Shown: positions 1-64,000 of the stretch, piece by piece
Position numbering within the stretch: the stretch's first letter is position 1
Layout of the letters: each line of letters opens with the position of its first letter
NCBI RefSeq assembly: GCF_900205865.1
Contig: NZ_LT906662.1
Coordinates: forward strand, 1,116,001 to 1,180,000
From: Thermoanaerobacterium sp. RBIITD
GTDB lineage: Bacteria; Bacillota; Thermoanaerobacteria; Thermoanaerobacterales; Thermoanaerobacteraceae
Length of the DNA stretch: 64,000 nucleotides
Reading direction: 5' to 3'
Program-made: the position numbers and the translations under genes
The notes under the pieces: generated by a model
Seen by the model: the letters and a program-made list of their open reading frames with translations, nothing else
The model's database searches: none
Told to the model about the DNA's origin: nothing

Positions 1-2284
1 ATGTAGCTACTTTTGCAAGACCTTGATTTGCTGATTTTGCACTGCTGTAATCCCAAGGTACCAAGTTTCCGTGTAAGTCTGATGTTGCAAGAACGGTCAC
101 TGTTGTACCGTTTGATACAGGCATCGTAGCCGGTGCTATTCTTCCATCCGTGCTTGCTGTAATATGATGTGCTGCTTTTATTGCCTCAACAAAAGCATCT
201 CTTACAAGCTTCTGTGTATCGACATAACTTGATGCTACGGCTGGATCTTTAAATTCATCGAATTTATCTCCACCTGTACCCATGAAGTTATTTGTCGCAA
301 CAAGATATTTTGTATTCATATCAATAGGAGTACCATCAGATTTTTTCATATCAAATACTCTTTGCATTGATGGTTTAGATGGATCATATTTAAATTTTAG
401 TCCTGCTACCTGTATGCCTTTTCCACCATCCTGTACTGCCTGTTCAAGAACTGTTTTAATCTGTGAACCTGTCATGCTGAGTGTAACTATCGTATTGTCA
501 AATGGCATTAAGGTATACATTGTCCCAAGTGTTATATCACCTTTTGGAACATCTATTCTTAATCCACCATTATTTCCAAAACCGAAATCAGCATAAACTG
601 CGTCTTTAACAACTTCTGATGTCCAATTACCAAGTGCTGAATCGCCATATGGACTTGAACTTTGATTTCTTGTTAAGTCAACATCTGCTGTTCCTATAAC
701 TTCACTAAATTTCTGTCCAACTTCCTGATTTGCTTTATCTACAATTGCCTGTACATCAGGGTCTACAACTGGGTTCGCAGTATTATATAGATTATAATCA
801 TCATTCCATGTCATATCACCTGTTGTAACTGTTCCATCAGGATTTAATGTTATTTTCAAATCTATAAATCCATATCCAGAACTCATCGCGATTCCAACAG
901 GAATGTTGTTTATTTTTGTTGTAACTTTACTATGTGTATGCCCACCGAATATTGCATCAACACCATGTACTTGATTTGCAAAGTCTACGAGGTTTCCCGT
1001 TGTTGTACCATTGTTTGTAAATGCTCCCATATGTGCGAGAACAACGACTATTTGTGCACCCTGTTGTCTTAACTTAAGCGCGAGGTTATTTACTATAGGT
1101 GCAGGGTCTTTAAAATCTACATCTTTTACAAATGCTGGTAGGATTATATTAGGAAATTCTTTATTGTCAACAATACCGATAATGCCTATTTTGACCCCAT
1201 CTTTTTCAATCATTACATATGGTTTTGTATAACTTACTGGACTACCAGTTGTTTTGTCATATACATTAGCTGCCAATACTGGTATTGATGAATTTTTAAG
1301 TGTAGCATTCTGTGTATCTATTACTTTGTCAAGGCCCCAATCATATTCATGGTTTCCAAGTGCCATCGCGTCAAAGCCGATACTTTTCAACATATCTATA
1401 ACAGGTTGTCCATAAAGTACATTTGAAAGCGGTGTTCCCTGGAACATATCACCGCCTGATAATATAACCGTATTAGGGTTAGCTGTTTTTATATCCTTTA
1501 TTTGTTTTGCAAGCACTGCGCCTCTTTGCTGTTTTATAGCTGTACCATCGCTTAATTTTGCATCTGCCTGAAGATTTCCGTGAAAATCTGTTACTTCTAT
1601 AAAATCAAATGTTTTAGAATTTTGCTGGCTTGGTTGTGAAGGTGTAATACTGCTTTCATCTATTGGCAATAATTCTAATTTATCATTAAAACATGAACTT
1701 ATTGCAACAATATCATATTTACTATTTTGACCTTTTGTTAGACCTTGAAGATATGTTTTTAATGAAGCACCAGCTTGTGCATATACAATTGCACTATTTG
1801 TGCCATCAGTTGTAATATAAACACCACCAGAACCAGAATTATAATCTCCTGTTATCCATGCATTCTTAACCTTAATTAACTGTCCTTGATGCTGTGAAAT
1901 TTGATCTAATGTAACTTCAATAGGTGTAACTGCGGGAAATTTATTTGTTTGTAAATATGTAAAGTTACTTACTGTTATTTCCTTATCATTCTTATAGCTT
2001 GAAACTTTACCTGTTACTTGAATATCCTGACCTGGTTGTACACTTGTTATATTACCATTATATAAGCGAATACCTGCATTTCCATCCTGTATCCAGGCGC
2101 TACCATCAATAACTGCGGATACCTTACCTTCTGTCGTAACTGTTACACCATCTGCAGCAGCTCTTGCCTGTGCTATTGTAATAACACTATCATCTGCAAA
2201 AGCCTTGTCAACATTAATGCCTGTAAACATGCTAAAAAACATCAATGCTGCTAAGACATACGCAGTAATTTTTCTTACCTTCAT
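1..2284 (-). CDS. Tandem secreted 5'-nucleotidase / cyclic-nucleotide phosphodiesterase (partial, C-terminus beyond window)
   Basis: The frame is open from an ATG at 2284, with AGGAGG seven bases upstream, to the window edge, so only the first 761 residues are seen. A signal peptide (about residues 1-30) is followed by an OB-fold-like region (about 31-130, GKVSAVIDGSAWIQDG) of the kind found in YhcR-type nucleases. Then comes a complete UshA-family unit: metal motifs TDFHGN, GGDMFQG, GNHEYD, AHMG and GGHTHS, then a 5'-nucleotidase C-terminal domain ending near GGDKFDEF. A second metallophosphatase unit starts with ATSDLHGNLVPWDY just before the edge. B. subtilis YfkN also joins two such units. 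The expected role is extracytoplasmic dephosphorylation of nucleotides for phosphate and nucleoside salvage. The end of the protein, where a wall anchor or dockerin might lie, is not visible. Confidence 0.9.
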   Translation of the reverse strand, partial: MKVRKITAYVLAALMFFSMFTGINVDKAFADDSVITIAQARAAADGVTVTTEGKVSAVIDGSAWIQDGNAGIRLYNGNITSVQPGQDIQVTGKVSSYKNDKEITVSNFTYLQTNKFPAVTPIEVTLDQISQHQGQLIKVKNAWITGDYNSGSGGVYITTDGTNSAIVYAQAGASLKTYLQGLTKGQNSKYDIVAISSCFNDKLELLPIDESSITPSQPSQQNSKTFDFIEVTDFHGNLQADAKLSDGTAIKQQRGAVLAKQIKDIKTANPNTVILSGGDMFQGTPLSNVLYGQPVIDMLKSIGFDAMALGNHEYDWGLDKVIDTQNATLKNSSIPVLAANVYDKTTGSPVSYTKPYVMIEKDGVKIGIIGIVDNKEFPNIILPAFVKDVDFKDPAPIVNNLALKLRQQGAQIVVVLAHMGAFTNNGTTTGNLVDFANQVHGVDAIFGGHTHSKVTTKINNIPVGIAMSSGYGFIDLKITLNPDGTVTTGDMTWNDDYNLYNTANPVVDPDVQAIVDKANQEVGQKFSEVIGTADVDLTRNQSSSPYGDSALGNWTSEVVKDAVYADFGFGNNGGLRIDVPKGDITLGTMYTLMPFDNTIVTLSMTGSQIKTVLEQAVQDGGKGIQVAGLKFKYDPSKPSMQRVFDMKKSDGTPIDMNTKYLVATNNFMGTGGDKFDEFKDPAVASSYVDTQKLVRDAFVEAIKAAHHITASTDGRIAPATMPVSNGTTVTVLATSDLHGNLVPWDYSSAKSANQGLAKVAT

Positions 2285-2416
2285 ACTCTCTCCTCCTATT
2301 GTAATAAATTTTTTTATTTTCATATAAATACAGATTTACCTCCATAAAATTATTTTCTATAAATAATAAACCACATTTTATTAAACATAACGTACGTGTT
2401 AATTTAATGTAAATAA

Positions 2417-2446
2417 ATACCCAGAAGAATATAACCCTCCGGGTAT
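2417..2446 (-). terminator. Putative intrinsic terminator after the PHP/cohesin/dockerin gene
   Basis: Inverted repeat ATACCC...GGGTAT with an A/G-rich partly paired centre lies 48 bases past the stop of the upstream gene and is followed on the minus strand by the T-rich run TATTTATTT. It separates that gene from the 5'-nucleotidase gene. Confidence 0.5.
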
Positions 2447-2493
2447 AATATTACACTGCAAATTTCACTTTTATATCAACTTTTATATCAATA

Positions 2494-4545
2494 TTACTTC
2501 TTTTCTAATATCTTGTTCGCAATTATTATTAAGTCCTCAAGGCCTACAGAGTTATCATTATTAACATCCGCAACCTTCGCTTCATTCCAGTTTGGACTCT
2601 TGTCATTAAGTCCATAATATTTTGCTACAATTCCAAGGTCACCAACACTTATACTTCCATCATTATTTAAATCATAGGCATTACCGCTTATTGTTATACC
2701 TTTAATAGCTGTTTGTGCGGGGAATTCATGTCCATCACCATCTGCAAGTGTCGCATCACTTATTGTGATATTTCCGCTGCCAAATGTCTTTGCTGTAAAT
2801 TTTAAATTAAACAATTGCGTATCACTATTTATGGCATTCTGAAGTCCTTTGCTGGCAAGTAAAACTCTAACCACACCAGGTTTTGTATCTGGTATATATA
2901 CAAGATTGCTATTTGTTTGATCAAGGCTATTAAATTCAAACATATTTTGATCATAGTGAATTGTTATATCCTGTGCATAAACAGTTTTTGTAACATCTTT
3001 TATGCCAACTGAAACTGTAAATTCATCACCCTTGTTAACTTTATCTGGTCCATTTATTGTCATTGATGGTGTATTGTTACTCTGATCATTTACATTTACA
3101 AATACAGGATTTGAATAGAACCATAAATCTTTGTATGCTTTTGTCGCATCATTCGCTCCCATTAATTTATCATCAAGAGGATTTCCATCCGCATCTGTTT
3201 CATTCGGCACATTTAATCCGAGATTAGTACCTCTTAATCTCAAATATTTGCTATTATTAACATTATTTAGCGTATATTTTATTACATTATATCCTTCTGC
3301 ATCTTGTGTCCATTGACTTTTATCAAATCTCGCAATTACTTTAGTCGTAGAATTTGTGTCTTTATTATAATCTGCTGTGCCAGGCTCTACCTTTCCTGTC
3401 ACATCACCTGCAATCAAATCAACATGATCTACGCTTACAGGATCTCCGTTATTATTTTTTTCAGGGCTTTTAAATCTAATTGTTACTTCAACATTTCCAC
3501 CTTTATTTACTTGTAATGTTTGTCCCATTCCTACATATTCGCTTCCATTGCTTGCTTTAAAATCAAGTGCATTTATTAAATCGCCATTTACAATGAAGCT
3601 ATTGCCAGAACGCAAACCTACAATTAATGATTTGTAATCTTTATTTTGTATATATGTATACGTCTTTGAATACTCTCCTGGCCAAAAATCACTGCTAATT
3701 GAATGAAAATCTGAATTTACAAAAATCCAAAAATGACGACCTTCGCCAAGAAGAGCATCCCATAATCCACCAACTTTTGCAATCATATAGTCTGCTCCAC
3801 CATATGTCGTTGCCCGTGGATCTGTACTGCCATACTCGCCTCTATTACTTGCTCTTTGATGTCCAGGGAATCCTTCCATACCAATTGCTACATCTGGTGC
3901 TGCATTATTAAAATCCCTTATATCTGCTATTGTATATTTTAATGCTCTTGAAGGATGGTTTATGATAAAATAGCTTGAATCCTTGTAATTATCCTCAAGC
4001 CATTTTACAGCAGCAACCGCGTCAAGATGTGTAACATTATGCTTTTCCATTCCATAGACACTTCTGCTTGTATCAGTATCCTTTTGGTCAAACATGTATT
4101 CAAAATCACTTATTGATGTTGGTTCATTAGATACTATTCCTACACTTGCATGTTCATGTGTCGGAACATTCCACTCAAGGCCCTGAATTATAAGCTTGTT
4201 TGGATAATATACTGACCTTGCTACACTTATTATTGGATATGATCTGTCTTTTAGAGATACCCAGCGCCACTCAGCCGGTATTGTCTGTCCATTTTCATCA
4301 CGTGAAAATTTACCTCCATGTTCTGAATTTGCAAACCAATCAAGTCCATATTGATCAAAAGCATGTTGTAACACATCCATCTCTTTATAACTTCCATCTG
4401 TCAAAAATGTATGGTTATGAAAATCACCAGTTACCCACATGCCTGTCTCTTGAGCATTTGCAGTCGGTATATGCGCATTTATTAAGCCAAGTACTATCGC
4501 TGCCACGATAAAAATGCTCATCAATTTTTTTGTTATCTTTGCCAT
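2494..4545 (-). CDS. Secreted PHP/CehA-type metallophosphoesterase with cohesin and dockerin domains
   Basis: 683 residues starting at an ATG with AGGAGG upstream. Residues 1-31 form a signal peptide. The catalytic part opens with the PHP metal motif D41-F-H-N-H45 and SEHGG (about 74-78), with later histidines in NHPSR and NSDFHS, as in CehA/PHP-type phosphoesterases; the substrate is unknown. About residues 500-620 resemble a cohesin domain (GDEFTVSVGIKD, ITIHYDQNMFEF). The last 60 residues are a type-I dockerin: two calcium loops, DLNNDGSISVGDL and DVNNDNSVGLEDL, each followed by a short helix. A dockerin and a cohesin in one chain is unusual. The next gene upstream encodes an SLH-anchored cohesin, so the enzyme could be held on the cell surface by a cohesin-dockerin contact (inferred). 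The organism is not expected to have a full cellulosome. Confidence 0.85.
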   Translation of the reverse strand: MAKITKKLMSIFIVAAIVLGLINAHIPTANAQETGMWVTGDFHNHTFLTDGSYKEMDVLQHAFDQYGLDWFANSEHGGKFSRDENGQTIPAEWRWVSLKDRSYPIISVARSVYYPNKLIIQGLEWNVPTHEHASVGIVSNEPTSISDFEYMFDQKDTDTSRSVYGMEKHNVTHLDAVAAVKWLEDNYKDSSYFIINHPSRALKYTIADIRDFNNAAPDVAIGMEGFPGHQRASNRGEYGSTDPRATTYGGADYMIAKVGGLWDALLGEGRHFWIFVNSDFHSISSDFWPGEYSKTYTYIQNKDYKSLIVGLRSGNSFIVNGDLINALDFKASNGSEYVGMGQTLQVNKGGNVEVTIRFKSPEKNNNGDPVSVDHVDLIAGDVTGKVEPGTADYNKDTNSTTKVIARFDKSQWTQDAEGYNVIKYTLNNVNNSKYLRLRGTNLGLNVPNETDADGNPLDDKLMGANDATKAYKDLWFYSNPVFVNVNDQSNNTPSMTINGPDKVNKGDEFTVSVGIKDVTKTVYAQDITIHYDQNMFEFNSLDQTNSNLVYIPDTKPGVVRVLLASKGLQNAINSDTQLFNLKFTAKTFGSGNITISDATLADGDGHEFPAQTAIKGITISGNAYDLNNDGSISVGDLGIVAKYYGLNDKSPNWNEAKVADVNNDNSVGLEDLIIIANKILEKK

Positions 4546-4568
4546 GTCCCCTTCCTCCTTTTATTTAT

Positions 4569-4619
4569 TAATGGTAGTATCTGTTTACATATTTAGTAAA
4601 TTTTATTAATACTACCATT
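4569..4619 (-). repeat. Long inverted repeat upstream of the PHP/cohesin/dockerin gene
   Basis: AATGGTAGTAT (4570-4580) and ATACTACCATT (4609-4619) are perfect 11-base arms with a 28-base AT-rich loop. It lies between the SLH-cohesin gene and the downstream gene, ending 24 bases before the latter's start. It may be a terminator of the upstream gene or an operator; the sequence does not decide. Confidence 0.4.
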
Positions 4620-4740
4620 TATATTTTATCAATTTTAAGTTAAGCTTGTATTAAAATAACGTTAAATTTATGTAAATTTGTCTCAATATACCATAATAGC
4701 AAAAGCATCAATAAATTAAGCCTTAAAATACATTCTTTAT

Positions 4741-6369
4741 TTACATGTTATTTGTCTTCTCTAATATTCTATATAATACGGCTGCGGCTTCTGCTCTTGT
4801 CGCATTACTCTTTGGTGCAAATAGATTACCAGATTCACCAGTCATCAAACCTGTTTTTGATGCATTTGCAACGACTATTTTTGCCCAATCACTTATAATG
4901 TTATCATCATTAAAAGAAGTTTTACTTAGATTTTCTTCTTTATAACCGCTCATCTTTTCATATACTCTCATTATTATTGCAGCCATTTCTTCTCTTGTTA
5001 TATTTTTATCTGGATTCATATTTTTGCCGTCGCCTTCTATAATTCCTTTATCATATGCTGCCTGTATAGCATTTGCATACCATGCATCGCCTTTTACATC
5101 GGCAAAGCCACCTTTATATGTCACTTCATTTATGCCAAGCATTCTTACCATCATTGATGCAAACTGAGCTCTTGTAATATTTCTATCCGGTGCATAATTT
5201 TCGTTATCTATACCTTCTATAATATGCTTTGCTGCAATTACCCCAATTACATCCTTTGCCCAATGGCTATTTGAAACATCTTTGAAAACTTTATTGTATT
5301 CAAATGCAGCATACTTTGAAAAATGAGCCGCATTAAAAGTAACTGTACCATTGACTTTATCTGCTTTACCACCTATATATTCCCACTTTCCTGCACTTTC
5401 ATTGTAATAATATATACCTACTTTACGATAGTCATTAATGCTATTCGCTTTAATTGTTATTGTAACACCCTTATTTACACTAACATCAGTATTTCCTGAT
5501 TTAACATTTATATCAAGAGTATTTGAAACAGGTGACATACCATTTAATGAAGATTCTTTCCCAGCATTTTTAATCGAGATTTCTAAATTTCCAGATACAC
5601 TGCTTAAATTTAATGCATTTGCATCGAGTTTAATGTTTGCATCTTCAGTTTTTATTATTAAATCTTTTCCCTTCGCAATAGCGTTTTTAATTGAGTCTAC
5701 AGGAATTGACACTGATTTTTCAGATGCATTATTAATTGTGCTTAAATCAATATTAATTGTATTTGCATCTGAGTTTATTGCATCATTAATCTTATTAACA
5801 TCTACTGTTAATGTAGCCTTTCCATTTTGTACACTTACATTTCCTAATTCACTCAGCTGAGGTTCTGTAGGTTTCTGACCTGAGCTATTGCCTGTTCCAC
5901 TTTCAGATATAACAATATTAACATCCTTATTAACTGTATATATATTTGATTTTGCATCCTTGTCCGCTATTTTTACAGTATTTAAGCTTATCTTTGCTGT
6001 GCCACTTGATTTTGCTTTAAATGTAAATGTTACTAAATCAAGATTGCCATTTACCATATCTGCATTACCCAGTTTTGTACTAGCATATGTAATTTTATTA
6101 TCGCCAGTTTTATTCAGCTCAAAACTATTTGATAATCCGGATTTATATGAAACTATGTCAAGCTTGTCCGAATCAAAGTTGAGGACAGTTTCAAAGCCAT
6201 ATAAATTTTTGATATTACTTCCACTGATTGTTATTGTAAATGTATTGCCCCTTGTAACATTTGTTGGACCCAAAACAGAAAAATTAGGATTATCATCTGC
6301 CATCGCATTAATTGGAATGATTACTAAAATACTTAAAAGTATTCCTAATAATATTGTAAATCTTCTCAT
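4741..6369 (-). CDS. SLH-anchored cohesin-domain surface protein
   Basis: I place the start at the ATG at 6369 (MRRFTILLG), which has GGGAG seven bases upstream; an in-frame ATG at 6405 lacks a ribosome binding site. The 542-residue product has a signal peptide (1-24), a cohesin-like domain (about 28-155: GNTFTITISGSNI, ETVLNFDSDKLDI), a beta-rich linker of about 200 residues, and three SLH domains at the C-terminus (about 360-540; each with a TRAQFA or TREEMA-type motif). SLH domains bind pyruvylated secondary cell-wall polymer, so the protein should sit in the cell envelope. The gene directly downstream encodes an enzyme with a dockerin, making this a candidate single-site scaffoldin. The cohesin could instead be a non-cellulosomal homologue used for other protein contacts. 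Confidence 0.85.
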   Translation of the reverse strand: MRRFTILLGILLSILVIIPINAMADDNPNFSVLGPTNVTRGNTFTITISGSNIKNLYGFETVLNFDSDKLDIVSYKSGLSNSFELNKTGDNKITYASTKLGNADMVNGNLDLVTFTFKAKSSGTAKISLNTVKIADKDAKSNIYTVNKDVNIVISESGTGNSSGQKPTEPQLSELGNVSVQNGKATLTVDVNKINDAINSDANTINIDLSTINNASEKSVSIPVDSIKNAIAKGKDLIIKTEDANIKLDANALNLSSVSGNLEISIKNAGKESSLNGMSPVSNTLDINVKSGNTDVSVNKGVTITIKANSINDYRKVGIYYYNESAGKWEYIGGKADKVNGTVTFNAAHFSKYAAFEYNKVFKDVSNSHWAKDVIGVIAAKHIIEGIDNENYAPDRNITRAQFASMMVRMLGINEVTYKGGFADVKGDAWYANAIQAAYDKGIIEGDGKNMNPDKNITREEMAAIIMRVYEKMSGYKEENLSKTSFNDDNIISDWAKIVVANASKTGLMTGESGNLFAPKSNATRAEAAAVLYRILEKTNNM

Positions 6370-6559
6370 CCACAATCTCCCTTTCTTTTTATTGTTAAAA
6401 TTCATTTAAATAAAAAAATATGCTGAATTTTATTCTAATATATAATTGTTAAATTAATATAAAGTCTTTGTTATATGTTTGTAAAATTATTAGCTATATT
6501 TTTGAGCTATAATTAATAAATTCCATCTAACATATATCATATTTTATATATTGATATTA

Positions 6560-6586
6560 ACATTTTTATATGTAATGCATATATTA
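6560..6586 (+). promoter_or_regulatory. Possible sigma-K promoter of the collagen-like gene
   Basis: AC at 6560-6561, a 16-base gap, then CATATATTA at 6578-6586 fits the sigma-K pattern AC-N16/17-CATANNNTA. It lies about 90 bases before the TTG start. The region is very AT-rich, so a chance match is possible; late mother-cell expression would suit a BclA-like spore surface protein. Confidence 0.35.
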
Positions 6587-6676
6587 TTTGTAGAATATAT
6601 TTATTCATTTAAAAGTTTTATATATTATCTTGAATAAATTTTTCTATTTTGATTATTTTATGATGAGGTGATCATT

Positions 6677-7888
<1,212 letters not shown>

Positions 7889-7898
7889 ATTTATAAAT

Positions 7899-7918
7899 GG
7901 TGGGGCTTTTCCCCCACC
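7899..7918 (+). terminator. Hairpin after the collagen-like gene
   Basis: GGTGGGG/CCCCACC stem with a short T-rich loop starts 10 bases after the stop. The following U-tract is weak (gaacttttaaat), so partial read-through into the glycosyltransferase is plausible. Confidence 0.55.
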
Positions 7919-7997
7919 GAACTTTTAAATAAATATTCTCTTGCTTTAGGAGTTGAACTTTTTATATTTTCTTTTCATAAATTGGGGGTATAGAAAA

Positions 7998-9074
7998 ATG
8001 ACAAAAAAAATCACCATAAGCTTATGCATGATTGTCAAAAATGAGGAAAAAACCCTCGATAAATCACTTTCATCAGTAATTGATGCTATTGATGAAATAA
8101 TAATTGTCGACACTGGTTCTATAGATATGACAAAAGATATCGCAAAAAAATATACCGATAAAATCTATGATTTCAAATGGATCGATAATTTTAGTTCAGC
8201 ACGAAATTACGCCTTTAGTAAAGCTACAAAAGATTATATATTATGGCTTGATGCAGATGATTATATGGGAAAGTCCGATGTAGAAAAACTTATAAGGCTC
8301 AAAAATAATTTTGATACATCAGTTGATTCAGTAACAATGAAATATATTTTAACAAAGGATGTTAATGGCAATCCTTCATTTTACAGCGTAAGAAATCGCC
8401 TTGTTAAAAGGTCAAGAAATTTTAAATGGATTGGTGCAGTACACGAATATCTAGAAGTTTACGGAAATATATACGAAAGCGATATTAATATAATACACAA
8501 TAAGATTAACTTCACACCAAATAGAAATATTGATATATACGATGCGAGACTAAAAAAAGGTGAATATTTTTCACCAAGAGACTTGTTTTACTATGCAAAT
8601 GAACTTTGCGACCATAAAAGGTATAGTGAAGCTATAGAATATTATAATAAATTTATCGATACAAAGAGAGGCTGGATAGAGGACATATTATATTCCCTCA
8701 GCAAACTCGCTGACTGTTATGACGCAATAGGTGATGTAGATAAGAGAAATGATTCCATATATAAATCATTTGAATATGATGCACCAAGACCTGAATTCTG
8801 CTGCAGGCTTGGATACAGATTTCTAAATGAAAATAAGTTAAAGCAGGCGATCTTCTGGTATGAACTTGCGACAAAAGTAGAAAAGCCGAGGCAAGGCTTT
8901 ATTAATGCAGCATGCTCAACATGGCTTCCGCACCTTCAATTATGTGTATGCTATTATAAACTCGGTGATATCAAAAAATCCTATGAATACAATGAAAAAG
9001 CAAGAAAGTATATCCCTGATGATCCTATGGTTATCCAAAATAAAAAATTACTTGAAGGATTATTGGAAAAATAA
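7998..9074 (+). CDS. Family 2 glycosyltransferase with TPR repeats
   Basis: I choose the ATG at 7998 (MTKKITISLCMIV), preceded by GGGGGT at eight bases; an upstream in-frame ATG at 7953 has no such site. The 358-residue cytosolic protein begins with a GT-A fold typical of family 2: SLCMIVKNEE, IIIVDTGS and the metal/nucleotide-sugar motif LDADD (about residues 85-90). The C-terminal half (about 205-350) has helical TPR-like repeats (YYANELCDHKRYSEAIEYY and similar). No membrane segment is seen. It follows the Thr-rich collagen-like gene in the same direction. In Clostridioides difficile the transferase SgtA sits beside bclA3 and modifies it, so glycosylation of the neighbouring protein is a reasonable inference. 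Confidence 0.85.
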   Translation: MTKKITISLCMIVKNEEKTLDKSLSSVIDAIDEIIIVDTGSIDMTKDIAKKYTDKIYDFKWIDNFSSARNYAFSKATKDYILWLDADDYMGKSDVEKLIRLKNNFDTSVDSVTMKYILTKDVNGNPSFYSVRNRLVKRSRNFKWIGAVHEYLEVYGNIYESDINIIHNKINFTPNRNIDIYDARLKKGEYFSPRDLFYYANELCDHKRYSEAIEYYNKFIDTKRGWIEDILYSLSKLADCYDAIGDVDKRNDSIYKSFEYDAPRPEFCCRLGYRFLNENKLKQAIFWYELATKVEKPRQGFINAACSTWLPHLQLCVCYYKLGDIKKSYEYNEKARKYIPDDPMVIQNKKLLEGLLEK

Positions 9075-9210
9075 TTTTAAAGTATTGTAAGTAATACAAA
9101 TATGGAAGTTTAAATCTTGATTACAATTTTGAAGACCGCAAAGTAAAAATAAGCCAATAATATTATTAGTCTATTTTTTATTTATAAAACAAAAAATAAA
9201 AGGTTCATTA

Positions 9211-9249
9211 AAAAAGATATGCAACATTTTAATTATCGCATATCTTTTT
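9211..9249. terminator. Bidirectional terminator between convergent genes
   Basis: AAAAAGATATGC (9211-9222) and GCATATCTTTTT (9238-9249) form a 12-bp stem with A-run and T-run built into the arms. It serves the glycosyltransferase gene on the plus strand and the chemoreceptor gene on the minus strand. Confidence 0.75.
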
Positions 9250-9278
9250 AACATAATTAACTATTAATTTCTTATCTC

Positions 9279-11255
9279 TTACTCAATTTTAAACTTTTTA
9301 ATTGACTCCATTAATGTATTGGCATAATCTTTCAATTCATTAGCAGTTGAAGATAGCTCTTCTATTATAGCTGTTTGCTCTTCTGAAGAAGCCGAGACTT
9401 CTTCTGTCGATGCCGCTGTTTCCTGAGATACAGCTGCAATATCTTGTACTAAATCGACTATCACATTTTTATTCTTTTCTATATCCTTTAATGATTTATT
9501 AAGATTATCAATTCTTTCTGTTACAAACTTTACTGCTTCTATGATTCCCACGAATATTTCTTTTGTATTATTAACAGAGTCACTCTGCTCAGCAACTATA
9601 TTGTTGGCACTTTCAACCGTCTCAACAGTGTTACTTATATCGCTTTGAATCTCTCCAATTAACAATGATATGCTTTTTGCCGCCTCTCTAGACTGGTCTG
9701 CTAATTTTCTCACTTCATCAGCAACAACGGCAAATCCTTTGCCAGCATCTCCAGCTCTTGCGGCTTCAATTGCTGCATTCAATGACAGCAAATTCGTCTG
9801 ATCCGCTATTTGTTTTATTGTATCTACTATTTTCCCTATTTCATTTGATTTATCTCTTAAAGATAGCGTTGATTTTTTAACCTTGTTGTTAGAATCAATA
9901 CTTTTCTGTGTTTTGTCAAGTAAATCTTTTATTATATCATTGCTTGAATTTGATATTATATTTATGTTATTTATTTCTTCTAAAATGTTATTTGAATCGC
10001 CCATAGCTGCATCTATAAGTTTTCCCAACTCTAATGTTGATTTTGCACTATTTTGTGCATCTTGTGCTTGATTTGAAGAGCCTTCTGCTATCTGTTCTAT
10101 TGCCTTGGATACATCCTGCATTGTCTGTGACACCTGATCTGAGGATGTAGCAAGATTATTCGATACATGGTTAATAGAATCCGAAACTTTTCTTATATTT
10201 AAAATAAGGGATCTTATACCATTTACCATATTATTAAAACTTTTTGAAAGTGTTCCAACTTCATCATTTGATTTTATATTTGTGCTCAAAGATAGTTCAC
10301 CATTTGATGCTAATTCCATTGCTTCCGACACTTTTCTTATGCCCTTTGTGATATTTGTTATAAATAAGAGTGATAATGATAGACCACCTATCAAACATAT
10401 CAAAATAACAAGAAAGATTACATTTCTAATTTTGTTCGTGTCAACATTAAGTTCATCAATAGATGTAGAAACCGCTCCAATCCATCCGAAATTGTCCAGT
10501 TTCTTAACACTGGTAAATGTTTTTTGATTATTGTAAGTATATTCAATTGTACTATTATTGATAGATATAAGTTTTTTCCCAAAATCATATTTTGTAATTG
10601 GTGTAAATAACATCTTTTTGTCCGAGTGTGAAATAATAATGCCATCCTTTGTCATTAACATAAAATGCCCATTATACCCGATTTTTATTTTACTCAAGTT
10701 GTCAGAAAGTTTTGATATGTTTAAATCAATTCCGACGACACCTACAACATTGTTGTTATCATCAAAAATTGTTTTTGATAAAGTTATTTCCGGCTGTCCA
10801 CTTAATACATCCTTGTAGGGTTCGGATACGACAATATTACCTTTAGATTTTAACGCATTTGTGTACCAAGGCCTTTTTGTAAAGTCAATATTGTTAGTAT
10901 TCTGAACAGGATATATTACGGTTTTTCCATCTGCCATTGTAAAAAAGGCATTTGATATATTAGGATTATTATCTTTAATATCCTTTAATTTGCTGAGTAG
11001 ACTATTAGTATCATTGCTTTGTGAATAGTTTTTTATTTCATTTGAATTTACAAGATCGTTAAAAGATATTTCCGCATTTTGTTTTACTGCGTCTATATAA
11101 TAGTCAAGTATGTTAAGTGCTGCTTGATTTGATATATCTATTCTATACTTTAATATCTTTTGTGCCGAATTTATTGAGTAAAATCCTGTTATTAATAAAG
11201 GTACTATTATTAATATGGACACAAGTAAAAATATCTTATTCCTTATACTTTTCAT
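9279..11255 (-). CDS. Methyl-accepting chemotaxis protein with dCache sensor domain
   Basis: 658 residues; ATG start with AGGGGGA upstream. A first membrane helix (about 7-29) is followed by an extracytoplasmic double-Cache sensor. That sensor contains R-P-W-Y, SEPYKD and VVGVVGIDL, similar to the amino-acid-binding signature of some dCache receptors. A second membrane helix (about 278-300), a HAMP linker and a long coiled-coil signalling domain follow. The hairpin tip [18 protein letters not shown] is intact. It should pass ligand occupancy to CheA/CheW. It is third in a co-directional run with an HD-GYP gene and a LuxR-type regulator; the gap to the regulator is only 13 bases. The C-terminus ends KKFKIE, with no CheR-tethering pentapeptide. 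The ligand cannot be read from the sequence. Confidence 0.93.
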
Positions 11256-11268
11256 TTGTTTATCCCCC

Positions 11269-11907
11269 TTATATAATATTTTCTTTATCGGATATAATTT
11301 TGCTATCTAAAATGCGATCAATCGCCTCAACTTTATTTTTTGCGTTAAGTTTTTTATAAATATTATAAATATGATTTTTAACAGTATTTTCTGATATATA
11401 TAAAATATCCGCAATTTGTTTATTTTTATATCCATTAAATATGTAGAAAAGTATTTCCATCTCTCTTTTTGTTAAATTTGTATCACCAAGGTATTTTTCT
11501 AATTTTTTAAATTTTACTTCATCTTGCATATAAAATCCTTTATTGTATATTGTTTTGATAGCTCTAATTAATTCATTCTGTCCGATGTTTTTAAATATAT
11601 ATCCATTTATGGTTATTTTTAGTTTATTGTATTTATTGTATAAATATAAGCCATCGAGATATGATGTTAATAATATTATCTTGCTTTTTATCTTTTTATT
11701 TTCTATATATTGTATTTGTCTAAAGCAATAATTGTATGACTTGCTTACAGTTATAAGTATTATATCAGGAATTATATTATTTAGCATGTTTGCATCTTCG
11801 ATATTTTTTACATCATCTATTATATGTATATCAGATTCTTTTTCTATCAAAATCGACAATGCCTTTCTTTCTAATGGATATAAACCCAAAATTATAACAT
11901 TTATCAT
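11269..11907 (-). CDS. LuxR/NarL-type DNA-binding regulator with degenerate receiver domain
   Basis: I choose the ATG at 11907 ([11 protein letters not shown]), eight bases after GAGGAG; a GTG at 11916 overlaps that site. The 212-residue protein has a receiver-like N-terminus and a clear C-terminal LuxR helix-turn-helix ([22 protein letters not shown], with [17 protein letters not shown]). The receiver lacks the expected acidic pair after the first strand (IILGLYP in place of an ADDHP-like motif). The phospho-acceptor Asp is replaced: PDIILIT has Thr where D is normal. The lysine in GYIFKN is kept. It should therefore not be switched by ordinary phosphorylation and may be constitutive or controlled by protein contact. 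It lies between HD-GYP and chemoreceptor genes in one likely operon. Confidence 0.85.
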
Positions 11908-11919
11908 CTTATACACTCC

Positions 11920-12507
11920 TCAACATTTATGTTTTACATAATAATTTATATAATCTTCAAGTGCATTTACTATTATAATATTATATTTATCAGGCATGCT
12001 TTTTAACTCATCTAATGCTTGATCAACACTTTTAAGTTTATTGTATGGTCGTTCTGTTGTCATTGCATCGAAAGAATCGGATACAGAAATGATTTGTGCA
12101 CTTAATGGTATATTCTTAATGCCATAAGGATATCCTGAGCCATCAGGTTTTTCGTGGTGATATAAAACAGGTGGTATTAGATATCTCATATTGAGAAATA
12201 TCTTCAACATTTCAGCGCCATATTGCGGATGAACCTTAATAATGTCATACTCTTCTTTTGTCAATTTATATGGCTTTGTCAGTATACAATTCGGTATTTT
12301 TGTTTTACCTATATCATGTAAAAGTCCCCCCTTATAAATATATATCTGATTTTTAAGATCTAAGCCTAAAACTTTGGCTATACCTTCTGAAATTTTGGCA
12401 ACGCGAAGACTATGTAAATATGTTTCATACCTATAGCGCCTTAAACTTTTTAAAAATCTTGATATAAGCTCCCTTTCACTAATAAATTCTTCCTCAGAAT
12501 TAGACAT
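11920..12507 (-). CDS. HD-GYP domain c-di-GMP phosphodiesterase
   Basis: The start is the ATG at 12507 (MSNSEEEF), with GGGGAGG upstream. The protein is 195 residues. It is almost entirely an HD-GYP domain: HSLRVA, the metal pair in HDIGK, HPQYGAEML, and the full signature HHEKPDGSGYP, followed by ISVSDSFDAMTTERPY. All residues of the active family are present, so cleavage of cyclic di-GMP is expected. No sensor domain or membrane segment is attached, so activity would follow expression or partner proteins. The gene is first in an operon with the LuxR-type regulator (12-base gap) and a chemoreceptor. A sigma-A promoter is visible just upstream, below a 60-base A/T homopolymer. Confidence 0.92.
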   Translation of the reverse strand: MSNSEEEFISERELISRFLKSLRRYRYETYLHSLRVAKISEGIAKVLGLDLKNQIYIYKGGLLHDIGKTKIPNCILTKPYKLTKEEYDIIKVHPQYGAEMLKIFLNMRYLIPPVLYHHEKPDGSGYPYGIKNIPLSAQIISVSDSFDAMTTERPYNKLKSVDQALDELKSMPDKYNIIIVNALEDYINYYVKHKC

Positions 12508-12542
12508 TTTTCCTCCCCATTTCGACACAAATTTACAATTAA

Positions 12543-12571
12543 ATGATAACATCGGGATTAATCGTTGTCAA
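12543..12571 (-). promoter_or_regulatory. Sigma-A promoter of the HD-GYP operon
   Basis: Minus strand TTGACA (12566-12571), 17-base spacer, TATCAT (12543-12548). The predicted transcript start is near 12536, about 30 bases before the ATG. Confidence 0.75.
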
Positions 12572-12595
12572 TATTTCGATGATTTTAAAATTTTT

Positions 12596-12663
<68 letters not shown>

Positions 12664-12771
12664 TAATATTATTAATATAAAATAAATAATAGATGTATGA
12701 ACAAATATAAAATCAATTTTTTTACGAAATACTATAAATCTTTAAATTAGAGACATTTTCATCTTATTCTA

Positions 12772-14046
12772 TTACCTTACAATAACTGATACTCCATCCG
12801 GTATTACATTTATCTTAGAATCATTGTTAACAATGCTTTCTGCAATTTTTAACGCTTCACATAAATCCTTTGCTGGTGTCATAAACATGTCTTTTACATA
12901 TTCATAATTTTTGCTATCTGTCACCATTATGACCTTATGATTTATTAAAATTCTAGCTAATATCTGAGCTTCCCATTGATCCGGAAGCGTCTCGTCACGT
13001 CCTCTCGAAAGGATCTTATTCATCACATCTTGTGGGTCTTTGGATTCTTTAAACCATCTGTAAAATCCTTCTCCTCCATGACCATCAGCACATTCGGCAG
13101 CAATGATTATCACGCCGCCGTCTTTACAAGCAGCCTCACCTGCCGTCATACCTTTTACAGACTGGTAGATATTTTGATCAAGTGGATAACCGCCATTTGA
13201 TGTTATTACAATGTCTGCAGGTTTTGCATTCACCGTTGCAATCTCGCTTACAAATTCACACCCATTTAAGTGTGCCTTTTCACTATGTCCGGCAAAAGCA
13301 TTTACTATCTTGTGACTTGAATCTATAACGACATTTAAGATAAATGCAAGGTTTGCTTTTTTAGCAGCATAGAGCATGTCTCTGTGTATTGGGTTATTTT
13401 CTAAAACACCTGTTCTAGCATACGGGTTTTTGATAAATTCAGAGCAATGGTTTGCCAAGATACATTGAGCGCTGGCTATTCCGGGCAGGATACTTTTTCT
13501 TCCACCGGAGAACCCCGCAAAAAAGTGGGGTTCTATAAAGCCTTCTGCAACTAACAAGTCTGCTTCCACTGCCAATTTATTTATTTCTAGTTTACCGCCT
13601 GATGGCAATGTACCTATCAATTCCATGTCTTCACTATTTCTCGAGTCATGAACTACAAATTGTTCATTTTCAACGAGATCTTCACCGAATTTTGCTTTCA
13701 TTTCCTGCAATGTCGTTCCTCTGTGAAATCCTGTTGCAATTAAAATCTTTATATTAGCACTTTTGTTCTTCTTTCTTATTTCATCGAGAAGCAATGGTAA
13801 TGTAATTTTGCTCGGTACAGGCCTTGTGTGGTCGCTTGTTATGATTACAATGTTTTTCTTACCTTCCGCAAGGTCTTGAAGCCTTTTTGTTCCTATTGGA
13901 TTCTCTAATGCCCTCTTAACTATATCTTCTTCTGACATATTTACCTTATAGCTTCCAGCCTTTGACCTTAGTATACCCTGGATTCTCTCATCTGGTAAAT
14001 CAATAGCTAATTTGCTTTTGCCATAAGGAATTTCTATATTTGCCAT
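12772..14046 (-). CDS. larA: Nickel-pincer lactate racemase LarA
   Basis: 424 residues, the normal LarA length. Family signatures are intact: TSDHTRPVP, ATGFHRGTT (first catalytic His), EPHFFAGFSGGRKSILPG (second catalytic His plus the Lys that carries the nickel-pincer nucleotide) and LANHCSEF (the nickel-ligand His). The enzyme interconverts L- and D-lactate in the cytoplasm. It is the last gene of etfB-etfA-lctD-larA, 23 bases after lctD, so its likely job is to feed the D-lactate dehydrogenase from imported L-lactate. Cofactor synthesis genes larB, larC and larE are not in the window and must be elsewhere. Control is probably shared with the operon through the operator at 17361. Some LarA homologues act on other 2-hydroxyacids, but the neighbours favour lactate. 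Confidence 0.88.
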   Translation of the reverse strand: MANIEIPYGKSKLAIDLPDERIQGILRSKAGSYKVNMSEEDIVKRALENPIGTKRLQDLAEGKKNIVIITSDHTRPVPSKITLPLLLDEIRKKNKSANIKILIATGFHRGTTLQEMKAKFGEDLVENEQFVVHDSRNSEDMELIGTLPSGGKLEINKLAVEADLLVAEGFIEPHFFAGFSGGRKSILPGIASAQCILANHCSEFIKNPYARTGVLENNPIHRDMLYAAKKANLAFILNVVIDSSHKIVNAFAGHSEKAHLNGCEFVSEIATVNAKPADIVITSNGGYPLDQNIYQSVKGMTAGEAACKDGGVIIIAAECADGHGGEGFYRWFKESKDPQDVMNKILSRGRDETLPDQWEAQILARILINHKVIMVTDSKNYEYVKDMFMTPAKDLCEALKIAESIVNNDSKINVIPDGVSVIVR

Positions 14047-14069
14047 AGAACCATCTCCAAAATAGTATT

Positions 14070-15482
14070 TTATATAACTTTACCAGGGTTCAATATATAA
14101 TTTGGATCAAGTGCTCTCTTAATAGCCCTCATAACTTCGATTTGTGCTGGCTCTAATGCCATAGACATAAACTCTCTTCTCTTGTGTCCAATACCGTGCT
14201 CACCGCTTATTGTGCCACCTAAGTTAATTACTTCTTTGTAGAGCTCTGGCAATAATTTGTGGTGCAAGATATCAAGCCATTCTTCCATTGTGAATTTAGG
14301 ATTTTTTACAGGGGTTGCATGAATATTGCCATCACCAGCATGACCGTAACAAGGTATAGGTACATCATATTTTTCAGATATCTTCCTAACCTTTTCCATA
14401 AATTTGGGTATTTCTGATATTGGAACGACGACGTCTTCAAGGCTCTGGTCAGGGCTATACTGCTTCCAAGCTTCAGCAATATTTCTTCTAATCTTCCATA
14501 TCCTCTCAGATGTCGTAGCATTATCTGCGATATATACTTCAATTGCTCCATTTTCCATGCAAAGATTTCCTATTACTTCATACTGTTCTTCGAGCTCTGC
14601 TTTGCTGTTCCCGTCAAGCTCAATGAGAAGCATAGCACCTGCTTCTTCAAATGGTATCTTTTCATTAAGGTATTTACAAGAAGTCTTAAATGAAAGGTCG
14701 TCCATGAATTCGATTGATGTCGGTATAATTCTTCCAAATGTCATTATTTTAGGTACTATCTTAATTGCCGTATCTATATCTTTAAAAAGAACCAATAAAT
14801 CTACCTTTGACTGCGGAAGGGGCATTAATTTTATATATATCTTCGTAAATATTCCAAGTGTTCCTTCAGAACCTACCATAAGATGTATAAGGTCATATCC
14901 TGTAACATCCTTCATACGTTTTCCACCAAGGTGTAAAATCTCCCCTGTTGGCGTCACAACTTCAAGTCCATAAATATACCTTCCTGTAACGCCGTATTTG
15001 ACAGCTCTTCCGCCGCCTGCATTTTCTGCAACATTGCCGCCTACATAGCATGTCTCAACACTCATCGGATATCCAGCGTAAAAAAGTCCATCATCTTTAA
15101 TTACATTATTTATTTCATTAGTAACAACACCGGGTTCTACAACTGCCATTAAATTATCTTTGTCTATCTCAAGAATCTTGTTCATCTTTTCGACTGATAG
15201 AACAATGCCGCCTTCAACAGGTACTGCACCACCTGATAGACCACTGCCAGCACCTCTCGGCGTAACTGGAATCTTGTATTTATTCGCGAGCTTCATTATC
15301 TTTGAAATTTCTTCTGCCGACGATGGTTTTACGACAACATCCGGCATATGTGCATAGGATTTCTCCGCTACTTCGTCGTGTGAGTATGCCTCCATAGCAT
15401 CGAAGTTATTGTAAATAACATTTTTATTGCCTACTATCTCAATCAGTTCATCTACGATTTCAGGTGTCACTTTATTATACAT
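14070..15482 (-). CDS. lctD: FAD-linked D-lactate dehydrogenase, Etf-dependent (LctD/GlcD type)
   Basis: 470 residues of the FAD-linked oxidase family: a PCMH-type FAD-binding domain (PRGAGSGLSGGAVPVEGG, VGGNVAENAGG) and a C-terminal catalytic domain with HAGDGNIH and SGEHGIGHKR. The ATG overlaps the end of etfA by eight bases, which implies translational coupling. With EtfA and EtfB it matches the electron-confurcating lactate dehydrogenase of Acetobacterium woodii. That complex oxidises lactate with NAD+ while spending reduced ferredoxin. The related glycolate oxidase subunit GlcD is an alternative by sequence alone, but the lactate permease and racemase neighbours favour lactate. Confidence 0.88.
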   Translation of the reverse strand: MYNKVTPEIVDELIEIVGNKNVIYNNFDAMEAYSHDEVAEKSYAHMPDVVVKPSSAEEISKIMKLANKYKIPVTPRGAGSGLSGGAVPVEGGIVLSVEKMNKILEIDKDNLMAVVEPGVVTNEINNVIKDDGLFYAGYPMSVETCYVGGNVAENAGGGRAVKYGVTGRYIYGLEVVTPTGEILHLGGKRMKDVTGYDLIHLMVGSEGTLGIFTKIYIKLMPLPQSKVDLLVLFKDIDTAIKIVPKIMTFGRIIPTSIEFMDDLSFKTSCKYLNEKIPFEEAGAMLLIELDGNSKAELEEQYEVIGNLCMENGAIEVYIADNATTSERIWKIRRNIAEAWKQYSPDQSLEDVVVPISEIPKFMEKVRKISEKYDVPIPCYGHAGDGNIHATPVKNPKFTMEEWLDILHHKLLPELYKEVINLGGTISGEHGIGHKRREFMSMALEPAQIEVMRAIKRALDPNYILNPGKVI

Positions 15483-16488
15483 TTGCTGAAGCCTCCTTTG
15501 CCTTGTATTCCTTTATTCTCTCTATCAAAAGCGGTAATACTTCATTCAAGTCTCCAACTATTCCAAGGTTTGCAAGATGAAATATCTGTGCATCGGGATC
15601 TTTATTTATAGCGATAATATTTTCTGATGTCTGCATACCAGCTATATGCTGCACAGCACCTGAAATGCCTGCTGCAATATACAAAGCTGGTGAAACCGTT
15701 TTACCGCTTAAACCAATTTGATGCGGATATGTCTTCCAACCCCTATCAACAACATCACGGGATGCGCCAACAGCACCGCCAAGAAGTTCTGCAAGCTCAT
15801 CAATTATTGCAAAATTTTCCTCCTTGCCTACACCTTTGCCGCCTGCAACAATTACCTTGGCATCCTGTACTGTTACTTGCTGTGATTCATCTTTAATAAA
15901 TCTCAAGTATTTCGATCTTGTTTTAAATAGGCTTTCATCGTATTTTTTATAAATAACCTCACCGTTGCGATTTTTGTCGGGCATTGCCGGCTTCATTGAG
16001 TGGGGTCTTACAGTTGCCATTTGCGGCCTCGTATTAGGTGTCTTTATTGTTGCTAAGATATTACCACCAATAGCCGGCCTTGTCTGAAGCAAATTTCCTG
16101 TTCCTTCCTCAATGTCTAAAACCGTACAATCAGCTGTAAGACCTGTCTTCTTCCTTACTGCAACATATGGCATCAAGGTTCTTCCTGTTGTTGTCGCTGC
16201 TGCTATAAAAATGTCCGGCTTATATTCGTCAAGTAGTGCTATCAAAACATTTGCATATGATTCAACAAGAAAATTTTCAAGGTTTTTGTCATCTACCACG
16301 TAAACTTTATCTGCACCTCTTGCAATAAGTTCATCAATATCCTCTTTTTTGATGTCATAACCCAAAATAACTGATGCTAATGCCGTATCTAATTTCTGTG
16401 AAAGATTTTTGCCTCTATTTAAAAGCTCATATGATACACTGCTAAGTTCCCCGTGCCTAAATTCTGCTAATGTCCAAACTTCACCCAT
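15475..16488 (-). CDS. etfA: Electron transfer flavoprotein alpha subunit
   Basis: 337 residues. The C-terminal FAD domain is clear: VAGGKGVGKEENF, GASRDVVDRGW, QIGLSGKTV, GISGAVQH and NKDPDAQIF. The chain starts directly with the flavoprotein fold (MGEVWTLAEFRHG), so there is no N-terminal Cys-rich ferredoxin module. Electrons to and from ferredoxin must therefore be exchanged by a separate protein. The gene lies between etfB and lctD; its stop overlaps the lctD start. With EtfB it should form the flavin-bifurcating partner of the lactate dehydrogenase. Confidence 0.92.
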   Translation of the reverse strand: MGEVWTLAEFRHGELSSVSYELLNRGKNLSQKLDTALASVILGYDIKKEDIDELIARGADKVYVVDDKNLENFLVESYANVLIALLDEYKPDIFIAAATTTGRTLMPYVAVRKKTGLTADCTVLDIEEGTGNLLQTRPAIGGNILATIKTPNTRPQMATVRPHSMKPAMPDKNRNGEVIYKKYDESLFKTRSKYLRFIKDESQQVTVQDAKVIVAGGKGVGKEENFAIIDELAELLGGAVGASRDVVDRGWKTYPHQIGLSGKTVSPALYIAAGISGAVQHIAGMQTSENIIAINKDPDAQIFHLANLGIVGDLNEVLPLLIERIKEYKAKEASANV

Positions 16489-16515
16489 TTATTATTCACC
16501 CTTTCATCAAGTTTT

Positions 16516-17313
16516 CTAAATAAACTCTTTCTTAATAAGGTAGTCCATGATTTTGTCCACTGCTTCGTTTAACGTTTTCTCGTCTTTTACAACTATTTTT
16601 TCGCCTTCCCTTGTAACCTTAGGTGTAAATATTTTTACAACCCTTGTAGGTGACCCTTTAAGGCCGAGGTTTTCTTCATCTGCATTAATATTTTTTGGCC
16701 CCCATACTGGTATCTCCATCTTCTTTGCCTTAAGTTTTCCTCTTAATGTAGGAAGTCTTGGATCGCTTATCTCTTTTACAACTGTAAGTGCTGCTGGAAG
16801 TTCTAATTCTATCTCTTCATAGCCACCTTCTACAAGACGTCTAACTTTGATTTTCTCATCATTTAGTGATAATATTTCACTTGTAAATGTTGATAATGGA
16901 AGGTCTAAGAAAGATGCAATTCCGGGACCTACCTGTGCAGTATCTCCATCTGTTGCCCTTTCACCGCAAATCACAAGGTCAAAATCGCCTATCTGCTTAA
17001 TGCCGTTTGCAATAACATATGATGTTGCCCAAGTATCTGATCCTGCGAATTTTCTGTCTGATAGAAGTATACCATCGTCGCATCCCATTGCAATTGCTTC
17101 TTTAATTGCCTCAAGTGCTTTATCTGGCCCCATTGATATAACGATTACTTGTCCTCCAAACTTTTCTTTTAACCTTATAGCTGTCTCTATAGCGTACAAG
17201 TCAAGCGGATTTATAATGCTCTCAACGCCTTCTCTTACCATTGTCCCTGTCTCGGGATTCATTTTTACATTGCTTGTTTCAGGCACCTGTTTAATTGGTA
17301 CAACTATTTTCAT
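16516..17313 (-). CDS. etfB: Electron transfer flavoprotein beta subunit
   Basis: I choose the ATG at 17313 (MKIVVPIKQVPET), which follows GAGAGGAG; the six codons upstream lack support. The 265-residue protein has the EtfB fold: VISMGPDKALEAIKEAI and the nucleotide-binding signature ERATDGDTAQVGP, then VEGGYEEIELELPA. In bifurcating Etf proteins this subunit binds NAD(H) and the bifurcating FAD. It is the first gene of the etfB-etfA-lctD-larA operon. A TTGCAA-17-TAAAAT promoter and a palindromic operator lie upstream, so the regulator encoded at 19273-19980 probably controls it. Confidence 0.93.
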   Translation of the reverse strand: MKIVVPIKQVPETSNVKMNPETGTMVREGVESIINPLDLYAIETAIRLKEKFGGQVIVISMGPDKALEAIKEAIAMGCDDGILLSDRKFAGSDTWATSYVIANGIKQIGDFDLVICGERATDGDTAQVGPGIASFLDLPLSTFTSEILSLNDEKIKVRRLVEGGYEEIELELPAALTVVKEISDPRLPTLRGKLKAKKMEIPVWGPKNINADEENLGLKGSPTRVVKIFTPKVTREGEKIVVKDEKTLNEAVDKIMDYLIKKEFI

Positions 17314-17360
17314 GTTTACACTCCTCTCCACATTTTTAAGCTCTTAACTAAATCATGCTC

Positions 17361-17377
17361 AACTGGTCTGACCAGTT
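17361..17377. promoter_or_regulatory. FadR/LldR-type operator in front of etfB
   Basis: AACTGGTCTGACCAGTT is a palindrome with 7-base arms AACTGGT/ACCAGTT. It fits the TGGTNNGACCA-type sites of the FadR/LldR/PdhR branch of GntR regulators. It starts 11 bases after the -10 box, so a bound repressor would block transcription. Confidence 0.75.
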
Positions 17378-17388
17378 TCTTTATTTAT

Positions 17389-17417
17389 ATTTTACATCAA
17401 GTATTATGTTTTTGCAA
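17389..17417 (-). promoter_or_regulatory. Sigma-A promoter of etfB-etfA-lctD-larA
   Basis: Minus strand TTGCAA (17412-17417), 17-base spacer, TAAAAT (17389-17394), directly upstream of the operator. Confidence 0.65.
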
Positions 17418-17449
17418 GTCTTTATTTTATTAATATTGTTAAATTTCTG

Positions 17450-19042
17450 TTAAAGCATATTACCTACTGCAAATATCAAAACACCTAGCAAAATGGCATA
17501 TCCCAAACAATACAACAATGTCGAATTGAGAATACGCCCTTCTTTACCCACTAAACCTGTTGCAGATGCAGCAACAGCTATGCTCTGAGGTGATATCATC
17601 TTCCCTGCCGATGCACCAACAGTATTTGCAGCGGCAATCCATGCAGCATTAGCATGTATCTGCAATGCCGTTTGCTTTTGCAATGCGCCAAAAAGGATAT
17701 TTGAAGATGTATCACTGCCTGTTATAAATGTCCCAAGTGCACCAATCAAAGGTGAAATAAACGGATATACTTTTCCTGTCGTGTCAGCTAAGGCTACTGC
17801 GATAACAGATATCATCCCACTATAGCCCATGACTTTTGCCATCGCAACAATTGATGAAACGACGACTATTGTAGGTAATAACTGTTTTATCGTTTTTCCA
17901 AATATCTTTAAAAGTCCCTTTATGCTGCTTCCTTGGACAAATCCGCCGATTATTGCGGATATAAACATAATAGTACCAGGTGTCGTTATCCACTGAAATG
18001 ATGATGGTTTTCCATTTGGTCCAAAATATATTTGTACTTTTGTTGCTACATCTCCTAAGAATTTAAGATCGGGTATAAGATTTACTGCCATTATAAGGAC
18101 AAACAAAACAATATATGGTGTCCAGGCGATAAGCTGCTTCTTACCGCTTATTCTTTTATCATGTTCATTTACTGCATTTGTCGAGGCTATTTCGCCACTT
18201 GCTTTTTCATCAGGGAAAAGCCAGATTTTTTTCACTGGTTTTATCTTAACATAGATGATAATAGACAAAAGTGATGCCAATGAACCAACAATTGCTGCAA
18301 CTTCCGGTCCTACGAATACTGCAACGGCTGTTTGAAATAGTGCAAATGATATTCCACTGACTATGCAGGCACCTAAAACCTCTTTCAAATATTTAAAGGA
18401 TTTCGTCATTATTATAACAAGAACTATGGGTAAAATAATTATAAACGGTATGAGCTGATATGCCGTATACGTTGTAAGCAGGCTCTCTTCAATACCTGTT
18501 ACCTGTGAAAGCGTTATTATAGGTATTCCAATACCGCCAAAGGCAACGGGTACAGTATTTGCAATAAGACATATGACCGCAGCAAATAACGGATCAAAAC
18601 CAATACCTGCCAATAAACTTGCTGGTATTGCAACAGCTGTACCAAAACCTGCTGCAGCCTCTAAAAAACCACCAAAGGAAAATGCGAGAATTAATGCCTG
18701 TATCCTTCTATCAGGAGATATTTTAGCCAATGTTTCATTGATGATATTCATGTTACCTGTCTCAACTGTTACATTGTAAGTGTATATTGCTGCAATAATT
18801 ACCCACACAATCGGCCATAAGCCCGTTGCAACACCTTCTAAAACAGATTGCGAAGCAAATTTTACAGGCATACCCCATGTAGTTATACTCAGCAAAATCG
18901 CCAATGCCAATGATATTAGTGCCGCAATATACGCCTTCATTTTAAACCAACCGAGGCTTATTAAAAGCCACAAAAGCGGTATAAATGCAACAATTGCTGA
19001 TAAAAAGACATATGATAATGGATCTTGGATTGGATTCCACAT
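17450..19042 (-). CDS. lctP: L-lactate permease (LctP family)
   Basis: Start at ATG 19042 (MWNPIQDPLSYV) after AAGGAGG; upstream in-frame starts lack a site. The 530-residue protein is very hydrophobic with a dozen or more membrane segments. It carries typical LctP stretches: GFGTAVAIPASLL, ALGTFITGSDTSSN and GASAGKMISPQSIAVA. It should import lactate with protons. It lies between the GntR-type regulator gene and the etfB operon, all on the same strand. A TGGTCTGACCA operator core upstream suggests the same control as the dehydrogenase operon. Confidence 0.93.
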   Translation of the reverse strand: MWNPIQDPLSYVFLSAIVAFIPLLWLLISLGWFKMKAYIAALISLALAILLSITTWGMPVKFASQSVLEGVATGLWPIVWVIIAAIYTYNVTVETGNMNIINETLAKISPDRRIQALILAFSFGGFLEAAAGFGTAVAIPASLLAGIGFDPLFAAVICLIANTVPVAFGGIGIPIITLSQVTGIEESLLTTYTAYQLIPFIIILPIVLVIIMTKSFKYLKEVLGACIVSGISFALFQTAVAVFVGPEVAAIVGSLASLLSIIIYVKIKPVKKIWLFPDEKASGEIASTNAVNEHDKRISGKKQLIAWTPYIVLFVLIMAVNLIPDLKFLGDVATKVQIYFGPNGKPSSFQWITTPGTIMFISAIIGGFVQGSSIKGLLKIFGKTIKQLLPTIVVVSSIVAMAKVMGYSGMISVIAVALADTTGKVYPFISPLIGALGTFITGSDTSSNILFGALQKQTALQIHANAAWIAAANTVGASAGKMISPQSIAVAASATGLVGKEGRILNSTLLYCLGYAILLGVLIFAVGNML

Positions 19043-19221
19043 AATTTTTCCTCCTTGAATCATGGATTTAGGCAAACTCTTTAAAAAATCCTAAATGTTA
19101 TCGTTTACTTTAAGTAAATTATCCATAAACAAATTATGTCTGTCCATTTCACTCAGCATCGTAATATAATTAGCAAATTAACAATGATATTTATCAGCCC
19201 CCTTATAATCAGACTGTATGA

Positions 19222-19232
19222 TGGTCTGACCA
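19222..19232. promoter_or_regulatory. Second FadR/LldR-type operator, in front of lctP
   Basis: The core TGGTCTGACCA is identical to the core of the etfB operator, and the right arm ACCAGTT also matches. The outer left arm differs (TGA instead of AAC). It lies between the regulator stop and the lctP start. Confidence 0.7.
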
Positions 19233-19272
19233 GTTTATTTATTTAATATAGAAAGCATTTAGCTTTCCAAAA

Positions 19273-19980
19273 TTATTTTTCATACTTCAATTCCTTAAGC
19301 TTTTCTTGTACAAAATTAATATGCTCTATTACATACCTTCTTGCATCATCTGCTTTGCCTTCTTTAATGCTTTCATAGATATTCTTATGTTGGTTATAAA
19401 GGATTTCTAAGTTTTTAGGGTCTTCCATGAGTCTTCTTCGTGAATTCACAATATAGTTATCTATACCAATCGATACTGCTTCAACTATATCATATAGCAG
19501 TCTATTTTTTGTGGCTCTGCACAAGGCTCTATGAAAATTCTTGTCTGCATAAGTGTTTTGCTCTTCATCAAATTTTATGCCCATCATATCAAAATATTTC
19601 TTCATTTCCAATATCGATTCATCATCATGCTTTTGTGATGCAATATATGCGCTTTCACTTTCAAGAATCTTTCTGAGCTCAATAAATTCTGTTTCATCAT
19701 TTTCAAGTGCCAATGCCAATGACATTGTTTCGATAATTGCATGTGATACATTATTTACAATATATGTTCCACCACCAGGTTTTGTCTCTAGGATACCTAA
19801 TATTTCTAGTGCAGATAATGCCTCTCTTATCGATGCCCTACTTGCGCATAAAATATTTGACAAATCTCTTTCAGATGGCAATTTACTTCCTTTTGACAAG
19901 CTCCCTTTATAAATATTATCCTTGATCTGCTCAATGATGTTTTCGAAAACTCTCTCCGATTTAACTGGTTTAAAGTCCAT
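19273..19980 (-). CDS. FadR-subfamily GntR transcriptional regulator, lactate-responsive (LldR-like)
   Basis: 235 residues; ATG with AAGGAG upstream. The N-terminal winged helix-turn-helix (about 10-75) has SKGSKLPSERDLSNIL, SRASIREALSALEILGILE and GGGTYIV. The rest is the all-helical FCD ligand domain (ELRKILESESAYIA, FHRALCRATKNRLLYDIVEAV), whose metal-binding His positions fit HRAL and the late EHINF. It is just upstream of lctP and the bifurcating lactate dehydrogenase operon, and two matching operators lie in those two intergenic regions. Lactate-relieved repression is the simplest reading. The effector is inferred from context. Confidence 0.9.
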   Translation of the reverse strand: MDFKPVKSERVFENIIEQIKDNIYKGSLSKGSKLPSERDLSNILCASRASIREALSALEILGILETKPGGGTYIVNNVSHAIIETMSLALALENDETEFIELRKILESESAYIASQKHDDESILEMKKYFDMMGIKFDEEQNTYADKNFHRALCRATKNRLLYDIVEAVSIGIDNYIVNSRRRLMEDPKNLEILYNQHKNIYESIKEGKADDARRYVIEHINFVQEKLKELKYEK

Positions 19981-20000
19981 TTCCTTAACTCCTTATCTTT

Positions 20001-20029
20001 ATTATATTACTCGCGAATTCGTTTTACAA
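20001..20029 (-). promoter_or_regulatory. Sigma-A promoter of the GntR-type regulator gene
   Basis: Minus strand TTGTAA (20024-20029), 17-base spacer, TATAAT (20001-20006), giving a very short leader before the ribosome binding site. Confidence 0.65.
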
Positions 20030-20103
20030 CTATAGTTATTTATTTGACAATATTTGGTCATTTTTTTAAGTATAGGGACTAAAAATGTCCATGCATTATT
20101 TTA

Positions 20104-20919
20104 CTAAATTAATACCATAAATGCAGCCATACTGCCTGTGTTACCCTTATCTCTTCTGTAGGAAAAAAACTCTTCTTTATTACAGTGGGTACAAAGCCCA
20201 GATAGTGTTATATTTTCATCCTTTAGACCACATCCAGTAAGCTCGAGGTAATTTGTCATCTCGAGATTAAACATCCATTTATCATTACCCTTAGGAATAA
20301 GTACATTATCATGGTTAATGTCAAGTTTCTTTACTTCTTCTGCTACATCGTCACCTACTTCATAGCAACATACGCCGATAGCAGGGCCTATACCTGCAAG
20401 TATATCCTCTTTATTTGAACCATATGTATCGATCATTGCTTTAACAGTTTTGGGCCCGATTTCTTTTACTGTTCCTCTCCATCCAGCATGTGCAAGTGCA
20501 ACAACCTCTTTCACAGGATCTAAGAAAAATAACGGTGTACAGTCTGCATAAAATGTCACAAGGGGTATTTGCTTTTCATCTGTCATAAGTGCATCGGCAT
20601 TTTTTATGTCACTGCCGCTGAAGTTTTTACCTTTATCATCTTTAGTAACCTTCCTTATTTTATCACCATGTACTTGGTCAGAAAAAACCATATCACCATA
20701 TGCAAATCCGCCAGCATCACAGATTCTCTTGAAGTTTTCATAAACTTCTTCTTTATCATTATACCGTGTTAAGCTTAAATTCATAGAAGAATACGCACCA
20801 TTGCTGACACCGCCTATCCTTGTTGAGAAAAGGTGCTTAACTAATCCTGTCTTTTCAAATGCAGGTATTGTATAAAATACAACGCCGTTTACTTCATTTC
20901 TTTTGAAACCTTTATTCAT
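20104..20919 (-). CDS. pgeF: Peptidoglycan editing factor PgeF / multicopper laccase-fold protein (YlmD family)
   Basis: Start at ATG 20919 (MNKGFKRNEV) after AAGGGTGA; a GTG three codons upstream overlaps that site. The 271-residue protein has all family marks: FSTRIGGVS, DQVHGD, the metal ligands in ADCTPLFF and AHAGWRGT, GIGPAIGVCCYEVG, and the C-terminal GLCTHC with FFSYRRD. Members have been described as laccase-like enzymes, purine nucleoside phosphorylases and peptidoglycan precursor editing factors; the sequence does not choose among these. A 46-codon membrane-protein gene lies just upstream and probably shares its transcript. Confidence 0.88.
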   Translation of the reverse strand: MNKGFKRNEVNGVVFYTIPAFEKTGLVKHLFSTRIGGVSNGAYSSMNLSLTRYNDKEEVYENFKRICDAGGFAYGDMVFSDQVHGDKIRKVTKDDKGKNFSGSDIKNADALMTDEKQIPLVTFYADCTPLFFLDPVKEVVALAHAGWRGTVKEIGPKTVKAMIDTYGSNKEDILAGIGPAIGVCCYEVGDDVAEEVKKLDINHDNVLIPKGNDKWMFNLEMTNYLELTGCGLKDENITLSGLCTHCNKEEFFSYRRDKGNTGSMAAFMVLI

Positions 20920-20937
20920 TATAGTCACCCTTTATTA

Positions 20938-21078
20938 TCAATTTGCTTTTTTATTCTTATCTTCCTTCTTATTTGCTACATATTTATCAGATAGTTTAAT
21001 CATCGACAGCATTATTAAAAAGAGCAATGCAACAGTTAATACACCTGCTAAAGGTATAATTATAATATATTTTAACAA
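20938..21078 (-). CDS. Small single-span membrane protein (46 aa)
   Basis: A TTG start with GAGAGGT five bases upstream opens a 46-codon frame ending 18 bases before pgeF. The product begins MLKYIIIIPLAGVL, continues as one hydrophobic helix to about residue 25, and ends in a charged tail (SDKYVANKKEDKNKK). The ribosome binding site, membrane helix plus basic tail, and tight spacing to pgeF support a real gene. I do not recognise a family. Confidence 0.6.
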   Translation of the reverse strand: MLKYIIIIPLAGVLTVALLFLIMLSMIKLSDKYVANKKEDKNKKAN

Positions 21079-21155
21079 TTTGACCTCTCCCTTTTTATAA
21101 CCATATATATACATTATACTATAATCGTATACAAAAAGTATAGAAAAATAAAAAA

Positions 21156-22895
21156 CTATTCTATAATATAATGGCTTTTCTTAAATTTTTTACATGCTTT
21201 TTTAATTTTCGAAGCAAATTCACTTATCTCGTCAATATTATTAAAATTTTTATTTAAACTATTTACAACGGAAATAGAAATCCCCATGATAGGAAAGCAC
21301 GTCTCATTATCAAACCTATCAAGGGTACATATGTAGCCTCTTTCTATATCCGCATCATTATAAAATCTTACTATATTGTGGTCAAATTCTTGTATTATAT
21401 TTTTACAAAGTTTCTCGACATCAAGTGTTTTTACAATAGCAATAAAATCATCGCCACCGATATGGCCTAAAAAGCTATCATTGTAAAAATATAGGTGCCT
21501 TTCAATGATGTTTGCTGTATATTTTATCACCTTATCGCCATTTTCAAAGCCGTATACATCATTGTATGCCTTAAAATTATTTAGGTCAAAGTACAAAAGC
21601 GAAAATTCTTTATTTTCTTTAAGTATTTTGTTCAGATTTTCTTCGATTATGAGGTTTCCCGGAAGTCCTGTTAGTGGGTTTGAATATTTCGCAATATTTA
21701 GTTCCAACTGCATTGTCTTTTCTAATAGCGTTATAACAGGTACAACACCATAATAATTATTATTTTTGTTGACTATTATGTAATCATATAGTTTATCTTC
21801 ATCACGTGATATGACAGCCTTCGCGACATCATTTATAGGTGTATTATAATCTACTATCAGAGGGTCTGTATCCATTATCTTATATACTGGTCTTTTCATA
21901 TAAATCGCCCAACCGTACTGTGTACCTATGTGTGAAAAAAACTTCTTCCGCATTATTAATCCGACTGTCTTGCCGTTTTCCACCATTGGTATCCCTTGAA
22001 TATTTTGATTTTCCATAAATATCTTTTCAATCACATTGCCAAATACAAATGGCGAAACACCGACATCTCTTCTCGCGATTTCACCTATGCTTATAGCAGC
22101 ACTTGTTGAAAATCTAAGCTTTTCATTTAAGGAATTGAATTTTATTATCATATCCTTTATGTCATTATCTATATCAGATAAACTCTCACCAGGTTTTTTA
22201 AGCAAAAATCCCTGACCGAAATGGACTCCAAGCTCAATAACTGTTGACAGTTCATCTACATTTTCAATTCCCTCCGCGATAAGCTTCATGCCGGTCGTAT
22301 TTGCAAATTCTACTAAGGCCTTTACTATTGCTCTTTTTAAATTATCCCTGTCAATATTTTTTATGAGTGTTATATCAATTTTTATGTAATATGGGCGCGT
22401 CTCAGCTATCATTGATAGTCCGGAATAACCTGTACCGACATCATCAATGGCTATTTTGTAACCTTGGCTTTTGTAATTGTCGATGACCTTCTTAAAACTT
22501 TTATAATCTTCTACACAGGTCTTCTCGGTTACTTCAAATATCACATTCGATGGATTTGCGTTGAAAAACTTTAATATATCTTTTGTATTACCTTTAATGA
22601 AATGCTCATCTTTTAGTATATCGGGATCAACATTTATGAAGAGAAGTTTATCTGTATCAAAAACATTAAAATTTGCTATGGCATTAATACGGCAAATCCT
22701 TTCGAGTTCAAAAACCATGTTTTCTCTTTTTGCCGTATTAAAAAGTTCGTCAGGACTATATAAGCTATTTCCTAAAAATCCCCTTGATAATGCTTCATAA
22801 CCTATAATTTCCCCATTTTGCAATGATACAACAGGCTGAAACAATGTAGTGATCTTTTTCCCCTCAATGATCATCTTTAGTTCATCGCTATTCAA
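21156..22895 (-). CDS. EAL-CBS-GGDEF dual c-di-GMP enzyme
   Basis: The start is probably TTG at 22895, five bases after GGGGGTGG; a GTG at 22904 lies inside that site. The roughly 579-residue soluble protein has an N-terminal EAL domain (EALSRG, EVTEKT, DDVGTGYSGLS, AEGIEN, QGFLLKKPG) with the usual catalytic acidic residues. A pair of CBS domains follows (about 265-400). The C-terminal GGDEF domain has NPLTGLPGN, YFDLNNFKAYND and GHIGGDDF. The active-site loop is GGDDF rather than GGDEF, and no RxxD inhibitory site precedes it. The CBS pair could bind adenine nucleotides and link c-di-GMP turnover to energy state. No membrane helix is seen. It has no evident operon partner. Confidence 0.9.
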   Translation of the reverse strand: MNSDELKMIIEGKKITTLFQPVVSLQNGEIIGYEALSRGFLGNSLYSPDELFNTAKRENMVFELERICRINAIANFNVFDTDKLLFINVDPDILKDEHFIKGNTKDILKFFNANPSNVIFEVTEKTCVEDYKSFKKVIDNYKSQGYKIAIDDVGTGYSGLSMIAETRPYYIKIDITLIKNIDRDNLKRAIVKALVEFANTTGMKLIAEGIENVDELSTVIELGVHFGQGFLLKKPGESLSDIDNDIKDMIIKFNSLNEKLRFSTSAAISIGEIARRDVGVSPFVFGNVIEKIFMENQNIQGIPMVENGKTVGLIMRKKFFSHIGTQYGWAIYMKRPVYKIMDTDPLIVDYNTPINDVAKAVISRDEDKLYDYIIVNKNNNYYGVVPVITLLEKTMQLELNIAKYSNPLTGLPGNLIIEENLNKILKENKEFSLLYFDLNNFKAYNDVYGFENGDKVIKYTANIIERHLYFYNDSFLGHIGGDDFIAIVKTLDVEKLCKNIIQEFDHNIVRFYNDADIERGYICTLDRFDNETCFPIMGISISVVNSLNKNFNNIDEISEFASKIKKACKKFKKSHYIIE

Positions 22896-22964
22896 TTCTA
22901 CCACCCCCTACACTTTATTATATATCTAAAAAGTTAAGGAATTATTAATATTGTGTAAACTTTT

Positions 22965-22987
22965 AATGCGGGTAAATAACCCGCATT
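22965..22987 (-). terminator. Terminator overlapping the stop of the DUF362 gene
   Basis: AATGCGGGT/ACCCGCATT, a 9-bp perfect stem with a 5-base loop, followed on the minus strand by AAAAGTTTACA. The U-tract is weak. Confidence 0.55.
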
Positions 22988-24104
22988 ATTTCAACTCGAC
23001 AAGCTCATAATCTGCTACACCCATACCAAGCTCTTCACCGTATTTAAGTTGTATGTCACCTCTCGTATCTGGATGTACAGCAGTGAATTTATCTTCGCCG
23101 ATATTCATTCCACGTCCAACGTCGTGAAGGGCCGAATGTAGGTGACCAGGCTGGTTATTTACGAGGTCATAGCTTGCTTTATCTATTGCGACAGGATCAA
23201 ATGATGCGAGTATCCCGACATCAGGCACTATCGGTGCATCACTCCATGGCGTACAATCGCATAGCGGCGTGACATTCATTATAAAATTCATAAAGGCAAT
23301 CTTACCTTTCTTATTTATATATGCACCATATGCATATTCCGTCATTCTTTCGACAAATTCATCCATATTTGTACCCCACTGAGGTTTTATGACATCGTAT
23401 TGGCACATTGATACACATTCACCACAGCCGATGCATTTACTCGGATCTATGTATGCAGAACCATCTACTAATGTAATTGCATCTTCTGGGCAGTTTCTAA
23501 TACAAGTCTGACATGCTGTACAGTTTTTCCCAACTTTTGGGCTTACTGTAGAATGCTGCTGTTGTTTGCCTGCTCTTGGAGCACATCCCATTGCAAGATT
23601 CTTTATGGCGCCACCAAATCCCGCTATCTCATGACATTTAAAATGTGACAGAACAATCATGGAATTTGCATTATTAATATTTGACGATATCTTTACTGTC
23701 TTAAAATGCTTCTTGTTTATTTCGACTTCTTCGGAATCTTTGCTAAAGATACCATCTGCAATGACAAGGGGCGCATTGACAACGGCATATGCAAACCCGT
23801 TTTCTATCGCTGTTATTAAGTGGTCTACTCCGTTTGAACGGCTTCCTTTATATAGTGTATTTGAATCTGTTAAAAATGGTTTCCCACCATTTGCCTTAAC
23901 TTTATCAACAACCTGCCTTACAAAAATCGGATTAATGAAGGCATTGTTTCCTTTCTCTCCGAAATGCATTTTAATAGCAACAAGGTCACCTTCAGTAAAA
24001 ATATTTCTAAATCCTGCAATATCAAATAGTCTTGCTACCTTTGATGATATACTGCCAGATGGTTTTGTTGAACGCATATTGTAAAAATAGACTTTTGATT
24101 TCAT
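22986..24104 (-). CDS. DUF362 protein with two 4Fe-4S clusters
   Basis: 372 residues; ATG after AAGGAGTGA. The DUF362 part (about 1-185, with IKMHFGEKGN, LTDSNTLYKGSR and SHFKCHEIAGFGGAIKNLAMG) is followed by a bacterial 2x[4Fe-4S] ferredoxin module. The two clusters have CTACQTCIRNCP and CIGCGECVSMC. The C-terminal part continues the DUF362 fold. A redox role is certain only at the level of the iron-sulfur clusters; the substrate is unknown. The downstream hairpin ends the transcript. The upstream neighbour is murJ, 16 bases away on the same strand, so the two are probably cotranscribed. Confidence 0.9.
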   Translation of the reverse strand: MKSKVYFYNMRSTKPSGSISSKVARLFDIAGFRNIFTEGDLVAIKMHFGEKGNNAFINPIFVRQVVDKVKANGGKPFLTDSNTLYKGSRSNGVDHLITAIENGFAYAVVNAPLVIADGIFSKDSEEVEINKKHFKTVKISSNINNANSMIVLSHFKCHEIAGFGGAIKNLAMGCAPRAGKQQQHSTVSPKVGKNCTACQTCIRNCPEDAITLVDGSAYIDPSKCIGCGECVSMCQYDVIKPQWGTNMDEFVERMTEYAYGAYINKKGKIAFMNFIMNVTPLCDCTPWSDAPIVPDVGILASFDPVAIDKASYDLVNNQPGHLHSALHDVGRGMNIGEDKFTAVHPDTRGDIQLKYGEELGMGVADYELVELK

Positions 24105-24120
24105 AAAATATCACTCCTTA

Positions 24121-25677
24121 TCAATCCCTAACTAATTTCGCCCTAATTGTATTTGCACCTTTCTTTATATATCTTACAATAGACCTGTCAGTCAATACAA
24201 CGAATATTAAATAAATTGCTGAGCCTACTAATATAGTACCAAAAAGCGAAACAACATCATAAATCTTTCCTGATGGCAGTTTACTTGTCATCACATTATA
24301 TCCAAAGTAAACTGCAAATCCCATAATTAATGAGCCTATTGAAGCTTTTATAAGTGTAAATGTAAGGTCTAATCCGCCTATTTTCCCTACCTTTTTCCTT
24401 AAGGAATTCATAAGCATCAGTGATGTAGCAATTGCAGCAACAGATGTTGAAAGTGCAAGACCTCCAAGGGCCAAATATTTTACAAGTATCAAATTCAATG
24501 CAATATTTATTAAAACCGCAATTGCTCCATTGTACATAGGCGTCTTAGTATCCTTTAAAGAATAGAAACTCCTACTTAAAACATTTCTAAGACCGTTTGC
24601 CGTCATGCCAATGCTGTAAAACATAAAGGCGATAGATGTCAGTTCAGTCGATTTTTCATCAAAGGCGCCTCTTTCGAACAAGAGCCTTATGATAGGCACT
24701 CTAAGGATAATAGCACCCACAGTTACTGGTATCATTATATAAAGGATAGCCTTAATTGATAATTTAATACCCTTCAAAAACTCTTCGATATTATTGGAAG
24801 CAAAGCTTTTTGAAAGCATTGGATATATTACAATTGCTATAGCCATTGAAAATATATCAAAACCAATAAGCTTATTGGCGTAATTTAATGCCGCAATGCT
24901 GCCAGTAGGAAGATATGATGCTATCATCCTGTCAACATATGTATTTATGACCTGTATTCCAGTTCCAATGAGAACCGGTACTGCCAATATTATGACGCGT
25001 CTTACACTGTCGTCTTTTAAATCAATAATAAATTTATACCTGAATCCGAGCTTGTACAACAATGGTAACTGTATAAATATCTGTAGCAATGATGCAATAA
25101 CAGTAGCTATTGCTACACCTGTTATGCCAAACCTTGATCCAAACAATATTGCAGTACCGATTATTATGAAATTATACGGTATCCCTATCATAGCCGGTAC
25201 AGCAAAATGCTCTAAGGACTGCAGTGCACCTGTTATAATGTTTGATACCGCTACAAATACTGTAATTGGAAATAATATGTTTGTAAGCTTTATTGTTTCT
25301 GAATATACATCACCTTTAAATCCAGGTGCCATTATTTTTACAATTAATGGCGATATTAAAATACCAATAATTGTAAAGGCTAATGTAACTAAAAGTGTGA
25401 CATTTAAGAGATTATTGATAAACTCAAAGGCTTTTTCTTTGCCTCTCTTTGTTAGATAATCAGAAAAAAGCGGTATGACTGTTGTACCAATGGCAGCGGC
25501 AATTGCCGCAAAAAGCACCATAGGTATATTCTGTGCCATATTGTATGCATCAATGTCCCTTGTAGTACCAAATTTCGATCCTAATGTAACTTCCCGTAAA
25601 AAACCCGTTATTTTGCTTATAAATGTTATTGCCATGACAAGTCCTGCAGCTTTTGCGGTTTTTTTCGCTATCGACAT
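24121..25677 (-). CDS. murJ: Lipid II flippase MurJ (MviN)
   Basis: 518 residues with about 14 membrane helices. It has typical family features: FISKITGFLREVTLGSKFG near the N-terminus, IPMVLFAAIAAAIGTTVIPLF and the charged loop RGAFDEKSTELTS. It flips the lipid-linked peptidoglycan precursor across the membrane. The ATG at 25677 lies eight bases after GGAG. It precedes the DUF362 gene on the same strand. Confidence 0.92.
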   Translation of the reverse strand: MSIAKKTAKAAGLVMAITFISKITGFLREVTLGSKFGTTRDIDAYNMAQNIPMVLFAAIAAAIGTTVIPLFSDYLTKRGKEKAFEFINNLLNVTLLVTLAFTIIGILISPLIVKIMAPGFKGDVYSETIKLTNILFPITVFVAVSNIITGALQSLEHFAVPAMIGIPYNFIIIGTAILFGSRFGITGVAIATVIASLLQIFIQLPLLYKLGFRYKFIIDLKDDSVRRVIILAVPVLIGTGIQVINTYVDRMIASYLPTGSIAALNYANKLIGFDIFSMAIAIVIYPMLSKSFASNNIEEFLKGIKLSIKAILYIMIPVTVGAIILRVPIIRLLFERGAFDEKSTELTSIAFMFYSIGMTANGLRNVLSRSFYSLKDTKTPMYNGAIAVLINIALNLILVKYLALGGLALSTSVAAIATSLMLMNSLRKKVGKIGGLDLTFTLIKASIGSLIMGFAVYFGYNVMTSKLPSGKIYDVVSLFGTILVGSAIYLIFVVLTDRSIVRYIKKGANTIRAKLVRD

Positions 25678-25767
25678 TCATAAAACTCCTTCATCCTGTT
25701 AAATCCATGTCAGGGTGTGTTATAGGAAAAGCGTTATTGACGCAAAACAGACCACTGCATCTTAACT

Positions 25768-26202
25768 TTAATTATTTTTATCGATTAACATAAAAGAGAT
25801 ATCAGCCTCCGCGACTGTATCACCATCTACAGTTGCCTTTCCCTTTACTTTTACAAGGTTCATTTTAGATGATATTATTTCAACCTCAAGTCTTAGTTGG
25901 TCACCAGGCCTTACAACTTTTTTAAACCTGCACTTATTGATACCTGTAAATAAACCCAGTTTTTCCCTATTTTCTTCGCCATGCATAACAATGATGCCAG
26001 CAAGCTGTGCCATAGCTTCAACAATTAAAACCCCTGGCATTATTGGATTACCTGGAAAGTGTCCTTCAAAAAAAGGTTCATTCGCTGTAACATTTTTTAT
26101 CCCTATAGCTTTTTTATTATCTTCTACATCTAGTACCCTGTCGACCAGAAGAAAAGGATATCTGTGCGGTATGAACTCCCTTATTTCTTTATTCTCTATC
26201 AC
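25768..26202 (-). CDS. fabZ: 3-hydroxyacyl-ACP dehydratase FabZ
   Basis: The GTG at 26202 ([17 protein letters not shown]) is five bases after AGAGGTGA and is a better start than the GTG at 26211, which overlaps it. The 144-residue length is normal. Catalytic residues are seen in [31 protein letters not shown]. It dehydrates 3-hydroxyacyl-ACP in fatty acid synthesis. The gene follows the flagellar rod genes, as in Bacillus, where fabZ (ywpB) follows flhP. Confidence 0.95.
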
Positions 26203-26330
26203 AAATGTCACCTCTATTTATGCTTTTGATTATGATTATATCATAATTAATGAAAATATAAAAATTTGGACAATGGGATATGGAAAGTTATAGATTAAAA
26301 AATATTTACACTTCCAATGCAAAATAAAAA

Positions 26331-26348
26331 AAGGACTTAAATGTCCTT
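26331..26348 (-). terminator. Terminator of the flgJ transcript
   Basis: AAGGAC/GTCCTT stem, 6-base loop, then TTTTTTTTATTTTG on the minus strand, starting 3 bases after the flgJ stop. Confidence 0.85.
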
Positions 26349-26350
26349 AT

Positions 26351-26686
26351 TTAAATATTCTTTGATAGTTGTTTGTACATTGTATCTGCAAGGCCTAAAT
26401 TTGAGTTTTGCGATATTGCTTCTGCGTATTTGTCATACATCATAGATGTAAAAACATCTGTTGCAAAGTCATTACCCGTTATAGGATCTTTTGGTACTGT
26501 CTTTCTCATTTCATCAAGCATTAATTTCACAAACTCTGCTTCTAAGTTTTTACACGCTTCTTTAAGTTTATTCTTGTCCTTTTCATTTACAGCATCTTGT
26601 ATGGCCTTTTGAAAATCGCCAGTATTTTTTCCCAAATATATCTGCTGCATATCTTTAACATCATTTATTGGATTTACTATCATCAA
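26351..26686 (-). CDS. flgJ: Flagellar rod-binding protein (FlgJ N-terminal domain type)
   Basis: 111 residues matching only the rod-binding domain of FlgJ: LKEACKNLEAEFVKLMLDEMRKTVP, DFATDVFTSMMYDKYAEAISQ, LGLADTMYKQL. The muramidase half found in proteobacterial FlgJ is absent, which is usual for Firmicutes. It should cap and assemble the rod. It follows flhP on the same strand. AAAGGA is 12 bases before the ATG; a TTG one codon upstream is an alternative start. Confidence 0.85.
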   Translation of the reverse strand: MMIVNPINDVKDMQQIYLGKNTGDFQKAIQDAVNEKDKNKLKEACKNLEAEFVKLMLDEMRKTVPKDPITGNDFATDVFTSMMYDKYAEAISQNSNLGLADTMYKQLSKNI

Positions 26687-26812
26687 TAATTACATTCCTT
26701 TCAAACTGAATTTATGACCTCTTGTTTACAAATTTTGTAATAGCCCCAAATCAAATCCTAAGTATTCCTTATGTCGGCTTACTATCTCCTTCCGAATAAC
26801 AAAACATTTGAA

Positions 26813-27613
26813 CTATCTTCTTAAATTATTAGCAATCCCCAGCATCTCATCAGATGCCTGAATTGCTTTTGAATTAAGTTCATATGCCCTTTGTGCAGCT
26901 ATCATATCAACCATCTCTTTAACTACCTGCACATTTGATGTCTCAAGGAATCCCTGCAATACATTTCCCATTTTACCTTGAAAATCATTCCTTGTTCCAG
27001 CTGCACCTGATGCTGCCGTTGCCTGATATAGATTGTTTCCTTTATCAATAAGTCCTTGAGGATTCTGGAAGTTATAAATTCCCAATGTTGCGATGTCTTG
27101 CTGTGTTCCATCGGGATTTTTTACAGATATAACTCCGAGTGGTGAAATAGTTATCTCTTTTTGTGTATTATCAAATGTAATCTGGTTACCGCCGTCATCA
27201 AGTACTGGATATCCATCTGCTGTTGTAAGCATTGCAGTATTTTGGTCAACACTTAACTTAAAGCTTCCATCCCTTGTATAATATGTATTGCCATCAGGCC
27301 CTAAAACCGCAAAAAATCCTTCACCATCGAGTGCAACATCTAAAGGATTGTCTGTCTGCTGCAAGCTTCCTTCACCAAAGTCTTTCACAATCGCTGATGG
27401 CCTGACACCTACACCTACTTGCATGTTTACGGGCCTTCCCTGCCCTGCATTTATATTTTCCGTTTGAAGTGTCTGATATATAAGGTCTTTGAACTCTGCT
27501 CTATCTCTTTTAAATGATGTAGTATTTACATTTGCAAGGTTATTTGAGATTACATCAACGTTAAGCTGCTGTGCATTCATACCTGATGCTGCTGACCACA
27601 ATGCTCTCATCAT
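26813..27613 (-). CDS. flhP: Flagellar basal-body rod protein FlhP/FlgG
   Basis: 266 residues. The N-terminal rod motif is intact (LWSAASGMNAQQLNVDVISNNLANVNTTSFKRDR), and the C-terminal motif ends with the family pattern (SNVQVVKEMVDMIAAQRAYELNSKAIQASDEMLGIANNLRR). It forms the distal rod of the flagellum. Its position after mbl and flhO matches the Bacillus block mbl-flhO-flhP. Confidence 0.93.
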   Translation of the reverse strand: MMRALWSAASGMNAQQLNVDVISNNLANVNTTSFKRDRAEFKDLIYQTLQTENINAGQGRPVNMQVGVGVRPSAIVKDFGEGSLQQTDNPLDVALDGEGFFAVLGPDGNTYYTRDGSFKLSVDQNTAMLTTADGYPVLDDGGNQITFDNTQKEITISPLGVISVKNPDGTQQDIATLGIYNFQNPQGLIDKGNNLYQATAASGAAGTRNDFQGKMGNVLQGFLETSNVQVVKEMVDMIAAQRAYELNSKAIQASDEMLGIANNLRR

Positions 27614-27699
27614 TATAAATCATTCCCTTCGTTAAATTATTATATGGTATTCCTCAAATATCTGAGATTTTAGCTACTCTTTGAATGGTAGAGTCGAAA

Positions 27700-28446
27700 T
27701 TATACTCTTCCGACTTCATTTACAGCCTTATCGAGGGTTTCATCAAATGCCAATGCTATCTTTTGATTCGCTTCATATATTCTCATTACATTTATCATAT
27801 TCACCATTTCGTCAACAGAATTGACATTAGAGCCCTCTAAGTATCCCTGCTTAATCGTTGCGTTAGACGGTATAGCTTGTCCACCAACATTAAAGAAAAG
27901 ATTGTTGCCTTCTTTCCTCAATGTATTGTAATTATTAAAATCTACAATATTTAGCCTATCAACATTTTGTCCATTTAAAGTAATATTTCCAAAATTATCA
28001 ACAGAGATGTCACCTTCTGTCAGCCTTATAGGACCATTCTGTCCCATAACATTATATCCATCTTTTGTCACAAGGTATCCATTGCTATTTAATGTAAAAG
28101 AACCGTCTCTTGTATATCTCATACCTTGTGGTGTACTTATTTCAAAAAAGCCTGTCCCATCAATTGCAAAATCAAGCTTTCCTTTTGTTTCCTGAATAGC
28201 ACCTTCTGAAAAATTCGTATTGAATGTATCTACAAGTATGCCATAATTCATACGACCTACATTGCCATCATATGGTACATTATCGCCGCCGCTTTTTGTC
28301 ACCATAAAACCCGGAAAAGCTGATGTCACAACAGAGTCCTTTTTATATCCTGTTGTGTTGACATTTGCAAGATTATTTGATAGGACATCCATAATCTTCT
28401 GCTGTGCAATCATACCGGATGATGCAGTATAAAGTCCTCTAAGCAT
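27700..28446 (-). CDS. flhO: Flagellar basal-body rod protein FlhO (FlgF/FlgG family)
   Basis: 248 residues. It shares the rod motifs with the next gene: LYTASSGMIAQQKIMDVLSNNLANVNTTGYKKD at the start, YTRDGSFTLNSNGYLVTKDG in the middle and SNVNSVDEMVNMINVMRIYEANQKI near the end. It is a proximal rod component of the FlgF type. It starts 12 bases after mbl, so cell-shape and flagellar rod genes are cotranscribed here. Confidence 0.92.
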   Translation of the reverse strand: MLRGLYTASSGMIAQQKIMDVLSNNLANVNTTGYKKDSVVTSAFPGFMVTKSGGDNVPYDGNVGRMNYGILVDTFNTNFSEGAIQETKGKLDFAIDGTGFFEISTPQGMRYTRDGSFTLNSNGYLVTKDGYNVMGQNGPIRLTEGDISVDNFGNITLNGQNVDRLNIVDFNNYNTLRKEGNNLFFNVGGQAIPSNATIKQGYLEGSNVNSVDEMVNMINVMRIYEANQKIALAFDETLDKAVNEVGRV

Positions 28447-28458
28447 TTTAACACCTTC

Positions 28459-29487
28459 TCATTTGATTTTAAATGCGTCTATAACAGTATTAGCTTCTTC
28501 CATAGTAGATAGTGAATTTAGTGCCTTACCTGTCCCTAGTACAACACACGAAATTGGGTCATTTGCTATTGTTACAGGAATATCCATCTTCTCCTCAAGG
28601 AGTTTGTCAAGCCCGTGCAGTAAAGCACCCCCGCCTGTTAAAACAATACCACGATCACATATATCTGCAGCAAGCTCTGGTGGTGTCCTCTCAAGTACAC
28701 TATGAACGGCTTCGATGATTTCTTTCAATGGTTCTTCAAGTGCTTCTTTTGCCTCTTGAGATTTAACCTCAAAGCTCTTAGGGAGTCCTGAAACCAAGCT
28801 TCTTCCCTTTACTGTCATCACTTCTTCTTTATCCCTTATGTACGCTGTACCAATTTTTATCTTTATTTCTTCGGCTGTTCTTTCACCGATAATAATATTG
28901 TACTTTCGCCTTATGTATCTTATTATTGCATCATCAAAATTATCTCCGGCAACTTTAATACTTGTAGACACCACTGTGTTACCAAGGGAAATAACAGCAA
29001 CATCAGTGGTGCCTCCACCAATATCAACTACCATGTTACCGCATGGCTTTTCTATATCAAGCCCTGCTCCAATAGCTGCCGCAATTGGCTCTTCTATTAA
29101 AAAAGCCCTTCTTGCACCTGCTTGGATAGCCGCATCTATTACAGCCCTTTTTTGAACTTGTGTAACTTCACTTGGTATGCAAATCATTATCCTTGGTCTC
29201 ATAATAATACCGCCACCGCAGGCTTTTGATATAAAATATTTTAGCATCTTTTCTGTAATATCATAATCCGAAATAACACCAGCCCTCATAGGCCTCACCG
29301 CAATAATATCCCCCGGCGTCCTGCCTACCATCCTTTTTGCTTCATCTCCTACCGCAAGTACTTTACCTGTATTCCTGTCAATAGCTACGACAGACGGCTC
29401 GTTTAAAACGATCCCCTTATCCTTCATATAGACAAGTACAGATGCCGTGCCGAGGTCAATACCTATATCTTTTGACAGAGCGAACAT
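28459..29487 (-). CDS. mbl: MreB-family rod-shape protein Mbl
   Basis: 342 residues of bacterial actin: phosphate-binding loops DIGIDLGTASVLVY and VDIGGGTTDVAVISLG, the EEPIAAAIGAGLD segment, and LTGGGALLHGLDKLL near the end. It forms membrane-associated filaments that guide wall elongation. Assignment to Mbl rather than MreB rests on position between spoIIID and flhO, which is the same order as Bacillus subtilis. Confidence 0.9.
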   Translation of the reverse strand: MFALSKDIGIDLGTASVLVYMKDKGIVLNEPSVVAIDRNTGKVLAVGDEAKRMVGRTPGDIIAVRPMRAGVISDYDITEKMLKYFISKACGGGIIMRPRIMICIPSEVTQVQKRAVIDAAIQAGARRAFLIEEPIAAAIGAGLDIEKPCGNMVVDIGGGTTDVAVISLGNTVVSTSIKVAGDNFDDAIIRYIRRKYNIIIGERTAEEIKIKIGTAYIRDKEEVMTVKGRSLVSGLPKSFEVKSQEAKEALEEPLKEIIEAVHSVLERTPPELAADICDRGIVLTGGGALLHGLDKLLEEKMDIPVTIANDPISCVVLGTGKALNSLSTMEEANTVIDAFKIK

Positions 29488-29614
29488 TTAAACACACCCT
29501 TCTTATGTTTTTCGACATTAAAATGGCATCTATAATTTCAATCGACATATAAAATTAAATGTTTAATAAATTAATTCGACAAATTTTTTATAATTCCTCT
29601 TTTTTATCATGAAT

Positions 29615-29866
29615 TTATTTAGCAGATTTGTACTTTCTTTTAGTCGCATTTCCGCCTCTTATGTGCCTTTCTGCCTTGTTCTTTTCCAGTACTTCTTTCA
29701 CCTCTTTAAATAGTTCGGGGTTTATATTTTCAAGTCTTTCTGTTACATCTTTATGGACTGTACTTTTACTGACGCCAAATACCTTGGCGGCTTCCCTCAC
29801 AGTTGATTTGTTTTTTATAATGTATTTTGCTATTTCAATAGTCCTCTCTTCGATATAATCTTTCAA
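29615..29866 (-). CDS. spoIIID: Sporulation regulator SpoIIID
   Basis: The true start is TTG at 29866 (MKDYIEERTIEIAKYI), eight bases after AAGGGGG; a longer reading frame upstream is not conserved. The 83-residue protein is a small helix-turn-helix factor (VREAAKVFGVSKSTVHKDVTERL) with the basic C-terminal tail HIRGGNATKRKYK typical of SpoIIID. It acts in the mother cell after sigma-E. An imperfect sigma-E-like -10 (CATATAAAT) lies about 45 bases upstream, but I do not rely on it. It stands between spoIIQ and mbl, as in Bacillus. Confidence 0.95.
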   Translation of the reverse strand: MKDYIEERTIEIAKYIIKNKSTVREAAKVFGVSKSTVHKDVTERLENINPELFKEVKEVLEKNKAERHIRGGNATKRKYKSAK

Positions 29867-29961
29867 TATCAAAACCCCCTTAAGTATAGACCTATCAATA
29901 TATTTATATGCGGGGATTGTATCAATAGAATTGAATGACAAGCAGTAAGGCAAAAAAATAG

Positions 29962-29977
29962 CAGGGATTATTCCCTG
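29962..29977 (-). terminator. Terminator of spoIIQ
   Basis: CAGGGA/TCCCTG stem, TTAT loop, then CTATTTTTTT on the minus strand, 18 bases after the spoIIQ stop. Confidence 0.85.
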
Positions 29978-29994
29978 TTATAATGAATTTTATT

Positions 29995-30813
29995 TTATTT
30001 AAAATATTGCATGGGGTCTATATATACGCCATCTTTTATTAATTCAAAATGCACATGGGGGTCTTCTGCAATCTCAAATTTCGCTGATGCTCCAACCTTT
30101 CCTATAGCCTGTCCCTTTTTGAGTGTTTGTCCAGCTTTTACTGCTATGTTGTCATCGAGATTGCTATAGCGTGTAACATATGAACCATTCTTAACCTCGA
30201 CAGTATTACCGAGTTTACTGTCATTATATACTTTGCTTACAACACCATCCATTGCTGCTAATACATCTGAGCCCTTCGAAGCTTTTAGGTCAACACCTTT
30301 ATGTGTTGTCCATACATCAAGAGTCTTCGAATATGTCAGTTTATTTTCAGCAAATTCCATAACTACATCGCCATTTACAGGTTTCGTCAGAGCAAATGTT
30401 GTGTCACTTTTAACCGGATTATTAGTCTCTACTTTGTTTGACATCGCTTTTAAATCATTGCCTTGGTTTAATTTACTTGTGTCTGGTTTCATAACACTTT
30501 GATTTGCTTTTGCATCTGTAGTTTTCGTCGTGATGCTGTTTTCCACTTTCACTTTATTATCTTCTTTTGTGGCTGTATTATTAGCTACATTAACAGGTGT
30601 TTTTGGATATTCTGTTACCAAGTCTTGTGTGCTTTTACTTTTGCTTGATGTATTTAATTCCTCTTGAGCCGTTTTTAAATCTGCCATCTTTTTTAAATTA
30701 TTGTTCGTAACGTATACAGCTGTAACAGCTACAACAACAATACACAAAAATAAGACTATGTAGAAACCTTTTCTGTCAAAAAATCTCGCTAAATTGTCTC
30801 TATTTATCTTCAC
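29995..30813 (-). CDS. spoIIQ: SpoIIQ-like M23 (LytM) membrane protein
   Basis: 272 residues from a GTG with GGAGGTG upstream. Residues 17-37 form one membrane helix, a linker of about 110 low-complexity residues follows, and the LytM domain covers about 170-265. Zinc ligands are intact: THKGVDL gives H-x3-D and DPHVHFELI gives the HxH. In B. subtilis SpoIIQ the first His is lost; clostridial SpoIIQ keeps it and binds zinc, and this one follows the clostridial pattern. It should act in the forespore membrane during engulfment with SpoIIIAH. A sigma-F-like promoter lies upstream. It sits between spoIID and spoIIID, so the assignment is stronger than from the domain alone. Confidence 0.88.
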   Translation of the reverse strand: MKINRDNLARFFDRKGFYIVLFLCIVVVAVTAVYVTNNNLKKMADLKTAQEELNTSSKSKSTQDLVTEYPKTPVNVANNTATKEDNKVKVENSITTKTTDAKANQSVMKPDTSKLNQGNDLKAMSNKVETNNPVKSDTTFALTKPVNGDVVMEFAENKLTYSKTLDVWTTHKGVDLKASKGSDVLAAMDGVVSKVYNDSKLGNTVEVKNGSYVTRYSNLDDNIAVKAGQTLKKGQAIGKVGASAKFEIAEDPHVHFELIKDGVYIDPMQYFK

Positions 30814-30834
30814 GAAAATTCACCTCCTTCTGGT

Positions 30835-30862
30835 ATTTTAACCAATATAAATTAATTTATAC
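30835..30862 (-). promoter_or_regulatory. Sigma-F-type promoter of spoIIQ
   Basis: Minus strand GTATA (30858-30862), 14-base gap, GGTTAAAAT (30835-30843), matching the GGNNANANT -10 pattern of forespore sigma factors. Bacillus spoIIQ is sigma-F dependent. Confidence 0.6.
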
Positions 30863-30898
30863 CAAAGGAAGCCATTTGCAAGGTTCTATTAACAAAAA

Positions 30899-30917
30899 AA
30901 AGGCTATTAAAGCCTTT
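30899..30917 (-). terminator. Terminator of spoIID
   Basis: AAAGGCT/AGCCTTT stem with a 5-base loop, followed by TTTTTG on the minus strand, 5 bases after the spoIID stop. Confidence 0.85.
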
Positions 30918-30921
30918 ATAT

Positions 30922-31983
30922 TTATTTACCCGTTGTATTAGAATTCGTCTTCTTAACAAGGTCATCAAATTTCATTATTTCAATACCTGTGTAATAATGC
31001 TTAAGTATATCTTCAAAATTTTTGCCGCTTTTAGCCATGGCATTTGCACCATACTGGCTCATTCCAACCCCATGGCCATAGCCTATTACATTTATTACTA
31101 CGTTATTTCCTTGCATTTGAAATGCAAAATTTGTTGAGTTAAGCTGAAATAAATCTTGAATGTCATTCCCGGTAAAATCGATCCCACCTATTTTTAATGA
31201 TAGCACATGTCCTGCTTGTGTCCTATTTATGTTTTTTATATAGCTTAATGGATTTTTTGTGCTTATAACTGCATTTGGTGCCTTGCTTTTAATTCGCTTT
31301 ACGAATTCGTCAGATGATAATGTGACAGTCGTCTTAAATTTCTGGGCCGATTCTTCACCTGGTGATGCTACGCTCTTTAAATATGGAAGGTTCTCCTTCC
31401 AGATATTTTTTGCATCCTCTGTTTCACCGCCGCTTATAGCATGGTAGGCAGGTTCTATCAAGGCATCCTGATATACTATTACAAGACCCTTTGTGTCATT
31501 GACGGATTTTACTATCTTATCATGATATTCACTATATTTATCTCCCCATCTTGCCTTCATCACATCATCTGATATCCATGCCTGACAATGTTTATAGTCA
31601 GTACAGATGTCGCTGCCCGGATGGATGTCGCAGCCTTTACCACCTGCAGCTACCTCTTTTGATAATGCGTATGTCCTTGCAGCAATAGCTTGTGCCTTTA
31701 ATGCTTCTAATTCAAATTCTGCTGGCATTTCAGCCGCCACAACTCCGACAAGATAATCCTCAAGGTTCATCTTGACGGCTTTATTTTGGTCTGTGATAAA
31801 GACATTAATTGTATTATAATCATCAGGTGTTTTTACATCAACTACCTTTCCATCCTGAACGAGCTTAGCGCCGCTATGTGGTATCGTGTTGCTGCGTATA
31901 GGGCCAAATCCCATAACGATTATTGCAGGTACTATGATTGTGGCAAAAAATATTATTATCACCCCGTACAATATATACTTCAT
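30922..31983 (-). CDS. spoIID: Stage II sporulation protein D, peptidoglycan lytic transglycosylase
   Basis: 353 residues; ATG after GCAGGAGG. One N-terminal membrane helix (about 5-28) is followed by the SpoIID domain: MNLEDYLVGVVAAEMPAEF (with the catalytic Glu), EALKAQAIAARTYAL, the Cys pair around CDIHPGSDICTDYKHCQAW, and YGHGVGMSQYGANAMA. It cleaves denuded glycan strands during engulfment together with SpoIIP and SpoIIM. A sigma-E promoter is well matched upstream. Confidence 0.95.
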   Translation of the reverse strand: MKYILYGVIIIFFATIIVPAIIVMGFGPIRSNTIPHSGAKLVQDGKVVDVKTPDDYNTINVFITDQNKAVKMNLEDYLVGVVAAEMPAEFELEALKAQAIAARTYALSKEVAAGGKGCDIHPGSDICTDYKHCQAWISDDVMKARWGDKYSEYHDKIVKSVNDTKGLVIVYQDALIEPAYHAISGGETEDAKNIWKENLPYLKSVASPGEESAQKFKTTVTLSSDEFVKRIKSKAPNAVISTKNPLSYIKNINRTQAGHVLSLKIGGIDFTGNDIQDLFQLNSTNFAFQMQGNNVVINVIGYGHGVGMSQYGANAMAKSGKNFEDILKHYYTGIEIMKFDDLVKKTNSNTTGK

Positions 31984-32055
31984 TTTATCCTCCTGCGGTT
32001 ATTAGTTAGAGACATTAAATAAAATAGTTCGTCCCCTTAAATTATCAGTTATTAA

Positions 32056-32084
32056 AGTATATGTAACGGGATATATTAATATGT
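32056..32084 (-). promoter_or_regulatory. Sigma-E-type promoter of spoIID
   Basis: Minus strand ACATATT (32078-32084), 14-base gap, CATATACT (32056-32063). It fits the sigma-E pattern and lies directly after the stop of the preceding SLH gene, about 70 bases before the spoIID start. Confidence 0.65.
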
Positions 32085-32086
32085 CT

Positions 32087-33550
32087 TTAATAATTAAGTA
32101 TCTTCTCTACATAATCAACTGTGAGGTCCTTCATCATAAAATCTATCATACGGGATATCATAGATGCCGCCTCCTCACGAGTAAGTGAGCCATTTGGATT
32201 AAAATCCCCATTTGCGTCTCCTTCTAAAAGCCCAATCTCGTGTGCTACATATACGTCCCTTTTTGCCCATGCCGGAATAGCATAGTCATCATTAAAACCC
32301 GTGCTAAAATACCCTTTTGGTGCAAGATTTGTTAATCCAAGAGCTCTTATAAAAATGACTGCCGCTTCAGCCCTTGTAAGTATTTTATTTGGGCTGAATT
32401 GGTTTGGAGCTGTACCAGATATTAATCCAGCCATGCTGGCTGCCTTTATATATCCATAATCTTCGTCACTTGTTTGAACATCTATAAATGGCGATACTTC
32501 CTTAACTTTACTCCTTGAATATCCAGACGTGTTTGGTATAGTATATGGTTCTAAATTAATAGCTTTTGCGACTGCTACTGTAAAATCAGATCTCAATATA
32601 GGTAGTTTTGGGCCGAAATATTTAGATGTATTGGGAAATATCTCCATGCTCATTAGTTTTAGTATATCATCATGACCCCATGTACCATTTATATCATTGA
32701 CATCTGGCACAACAAGCCTATTTTCTTTTGGTACCTCATTGAGGCTTGTGCTATCAGAACCTGTATTTCTCCCTATTTCGGCTCCATTATCATCTAGTTT
32801 TGGTAGGTCATATGAATATTTTAGTATATCTTCACCAGATTTGCTTAAAAGATATCCACCTCTAAAGCTGATATAATTTGGGTCATTCAAAATATACTTT
32901 AGGTCGGAGTTTACAGTAAAGGATACATAAACATCTGCATTTCCGCTCCATGTTGAATCATTTCCATTGACCTTTGTATTGCCTGTTATAAGATAGCTTA
33001 TTTTCTGTGTCTTGACATTTCCATAATTGTGGTCGAATCCAACTGTCTTATCGGTTATTTCAACTGTAATCGTACCTTTATTGTTATTTAAACTATACAC
33101 CTTCCTACCGGCAAAATTTCCTGCTAAGTAGTTTACACCAGGATTTAATGACTTTATATCAGAGCCGTTAAAAACATATGATGTAAGTTTATATATATTT
33201 TTACCTTCTGTAATAGTTTCAGAATACCTCTCAAGTGTTGTAGTTGATTGAACTTGGTTGTACTCATCTTTTGGTGTCTCAATGGTTTTAAATGTTAATG
33301 TCCTTGTTAGCTTGCCACCATCATCAGATGACAGCTGATACCTATATGTAGTAGTTGTAGTGCCAGACCTGCTCGATTGCGATGGTGTCATCTTACCCTT
33401 AAATACGATAGGCTTACCAGTTAAAAAAACTACTTCCTTATAATCACTCTCATTTGCTATGCCGCCTTCATATCCAGCATCATTTGCAAAAACATATACA
33501 GGCACAAACATTGTTACTAATATTACAAAAATAATTAAGGTCTTCTTCAT
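32087..33550 (-). CDS. SLH-domain surface protein (third gene of the surface operon)
   Basis: 487 residues with a signal peptide (1-22, ending VFA). The middle (about 25-290) is an unrecognised beta-rich extracellular region with many Tyr and Thr. The C-terminal part has three SLH domains (about 300-480: WGHDDILKLMSMEIFP, YGYIKAASMAGLISG with RAEAAVIFIRALG, and WAKRDVYVAHEIGLLEG with TREEAASMISRM). It should be held on the secondary cell-wall polymer. It is the last of three cotranscribed surface-protein genes, 22 bases after the one before. Confidence 0.85.
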   Translation of the reverse strand: MKKTLIIFVILVTMFVPVYVFANDAGYEGGIANESDYKEVVFLTGKPIVFKGKMTPSQSSRSGTTTTTYRYQLSSDDGGKLTRTLTFKTIETPKDEYNQVQSTTTLERYSETITEGKNIYKLTSYVFNGSDIKSLNPGVNYLAGNFAGRKVYSLNNNKGTITVEITDKTVGFDHNYGNVKTQKISYLITGNTKVNGNDSTWSGNADVYVSFTVNSDLKYILNDPNYISFRGGYLLSKSGEDILKYSYDLPKLDDNGAEIGRNTGSDSTSLNEVPKENRLVVPDVNDINGTWGHDDILKLMSMEIFPNTSKYFGPKLPILRSDFTVAVAKAINLEPYTIPNTSGYSRSKVKEVSPFIDVQTSDEDYGYIKAASMAGLISGTAPNQFSPNKILTRAEAAVIFIRALGLTNLAPKGYFSTGFNDDYAIPAWAKRDVYVAHEIGLLEGDANGDFNPNGSLTREEAASMISRMIDFMMKDLTVDYVEKILNY

Positions 33551-33571
33551 TTGGTTTCTCCCCTTCGCAAA

Positions 33572-36103
33572 CTACTTTACAGCTATAATAATCCCATTTA
33601 CACCGTCCCTAATTATATAGAGATTGTCACCATTTCTTAGGTCATCTATTGTTATCCTTCTATTGTTTTTAACAATAACGGCTTTAGTTGCATCAATTGT
33701 GTCTATTGAAGTATTTAGGTCCCATTTGTCATTTAAGCCGTTCCAATCTTTGACATTATCTATGCTTATCATGTTACCATTTATACTATTAATAACAGCC
33801 TCACTAACCCTATCTGATTCACTTAATGGCCTTATATTAATCGCAATTGCATTTTTACCATTTGCAACGACATATACTGAATAATAATCTTTTATGCCGT
33901 ATTTCTGTTTCAAAAATTCATCATATTGCACTTGTACTGGATTATCTCCAGTATTGTCTACAATGTATGTGGTACCACCTATAAAGAATGTTTCATCGCC
34001 ACTATTTAATGACCACTCGTTATTTTTAATTGTTTTATACCCGTATACATTGTAGTATCCATAATAATATGTATCGCCAATTGTTAAAGAATCCGCTGTA
34101 ACACTTTTTATCATTGCTTTTGCATAATAGTATTCAGGTGATTCCTGTGAGTCTAATATTGATATAAAGTTTGCATTGCCATTCCTTGAGAAGGAAATAT
34201 ATGCCTGTTTGACACTTGCAAGTATATCGGGTGGAACTTTAAGACCATCTTTTAAAATAATCGTCCCATCATTTATGCCTACTTTTCTTCCATCATTAAG
34301 CATAATCGACATTGTTCCATTGTTATAATCAATATTTCCTTCATAGCTCATATTGAATCCGCTTTGAATACTTACTACAGATGCTGTATCATTACCATAA
34401 TGATTTTCAAGTGAAATATATGCTTTTGCCCCCTTATATTGATTTATATCATCCTTAGTTATTTTTCCTCCATCATAATATATTGTTGCGCCATCTAATC
34501 CGTATTTATTGTAATTAGTGAGACTCACCCATTGTCCTTGCTTATATCTTTCAACATTTTTTAGTAATATCTTTGGATTAAATCCTGATACACCTGCGAT
34601 ATCCCCTCTTATAACATCGATTGATTTATTATAATCATCTTCTACAAATACTTTATCAGGTGTATTAGATTTTATATCGCTAAAATACAGCTTTATATAC
34701 TCCCCAACTTTTAAGCTATCAGCACTTCGGGTATCTCCTGCCCCATTTATTGGCATGTCACTGCTTAATGTATATGCCTTGCCATTATCAAGTGTCACAT
34801 TTACACTATTACCATTAAGATCAGCAGAAACTATTCTTCCACTGTCTTGCCTATCACCAGTTTCAACTTGCCCATCTTTGCTGTAATCTGTATATTCAAC
34901 ATCTATTTTTGTTGCAACATTGCCGTACATTGTAACTGTTGCAAACTCGCCGTATTTTAAGTCGTTTATAGATGCTTCTACAGAATTCATAGTAACCGTA
35001 GTATTTGCATTATAATTTATCACATAACTACTACCAGTATCTGTAATAAGCCTAAAAGTATTTCCAGATATGCTGTCGATTGTACCGCTAATAATGCTTA
35101 ATTGGCTTGAATTAGTTTCAGCAAAAACTACATTACTTCCATTTAAATAGTATGTTATATTGTCACCTATTGTTAATGCACCAGATAACCCTTGTATGCC
35201 GCTTTTTAGTGTTGTAAAGTCGTACTTACCATATGAAGAATCCTCTGAAACAAGGTTTTCACTCTGTCCATTACCGTTCCTCAATATATATGTAATTCTC
35301 GTGCCACCACCTACATTGTCTTTTATTATATTCTCAATATAACCTTCACCTTTTGTATATCCCATCATAGCATATGCTTTGTTAAATGCTCTACTTAATA
35401 CTGATGCCATCTGTTCCCTTGTGATACTGTCATTTGGTCCGAATTTCCCATTATTGTAACCCGACATTATACCTGACTCAATCGTTGCCTCTATATATGG
35501 AATATTGCCACTATCAAATAAGTCACTGTCTTTGTATGAATAGACAAACTGTGTATCCTTGCCATATACAGGTGTCAAGTTTATGCCTTTCGCAATCCAA
35601 TTCGCAATTTCTTGTCTTGTCGCATTTTGTGTAAAATTGAGTGATGTCTCCTGCTTTGATATAAGTCCAGTCTTTGTTGCAACAGATATAACACCTTGTG
35701 CCCAACTGTCCACCATTTGGCTGGTGCCTGTGCCTATATATGTTGGCGGATTGTTATTAGCTTGGCCCGCTATTTGACCAGGATTTCCATTGCCTGTCGG
35801 AATAGCCTTTTGGATATCACCTTCTCTGCCCATAAGCCTTAGTATCATTGCAAGGGCTTCTTCCCTTTTAACATTATTAGCAGGATAGTATTTCCTGTCG
35901 CCGCCGCCGCGAATAACAGACAATGCTGTCATCCTCATAATATCCTGCTTTGCGAAACTTTTATCGATATCCGTGTATGACATGTTTATATATGTAGCAT
36001 TGGCACTGCTGGTACCTTGATATGTTGGAATACCAGCCTGCGCTCCATAAGCGATATTTAAAATTAAAATCAATGTAATTATAATCGATACAAGTTTTTT
36101 CAT
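33572..36103 (-). CDS. Large SLH-domain surface protein (second gene of the surface operon)
   Basis: I choose the ATG at 36103 (MKKLVSIIITLILI), which follows GAGAGGAATG; nine codons upstream lack support. The 843-residue protein has a signal peptide (1-21), then three N-terminal SLH domains (about 40-250: FAKQDIMRMTALSVIRGG, WAQGVISVATKTGLIS, YIEATIESGIMSG with TREQMASVLSRAF). About 600 residues of repeated beta-strand units follow (IISGTIDSISGNTFRLI, GRIVSADLNGNSVNVTL, MIKSVTADSLTIGDTYY and similar). The repeats suggest a long extracellular stalk or lattice subunit. The anchor is N-terminal here, but C-terminal in the next gene. The exact role is unknown. Confidence 0.85.
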   Translation of the reverse strand: MKKLVSIIITLILILNIAYGAQAGIPTYQGTSSANATYINMSYTDIDKSFAKQDIMRMTALSVIRGGGDRKYYPANNVKREEALAMILRLMGREGDIQKAIPTGNGNPGQIAGQANNNPPTYIGTGTSQMVDSWAQGVISVATKTGLISKQETSLNFTQNATRQEIANWIAKGINLTPVYGKDTQFVYSYKDSDLFDSGNIPYIEATIESGIMSGYNNGKFGPNDSITREQMASVLSRAFNKAYAMMGYTKGEGYIENIIKDNVGGGTRITYILRNGNGQSENLVSEDSSYGKYDFTTLKSGIQGLSGALTIGDNITYYLNGSNVVFAETNSSQLSIISGTIDSISGNTFRLITDTGSSYVINYNANTTVTMNSVEASINDLKYGEFATVTMYGNVATKIDVEYTDYSKDGQVETGDRQDSGRIVSADLNGNSVNVTLDNGKAYTLSSDMPINGAGDTRSADSLKVGEYIKLYFSDIKSNTPDKVFVEDDYNKSIDVIRGDIAGVSGFNPKILLKNVERYKQGQWVSLTNYNKYGLDGATIYYDGGKITKDDINQYKGAKAYISLENHYGNDTASVVSIQSGFNMSYEGNIDYNNGTMSIMLNDGRKVGINDGTIILKDGLKVPPDILASVKQAYISFSRNGNANFISILDSQESPEYYYAKAMIKSVTADSLTIGDTYYYGYYNVYGYKTIKNNEWSLNSGDETFFIGGTTYIVDNTGDNPVQVQYDEFLKQKYGIKDYYSVYVVANGKNAIAINIRPLSESDRVSEAVINSINGNMISIDNVKDWNGLNDKWDLNTSIDTIDATKAVIVKNNRRITIDDLRNGDNLYIIRDGVNGIIIAVK

Positions 36104-36141
36104 TTTACATTCCTCTCCCGTATTACGCAAAGAAATATATA

Positions 36142-39100
36142 TTACTTAGTATTCACAAGAGCATATCTACCGGGGTAGTTTATATCCACAGAAACATAAT
36201 GAAGCGCTGTATCCATGTAAGGGTTATATATCATTCCAGCGTCAAAGTTTCTTATTGATACTATACCATAATTTTCAAACCTGTTGTTATAATAATTCAT
36301 AGTAATTTTTATATTCTTTTTAAAATAATTTATAGCCGATATTTTGTCGTCATTAATTTCATCGTACTTAATATCATATATATCTGATACAATACTTTGA
36401 TATTTTGGTAATTTCTTATTTAAATCATCGATGGCTTTATCGCCAAGCCTTTCTATTGTTATTCTGTCATAATCTGATGACAAGTTCAAATCATCCGGTG
36501 TAAATTCCATGCCGAATTCTTTTGTCCTCAATGTAATCTTTGTATAATCATTTTTAAAATAATTCGGTACATTAATAATCCATTTATTTACATTGCTATA
36601 TTTATATCCAGTTAAATCTATAATGTAATTATCTAAAGCATCTTTGCCAAGTGTGACAATTGCGGTATTACCAGATAAATTTATCGATGTATCATTATTG
36701 ACATCTGGTACACCTGTATCGTATTTTGAATTCGATGATGTATCTGTTGTTGCGGAGTCATATGCATATCCGCTATTACCAAGGTCATTTATCGGCCTTA
36801 ATTCAAAGTTATATGTTGTATTTGGACTTAACCCATCAACATAATATTCAAGCTTATCTGTTGAGGCTATAAATGAGTAATTATCATCACTACTTTTCTT
36901 ACCATATATCTCGTATAATTTAGCACCATTAACCTTTGTCCAGTGTAAGTATATCGTGTGGTCATTGCCTGATATGCCGTCCGCCCAAAATCCCGTTGGG
37001 TTCTCAGGTACAGTCTGGACGAATGTAAATCCTCCAGCCATGACCGCATCCGAGAAGTCAGGATTTAAGACTCTTACATCTACTTTACCTTCTTGATGCT
37101 GTGGTGTCGTAACAATAATCGTCTTGTAGTCTTGCACATATGCATTTGGCGCTTTTGTATCCCCAAAGTATACTGCTAAACCTGTTTTAAAATTATCTCC
37201 CTTTATAGTGACAGTTTCTCCGCCTCTAGTCGAACCTGTATTAGGAGTGACTGATGTAATCTTTGGGTTTGTTCCTGTCTTAACATATGTGAAAGCTCCT
37301 TCTAATGTCGAACTCGCACCATCATCAACATTATAAACTGTAACAGCTATAGGTATATTTAATTCTTTTGGATCCCCAGCAGGTGTTTTGACAACAATAG
37401 CATTGGCGGTATTTGATACGACCGTCGCTTCAATGCCTTCAAAATACACCTCTACCTTATCCCTGAAGTCATTGCCGTAAATCGTTACTGTTGTTCCCCC
37501 GTCTATACTTCCTTTTGGCGGATCGACTTCGTATATTACAGGATTTGATACAGGTGAAACATATTCAATATCAGCTGTCGCAACCCCACCATCAGGGTTT
37601 ACGATCTTCAATGTCTTTTTGCCTATGTCGCCTTGTATTGGCGCGATAAATTTTATTTCACCGCTATCTACCACAGTAACATCTGTTACTTCTTTATCAT
37701 CTATATAGACTGCTGCACCAGCCCTTAATAATTTATCGCCATCATATAGTGGCATCGCAAAATCTGAGCCTAAAACTATGACATGTGTTGTACCATTTAC
37801 ATTTGACTTAGGCGGTGTAATGCTATTTATAACAGGCTTTGACTGAACATATGTATAGCCATTGTCAATGTACCCAATACCCGAGTCATAGTTTACAACA
37901 GAAACTCTGACAGGACCTGGTGCATTTGGCGGTGTCACAACCTTCAATGTCCCATAATCAACATATATGACCTTTGGTGCTTTGACATTGCCAAAGTATA
38001 CTTCGGGCCCTATGGGGTTCCCATCGCTGTCCTTTAATATTTCTCCATTTTCATTCTTTGATATCCTAAAATCCTGACCCGTTATAGTAACCATGTCTCC
38101 ACCATATGTGGAACCTTTATTTGGGTCTATCTTCGTTATAACAGGTGTGCTGTTTGGCACTACATATGTAAACCCGCTTTCCCCATCATGCAAACCATAT
38201 GTGTAGTTACCACCATCATAATTTATTACTGTAACATATGCTTTTCCTGGGTTACCAGGCGGCGTCATAGCAGTTATGGTCTTTCCATCTGAACTTATAT
38301 TGATATTCGTGGCAAGTTTTCCACCTATATATACTTCAGCACCTCTTCTAAAGTCATTGCCATTTATAGTTAAGGCCGTCCCACCATTTACAGTGCCGTG
38401 GTCGGGGTATACTGATGTAACAATTGGATTCGATTCTGGCACAAGGAAGTGGAATTTCTGAGGCGATAATGCTACAGCTGTATCAGGATTTACAACTTTT
38501 ATATCGTATAGGCCAGCATATTGCATATCTGGTACAACCGCTGTTATCGTATTTTCATCGACAACATATATATTTTCCATTACAGTGTCACCAAGGTACA
38601 CTTTTGCGCCCTCACTGTCACCTATCTTCCTTGAAAAATCACTTCCAAAGATATATACAAGTGTCCCTTTGCCACCGTAGTTAGGGGAAACTTTCGTTAT
38701 CTGTGGTTTTGTTTCGATAAGGAGGTACTCGAAACCATCTGTTAATGAAGCTGTACCGCCATCAGATGGATTTACGACCTGAACAATCTTCTTTCCCAAT
38801 GTCCCCGGCGGTGTTACAGCGTTTATGACAGTATTGCCTGACATAACATTTGTAACTTTTGCCTGTACGCCGTCAATTGTAACAATGCTGCCATTTTCAA
38901 AATTACTTCCCGTTATCTTTATCTGGGTGCCGCCTTTTGTTGGACCCTTGTTCGGATCGACCGAAATAATAGTCGGTGTTTTATGAGTATCCTTTATTTC
39001 AAATGCATTTTTTAATGTCGTGCTTCCACCAGCTGTCCCATCTTTTCCATCGTAATTTAATATAGTCATGTCCTGCCAACCTACAGGATACGGATCATTT

Positions 39101-41391
39101 GTAACTGGTACAATTGCTTTTATTTTCGTGCCAATATTGAGCTTCTTTCCATCTATAATATTTCCACTGTTATCTTCTACACTTATGATATTTAACTTAA
39201 TATTTCCTATAGTTACATCAGGGTATTTGGGCGAATAGACACCATCTTGTACTGTCTCGCCTACATAAAAATCCGTCCCTGTTATCGTAATAAGATTACC
39301 TCCGTACTTTGAGCCAAAATTTGTAAAAACATCTGTTATCGTTGGTGCTGTGTAAAAATAATATCCATTTGCCTTTGTTGTAAATCCACGGTTCTGATCA
39401 GCATCTTTATTTACAATCTTTACATCAACATATCCTAATATATCGCTCTTTGGTGTTGTAACGGTCAATATTGATCTATTGTTAGCATCTATTGTTAAGT
39501 CCTTTATTGTAGCTAATTTATCTCCAAAAAAGACATTTACACCAGGTCTTATATCAAATCCTTGGATAGTAACTGTATCACCACCAGCTCTACTGCCGCT
39601 ATCTGGCGATATACTTAAAATAACTGGATTTGACGGCAATGGATTGTATGTAAACTTCTTTAATGGTGAACTTTGCTCAGAATACTTCATAACGACATTT
39701 CCATTTAAATCTTTTATAGTCGTTTCAACAGTCACAATTACATCAACAGGCATTGGTTGTCCAGGAGGATTAAGCGTAATGCTTGGTGATAAAACCCTCA
39801 GAGATTCCTGTCCCTCAGATGGTACAGTAATACCTTCAATTATAGCTTTATTGCCACCAAATGTTACATAAAGCTTCCTCTCCCTAGTTCCCGTCATATT
39901 TTGACCTGTCACAGGATCTATATATGTAAAATTATCGTTACTGTAGGTTATCTCGGTTTTATCAGGGTTATTTGTATATGATGATGGATCGTCCTTTTTT
40001 TGAAAATTATAACCCCATATTGTTACATCTGTATTTCCATTTTCATATCCGCTGTATGGATTCATATCTATTGCAACAAGGGTATCTTCGACAGCGAGGT
40101 AGAAATAGCCGTTTTCTTTAGTTACTGTATATCCCGTCACAGGGTCAACAATGTCAACATTGACAGGGCCTGATTTGCTGTATGGTGGTGTCGTAACTTC
40201 TATGGCCTTTTTGTTGCTAGAAAGTCCTGTAAGGTTGACCATTTTAACATCTTTCCCTTGAATGCCTCCAAACTTAACTACAAGGTCCTCTCTTAGGTTG
40301 TCACCTACTATCATTACTTTAGTTCCGCCTGTCATTGAGCCCGCATTTGGTGTAATATTGTCGATCGTAATAGCAGATGGCGTAGGAATAATTTTTAAAG
40401 CATTAACTACCGTTGCCGTTGAACCATTCTCTGCTACGATATCAATATTCTGATATTCTAATGTCGTATCCTTTGGTGCCGGTACTTTTACAGTCATCTC
40501 CGTGCCATCATTATTTATTGTTATATCGCTGCTATTTACGAGATTTGAACCTATATAAATTCTTTTATTTGTGCCAAGTGATGAAAAGCCGTGACCGTAA
40601 ATTGTTATCGTGTCACCAACAACTACTTGATATTTAGACAAACTTGTTATATCATGACTTACCGCTGATAATTTTATAGGTGGGATTGATGCAGACCTTC
40701 CATTGTAAATATTTGTTACAAAAATATTATAGTTAGTATTTGGATCTATTCTTATGTTTGAAGGTATATTTGTAATGAGTAAAGATCCACTTTGAGAGAC
40801 AACATCAGCAATTTCACCATTTATATTTGCATTAACAATATCATTTAAATAGCTTCCTTCTATTCTTATATATGACTGTGTTTTTCTGTCTACAACTTTG
40901 CCATTGCTATCTTTTATAAGTGTTATGTAGTTATCAAGTGCAGCACTTGATATGTTGGGATTATTCAAATATGTAAAGCCATTTGGCAATGCAGCACTTT
41001 GCCCATCGTTTCTTTGGACAATAATCATATATGGCTTATCTAACATCAATCCCGTATTAGATAAAGAAGGTACTTTCGCATATATCGTGTTTTCATTGAC
41101 GCTTAATATTTCAAGCTTTGTTTTATCTGTTTTTGTATCAATATAAACTGCGTCAATCTGGGAAACAACGTTATTTGCATTATCAAAGGTCATAAAGCCA
41201 CTACCTTCTATTTTTATGTCTGTAGCACTATCATATGGTCCTTTTGCCGGCGATGCCATTGTGCCATCATACCTTAATGATTTTACAGATGTAATATTAG
41301 GGGGATTTGCAGCAAATGCTTTTGACATATTTCCCGGGAAAAACGACACTATAAAGACAAAAATCAGCAATAATGACAAAATTCTTTTCAA
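36142..41391 (-). CDS. Giant secreted IPT/TIG-repeat protein (1749 aa)
   Basis: The likely start is TTG at 41391 (MKRILSLLLIFVF), eight bases after AAGGAG; a GTG at 41400 overlaps that site. A signal peptide (1-28) is followed by at least 11 IPT/TIG Ig-like repeats, each with the pattern P-x-x-G-x-x-x-G-G-x-x-(V/I)-x-I-x-G-x-x-F. Examples are ITPNAGSMTGGTKVMIVGDN and VDPPKGSIDGGTTVTIYGND. A fibronectin type III-like domain (about 1480-1560, YVDGLSPNTTYNFELRPIN) and a 190-residue C-terminal domain end the chain. No SLH domain, LPXTG motif or C-terminal membrane helix is seen, so attachment must go through other proteins. The next two genes encode SLH proteins and are obvious candidates. A fibrous surface layer or adhesin is inferred. 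Confidence 0.85.
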   Translation of the reverse strand: MKRILSLLLIFVFIVSFFPGNMSKAFAANPPNITSVKSLRYDGTMASPAKGPYDSATDIKIEGSGFMTFDNANNVVSQIDAVYIDTKTDKTKLEILSVNENTIYAKVPSLSNTGLMLDKPYMIIVQRNDGQSAALPNGFTYLNNPNISSAALDNYITLIKDSNGKVVDRKTQSYIRIEGSYLNDIVNANINGEIADVVSQSGSLLITNIPSNIRIDPNTNYNIFVTNIYNGRSASIPPIKLSAVSHDITSLSKYQVVVGDTITIYGHGFSSLGTNKRIYIGSNLVNSSDITINNDGTEMTVKVPAPKDTTLEYQNIDIVAENGSTATVVNALKIIPTPSAITIDNITPNAGSMTGGTKVMIVGDNLREDLVVKFGGIQGKDVKMVNLTGLSSNKKAIEVTTPPYSKSGPVNVDIVDPVTGYTVTKENGYFYLAVEDTLVAIDMNPYSGYENGNTDVTIWGYNFQKKDDPSSYTNNPDKTEITYSNDNFTYIDPVTGQNMTGTRERKLYVTFGGNKAIIEGITVPSEGQESLRVLSPSITLNPPGQPMPVDVIVTVETTIKDLNGNVVMKYSEQSSPLKKFTYNPLPSNPVILSISPDSGSRAGGDTVTIQGFDIRPGVNVFFGDKLATIKDLTIDANNRSILTVTTPKSDILGYVDVKIVNKDADQNRGFTTKANGYYFYTAPTITDVFTNFGSKYGGNLITITGTDFYVGETVQDGVYSPKYPDVTIGNIKLNIISVEDNSGNIIDGKKLNIGTKIKAIVPVTNDPYPVGWQDMTILNYDGKDGTAGGSTTLKNAFEIKDTHKTPTIISVDPNKGPTKGGTQIKITGSNFENGSIVTIDGVQAKVTNVMSGNTVINAVTPPGTLGKKIVQVVNPSDGGTASLTDGFEYLLIETKPQITKVSPNYGGKGTLVYIFGSDFSRKIGDSEGAKVYLGDTVMENIYVVDENTITAVVPDMQYAGLYDIKVVNPDTAVALSPQKFHFLVPESNPIVTSVYPDHGTVNGGTALTINGNDFRRGAEVYIGGKLATNINISSDGKTITAMTPPGNPGKAYVTVINYDGGNYTYGLHDGESGFTYVVPNSTPVITKIDPNKGSTYGGDMVTITGQDFRISKNENGEILKDSDGNPIGPEVYFGNVKAPKVIYVDYGTLKVVTPPNAPGPVRVSVVNYDSGIGYIDNGYTYVQSKPVINSITPPKSNVNGTTHVIVLGSDFAMPLYDGDKLLRAGAAVYIDDKEVTDVTVVDSGEIKFIAPIQGDIGKKTLKIVNPDGGVATADIEYVSPVSNPVIYEVDPPKGSIDGGTTVTIYGNDFRDKVEVYFEGIEATVVSNTANAIVVKTPAGDPKELNIPIAVTVYNVDDGASSTLEGAFTYVKTGTNPKITSVTPNTGSTRGGETVTIKGDNFKTGLAVYFGDTKAPNAYVQDYKTIIVTTPQHQEGKVDVRVLNPDFSDAVMAGGFTFVQTVPENPTGFWADGISGNDHTIYLHWTKVNGAKLYEIYGKKSSDDNYSFIASTDKLEYYVDGLSPNTTYNFELRPINDLGNSGYAYDSATTDTSSNSKYDTGVPDVNNDTSINLSGNTAIVTLGKDALDNYIIDLTGYKYSNVNKWIINVPNYFKNDYTKITLRTKEFGMEFTPDDLNLSSDYDRITIERLGDKAIDDLNKKLPKYQSIVSDIYDIKYDEINDDKISAINYFKKNIKITMNYYNNRFENYGIVSIRNFDAGMIYNPYMDTALHYVSVDINYPGRYALVNTK

Positions 41392-41652
41392 TTCGTACAC
41401 TCCTTGTTTTTTATATTTAGTAGCTCAATAATGCTGGATAAAATTTCAAAAGTTTATTTATCTTAGGTTTAGCTTTATACTGCATCCGCACATTTCAGAC
41501 TAATGACTAAAATCTATAAAATATTTCAGTTTTATACCGTACTAAATGTCTTACTCTTCCATATATTCAATTTTGTTCTACATGAAACATTTTGATATTC
41601 TTCTACATTATTGATATCGACAAAACATTACTTAAACTTGAGCAAAATGAGC

Positions 41653-41748
41653 AAAAAAAAAAACGCTGCTTTTAAAGCAGCACACCAAATTGGGTTGGGG
41701 GTGCAGAATATAAATTAAATTATGGGGAAAAGGGGAATCATTCTTACA
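41653..41748 (-). ncRNA. Candidate C-rich small RNA with intrinsic terminator
   Basis: A TATAAT box (41755-41760, minus strand; the -35 is weak) precedes a roughly 96-base segment. It contains TTCCCCTTTTCCCC (complement of 41724-41737) and CACCCCCAACCC, both predicted to be mostly unpaired. It ends in the perfect stem GCTGCTTT/AAAGCAGC (41665-41681) followed by eleven T. The layout resembles C-rich Firmicute antisense RNAs such as RsaE/RoxS and FsrA, but I do not recognise the family. It could also be the 3' end of a long transcript. Confidence 0.5.
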
Positions 41749-41780
41749 ATTTTTATTATAATACAATTATTTTTCAAAAT

Positions 41781-41802
41781 AAATAGGACTTTAGTCCTAT
41801 TT
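41781..41802 (-). terminator. Perfect hairpin downstream of the YvrJ gene
   Basis: AAATAGGACT/AGTCCTATTT, 10-bp arms with a 2-base centre, about 195 bases after the YvrJ stop and just upstream of the candidate small RNA. It may be a terminator (followed by ATTTTG) or an operator. Confidence 0.45.
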
Positions 41803-41995
41803 ACAATTATTTTTAAATTTTTTTCTACATAAAATTTTAAAATTCGCTTTTTTAATGCATTTCCAATCATCATATATGTCGAAATTGCAATGAAAAACTT
41901 TCGCTTAAGATAAAATAATTTTTTAAGAATAAAATATAAAAGAAATAAATCAATAAAAGGAAGTTTTTATTGCGTAAATAAGTACAACATGATGC

Positions 41996-42139
41996 TTAAT
42001 CTTTTTTGGCTATTGCTTTGGCAAGCTCATTTATGGAATTTGTCAAGCTATCAAGCTTGCCTTCAACCCTAACAAGCAAGTATATACTTACTACGATAGG
42101 AAAGCCAAGGTTTGCTATGCCTGCAAATACCTCATTCAT
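41996..42139 (-). CDS. YvrJ-family small membrane protein
   Basis: The ATG at 42139 (MNEVFAGIANLGFP) follows GAGGAGGAA; the upstream extension lacks support. The 47-residue product has one membrane helix (LGFPIVVSIYLLVRVEGKLD) and an amphipathic helical tail, matching the YvrJ family. Its function is not known. In many Firmicutes it occurs with DUF1659 and DUF2922 proteins, both encoded just upstream here. A terminator separates it from them, so it may depend on read-through or on its own promoter. Confidence 0.8.
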   Translation of the reverse strand: MNEVFAGIANLGFPIVVSIYLLVRVEGKLDSLTNSINELAKAIAKKD

Positions 42140-42328
42140 TTTTGTTCCTCCTCTCTTCTTTATATGCGTAACATAAAACTTTAGCATCACAACTAGATAC
42201 GTTACCATAAGCAAACATATTGAAAAGCATCATCATTATGTCCGATAAGTAAAACGATAATGAGTAAACCTAAGTATATTAATTAGAAATACTCGTAAGA
42301 TAAGTTGACATTTAGTCGCATCATGTGC

Positions 42329-42356
42329 AAAATAGCGGGGATAACCCCGCTATTTT
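42329..42356 (-). terminator. Terminator of the DUF1659-DUF2922 pair
   Basis: AAAATAGCGGGG/CCCCGCTATTTT, a 12-bp perfect stem with a 4-base loop that overlaps the DUF2922 stop codon. No long U-tract follows beyond the stem itself. Confidence 0.75.
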
Positions 42357-42573
42357 ATTTCACTGCAAATTCTTTTTCTGTTGTCGATACGAGATTTGCT
42401 CCCACAATCTCAACGAGCTCGCCGCCGCTTGTATCAAAGATGTTCTTTGTGAGAATCGACTGCATAGCACTTTTCACTTGATCATCTGTAAGAGTATCAA
42501 GCGCATTATCAACATTAATTCTGAAATTCTTGCCTATTTTATTCTTAAAATTCATTTGAAGCTGTACTGCCAT
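42355..42573 (-). CDS. DUF2922 family small protein
   Basis: 72 residues starting at the ATG at 42573 (MAVQLQMNFKNKIGKN), eight bases after AAAGGAGG. It fits DUF2922: a beta-strand start, LTDDQVKSAMQSILTKNIF in the middle, and ELVEIVGANLVSTTEKEF at the end. No signal or membrane segment. Function unknown. It is translated right after the DUF1659 protein (37-base gap), and the two families usually travel together with YvrJ. Confidence 0.85.
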   Translation of the reverse strand: MAVQLQMNFKNKIGKNFRINVDNALDTLTDDQVKSAMQSILTKNIFDTSGGELVEIVGANLVSTTEKEFAVK

Positions 42574-42610
42574 GTGCATTACCTCCTTTCATTAAAATTT
42601 ACGGATATCT

Positions 42611-42835
42611 TTACGCTTGTGTTAAGTCAACTTGATTTATGCGGGTTACTGATTTAACTGGATTTGATTGAAGTCCGCTTAGTATCGCTGCAACATCCAT
42701 TACATCTTGGTCAACAGCGGCACTTTTGATGTTATTGTATGTTCTTGCACTCACGACATCAAGACCTCTTTCGTCTTTACCTGTAATGTAGGCTATCTGA
42801 AGCCTTGAGCCCTTTGGTGTTGATATAACCGCCAT
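42611..42835 (-). CDS. DUF1659 family small protein
   Basis: 74 residues; ATG after AAAAGGAGG. It fits DUF1659: MAVISTPKGSRLQIAY at the start, then RTYNNIKSAAVDQDVMDVAAILSGLQ and a C-terminal RINQVDLT. It is small, soluble and of unknown function. It is the first gene of the DUF1659-DUF2922 pair. The strong ribosome binding sites of all three genes in this group suggest high expression. Confidence 0.85.
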   Translation of the reverse strand: MAVISTPKGSRLQIAYITGKDERGLDVVSARTYNNIKSAAVDQDVMDVAAILSGLQSNPVKSVTRINQVDLTQA

Positions 42836-42908
42836 CCTAACACCTCCTTTTTATTTATTACACTTATAATATATAAGAAACTTAAAAATCTTACCCATAA
42901 AAAAAATA

Positions 42909-42940
42909 GCATAATAGTACCTATTTTGGTATTATTATGC
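42909..42940 (-). terminator. Terminator of the methylmalonyl-CoA operon
   Basis: GCATAATAGTACC/GGTATTATTATGC stem with one mismatch and a 6-base loop, followed on the minus strand by TATTTTTTTTA, 31 bases after the epimerase stop. Confidence 0.85.
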
Positions 42941-42971
42941 ATTACCAAATTTTATATAAGCTTACATTTTT

Positions 42972-43373
42972 CTAATCCCTTTGGCACAGTTCTAATAATA
43001 CGCCGTGGGTACATTTAGGATGTACAAAGGCAATCCTTGCACCGCCTGCACCATACCTCGGCACCTCATCAATAAGTCTTACACCCTTTACTTTTAAATC
43101 TGCTAGGATTTTTTCAATATCATCAACTCTTACCGCTATATGCTGTATTCCTTCGCCCTTTTTCTCAATGAATTTGGCTATTGCGCTATCCGGTGATGTC
43201 GCTTCAAGCAGCTCTATTTCGCTATCACCAACGGGTATAAAAGCCGTCTTAACTTTCTGCTCTTCTATAACTTCACTACCTTTTATTTTTAATCCTAAAG
43301 TATTTTCATATAAATCAATCATTTCATCAATGCTTTTTACTGCTATTCCAATATGATCTATTCTATTTATCAT
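42972..43373 (-). CDS. mce: Methylmalonyl-CoA epimerase
   Basis: 133 residues, the normal length. The metal ligands of this glyoxalase-fold enzyme are visible: IDHIGIAV (His near residue 7), the Glu in IELLEAT, QHIAVRV (His), and the C-terminal Glu in LLELC. It converts (S)- and (R)-methylmalonyl-CoA, making the mutase product usable. It begins two bases after the MeaB stop, so the two are translationally coupled. Together with the mutase genes upstream, the assignment is firm. Confidence 0.93.
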
Positions 43374-43375
43374 TT

Positions 43376-44320
43376 TTATTCCTCCAATAAATCTTTATAT
43401 AATTTTTCGGCTACGGTAAATGGATCTACTGTTCTATCAAGAATTTTATTAAGTTCTCGATTAAATTCATCTGTATTTATTTTCTCGCTGACTATAGACA
43501 ATAGCTTGTTTGTCAAAATCTCGATTATTTCCCCTTTTAAGTTTTTAAGTCTCCTCAACTTTAATGCTCCGCTATCTTCTAAATATCTTCTGTGCTCCTT
43601 TATCTTTTCAAGAAGAACATCACAACCTATGTCCTCCTGTGCAATAACTTTTAATACTGGTGGTCTCCATTGGGATTTTTCATCAAGATCTAATGTCATA
43701 TTAAGCTCAACAACTGTCCTATCCGCTCCATCTCTATCAGCTTTATTAACTGCGAATATTTCACCTATTTCCATAATACCCGCCTTTATCGCCTGTATAT
43801 CGTCGCCCATACCAGGTGCTAATACCATAACAGTCGTATCAGACATTTTAACAATATCAACTTCAGATTGTCCAACACCTACAGTCTCAATGAAGATATA
43901 GTCCATTCCTGCTATGTCTAATATATGTTTAGAGGCTTGGGTCGCTTTTGCAAGTCCCCCAAGATGGCCTCTTGTACCCATGCTTCTAATATAGACATTG
44001 GGCTCGAGGGAGATTTCTTGCATTCTTATCCTATCCCCCAGTATTGCACCACCTGTAAATGGGCTTGTAGGGTCTACGGCAATTATGCCTATACGCTTAT
44101 TTTCTTTTAAAAGGTGTTTGACGAGTTTATCTGTGAGTGTACTTTTGCCAACGCCGGGCGGACCGGTAATACCTACAACATAGGCTTTACCTGAATGAGA
44201 ATACAATTTTTTTATCAGGTCATATGCTCTTTTGTCTTCATTTTCTGCCCAGCTAATGGCTCTTGCAATACCTCTTTTATCGCCTTTTAATATTAATCCT
44301 TCTACATCGATATCTCCCAT
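43376..44320 (-). CDS. meaB: MeaB/ArgK G-protein chaperone of methylmalonyl-CoA mutase
   Basis: 314 residues. The P-loop [15 protein letters not shown], the switch region [18 protein letters not shown] and the base-specific NKADRDGAD mark the MeaB family of SIMIBI GTPases. MeaB loads and protects the cobalamin cofactor of the mutase. The gene follows the mutase small subunit after an intergenic gap of 181 bases, which contains a short sequence repeated at 54453. That gap is unusual inside an otherwise tight operon and may hold an internal control site. Confidence 0.95.
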
Positions 44321-44385
44321 TTTAACCTCTTTTCTAAGTATTATTTTAAATTACTAATTATAGTTTAATTTAAATTAAGCTTTAT

Positions 44386-44406
44386 GGATAAATACCACCG
44401 CTCACA
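44386..44406 (+). repeat. Copy 1 of a 21-base intergenic motif
   Basis: GGATAAATACCA-CC-GCTCACA, in the gap between mutase small subunit and meaB. A second copy at 54453-54473 differs by two bases. Both are non-coding and in the same orientation. With AT-rich DNA a chance match cannot be excluded. Confidence 0.35.
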
Positions 44407-44501
44407 TAGGATTCAAACCTATTATGTTTACGAAAAATCGCTTTAAAACCAAACCTTAAGTTACATAAACTTTAATATTGTTATTTAGAATACTCTAAAA
44501 T

Positions 44502-44903
44502 CTATACCGCCTTATTGACATGCTTTTTTATAAATTCGATTACTGTTGTTGTAGGTGTGCCTGGCGTAAATACTTCCGCTATTCCTTTTGATTTAAGGAA
44601 TGGTATATCTTCGTCAGGTATTACACCGCCGCCAATTACGAGAATATCATCTGCGCTTCTTTCTTTAAGAAGGCTCGTTATCTTTGGAAAAAGCGTATTG
44701 TGCGCACCTGATAATATACTTAATGCCAATACGTCTACATCTTCTTGAATGGCGGCTTCGACTATCTGCTCTGGTGTCTGCCTCAAACCCGTATATATGA
44801 CTTCCATGCCAGCATCTCTTAGTGCCCTCGCAATAACTTTTGCACCTCTATCATGGCCATCAAGACCTGGTTTTGCTACAAGTACTCTAATTGGTCTATC
44901 CAT
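44502..44903 (-). CDS. Methylmalonyl-CoA mutase, cobalamin-binding small subunit
   Basis: 133 residues forming only the B12-binding domain: [20 protein letters not shown] contains the D-x-H-x-x-G motif that donates the lower axial His, followed by [14 protein letters not shown] and [12 protein letters not shown]. The catalytic barrel is a separate protein encoded 12 bases upstream, the split arrangement found in archaea and many anaerobes. Both are needed for interconversion of succinyl-CoA and (R)-methylmalonyl-CoA. Confidence 0.93.
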
Positions 44904-44915
44904 TTTCAGTCCTCC

Positions 44916-46595
44916 TTATAAAATAATATGTTGTTGATATTCTCCAAAAACGGAGCGCAATACGTCACAAATTTCACCAAGTGTTGCATATTCTCTTACT
45001 GCATCGATTATCTTTGGCATTAGATTTTCTTCCCCTTGAGCAGCTTTCTTTAATTCATCGAGTGTCGCCTTAACTTTTGCATTGTCCCTTGATTCTTTAA
45101 CCTTTCTTATCTTCTCTTTTTGCATTTCACCAACTCTTGGATCAACTTTTAATAATCCTTTGTGTGGTGGTTCTTCGATCTGGAATTTATTAAGCCCTAC
45201 AATCACTCTGTCACCACTTTCGACTTCTTTTTGATACTGATATGCACTATTCTGTATTTCTTTTTGTATAAATCCTTTATCAATAGCTTTTGCAGCACCA
45301 CCAAGCTCATCTATCTTTTTTATATATTCCATTGCTTTTGACTCAATCTGATCTGTTAAATATTCGATGAAATAGCTTCCTGCAAGTGGATCTGGTGTAT
45401 CGCATACACCGCTTTCATATGCTATAATCTGCTGTGTTCTTAAAGCTATCCTTACAGAATCCTCTGATGGTAATGCCAATGCCTCATCACGGCTATTTGT
45501 ATGGAGCGACTGTGTTCCTCCAAGAACAGCTGCCAATGCCTGAAGCGTTACTCTTACTATATTGTTATCTGGCTGCTGTGCTGTTAGCGTTGATCCTCCC
45601 GTCTGTGTGTGAAACCTTAGCATCAATGACTTTGGACTTTTTGCATGAAACCTCTCTTTCATTATCTTAGCCCACATTCTCCTAGCCGCCCTGAATTTTG
45701 CAACTTCCTCTAATAAATCATTGTGAGCATTGAAGAAGAAAGATAGCCTTGGTGCAAATTCATCGACATCAAGTCCTGCTTTTATTGCTGCTTCAACATA
45801 TGCTATTCCATCTGCCAGTGTAAATGCGACTTCCTGTACTGCTGTAGCACCAGCTTCTCTTATATGGTAGCCGCTTATGCTTATCGTGTTCCATTTTGGA
45901 ACATTCTTTGAACAGTATTCAAATATATTTGTTATGAGCCTCATAGATGGACCAGTCGGGAAAATATACGTACCGCGGGCGATATACTCTTTTAAGATAT
46001 CATTTTGTATTGTACCTTTTAATTTGTCAGGTGTCACACCTTGCTTTTCTGCAACAACTATATACATTGCAAGAAGTATTGCCGCAGGGGCATTAATCGT
46101 CATAGATGTGCTTACTTTATCAAGTGGTATTCCATCAAAGAGTATCTCCATATCCTTTAAAGAATCTATAGCAACACCAACTTTCCCAACTTCACCTTCT
46201 GCCATCGGATGATCTGAGTCATAGCCAATCTGTGTCGGTAAGTCAAATGCAATACTTAAGCCTGTCTGACCTTGCTCTAAAAGGTATTTATACCTTTCAT
46301 TAGACTCTTCAGCTGTACCAAATCCAGCATACTGCCTCATTGTCCAGAATCTTCCTCTGTACATCGTTGGCTGTACACCGCGCGTATACGGATATTCACC
46401 AGGAAAACTAAGATCATCAAGGTAATCTTTTTTAGCAATATCTTCTGGCGTATAGATATTTTTTACTTCAATGCCTGATGATGTAGTAAATTTCTCCCTT
46501 CTTTCAGGAAATTTTGCAGTGACTTTTTTTACAATATTATTAGTCCAATTTTCCTTTTCCGCTTTTATTTTGTCTATTTCTTCTTTGTTATGCAT
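44916..46595 (-). CDS. Methylmalonyl-CoA mutase, catalytic large subunit
   Basis: 559 residues, the length of the split-type large subunit. Typical stretches are [59 protein letters not shown] and [16 protein letters not shown]. It is a TIM-barrel radical isomerase that needs adenosylcobalamin bound by the small subunit. It lies 25 bases downstream of a CoA-transferase gene in the same operon. Related isobutyryl-CoA mutases are an alternative, but the epimerase and CoA-transferase neighbours favour methylmalonyl-CoA. Confidence 0.93.
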
Positions 46596-46620
46596 ATAAA
46601 TACCTCCAATATATTAAAAA

Positions 46621-48117
46621 TTATTTCATGCTGCCTTTTTCCATATATCTAATATGCCATGATAGGGCCTCTTTTAGTATGTGCGGCGTTTGAACACTTC
46701 CAAGTTTACTTATTGCTCCTTCATAATAATCCATAAGTGCATCCTTATAATCTGGATGTACACATTTTTCAATTATTAGCTTTGCTCTCTCTTTTGGGCT
46801 TAATCCTCTTAAATCTGCTAGGCCTTGTTCTGTGACTATTACCATCACATCGTGTTCCGTATGATCTACATGGGATACCATTGGGACTATACAGGAAATA
46901 TTGCCATTCTTCACTTCAGAAGGTGTTGCGAATATAGTTATATATCCATTGCGTGTAAAATCCCCAGAGCCGCCTATGCCATTCATCATCTTTGTTCCCA
47001 TTATATGTGTAGAATTTACGTTGCCGTATATATCAACTTCTATTGCAGTATTTATTGCTATTACACCTAGCCTTCTGGCAATACCTGGATTATTGCTAAT
47101 CTCCTGCGGCCTCAATATTATTTTGCTTTTGTATCTATCAATATTTTTATAAAACCTTTTTAATCCTTCTTCAGATGGTGTAATAGATGTGCCTGACACT
47201 TTGTCCATCTTGCCAGCATCTATCAAATCAAATACAGCATCCTGTATAACCTCTGAATAAAATGAGAGGTTACTAAATGGTGAATCAATAAGTCCATCAA
47301 GAACAGCATTTGCGATACTGCCGACACCTGATTGAAGTGGTAAAAGATTTTTCGGAAGCCTTCCATGCTTTACTTCATTGCTTAAAAAATCTATGAGATA
47401 ACCCGATATTCTTTTGGATGTCTCATCAACAGGGGCAAGATGCCTCACTGTATCTTTAATATCTGTTATGACAACTGCGGCAATCTTATCAGGATTACAT
47501 GGCATATATGTAGTGCCTATTCTACCATCAACATTTATCAATGGTATTGGCTTCCTATTTGGCGGATCCTCAACTTCATATATATCATGCATGCCTTCTA
47601 ACTCTATTGGTTGTGATACATTTAATTCAACAATGACTTTATCAGCTATCCTTACAAATGTAGGAGAATTTCCTACAGATGTCGATGGCACTATCCCACC
47701 ATCTTCATTTATTGCAACGGCCTCGACTATCGCATAATCGATTTTCCCAAGAAAACCACATCTCATTTGCTGTGCCATATGACTCAAATGCATATCATTA
47801 TACTCAACTTCACCGATATTTATTTTATTCCTTATATCTTTATTTGTTTGATATGGAATTCTTTTTTTTATCACACCGGCCCGTGATAATGCGCCATCTA
47901 ATTCATCACCGACAGATGCACCTGTATAAAGTGTTATTTTAAAGTCTTCCTTTTCAGCTCTTTTTGCAAGTGCCAATGGAACAGCCTTGGGATATCCTGA
48001 CGGAGTAAAACCGCTGGTGCCTATGATCATTCCATCTTTAATAAGTTTTGCTGCTTCATCTGCCGTCATAATCTTACTTCTAATTTTATCACATCTAAGC
48101 CTTCCATTATAATCCAT
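46621..48117 (-). CDS. Acetyl-CoA hydrolase/transferase family CoA-transferase (probably succinate-type)
   Basis: 498 residues, ATG after AGGAGG. The family is class I CoA-transferase of the Ach1/Cat1/ScpC group: MIIGTSGFTPSGYPKAVPLAL, PLQSGVGSIANAVLDGL, SFYSEVIQDAVFDLIDAGK (with the expected catalytic Glu) and NGIGGSGDFTRNGY. It is the first gene of the operon with both mutase subunits, MeaB and epimerase. Exchange of CoA between succinate and acetyl- or propionyl-CoA would connect the mutase to central metabolism. The true donor-acceptor pair cannot be read from the sequence. Confidence 0.88.
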   Translation of the reverse strand: MDYNGRLRCDKIRSKIMTADEAAKLIKDGMIIGTSGFTPSGYPKAVPLALAKRAEKEDFKITLYTGASVGDELDGALSRAGVIKKRIPYQTNKDIRNKINIGEVEYNDMHLSHMAQQMRCGFLGKIDYAIVEAVAINEDGGIVPSTSVGNSPTFVRIADKVIVELNVSQPIELEGMHDIYEVEDPPNRKPIPLINVDGRIGTTYMPCNPDKIAAVVITDIKDTVRHLAPVDETSKRISGYLIDFLSNEVKHGRLPKNLLPLQSGVGSIANAVLDGLIDSPFSNLSFYSEVIQDAVFDLIDAGKMDKVSGTSITPSEEGLKRFYKNIDRYKSKIILRPQEISNNPGIARRLGVIAINTAIEVDIYGNVNSTHIMGTKMMNGIGGSGDFTRNGYITIFATPSEVKNGNISCIVPMVSHVDHTEHDVMVIVTEQGLADLRGLSPKERAKLIIEKCVHPDYKDALMDYYEGAISKLGSVQTPHILKEALSWHIRYMEKGSMK

Positions 48118-48277
48118 TACAATTCCTCCTATTTTAGTTACTAAAAAAATAAATGCGGCTTAAAGATTGGATATACATCGCCACTTTAAGCCGCACATTA
48201 TCTCTTTATGTAGCAAAAGGCCATTTTGCCACAGTAGATAAATAAGGCTTACATTATATTTATTGTTTTATCAGTTC
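48118..48277 (-). promoter_or_regulatory. Structured leader with attenuator-like terminator before the methylmalonyl-CoA operon
   Basis: If transcription starts at the promoter at 48284-48312, the mRNA has a leader of about 160 bases. It contains a hairpin (about 48210-48232, GCAAAA/TTTTGC core) and then a 12-bp perfect stem TGCGGCTTAAAG/CTTTAAGCCGCA (48154-48195) followed by TTTATTTTTTTAG, an intrinsic terminator ending 20 bases before the ribosome binding site. TAAGCC near the 5' end (complement of 48246-48251) can pair with GGCTTA of the terminator's 5' arm, giving a possible antiterminator. It is not a cobalamin riboswitch that I recognise. Confidence 0.5.
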
Positions 48278-48283
48278 TTTTAT

Positions 48284-48312
48284 ATTATATACTTTTATGT
48301 TTTATTAATCAA
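48284..48312 (-). promoter_or_regulatory. Sigma-A promoter of the methylmalonyl-CoA operon
   Basis: Minus strand TTGATT (48307-48312), 17-base spacer, TATAAT (48284-48289), 24 bases after the stop of the preceding gene. Confidence 0.65.
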
Positions 48313-48335
48313 AATTTATTGCATTTATTTTAATT

Positions 48336-50036
48336 TCATTCATTTGACACGACATAACCCAACATTTTTTCCCCATCGAGATATGCATCAAAATGGCCTT
48401 CAAATATCTTAACGCCTGTATCAATGAAAACACCCTTGCGGAACCATTCATAATTAAATACATTATTTTCATACCCATCAAAAACTGGCAAATACAATAT
48501 ATGCTCCGCATCAAGGTCAGCAAAGAAATGGGTGCCATATGAAAGCTCAGGTGTATAATTGTCTTGGCTTATACCAATTTCAACAATCATTGCAGCATTT
48601 GATATATCATTGTATATTACGGGAACACCGAGAATTGGATTTGATGAACCCCATCTACCAGGACCTATAAGTATATATTTGTCACCGATCGTCTTATTTA
48701 ACCGTCCTACAATCCTTGCGATTGCAAACTTATCTCGTTGTCTACTGTAGATATATGGATCAACGTAAAGGATATAAGGTATATTCTTTAATACTCCATT
48801 TGTCAGCATCCTGTCACCTTTTAGCAAGATACAGTTTTTTTCAATATTTTTAGGTATATGGACCTTTCTAAAAACTTCATATGAGCTTAGAGGCCTTACC
48901 TGAAGCAGATAAAATTCTTGATTTTTAGGACTATATGTGAACTCTATATCAACACTTAAGCCCATCTCTTTTTCAAATACATTAAAAAGCTTTTCTATAA
49001 TATTGAAGAAATTTCTATTTTTCCTAGCGAAATTTTTAAATGTAAATATATATTTGCTGTTCTTTTCATTAGTATCAATCGTTAAAACGTCTTTAATAGC
49101 CCTATCATCTTGTAAATACTTCTCAACAATCTCATTAATCCATGTATGGTATTTCAAAAATTGCGGCACGTCATTTATGTTATATGATTCAACATCACCT
49201 GTCACAAGATTTAAAACATCAAATGACTCCTGTGAATTCTTCTCTATCTCCTCAGGATTATTTCCTTCAGGGCGAAGCTTGAGATTTGTAAGGGAAAATA
49301 TCCTTGCATATCCTCTGCCAGTACATTTAGTGCCAAGGCCAAAAACTACCCTTATGACACCATCATCTACTTTTATCCTATCTGTCCACCGTCTGTAATT
49401 TTTCGAAAACCCTACACCGGATATTTCAGGATAGAAATATATACCCCTTTGCTCGCCGATAAGTCTTTGTATTATAACCCCCATTTGCTCTTTCTCATCA
49501 TTTGCGTGTTTTTTCCTGTATTCTAAAGCATCTGGGCCAAAAACGCTTAAATAGACTTCTTTAATCGCTCTTTCAAGCTCTATAAGCCTTTCTCTTTTTG
49601 AGCCTTTATTCGCTATAAATGTCGTATGGTATTTACCTGCAAAGGAGTATTTTATATTATCCTCTAAATATGATGAAGACCGAATAGCTAATGGATATTC
49701 CATTTTGTCAAGTATTTTCATAAATGTGGCCTTTATATCATCAGGAAACTCTGCTTCCCTAAACATCAATGAGATCTCATCATATGATAAATTCTCATCT
49801 ATCATATCAAAATTATTATATCTTATAAATGAATCATAATATTCCGTTGAAATAAAAATGCTTTCTGGTATCTTTACAAAACCATTAAAAATGTCTTTAT
49901 ATTTTTCAAGCACATCTTCTGCAAATGACAATCCTGTCGCTTTACCACCTATGAATCCACTACCGAGTACTCTTTCTTTATTATTTTTATTTTTTTTAGG
50001 GTCATATAATTGATATTTTATTATATCTGACATCAT
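48336..50036 (-). CDS. PEP/pyruvate-binding (PPDK N-terminal, ATP-grasp) domain protein
   Basis: 566 residues. The N-terminal half resembles the ATP-grasp domain of pyruvate phosphate dikinase and PEP synthase: GSGFIGGKATGLSFAED, PLAIRSSSYLEDN, FAGKYHTTF, and later SVDIEFTYSPKNQEFYLLQVRPL. After it comes a region of about 170 residues (from about 400) with GDKYILIGPGRWGSSNPILGV that I do not recognise. The phospho-His swivel domain and the PEP-binding barrel are missing, so it cannot catalyse the full dikinase reaction alone. It may transfer phosphate to another target. A clear promoter lies upstream. Confidence 0.8.
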   Translation of the reverse strand: MMSDIIKYQLYDPKKNKNNKERVLGSGFIGGKATGLSFAEDVLEKYKDIFNGFVKIPESIFISTEYYDSFIRYNNFDMIDENLSYDEISLMFREAEFPDDIKATFMKILDKMEYPLAIRSSSYLEDNIKYSFAGKYHTTFIANKGSKRERLIELERAIKEVYLSVFGPDALEYRKKHANDEKEQMGVIIQRLIGEQRGIYFYPEISGVGFSKNYRRWTDRIKVDDGVIRVVFGLGTKCTGRGYARIFSLTNLKLRPEGNNPEEIEKNSQESFDVLNLVTGDVESYNINDVPQFLKYHTWINEIVEKYLQDDRAIKDVLTIDTNEKNSKYIFTFKNFARKNRNFFNIIEKLFNVFEKEMGLSVDIEFTYSPKNQEFYLLQVRPLSSYEVFRKVHIPKNIEKNCILLKGDRMLTNGVLKNIPYILYVDPYIYSRQRDKFAIARIVGRLNKTIGDKYILIGPGRWGSSNPILGVPVIYNDISNAAMIVEIGISQDNYTPELSYGTHFFADLDAEHILYLPVFDGYENNVFNYEWFRKGVFIDTGVKIFEGHFDAYLDGEKMLGYVVSNE

Positions 50037-50060
50037 ACCACCGCCTTTACTTCACCAAAA

Positions 50061-50089
50061 ATTATAGCATTTAATAATTTTATTAACAA
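50061..50089 (-). promoter_or_regulatory. Sigma-A promoter of the PPDK-like gene
   Basis: Minus strand TTGTTA (50084-50089), 17-base spacer, TATAAT (50061-50066), about 25 bases before the start codon. Confidence 0.65.
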
Positions 50090-50110
50090 GATAATCCGGC
50101 AGCATAATTA

Positions 50111-50135
50111 AAAGGACATCGTCAAATGTCCCTTT
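50111..50135 (-). terminator. Terminator of pepV
   Basis: AAAGG-ACAT/ATGT-CCCTTT stem with a 6-base loop, then TTTTAATT on the minus strand, about 135 bases after the pepV stop. Confidence 0.6.
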
Positions 50136-50269
50136 AAAATCTTATATTCTTTCTAATAATTCATATGGGCCAGTGTTAAATTTTTCGAAAATTACATTTT
50201 ACACTTATAGTAGAAATTTAAACTGCACACAGAATAACACATAAAAAATAGATCTTATCGCTCCCTTAA

Positions 50270-51670
50270 TTATATCTTATTTGCTAATTCATATATAGCA
50301 TGGGCATAAATCTTTGCATTAAGAATTAAGTCATCTATCTCAATGTACTCATTCGCTTGGTGGTCAAGGTCCGGCTTTCCTGGAAAAATTGGTCCAAACG
50401 CGACCATGTTCTTCATTTCCTTTGCATATGTACCACCGCCAATTGCAAGTAGCTCCGCCTTTTGCCCCGTCATTTCCTCATATACCTTTGATAATGTTTC
50501 TATCAGTGGATGATCAGGTGGAAAATAAAGCGGCGGCTGATGCCTCATATTTTCTACTCTTATGCCATGCTTTTTAATCTTTTCATTAAACGGATTCATA
50601 AAATCCTCATATTTAAATGTTACAGGATACCTTATATTTAATCCCATCGAGCCCATTTCCTCATTCATATCGATTGTACCAACATTAAATGAAAGGTCAC
50701 CTGTATCATCTTTTAGATATACTCCAAAAGTCTTTCCGTTTGTCTCTAAGCCTACATTTTGTGCAAAAAAGTCTATATATTCTTTTACATCGTCATCTGC
50801 AGTATAAATAACATTTAAGAATAGCAAAAGCTGCATTATAGCGTTTTTGCCGAGGTGCGGAAGACTTCCATGTGCTGATATACCTATGGACTTAATTACA
50901 AGCATATCCTGCTTTTCTTCACATTTTAAATCAAACCCCGTTACATCACGAAATCTTTTAACTTCATCAATCATACTTTTCTTTTTGTTTTCATCATTTA
51001 TGACAAGGCCGCATTCGCAGTAATCAGGCACCATATTTGGCCTATTTCCACCCCTTATGTATTTTATCGCGATGTCACCTGATTTTACCTTAAAATCTTT
51101 TACAACATTAAATATCGTAATACCCTTCTCAGCATATATTATTGGATAATTAGCATCTGGCGTAAATCCTATTGTAGGCGCTTCTTCATGTTTTAAATAA
51201 TACTCAATTTCATTTGAACCGGTCTCTTCATTCGTTCCGAATAAAATTCTAACACGCCTATTTAGTTTCAGCCCCGCATCTTTAATTGCTTTTAAACCAT
51301 ACAATGCTGCAATGATCGGTCCTTTATCATCTGTTGTTCCTCTCCCGTATATCTTCCCATCATGTATTTCCGCATCATATGGAGGGTACTTCCAACCATC
51401 ACCTTCTGGCACAACATCGAGATGTCCCAATACGCCAACTAGTTCATCGCCTTCACCATATTCAGCATAGCCGACATAGCCGTCAACGTTTTTTGTTTTA
51501 AAGCCAAGCCTTTCTGCAATCTTAAGTGCCGTCTCAAGTGCTCTTCCTGGACCTTCTCCATAAGGCATTCCCGGTTTTGGATCTCCCTGCGTGCTTTTAA
51601 TCCTTACTACTTCTCTTACAGATTCTACCAAATCGTCTTTTAATCTTTCGACATGCTGGTCTAATTTCAT
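50270..51670 (-). CDS. pepV: M20-family dipeptidase PepV
   Basis: 466 residues, the length of PepV rather than of shorter M20 peptidases. Zinc ligands and catalytic residues are seen in GHLDVVPEGDGW (His and Asp), GRGTTDDKGP (bridging Asp), GTNEETGSNE (catalytic Glu pair) and near the end HQANEYIEIDD (His). An inserted lid domain with SIGISAHGSLPHLGKNA is intact. It hydrolyses dipeptides in the cytoplasm to supply amino acids. It has its own promoter and terminator. Confidence 0.92.
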   Translation of the reverse strand: MKLDQHVERLKDDLVESVREVVRIKSTQGDPKPGMPYGEGPGRALETALKIAERLGFKTKNVDGYVGYAEYGEGDELVGVLGHLDVVPEGDGWKYPPYDAEIHDGKIYGRGTTDDKGPIIAALYGLKAIKDAGLKLNRRVRILFGTNEETGSNEIEYYLKHEEAPTIGFTPDANYPIIYAEKGITIFNVVKDFKVKSGDIAIKYIRGGNRPNMVPDYCECGLVINDENKKKSMIDEVKRFRDVTGFDLKCEEKQDMLVIKSIGISAHGSLPHLGKNAIMQLLLFLNVIYTADDDVKEYIDFFAQNVGLETNGKTFGVYLKDDTGDLSFNVGTIDMNEEMGSMGLNIRYPVTFKYEDFMNPFNEKIKKHGIRVENMRHQPPLYFPPDHPLIETLSKVYEEMTGQKAELLAIGGGTYAKEMKNMVAFGPIFPGKPDLDHQANEYIEIDDLILNAKIYAHAIYELANKI

Positions 51671-51711
51671 AAAAAAGCCTCCTATACCTTTTAATATAAT
51701 TCTTATTAATA

Positions 51712-51741
51712 ATTATAATCTCTTTTAACAACGACTTGCAA
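51712..51741 (-). promoter_or_regulatory. Sigma-A promoter of pepV
   Basis: Minus strand TTGCAA (51736-51741), 18-base spacer, TATAAT (51712-51717), about 42 bases before the start codon. Confidence 0.6.
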
Positions 51742-51874
51742 GAAGTTACCATCTATAAAGATTTAGATTAAGTATGTTTACTTTGTATCTATGTATATTT
51801 TTTAAGTTGTAATGATATGTCTTTTATATCTTGACATGTTTTTTATATTGTGCATATTTTGTAGATATAAAAAC

Positions 51875-51902
51875 ATAAGGTGCACCTTGAAGCACACCTT
51901 AT
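51875..51902 (-). terminator. Terminator of murA
   Basis: ATAAGGTG/CACCTTAT stem extended by GC pairs, followed on the minus strand by GTTTTTATATC; it overlaps the murA stop codon. Confidence 0.75.
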
Positions 51903-53146
51903 TCTTCTCTATATATGATTGCACCTAATTTACTCAATCTATCTTCGATCTTTACATATCCTCTATCAATATGGTGAACATCGTTTATAACTGTCTTGCC
52001 GTCAGCTACAAGACCAGCTAAAACCAATGCTGCGCCAGCTCTCAAGTCTGTCGCTTTAACCTCTGCACCCGATAAATGATCAATGCCTGTTACTACTGCG
52101 CTTCTTCCTTCTATTTTAATATTCGCTCCCATTCTCTTCAATTCATCGACGTGCATAAATCGATTTTCAAAAACAGTTTCTATAATTACGCTAGTTCCTT
52201 TTGCACATGACATCATAGCCATCATTTGTGCCTGCATATCTGTTGGAAAACCTGGATATGGCAATGTCTTTATGTCAACCGCCTTATAATTCTTTTTGCC
52301 TTTTACCCTTATTCCATTGGCTTCTTCTGTTATAACAACACCACACTCTGTGAGTTTTGCTATAACAGGCTTAATATGATCGATTATTACATTTTCTATA
52401 AGTACATTTCCACCTGTCATTGCAGCAGCTACCATATACGTCCCTGCTTCTATTCTATCCGGTATTACTGTATGTTCTGTGCCTTTTAGTTCTTTTACAC
52501 CTTCGATTCTTATGGTATCTGTTCCAGCACCTTTAATGTTGGCACCCATTTTATTCAGGAAATTCGCAAGGTCTACGATCTCCGGTTCTTCAGCTGCGTT
52601 TTCTATTGCCGTCACGCCATCGGCAAATACCGCAGCCATCATGATATTTTCCGTCGCACCAACGCTTGGAAAGTCTAGATAAACTTTTTTCCCAATAAGC
52701 TTTTTTGCTGTCGCTTCAACATATCCGTGACCAATATTAATATTTGCTCCAAGTGTTTGAAATCCCTTTAAATGTAAGTCTATAGGCCTTGTACCTATTG
52801 CACATCCACCCGGCATCGATATCCTTGCATGACCAAGTTTAGCAAGAATCGGCCCCATAACAAGAAATGATGCCCTCATCTTTTTCACAAGGTCATATGG
52901 TGCCTCAACATCTTTGATATCAACCATTATCCTTAGTTTTCCGTCTTTTAGAGTACATTCTGCACCAAGGTATTTTATAAGTTCTATAATAACATTGACA
53001 TCCTCCAATTCTGGAATATCATCAATAAATACCTCACCCGATGATAACAATGATGCAGCAATTATAGGTAATACTGAATTTTTTGCCCCGCTGATTTTAA
53101 CTGTCCCTTTTAAAGCTGGGCTTTTCTCAACGATTATCTTCGTGAT
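51899..53146 (-). CDS. murA: UDP-N-acetylglucosamine 1-carboxyvinyltransferase MurA, with non-canonical start
   Basis: MurA commits UDP-GlcNAc to peptidoglycan synthesis using PEP. Catalytic Cys is in [15 protein letters not shown]. Homology clearly begins at [14 protein letters not shown], followed by [14 protein letters not shown] with the essential Lys-Asn pair. The first ATG/GTG/TTG in this frame is a TTG at 53050, which would remove those residues. The frame is open only back to a TAA at 53158-53156 and holds no standard start, so I place the start at ATC 53146, where related proteins begin; this gives 415 residues, the normal length. AAGAAGGTGG lies just before it. ATA at 53137 and a base error are alternatives. 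It follows ywmB by 14 bases. Confidence 0.75.
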
Positions 53147-53160
53147 ACCACCTTCTTAAG

Positions 53161-53913
53161 TTAATATTCTATTGCTATAATAGGTGTTGCAACCCAGATA
53201 TATGTTTTATTGTCATACTTGCTGTATCTTAATGATATGTTCAAATTTATTTTTTCACTTCCTAACTCAATATATTCCTTAATTTTATTTGTGTGAGCAG
53301 AAATGCTAAATAAATTCTCATCATTCAAACCTTCTACTTTTGCCGCATCCATATTCCCCATTACTTCTTTTACTATACTACTAATTCTGTCCTTATTCAA
53401 CTGTCCCGGGAATGTTCCAACATAACATGTTGCAATTTTAGGTTCTAAACTTAAACTTGAATACGCTTTATTTATCTTCGACAACTCGTCTGCAACATTC
53501 ATATTATTGTGTAACAGATATTCATCGATTAATATATATGTTTCACTTGAAGCATCGTTTTTAATACTTTGAATTATAATTGATACCTTTTTGTTTCCTG
53601 CATCATATTCTGAATCATATTGCCTAAAATTTTCCTGGTTAAGCTTTGACACTTTTACCTTTTTATCATCAATTCCCATTGATTTAATAATCTTTGCCGA
53701 AGTATTAGCCATTTCATTCATCATAGTAAATTTTGTGCTTGATTTTGCCCAAGCATTTATATTTGAATATTCATAATGTGCGCCGGTTTCTGTAAAGCTA
53801 TTTTGAAGAAGCAAAATATCATCATTTTTTGCTGAAAATGCATTCATCTGAGAATTTAATAAAGCGAATACAACTATAATAGTAATGATGACTAATGATA
53901 GTTTTTTAAACAT
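53161..53913 (-). CDS. ywmB: YwmB-family secreted protein
   Basis: 250 residues with an N-terminal signal or anchor helix (1-25, [18 protein letters not shown]). The remainder matches the YwmB family in position and in general pattern (a TATA-binding-protein-like fold is the family annotation; the function is unknown). It lies directly before murA, as in Bacillus, where murA and spoIID follow. Here spoIID is about 20 kb away. The leader RNA of this gene contains a large hairpin with a C-rich loop. Confidence 0.75.
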
Positions 53914-53944
53914 TCATATTCCTCCATTGTTTGTTTAATAAAAA

Positions 53945-54006
53945 GGGGGCAGTAAAACTACGGTAAATTCACAAGGGGGATAATAAATTCACCGTATCTT
54001 CCGCCC
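53945..54006 (-). ncRNA. Leader hairpin or short RNA with C-rich loop upstream of ywmB
   Basis: On the minus strand, a TATAAT box (54012-54017) places the RNA 5' end at the start of a long imperfect stem: GGGCGG pairs with CTGCCC, and ACGGTGAATT with AATTTACCGT (one G-U pair). The apical loop contains CCCCC. The stem is followed by CCTTTTTATT, as in an intrinsic terminator, 32 bases before the ywmB start. It can act as an attenuator, as a terminated short RNA, or as the 3' end of a read-through transcript. Confidence 0.45.
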
Positions 54007-54452
54007 GACCTATTATAATTATTAGCAATATCCAATTATTTTATTCACAACATTAATAAAAAAGTAAATAAATAAAAATAAATTACTGTAATCCTGCTTA
54101 CTCTGAAAATGTTCTGCAGCTCTGCTTCTGAGAGAATTATCTCAACTGGTTTGTTTTCCCATTTTCAATTTTCTTTTTAATTTGAAAGTATAATGTACAC
54201 ATCTGTCAAAGTCTCAAATACATCCATAAAATCGCCTCACAAATAAATTACTAAAAATGACATAAGAAATACTGTTACACTGTATTTGACATAAATTACA
54301 ATGTTCCTTCTTTAAAAATATATCTTTTTATAACTATAATTGATAAAAAAAACTCTATTTAAATCGTTTATAGATTTGATTTCAAAAATATCATCATCAA
54401 TCATTTAATTTGGGCCAATATTAGTTTAAAATGATTTAGCTTAACGTCCACA

Positions 54453-54473
54453 GGATAAATACCAATGCTCACA
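54453..54473 (+). repeat. Copy 2 of a 21-base intergenic motif
   Basis: GGATAAATACCA-AT-GCTCACA; 19 of 21 bases match the copy at 44386-44406, same orientation, again non-coding. Its meaning is unknown. Confidence 0.35.
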
Positions 54474-54510
54474 AGTAATTATTATCTCGGTTTAGTTTAT
54501 GCAAAATTAA

Positions 54511-54533
54511 AAAGGCGGGTTTTATTCCCCACC
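54511..54533 (-). terminator. Terminator of wecB
   Basis: GGTGGG/CCCGCC stem with an 8-base loop, then TTTTTAATTTTG on the minus strand. The stem begins inside the last codons of wecB. Confidence 0.8.
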
Positions 54534-55673
54534 TTTATATTCCTCCGGTTTATCTTTTGATATACCAAATGAATACTTTATTGCCGCTAAAATTCGCTTT
54601 GATGCATTTCCATCACCATATGGATTCACTGCATTCGCCATTTTATCATATTCGCTTTTGTCTGTAAGCAGTAGCTTTGCTTCATCATATACTCTATCAA
54701 AATCGGTTCCAATTATTTTAACTGTACCAGCATCAACTGCCTCTGGCCTTTCTGTCACATCTCTCAATACTAACACAGGTTTTCCTAATGAGGGTACTTC
54801 TTCTTGTAATCCGCCAGAATCTGTCATAACCATATAGCATCTTTTTAAAAGATTATGCATCTCATCTGTATCAATAGGATCTAAGAGAAGGACATTATCG
54901 ATTCCGTCGAGGATGCTAAAAACGGTATCTCTTACAATAGGATTTTTATGAACCGGATATATTATATAGGTATCTTTATAATCAAAGGCAATCTTTCTTA
55001 AGGCATTGCATATGTCCTCAATTGGTTTTCCCCAATTTTCTCTTCTATGTGCCGTAACAACTATTACACGTCTATTTGAATAATCAATTTCATTAAGTTT
55101 ATTATCCCTAAATACATATCCATCTTTTACTGTGTACTTCATTGCATCTATAACTGTATTACCAGTCACGAAAATATCTTTTTCATTTACGCCTTCTTTT
55201 AAAAGATTAGCTTTTGCTGTGGCAGTCGGTGCAAAATGCAAATCAGTAAGTACTCCTGTAAGCTTTCTATTTATCTCCTCCGGATATGGAAACCATTTAT
55301 CATGGGACCTCAAACCTGCTTCAACATGACCTACTTTTATCTTTTTATAAAAGGCTGATAAAGCCGCAACAAATGTAGTTGTCGTATCACCGTGAACGAG
55401 AATAAGGTCAGGTTTTGCCCTTTCAAGTACATCGTCTAATCCCTTTAAAACTGATGATGTAATACCGGATAGAGACTGCTTTTTCTTCATTATATCAAGG
55501 TCATACTCTGGTGCTATATTAAAAAGCCTCAGCACCTGATCAAGCATATCACGGTGCTGAGCTGTAACACACACTATTGTGTTTATATCATTATCACTTT
55601 CTAATTCTTTTACAAGTGGTGCCATCTTTATTGCTTCGGGCCTTGTACCAAATATTGGCATAACTTTTAGCAT
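54522..55673 (-). CDS. wecB: UDP-N-acetylglucosamine 2-epimerase (non-hydrolysing)
   Basis: 383 residues. Family marks are GTRPEAIKMAPLV, VCVTAQHRDMLDQVL, VHGDTTTTFVAAL, GHVEAGLRS, VTAHRRENWG and TDSGGLQEEVPSLGKPVLVLRDVTERPE. It converts UDP-GlcNAc to UDP-ManNAc for secondary cell-wall polymers, which is the material SLH domains bind. It lies 16 bases downstream of wecA, so the first lipid-linked sugar step and ManNAc supply are cotranscribed. In B. subtilis the counterpart mnaA also lies near upp. Confidence 0.95.
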   Translation of the reverse strand: MLKVMPIFGTRPEAIKMAPLVKELESDNDINTIVCVTAQHRDMLDQVLRLFNIAPEYDLDIMKKKQSLSGITSSVLKGLDDVLERAKPDLILVHGDTTTTFVAALSAFYKKIKVGHVEAGLRSHDKWFPYPEEINRKLTGVLTDLHFAPTATAKANLLKEGVNEKDIFVTGNTVIDAMKYTVKDGYVFRDNKLNEIDYSNRRVIVVTAHRRENWGKPIEDICNALRKIAFDYKDTYIIYPVHKNPIVRDTVFSILDGIDNVLLLDPIDTDEMHNLLKRCYMVMTDSGGLQEEVPSLGKPVLVLRDVTERPEAVDAGTVKIIGTDFDRVYDEAKLLLTDKSEYDKMANAVNPYGDGNASKRILAAIKYSFGISKDKPEEYKGGE

Positions 55674-55688
55674 GTTTTCAGCTCCTTA

Positions 55689-56726
55689 TTAGTTGGCATT
55701 CATATTCTTTGCCTTATGTCCATATAAACCCATTTTATCTGCGCCCCATAATACAGCTAGAACAGAAACAATGAGAATTATGAGTCCTTCTATACCGCTG
55801 GTATATGTTATTAAGATCGCACTTATCCCCAAGAATAAGCTTACACCGTACATTACAAGTACAGCCTGCTTTTGAGTAAGTCCTAATGCTAATAATCTGT
55901 GATGGAGATGTCCTTTGTCAGCCTCCATTATAGGTTTTTTGTTTATAACTCTTCTGATTATAGCAAATGTTGTATCAAATACCGGCACGCCAAGTGCCAA
56001 TATAGGTACAGCTATAGCAATTGCTGCCGCAGATTTTACAGCACCTTGAATTGAAACAGCAGATAACACAAATCCCAAGAACATTGCACCTGTATCACCC
56101 ATAAATATCTTCGCCGGATTAAAATTGTACGGCAGGAAACCAAGCGCAGCACCTGTTACAGCAGCTGTAATAATCGCCGTTGCATATCTTCCGTTTAATA
56201 GTGATACTACAAAGAGTGAACCTGATGATATTGAGGCAATACCTGCAGCAAGACCGTCAAGGCCATCAATAAGATTCATCGCATTTGTAATACCTACTAC
56301 CCAAAATATACTAAGTGGGATTGCAAAAATCCCGAGATTTATCATTCCATCACCAAATGGATTTGTCAGCCATTCGATTTTAACGCCACTAAGTACAACA
56401 ACTAAAGCCGCTAAAAGTTGACCTAATAGTTTAACTTTTGATTTAAGCTCATATTTATCGTCAAATACGCCAAGTATTGCAATAATTGTACAGCCTGCAA
56501 TAATACCTAAATTCGTATGTGATTTCGGCAGAAATAAAAGTATGCTTAAAATAGTACCAAGATAAATTGCTACTCCACCAAGCCTTGGCACAGGCTTTTT
56601 GTGAACACGCCTTTTATCTTTTGGTATATCAATGGCTCCAATTTTATAAGCCAATTTCTTTGCCGCTGGTGTAGCTATTAGTGCAACGAAAAATGCCACA
56701 GCAAACGACAAAATGTATATTTCCAT
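55689..56726 (-). CDS. wecA: Undecaprenyl-phosphate GlcNAc-1-phosphate transferase (WecA/TagO)
   Basis: 345 residues with about ten or eleven membrane helices. The catalytic motifs of the family are intact: DIPKDKRRVHKKPVPRLGG near the start, NLIDGLDGLAAG, FMGDTGAMFLGF, and the cytosolic loop ADKGHLHHRLLALG. It transfers GlcNAc-1-phosphate to the lipid carrier, starting synthesis of teichoic-acid-like wall polymers. It precedes wecB. Confidence 0.95.
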   Translation of the reverse strand: MEIYILSFAVAFFVALIATPAAKKLAYKIGAIDIPKDKRRVHKKPVPRLGGVAIYLGTILSILLFLPKSHTNLGIIAGCTIIAILGVFDDKYELKSKVKLLGQLLAALVVVLSGVKIEWLTNPFGDGMINLGIFAIPLSIFWVVGITNAMNLIDGLDGLAAGIASISSGSLFVVSLLNGRYATAIITAAVTGAALGFLPYNFNPAKIFMGDTGAMFLGFVLSAVSIQGAVKSAAAIAIAVPILALGVPVFDTTFAIIRRVINKKPIMEADKGHLHHRLLALGLTQKQAVLVMYGVSLFLGISAILITYTSGIEGLIILIVSVLAVLWGADKMGLYGHKAKNMNAN

Positions 56727-56797
56727 TTTAACACTCCCTTGAATGTTTATACATACTTATATAATATGCCATACTTCACCCTTCTGTCAACTGTATT

Positions 56798-57241
56798 TTA
56801 CCTTACAATCTTTACTATGTCAATGGCGGCTTCGTTGAGAAACTGTAATGACAGTTTATCAGGGTACTCCCCTTCATATACAACCCTTTTTATTCCAGCG
56901 TTAATAAGCATCTTTGCACACAATGAGCATGGGCTTACACTTATATAGATTGTAGCTCCCTTTGTGCTGACACCATTAAGCGCTGCCTGTATTATAGCAT
57001 TCTGTTCTGCATGGGTACCCCTGCATAGCTCATGCCTTTCACCAGATGGTATACTAAGATTCTCCCTCATACATCCGACATCGACACAGTGCTTAAGACC
57101 GGATGGTGCGCCATTATACCCTGTCGAAATAATATGTCTATCCCTCACTATAACAGCGCCTACTTGCCTTCTCAAACATGTAGAGCGTGTCTTTACGACA
57201 TCTACAACTTGCATAAAATATTCATCCCATGTGGGCCTCAT
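56798..57241 (-). CDS. comEB: dCMP deaminase family protein (ComEB)
   Basis: 147 residues. The zinc site is complete: [10 protein letters not shown] gives His and the proton-shuttle Glu, and [14 protein letters not shown] gives the Cys pair. RKKTRS-like DNA is absent; the start [22 protein letters not shown] is typical for deoxycytidylate deaminases. It makes dUMP from dCMP for thymidylate synthesis. The upstream gene upp is also pyrimidine salvage, 17 bases away, so the two probably work together. Confidence 0.92.
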
Positions 57242-57258
57242 TTTTAAGCAGTCCCTTC

Positions 57259-57891
<633 letters not shown>

Positions 57892-57908
57892 TTATTAACC
57901 TCCTAAAA

Positions 57909-58355
57909 TTATTTTGAGTACTTCTTTTCAATGTCTGTAATCTTGTCAAGCCTCTTTTGGTGTCTTCCACCTTGAAATTTCGCATTTAACCATTCATCGA
58001 CTATCATAATAGCAAGTCCTGGCCCTACTACTCTACCTCCCATGCACAGTACATTTGCATTATTATGCTCTTTTGAATATCTTGCAGAAAAAACATCAGA
58101 TACATGCGCTGCTCTAATGCCAGGTACTTTATTGGCGGCAATTGATATACCAACGCCTGTCCCACACAAAAGTATACCTCTATCGCATTCACCACCAGCA
58201 ACTGCTTCAGCTACTTTTAAAGCAAAGTCTGGATAGTCTACAGATTCATTGCTAAATGTTCCAAAATCCTTGTATTCAATTCCTTTTTCATTAAAATATT
58301 TTTTAATAGACTCTTTAAGGTCATATCCACCATGATCTGAACCAATTGCAATCAT
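57909..58355 (-). CDS. rpiB: Ribose-5-phosphate isomerase B
   Basis: 148 residues with the RpiB motifs IGSDHGGYDLKE, CGTGVGISIAANKVPGIRAA (catalytic Cys) and EHNNANVLCMGGRVVG. It interconverts ribose-5-phosphate and ribulose-5-phosphate, which supplies PRPP for the neighbouring upp. Similar LacA/B sugar isomerases exist, but the position between ywlE and upp supports RpiB. Confidence 0.95.
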   Translation of the reverse strand: MIAIGSDHGGYDLKESIKKYFNEKGIEYKDFGTFSNESVDYPDFALKVAEAVAGGECDRGILLCGTGVGISIAANKVPGIRAAHVSDVFSARYSKEHNNANVLCMGGRVVGPGLAIMIVDEWLNAKFQGGRHQKRLDKITDIEKKYSK

Positions 58356-58370
58356 TTATAAGCTCCTTTC

Positions 58371-58811
58371 TTATAATTTTTCAATTATACGAGATATCGA
58401 CGTGTACAATTCCTTCGCAGTCTTTTTATACACATCTTTGCTTAATCCAAAAGGGTCATCGATATCGCCTTCAAGCCCTGCAAATTCATTTACTGTAAAA
58501 ATTTTATCAGCAAATTCTGGATACATAGATAAAAGTGTTTTTCTTTGATTCAGCGTCATTGTTAATACCAAATCAGCATCCTTCAAATATTCCCTTTTAA
58601 GGCTTCGTGATGTATGGTGTGATATATCTATACCATAATCTTCTTTAAGAGCCTCTATTGCCTTGTCTGTAGCCGGGCTTCCGTCAATTGCAAATGTTCC
58701 TGCAGATGACGCTTTATGTTCTAAGCCCTTCTTTTTTACAATTTCATTGAATATTCCTTCTGCCATGCTACTTCTACATGTATTACCTGTGCATATGAAT
58801 AAAACTTTCAT
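58371..58811 (-). CDS. ywlE: Low-molecular-weight phosphatase, YwlE-type (probable protein-arginine phosphatase)
   Basis: 146 residues. The P-loop is CTGNTCRSSMAEG and the general acid is in DDPFG. In YwlE the loop residue is Thr (C-T-G-N-T-C-R-S), and this selects phospho-arginine; tyrosine phosphatases carry Ile or Leu there. The Thr is present here. It would reverse the action of an McsB-type arginine kinase, which is not in this window. It stands between sua5 and rpiB as in Bacillus. Confidence 0.88.
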   Translation of the reverse strand: MKVLFICTGNTCRSSMAEGIFNEIVKKKGLEHKASSAGTFAIDGSPATDKAIEALKEDYGIDISHHTSRSLKREYLKDADLVLTMTLNQRKTLLSMYPEFADKIFTVNEFAGLEGDIDDPFGLSKDVYKKTAKELYTSISRIIEKL

Positions 58812-58815
58812 AGAT

Positions 58816-59871
58816 TTACTCCTTCAATATGATTTCTTTGTACCCTGCAGCTTTTTCAAGTCTATTCATTATAGCAAGCCCAATCTCATCATAGCCGAAG
58901 CCTTCAGAATATACGACATCAACACCCTTTTTGTCGAATTCCCTAAGTACGTTAAACAGATTTTTTGCTATTGTCTCAGGTCTTTCTCTATCGCCGACGA
59001 CTATAACTTCACCTTTTTGATACTTTTTGCATGTTTGCTCTGTTGCCATTATACCAACTTTTTTACCTTTATTCAATTGAAATTCTGTTAATTCTTGTAT
59101 CTTTTTTGTAACATCATGAAGATTTCCCTTTACTATATATACTTCTGCATCAGGTGAATAATGTTTGTATTTCATGCCTGGTGCCTTTGGCTTTAATCCA
59201 TTTGGTGGTTTTTTATAAACGATAGGGTCAACTTTTACAGAACCAATAGCCTTGATTATCATTTCTTTAGTAATACCACCTGGTCTTAATATCGTAGGAA
59301 CCTCACCCGTCATATCTACAACAGTCGATTCTACTCCTACATCACATTTGCCGCCATCGATTATCATATCCACTCTTCCATTTAAGTCATTTATAACATG
59401 AGAAGCTTCTGTTGGACTTGGCTTACCAGATAAATTTGCACTTGGGGCTGACACAGGTATGCCCGCTCTTTCTATTAAAGTATGTGCAATAATATTTGAT
59501 GGCATCCTGATTGCAACTGTATTCATGCCGGCTGTATTAATAGACGGCACGATATCTGATTTTTCAAATATCATTGTAAGTGGACCCGGCCAAAAATTTT
59601 CCATCATAATCACTGCATTTTTTGGTACACTTTTAACATATCTATACAAGTCTTCAAATTTCGCTATATGAAGAATAAGGGGATTGTCCTGCGGCCTCCC
59701 CTTTGCAATAAAAATCTTTTTAACAGCATCAGGATTTAATGAATTGGCACCTATGCCATAGACGGTTTCTGTCGGAAATGCGACTAAGCCGCCATCTAAG
59801 AGAATCTTCGCAGCTTCATCTATTAAATTCACGTCAGGATTTTCTCTATCAAGCTTTATAATCTTTGTCAT
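58816..59871 (-). CDS. sua5: L-threonylcarbamoyladenylate synthase (Sua5/YwlC type)
   Basis: Start at ATG 59871 (MTKIIKLDRENPD) after AAAGGAAG, six codons downstream of a weaker in-frame start. The 351-residue length shows the two-domain Sua5 type: YrdC domain (about 1-200: GGLVAFPTETVYGIGA, IFIAKGRPQDNPLILHI, MPSNIIAHTLIERAGIPVSAPSANLSG) followed by a linker and a C-terminal Sua5 domain. It makes the threonylcarbamoyl-AMP used for t6A37 modification of tRNAs reading ANN codons. Confidence 0.95.
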   Translation of the reverse strand: MTKIIKLDRENPDVNLIDEAAKILLDGGLVAFPTETVYGIGANSLNPDAVKKIFIAKGRPQDNPLILHIAKFEDLYRYVKSVPKNAVIMMENFWPGPLTMIFEKSDIVPSINTAGMNTVAIRMPSNIIAHTLIERAGIPVSAPSANLSGKPSPTEASHVINDLNGRVDMIIDGGKCDVGVESTVVDMTGEVPTILRPGGITKEMIIKAIGSVKVDPIVYKKPPNGLKPKAPGMKYKHYSPDAEVYIVKGNLHDVTKKIQELTEFQLNKGKKVGIMATEQTCKKYQKGEVIVVGDRERPETIAKNLFNVLREFDKKGVDVVYSEGFGYDEIGLAIMNRLEKAAGYKEIILKE

Positions 59872-59935
59872 ATGTAAACTTCCTTTCAAATATAAACATT
59901 TTGAAATTCTTTGCTACCTCTGAATGGCGAGACTT

Positions 59936-60655
59936 TCATACTACTTCCGTTATTATTATACCACTAATAATCCCTACAATCATACCAAGAACAGAAATCC
60001 TGCCTCTATATAAGTCGCGAGCTTCAGGTATCATCTCACCGCATGTCACATAAAGCATCGCACCACCTGCGATTGCAAGGTTTAGTGATATAAAAAAAGG
60101 GGACACTTCTCCCATATATACACCTGCAGCTGTTCCAATACCAGTTGGTATTCCTGCAAGTATCGCATATATCATATTTTTAAAAGGCGTAACACCACCG
60201 ATTGAAAGCGGTGTCGACATAGCGACACCCTCTGGTATGTCATGCAATGCTATAACAAGAGCTATGCTTATTCCAAGTGAACTTGATGACATGAAACCAG
60301 ACCCAACGGCAAGTCCTTCAGGGAAATTATGTATCGCTATTGCAAAGCCCATTATTATTCCTTCTCTTAAATAATTATTTCTTTTCCCCTGCTCAGGTAA
60401 AATATCTTCAAAAAATACAACAATAAGAACACCCGCTATAAGCCCCAGCATACCAATTTTAAGTCCACCTATTTCAAATGCATGTGGAAGCAAATCAAAA
60501 GTTACGACAGACAGCATAAGACCACCAGCAAAACCCATAATAGTGCTTAAAAATCTATTTGATGGCTTTCTATAAAGGTATGTAATAGCACCGCCAGCAC
60601 CTGTGCCGATTATCCCAATAATAAACCCCATGATAATAACATTTGAATTACTCAT
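59936..60655 (-). CDS. ZIP-family divalent metal transporter
   Basis: 239 residues, about eight membrane helices. The metal-binding helices are clear: HNFPEGLAVGSGFM and ALHDIPEGVAMSTPL, each with the H/N...E pattern of ZIP proteins. It resembles the bacterial ZupT/GufA branch, which imports zinc and sometimes iron or manganese. ATG after AAGGGGTGA. A candidate regulatory RNA with terminator lies 60 bases upstream on the same strand. Confidence 0.88.
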   Translation of the reverse strand: MSNSNVIIMGFIIGIIGTGAGGAITYLYRKPSNRFLSTIMGFAGGLMLSVVTFDLLPHAFEIGGLKIGMLGLIAGVLIVVFFEDILPEQGKRNNYLREGIIMGFAIAIHNFPEGLAVGSGFMSSSSLGISIALVIALHDIPEGVAMSTPLSIGGVTPFKNMIYAILAGIPTGIGTAAGVYMGEVSPFFISLNLAIAGGAMLYVTCGEMIPEARDLYRGRISVLGMIVGIISGIIITEVV

Positions 60656-60715
60656 AAAATCACCCCTTATCTAACTAAAATTTATTCGTAAAGGGATTTT
60701 AATATGATAGAATGT

Positions 60716-60830
60716 GAAACAAAATCTACCCGGTTGGTAGGAGGTCCAATCCGGGTAGAATATAGCGTCCTCAATGAGGACAGCTGGGGGGCAATTTAAA
60801 ATTTTCACAATGTGAATTATTGAAGTGTTG
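60716..60830 (-). ncRNA. Candidate small RNA or attenuated leader with CCUCC loop, upstream of the ZIP gene
   Basis: From a start near 60830 the minus strand gives, in order: a weak TTCACA-type hairpin; an unpaired GCCCCCCAGC (complement of 60783-60792); a 6-bp hairpin GTCCTC/GAGGAC (60767-60781); and a strong hairpin TCTACCCGG/CCGGGTAGA (60725-60759), whose inner TTGG/CCAA stem shows the loop ACCTCCTA. TTTTGTTTC follows, as in an intrinsic terminator. The loop is complementary to a ribosome binding site (TAGGAGGT). The ZIP ATG lies 60 bases beyond, so attenuation of that gene is the alternative. I recognise no known riboswitch family. Confidence 0.6.
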
Positions 60831-60836
60831 CTTATA

Positions 60837-60865
60837 ATTATAAATTAAGATTAATGTGTGGTCAA
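60837..60865 (-). promoter_or_regulatory. Strong sigma-A promoter for the candidate RNA / ZIP leader
   Basis: Minus strand TTGACC (60860-60865), 17-base spacer, TATAAT (60837-60842), one mismatch from the full consensus. Confidence 0.75.
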
Positions 60866-60974
60866 GTTAAAAATGTTTAACAATTTAAAAAAATACATAA
60901 GTTGCATAAATAGCAAGATTTAATTCATCATAATTCAGCCGCTACCAACTATTATATATACTTTGAAATTATTT

Positions 60975-61001
60975 AAAAAAAAAGAGCTTGAATAATCAAG
61001 C
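60975..61001 (-). terminator. Terminator downstream of prfA
   Basis: GCTTGA/TCAAGC stem with a 4-base loop, then TCTTTTTTTTT on the minus strand, about 77 bases after the prfA stop. A weaker hairpin (AAGACTTT/AAAGCCTT) lies just past the stop. Confidence 0.8.
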
Positions 61002-61077
61002 CACAATCTTAAAACATATTACGTAACTAAAATAAAGTTCAATCAATTACATTAAAAAAAGGCTTTAAAGTCTTTTA

Positions 61078-62139
61078 TTATTCTATGTTTTCTAGTTTTT
61101 CTGCCTGGTCCTCTGTCGCCAATGCATCAATTATTTCATCAAGATCCCCGTCAAGAACCATTTGCAATTTATATAGTGTAAGTCCTATCCTGTGGTCTGT
61201 CACCCTTCCTTGTGGAAAATTATAAGTCCTTATCCTCTCACTCCTGTCTCCTGTACCGACCTGTGACTTCCTTGTTTCAGAAATTTCTTTTTCTTTTTCT
61301 TCTTGTGCCATCTCATAGAGTTTAGCTCTTAATATCTTCATAGCGCGCTCTCTGTTTTGGAGCTGCGACCTCTCATCCTGGCATGATATAACAATTCCCG
61401 TCGGAATATGTGTTAATCTCACTGCAGAGTCTGTCGTATTTACACTCTGTCCGCCATGGCCACCTGATCTAAAGACATCAATCTTTATATCATTAGGGTT
61501 TATCTCAATATCCACATCTTCTACTTCAGGTAAAACCGCAACAGTTGCCGTTGATGTATGAATCCTTCCACCAGCCTCTGTAGTAGGTATCCTCTGAACT
61601 CGGTGTACACCGCTTTCATATTTTAGCCGACTATATGCTCCTTTACCGGTAATATTCAAAACTACTTCTTTAAATCCTCCAAGCTCTGTCGCATTAGAGC
61701 TCATCACCTCATATTTCCAATGTCTCTTCTCGGCATACATCGTATACATTCTAAATAAATCATACGCAAATAAAGCAGCTTCTTCCCCACCGGCACCTGC
61801 TCTTATCTCCATAATAACGTCTTTATCATCATTTGGATCTTTTGGTATTAAAAGAAGCTTTATTTCATTTAATATATTATTTTCTTTTTCCTCAAGGCCT
61901 CTTAATTCTTCCTGTGCCATATCTTTTAGGTCGTCATCAAGCTCTATGATTTCTTTTGTGGAATTTATATCATCTAAAACCTTTTTGTATTCGCGATATT
62001 TTTGAACAATCTCCTCTAGGCTCGCATGTTCTTTAACTAACTTCTGCCACTCAGCCATGTTCTTCATTACATCAGGGTCAGCAATCTTCTGACTTAATTC
62101 TACATACCTATCCTCGATAGTCTTAAGTTTATCTATCAT
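61078..62139 (-). CDS. prfA: Peptide chain release factor 1
   Basis: 353 residues from the second of two adjacent ATG codons ([15 protein letters not shown]), which is better spaced from GAGGTGAG. The catalytic motif is in [13 protein letters not shown], and the stop-codon recognition motif region [18 protein letters not shown] is typical of RF1. It releases peptides at UAA and UAG. Its Gln in GGQ is methylated by PrmC, encoded at 63298; the two chromate-transporter genes lie between them. Confidence 0.97.
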
Positions 62140-62204
62140 CATCTCACCTCAAAGGTTGATTATATCATATTATGCATATTTTGAAAATAGGGGGATGTCG
62201 TCTT

Positions 62205-62723
62205 TTAATATACCAAAAACCCTATTACACCTGCTAATATTATCATCAATATTGGGTCAACTTTGTATTTAGATGTTGCAATAAATGCTGCTAAAAATAT
62301 TATCACGCTTTTATAGTCTATAAAGGAACCATATGCTACTAATATTGCTGCAGCTGCTATAAGTCCAACAACAGCAGGCCTTAAACCGGTAAAAGCAGCA
62401 TCAACATATTTATTATTTCTGAATTTAAAGAAAAACTTAGACATTGTAAGAATAATTATTACCGACGGCAGTACAACACCTACTGTCGCAAATGTTGAGC
62501 CTATAATGCCTGCAACTTTATATCCCACATATGTAGCAGTATTAATTGCTACAGGTCCAGGTGTAACCTGTGATATCGCGACGACATTTATAAATTCTTT
62601 AGTTGTAAGCCAATTATTTGCATTTACGACTTCCTGCTGTATTAAAGGAAGCATGGCATATCCGCCGCCAAAGCTAAATAATCCAATCTTAAAAAAAGAA
62701 AATAATAGCTTTAAATATATCAA
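62205..62723 (-). CDS. chrA2: Chromate transporter family protein, half-size (second copy)
   Basis: 172 residues of one CHR domain: SFFKIGLFSFGGGYAMLPLIQQEVV, VAISQVTPGPVAINTATYVGYKVAGIIGS and GLRPAVVGLIAAAAIL. The TTG start overlaps the stop of the previous gene by four bases (TTGA). Half-size CHR proteins act in pairs that replace the two-domain ChrA. Substrate is given as chromate/sulfate by family; it is not proven here. Confidence 0.88.
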   Translation of the reverse strand: MIYLKLLFSFFKIGLFSFGGGYAMLPLIQQEVVNANNWLTTKEFINVVAISQVTPGPVAINTATYVGYKVAGIIGSTFATVGVVLPSVIIILTMSKFFFKFRNNKYVDAAFTGLRPAVVGLIAAAAILVAYGSFIDYKSVIIFLAAFIATSKYKVDPILMIILAGVIGFLVY

Positions 62724-63280
62724 TTTCTATCAGCCCTTTCACTATGTCTTTCATTCCAAATATAAAAGCCTAAACCGCAAATCGCAGCAATTATAATTAC
62801 ATAAATCGGGCTAAATTTCAAAAAGCCTACGGCTATCGCCACAACTATAGGAATAATAACCGTTTTTTTATTTACTTTTGCATCCTTCGCAAGATTTAAA
62901 ACAGGTGCAGCAATTAATGCCACAACAGCAGGTCTGATTCCTTTAAATATTCTCTCGACAATGGGATTTCCCTGTACTCCAACAAAAAATGACGCTATAA
63001 TAAGGATAATCAAGAATGAAGGCAGCGCAGAGCCAATAGTTGTAAATATTGCACCAGTCACACCAGCAATTTTATATCCTACAAAAACGGCAGTATTAAT
63101 AGCGATAGGGCCCGGTGCTGACTGCGCTACAGCTATCATATCTATAAATTCCTCCCGGTCTATCCACTTCTTTCGCTCTACAACTTCTTTTTGTATAAGC
63201 GGCAGCATTGCATAGCCACCTCCAAGTGTAAATGCTCCAATCTTAAAAAAGGATATAAACATCTCGATATACAATCTCAA
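62720..63280 (-). CDS. chrA1: Chromate transporter family protein, half-size (first copy)
   Basis: 186 residues, a CHR domain homologous to the next gene: SFFKIGAFTLGGGYAMLPLIQKEVV, VAQSAPGPIAINTAVFVGYKIAGV and GIRPAVVALIAAPVL. The C-terminal tail is charged (WNERHSERADRN). The two copies probably face opposite ways in the membrane as a heterodimer (family knowledge). They lie between prmC and prfA, which are often direct neighbours. Confidence 0.88.
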   Translation of the reverse strand: MRLYIEMFISFFKIGAFTLGGGYAMLPLIQKEVVERKKWIDREEFIDMIAVAQSAPGPIAINTAVFVGYKIAGVTGAIFTTIGSALPSFLIILIIASFFVGVQGNPIVERIFKGIRPAVVALIAAPVLNLAKDAKVNKKTVIIPIVVAIAVGFLKFSPIYVIIIAAICGLGFYIWNERHSERADRN

Positions 63281-63297
63281 AATAAAACCTCCTTGTT

Positions 63298-64000
63298 TTA
63301 TTTCCCTATCAAAACTCTATCGATGCCCTGCAAATCCTTTATGATCTCAATATGCGAATAACCATAATTTTTGAGGAGATTTTCCACATCTTGTGCCTGG
63401 TCATAACCTACTTCAAATGCCATCATTGCATCTTTTTTCATATAATTATGCGAATCTTTTATTATTCTCCTATAAAAGTCAAGGCCATCTTCCCCACCGT
63501 CTAAGGCAATTATCGGCTCCTTCTTGACTTCTTCCTGTAAATCCTTTATCTCATTGCTTCTTATATAGGGTGGATTTGATACGATAACATCAAATTTTAC
63601 ATTATTTGGAAGTGAAGAATATAAATCACTTCTTATGAATGTGACCTTGTCCTCTACATTATTCATAATTGCATTTTCGCGAGCTATTTTAAGTGCATCG
63701 ATGCTTATATCAACTGCAAAGACTTGTACATCCTTATATTTGGCTATGCTTACTGCTATTGCACCACTTCCTGTGCCGATGTCAAGAACTGCATCGCCAT
63801 TTTTAAGCCTTTTTAAGACTTCCTCAACTAGAATCTCTGTGTCATTCCTCGGTATTAAAACAGAAGGGCTTACATTAAATATAAGTCCCATAAAATACTT
63901 CTTTCCAACAATATATTGGTATGGTATATTCTCTTTTCTCATTTCCAAAAGGTCAAAAAATCGTTTTATATCATCGGGGCTCAATTCTTTATCCCTATTT
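63298..64000 (-). CDS. prmC: Release factor glutamine methyltransferase PrmC (partial, N-terminus beyond window)
   Basis: The frame stays open to the window edge; a TTG at 63984 is probably internal because the sequence upstream (RDKEL) continues in frame. About 234 residues are visible of a usual 280. The catalytic NPPY motif (VIVSNPPYIRSNEI) and the SAM site (VLDIGTGSGAIAVSIAKY) are intact, and SPSVLIPRNDTEILVEEVL is characteristic. It methylates Gln of the GGQ motif in RF1 and RF2. It is 18 bases upstream of the first chromate-transporter gene. Confidence 0.93.
   Translation of the reverse strand, partial: NRDKELSPDDIKRFFDLLEMRKENIPYQYIVGKKYFMGLIFNVSPSVLIPRNDTEILVEEVLKRLKNGDAVLDIGTGSGAIAVSIAKYKDVQVFAVDISIDALKIARENAIMNNVEDKVTFIRSDLYSSLPNNVKFDVIVSNPPYIRSNEIKDLQEEVKKEPIIALDGGEDGLDFYRRIIKDSHNYMKKDAMMAFEVGYDQAQDVENLLKNYGYSHIEIIKDLQGIDRVLIGK

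Follow-up and report, generated by a model that had tools for sequence, protein, structure and literature searches.

A putative phosphate-starvation-induced phosphoesterase assembly with cohesin-dockerin contacts in Thermoanaerobacterium sp. RBIITD

Introduction

Cohesin-dockerin assembly is viewed almost entirely as a strategy for degrading polysaccharides. In Thermoanaerobacterium sp. RBIITD a gene for an SLH-anchored protein with a cohesin-like domain lies upstream of a gene for a secreted enzyme with a dockerin, beside a gene for a tandem 5'-nucleotidase, which raises the question of what so small a set could assemble. An earlier note, made from the sequence alone, took the pair for a one-site mini-scaffold displaying one phosphoesterase. 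We analysed the locus in a window of 64,000 nucleotides (contig NZ_LT906662.1, positions 1,116,001 to 1,180,000), together with the complete genome. The locus probably encodes a phosphate-starvation-induced phosphoesterase assembly at the cell surface, held together by cohesin-dockerin contacts and without a conventional scaffoldin; its binding, chain order, induction and substrates we infer.

Results and Discussion

Domain architecture

The cluster comprises the following features, numbered by window position except where genome coordinates (G000:C1) are given.

4741..6405, minus strand: gene 1, secreted anchor of 554 aa, N-terminal cohesin, linker domain and three SLH domains (profiles)
5914..6264, minus strand: anchor-type cohesin, gene 1 residues 48-164 (PF00963, 36.0 bits; predicted fold)
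4756..5289, minus strand: three SLH domains of gene 1 (PF00395, 125.8 bits, three stretches)
2494..4545, minus strand: gene 2, secreted CehA/McbA-like (PHP) metallohydrolase, cohesin and dockerin, 683 aa (profiles, motifs)
3352..4437, minus strand: CehA/McbA-like catalytic domain of gene 2 (NF038032, motifs)
2680..3078, minus strand: chain-type cohesin, gene 2 residues 490-622 (PF00963, 61.5 bits; fold Z 18.4 to 2vo8)
2500..2676, minus strand: type-I dockerin, gene 2 residues 624-682, immediately after the cohesin, with both Ca-loop repeats (PF00404, 27.5 bits; alignment; helices in the model)
about 2418-2446: terminator-like hairpin behind gene 2
1..2323, minus strand: gene 3, N-terminal half (whole gene G000:C1:1113881-1118323, 1480 aa)
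G000:C1:1109432-1113790, wholly outside the window: gene 4, phosphodiester-glycosidase/calcineurin-type phosphoesterase, NAGPA, Big, Metallophos and dockerin domains, without a cohesin, 1452 aa

Translation of gene 1 starts more likely at 6369, where there is a good RBS, than at 6405. With its cohesin and SLH domains the protein has the make-up of an SLH-anchoring scaffoldin, as had been proposed for the gene upstream of the dockerin enzyme. The model of its cohesin (pLDDT 85.8) finds its best PDB match in 2vo8 (Z 17.7, rmsd 2.2 A, 130 residues), and structural comparison of the predicted models confirms the cohesin fold for both cohesins in the window. The cohesin and dockerin assignments also pass the curated profile cut-offs (24.1 bits for PF00963, 22.9 bits for PF00404).

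As expected, the gene 2 product is a secreted metallohydrolase whose C-terminus is a type-I dockerin, but its catalytic domain resembles the CehA/McbA (PHP-type) enzymes and not the calcineurin-like family that the term metallophosphoesterase had implied. The catalytic domain matches NF038032 with an E-value of 1.7e-19 and 70.4 bits, under the cut-off of 80, and carries the PHP-type metal motifs HNH, EHGG, HP and DFH; no solved structure matches it by sequence at E<=0.01. The gene 2 product would act on phosphoesters, a putative activity for CehA/McbA enzymes. The supposition that the pair contains a single cohesin fails, because a second one, missed before, lies just ahead of the gene 2 dockerin. 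In a relative (locus L057) a PHP enzyme is fused to SLH, a covalent wall module.

The adjacent 5'-nucleotidase is indeed present, and it extends past the window edge, which cuts a four-gene cohesin/dockerin cluster. Gene 3 encodes in order an OB domain, a 5'-nucleotidase, a 2',3'-cyclic-nucleotide phosphodiesterase, a cohesin (PF00963, 52.7 bits) and a dockerin (PF00404, 26.7 bits). It is of the YfkN type (PF00149 twice, PF02872 twice, NF006934 with an E-value of 4.6e-204) and scores below the cut-off of longer NCBIfam architectures. In the gene 3 paralog, SH3-like repeats occupy the place of the cohesin and dockerin; that relatives equip these same enzymes with covalent wall modules speaks for the proposed surface assembly. 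The fourth gene adds a further dockerin, which scores 22.1 bits with PF00404 in hmmscan (just under the cut-off) and 27.3 bits in the genome search (over it).

Genome inventory

All detectable cohesins (three) and dockerins (three) of the complete 3,402,993-bp genome (E<=0.001) are found in this one 13-kb, four-gene cluster on the minus strand. The cohesins are spread over three proteins; a multi-cohesin scaffoldin, which according to the earlier note the window does not contain, is absent from the whole genome, and at E<=0.001 there are no further dockerins or scaffoldins outside the cluster that would place the dockerin enzymes in a standard scaffold. None of the dockerin proteins is a plant-polysaccharide hydrolase; all three have catalytic domains of phosphoester or phosphodiester type. 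In both respects the cluster departs from a cellulosome. Each of the four proteins has a signal peptide and all reading frames are intact. No Rfam family reaches its gathering score in the first 7 kb of the window.

The products of genes 2 and 3 have the make-up of monovalent adaptor scaffoldins (one cohesin and one dockerin per polypeptide) and, like those of Paenibacillus guangzhouensis, contain catalytic domains as well. Because they carry both modules, these two enzymes may serve as cargo and scaffold at once, and the 3:3 set could form a chain. This replaces the one-site pair for one enzyme with a four-protein set in which two of the three enzymes bear both modules. A search of other Thermoanaerobacterium genomes turns up neither gene 2 nor gene 4; the locus would thus have been acquired, or retained alone.

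PHO boxes

We searched for PHO boxes as four TTHAYA hexamers with an 11-bp period. The following elements lie upstream of the cluster genes.

6447..6485, minus strand: PHO-box array 5' of gene 1, TTTACA-ATAACA-TTTATA-TTAACA, 11-bp period, one mismatch
4638..4676, minus strand: PHO-box array 5' of gene 2, TTTACA-TTAACG-TTAATA-TTAACT, two mismatches, and in register with these a fifth hexamer, TTGATA
2386..2413, minus strand: weaker PHO-like element 5' of gene 3, TTTACA-TTAACA and a degenerate third hexamer, after the hairpin behind gene 2 (three-hexamer score 16/18; by itself not significant, at p about 0.09)

The two boxes in the window compare with 0.06 expected, a count of two being reached in 1 of 100 shuffles, and the genome contains 32 matches against nine with the reversed pattern. 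Seven of the genome matches have at most one mismatch, and five of these lie ahead of pstS, pstC, gene 1, a ugp-like operon and an ABC transporter immediately past gene 4. Genes 1 and 2 thus have the tandem TT(A/C/T)A(C/T)A sites of 11-bp period that define the Pho regulon, sharing their motif with pst; genes 3 and 4 have no strong PHO box of their own. A core YfkN-like paralog is preceded by a PHO box too. YfkN of Bacillus subtilis is extracellular and induced by phosphate starvation (PMC4744853). From these sites the cluster appears to be wired to the Pho regulon under PhoP control. The surface phosphorus theme that the earlier note had drawn from the nucleotidase is borne out, and a non-cellulosomal cohesin-dockerin display system with this theme is supported, its binding being predicted.

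Proposed assembly and alternatives

In low phosphate, PhoP would act on the PHO boxes and turn on the anchor gene together with the first enzyme gene, if not further ones. The gene 1 anchor, held to the wall by its SLH domains, would provide a single cohesin. Both the metallohydrolase and the YfkN-like nucleotidase would dock through their dockerins, each presenting a further cohesin for the next dockerin enzyme, and the gene 4 protein, with a dockerin only, could cap the chain, giving the order anchor, enzyme, enzyme, cap. Substrates may include nucleotides, cyclic nucleotides and other phosphomonoesters and phosphodiesters, and the freed phosphate would be imported by Pst. That PhoP controls a complex daisy-chained in this way from one SLH-bound cohesin, with the genome's whole cohesin-dockerin system devoted to phosphorus and not to polysaccharides, we propose tentatively, as possible but short of probable.

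The question for such a chain is which dockerin binds which cohesin. The Ca-binding positions are conserved in the aligned dockerins, and a [VFI]-G-D-[LI] signature is common to the three. Of the two chains of the NagJ-NagH complex of Clostridium perfringens (2OZN), one ranks among the solved structures nearest in sequence to the cohesins, and the other is the second-best for the dockerins. The complete genome G003 has a single dockerin, of the same class, which coexists solely with enzyme-borne chain-class cohesins, and the two classes are therefore paired by exclusion. The anchor cohesins form a separate clade (100/100) well apart from the chain cohesins. A single class of dockerin might therefore fail to serve both, which would shorten the chain. 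This separation also favours a two-layer arrangement, in which the dockerins of the cohesin-bearing enzymes bind the anchor-type cohesin only and the gene 4 dockerin alone binds chain-type cohesins; each anchor would hold one enzyme and one gene 4 protein, with no open-ended chain. Such a switch of type follows classic monovalent adaptor logic and is known in adaptor scaffoldins (PMC11557425), and the gene 4 dockerin is the more divergent (49% identity to the gene 2 dockerin versus 62%). Against it stand the GDL-like signature common to all dockerins and the case of Thermoanaerobacterium Bu65 (draft genome, 89% complete), whose only detected dockerin is on a cohesin-dockerin protein, which would leave that protein's own cohesin empty. 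We judge the two-layer arrangement unlikely, though a serious candidate.

In many proteins of the group the dockerin sits next to the cohesin, and it might fold back onto this cohesin of its own protein; the pair would then be a self-capping stalk or a storage form and would link nothing. A prediction of the gene 2 tandem (pTM 0.66) gave very uneven models with nothing reliable on contact in cis. A spacer of a few residues probably disfavours docking on the side face of the cohesin, and the anchor cohesin would be left mostly without a partner; we find such closure improbable. Slightly less credible still is that the set is left over from a larger cellulosome-like system, or that it opportunistically captures foreign dockerin proteins, as suggested for Paenibacillus guangzhouensis (PMC11557425). 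The absence of genes 2 and 4 from the other Thermoanaerobacterium genomes would fit this, but the matched inventory in a single cluster, the intact frames, the common phosphate theme and the PHO boxes speak against it. The phosphate-starvation-induced assembly remains the reading we prefer.

Its interest lies in a sequenced, culturable thermophile whose only cohesins and dockerins would serve phosphorus acquisition, apparently under Pho control. The minimal and probably thermostable set offers a direct testing ground for chain assembly from single-cohesin enzymes, and it suggests a possible reason why a few cohesins and dockerins are retained in non-cellulolytic genomes.

Comparison with known systems

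The cohesin-dockerin logic and the wall anchoring are shared with the cellulosome of the Acetivibrio thermocellus type and with the mucinolysome (PMC12997984). Unlike these, the present set has no multi-cohesin scaffoldin and no polysaccharide hydrolase among its dockerin proteins. Enzyme-borne cohesins and dockerins are also found in NagJ and NagH (2OZN) and the NanJ cohesin (2VO8) of C. perfringens, which among solved structures are nearest in both sequence and fold; those pairs differ in being glycosidases without an SLH anchor, linked enzyme to enzyme (PMC12997984).

Minimal adjacent sets occur within the same genus or class, namely a GH53-cohesin-SLH protein with a CBM-like/Big4-dockerin partner in four genomes (G002, G003, G023 and G032), and a DUF4855-cohesin-dockerin protein with a cohesin-SLH protein in Bu65. 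Their cargo differs, being galactan-type or unknown, and their fetched regions contain no PHO box at the same threshold. Gene 3 belongs to the same enzyme family as the Pho-regulon nucleotidase YfkN of B. subtilis, on which we know of no cohesin-dockerin module. Our literature search found no relevant paper on cohesin-dockerin phosphoesterases or on dockerin phosphatases in phosphate starvation.

Among the genome contigs, a search with the tandem cohesin-dockerin alignment leads to Paenibacillus and Bu65, and one with the whole gene 2 protein yields no confirmed relative. P. guangzhouensis has glycoside hydrolase-cohesin-dockerin 'monovalent adaptors' and cohesin-SLH anchors, 28 and five respectively (PMC11557425). 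Like it and the Paenibacillus loci L078-L083, the present cluster combines enzyme-cohesin-dockerin proteins with small cohesin-SLH anchors, and has no large scaffoldin, and the chain and anchor cohesins of the two are homologous. In some Paenibacillus proteins a FIVAR-like spacer separates cohesin from dockerin. The cargo of P. guangzhouensis is glycoside hydrolases, whereas here it is phosphoesterases, in a 3:3 set within one cluster and with PHO boxes. The combination of enzyme-cohesin-dockerin and cohesin-SLH proteins is therefore already known for glycanases, while the phosphate cargo and the apparent PhoP control seem to be new.

Gene architecture and inventory

The cohesin/dockerin stretch is made up of four consecutive genes, all on the minus strand (locus L007).

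Genes of the cohesin/dockerin cluster
Gene 1, window 4741-6405, minus strand: signal peptide, cohesin, linker domain, three SLH domains
Gene 2, window 2494-4545, minus strand: signal peptide, CehA/McbA-like PHP metallohydrolase, cohesin, dockerin
Gene 3, starts at window 2323 and extends past the window edge, minus strand: OB domain, two nucleotidase/cyclic-phosphodiesterase units, cohesin, dockerin
Gene 4, outside the window, minus strand: NAGPA phosphodiester glycosidase, Big domains, Cu-amine-oxidase-N-like domain, calcineurin-like phosphoesterase, Big, dockerin

The host genome (G000) is closed, with 3,402,993 bp, and the window is G000:C1:1116001-1180000. A Pfam search of this genome (E<=0.001) found three dockerins and three cohesins in total, all within 1,109,438-1,122,267. 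The earlier note had described a one-site pair of a cohesin-SLH protein and a dockerin phosphoesterase. Both proteins are present as genes 1 and 2, the cohesin of gene 2 was missed, and genes 3 and 4 complete the cluster.

The gap between genes 1 and 2 contains, near the gene 2 start, a hairpin (window 4566-4623, minus strand) whose stem is 12 bp long (ATGGTAGTATT...GATACTACCAT) and which lacks a T run. Divergent from gene 1, window 6668-7888 (plus strand) encodes a protein whose DNRLRE-like and C-terminal domains flank a collagen-like (GPT) repeat; the product presumably resembles a spore-surface type protein.

Cohesin and dockerin modules

The cohesin-like domain previously noticed in gene 1 passes the profile check with 36.0 bits (cut-off 24.1), and the cohesins of genes 2 and 3 score 61.5 and 52.7 bits. 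It also survives structural comparison, the top match of its predicted model (pLDDT 85.8) being the C. perfringens cohesin 2vo8 (Z 17.7, 130 residues, 2.2 A). The best predicted model of the gene 2 tandem (pLDDT 81.6, pTM 0.66, the remaining models being worse) has the same top match (Z 18.4, 129 residues, 1.8 A). For both models 2vo8 is followed by a long run of cellulosomal cohesins. The cohesins of known structure that are closest in sequence come from C. perfringens and are non-cellulosomal; the dockerin profile has the partner chain in the same C. perfringens complex, 2OZN, as its second-best solved match. The alignment of the dockerins has Ca-loop residues kept in both repeats and a [VFI]GD[LI] signature common to the first repeats.

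PHO boxes

Gene 1 is preceded by four TTHAYA hexamers with an 11-bp period and one mismatch. The array before gene 2 has two mismatches in its four hexamers, and a fifth hexamer keeps the register. These are two arrays in the window, where 0.06 are expected; genome-wide the pattern matches 32 times, against 9 for a reversed control pattern. Five of the seven sites with at most one mismatch precede pstS, pstC-pstA-pstB-phoU, a ugp-like operon, gene 1 and the ABC transporter directly beyond gene 4, and the remaining two fall within or close to unrelated genes. The transporter is an FtsX-like permease and ATPase pair (L007:3219-5693, minus strand), preceded by a perfect array (L007:5970-6008, minus strand). 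Two-mismatch sites lie upstream of the core YfkN-like paralog, a PhnS-like binding protein, a diglucosyl-diacylglycerol synthase-like gene and a second CehA/McbA metallohydrolase (239 bits; G000:C1:2678744-2680120, locus L145). Since this second copy has a PHO-like array upstream, a role in phosphate acquisition is suggested for the poorly characterised CehA/McbA family.

PHO boxes formed by 11-nt direct repeats are general in the regulator family of PhoP (PMC4415409), and YfkN of B. subtilis is induced by phosphate starvation (PMC4744853). With PHO arrays common to pst, the ugp-like operon and genes 1 and 2, and given the YfkN precedent, PhoP control is likely. At the same score, no array precedes cohesin or dockerin genes in the other cohesin-dockerin loci scanned. 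In a partly N-masked Paenibacillus aestuarii record a PHO-box-like array with 2 mismatches (L078:16784-16822, plus strand) precedes a metallophosphoesterase gene adjoining GH-Coh-Doc genes.

Origin of the genes

Gene 2 has no homologs in the eight other genomes of the genus; in other families they are sporadic, occurring either standalone or as direct SLH fusions. Among 25 relatives, none has a close homolog of gene 4. Gene 3 is the second copy of a gene retained across the family, whose core copy (L109:3707-7381 = G000:C1:829706-833380) has predicted C-terminal SH3-like repeats in place of the cohesin-dockerin. From these SLH fusions and SH3-like repeats, the related enzymes appear to be displayed through other anchors elsewhere, and through cohesin-dockerin in G000. 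Between the core copy and gene 3 (window 1-2323 and beyond), a tract of ~1.4 kb is 98-100% identical in DNA and the first half of the genes only about 71-79%, a signature of recent gene conversion or recombination.

Proposed assembly

Architecture, folds, inventory and PHO motif are established here. In the assembly that we propose, PhoP would induce the four genes, the SLH anchor (gene 1) would present one cohesin, the enzymes of genes 2 and 3 would dock, each exposing a further cohesin, and the gene 4 protein would cap the assembly. The main rival is a two-layer, type-switched complex. In the cohesin tree, Thermoanaerobacterium and Paenibacillus anchor cohesins form a group (100/100) apart from all enzyme-borne cohesins. 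The complete genome G003 contains a lone dockerin of the same class, which faces enzyme-borne cohesins only, and by exclusion this class can therefore be assigned to the chain (enzyme-borne) cohesins. The anchor cohesin in G000 has no candidate partner other than the cluster dockerins. A promiscuous chain of docked enzymes is thus our first choice.

Comparison with known systems

Other minimal systems were found. Other Thermoanaerobacteria (L028, L029, L030, L031) have a different one, in which a GH53 galactanase that carries three SLH together with one or two cohesins lies beside a small lectin-like/Big4 dockerin protein. In G104 (L072:4522-8449) a secreted SH3-containing, probably wall-lytic dockerin protein stands directly before a cohesin-like protein that ends in a membrane anchor, apparently one more one-site pair not belonging to a glycan scaffold. 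Several distant Clostridia-like genomes (L032, L034, L073-L075, L077) have a conserved trio: a TonB-like protein, a secreted protein ending in a cohesin-like domain, and a coiled-coil protein that begins with an SLH-like domain; no dockerins were detected in those trio genomes that were searched.

The G000 system is not a cellulosome, as a multi-cohesin scaffoldin and a dockerin-bearing plant-polysaccharide hydrolase are both absent from the genome. Its general enzyme-Coh-Doc and Coh-SLH layout was pointed out earlier for P. guangzhouensis, where the cargo is glycanases (PMC11557425), and our search found it in further Paenibacillus genomes. In C. perfringens, enzyme-borne cohesin and dockerin modules work pairwise (PMC12997984). 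No description of a phosphate-dedicated cohesin-dockerin system was found in the literature searched, most subscription journals lying outside that search. The distinctive features of the G000 cluster are cargo entirely of phosphoesterase/phosphodiester type, a matched 3:3 inventory in one locus, and PHO boxes.
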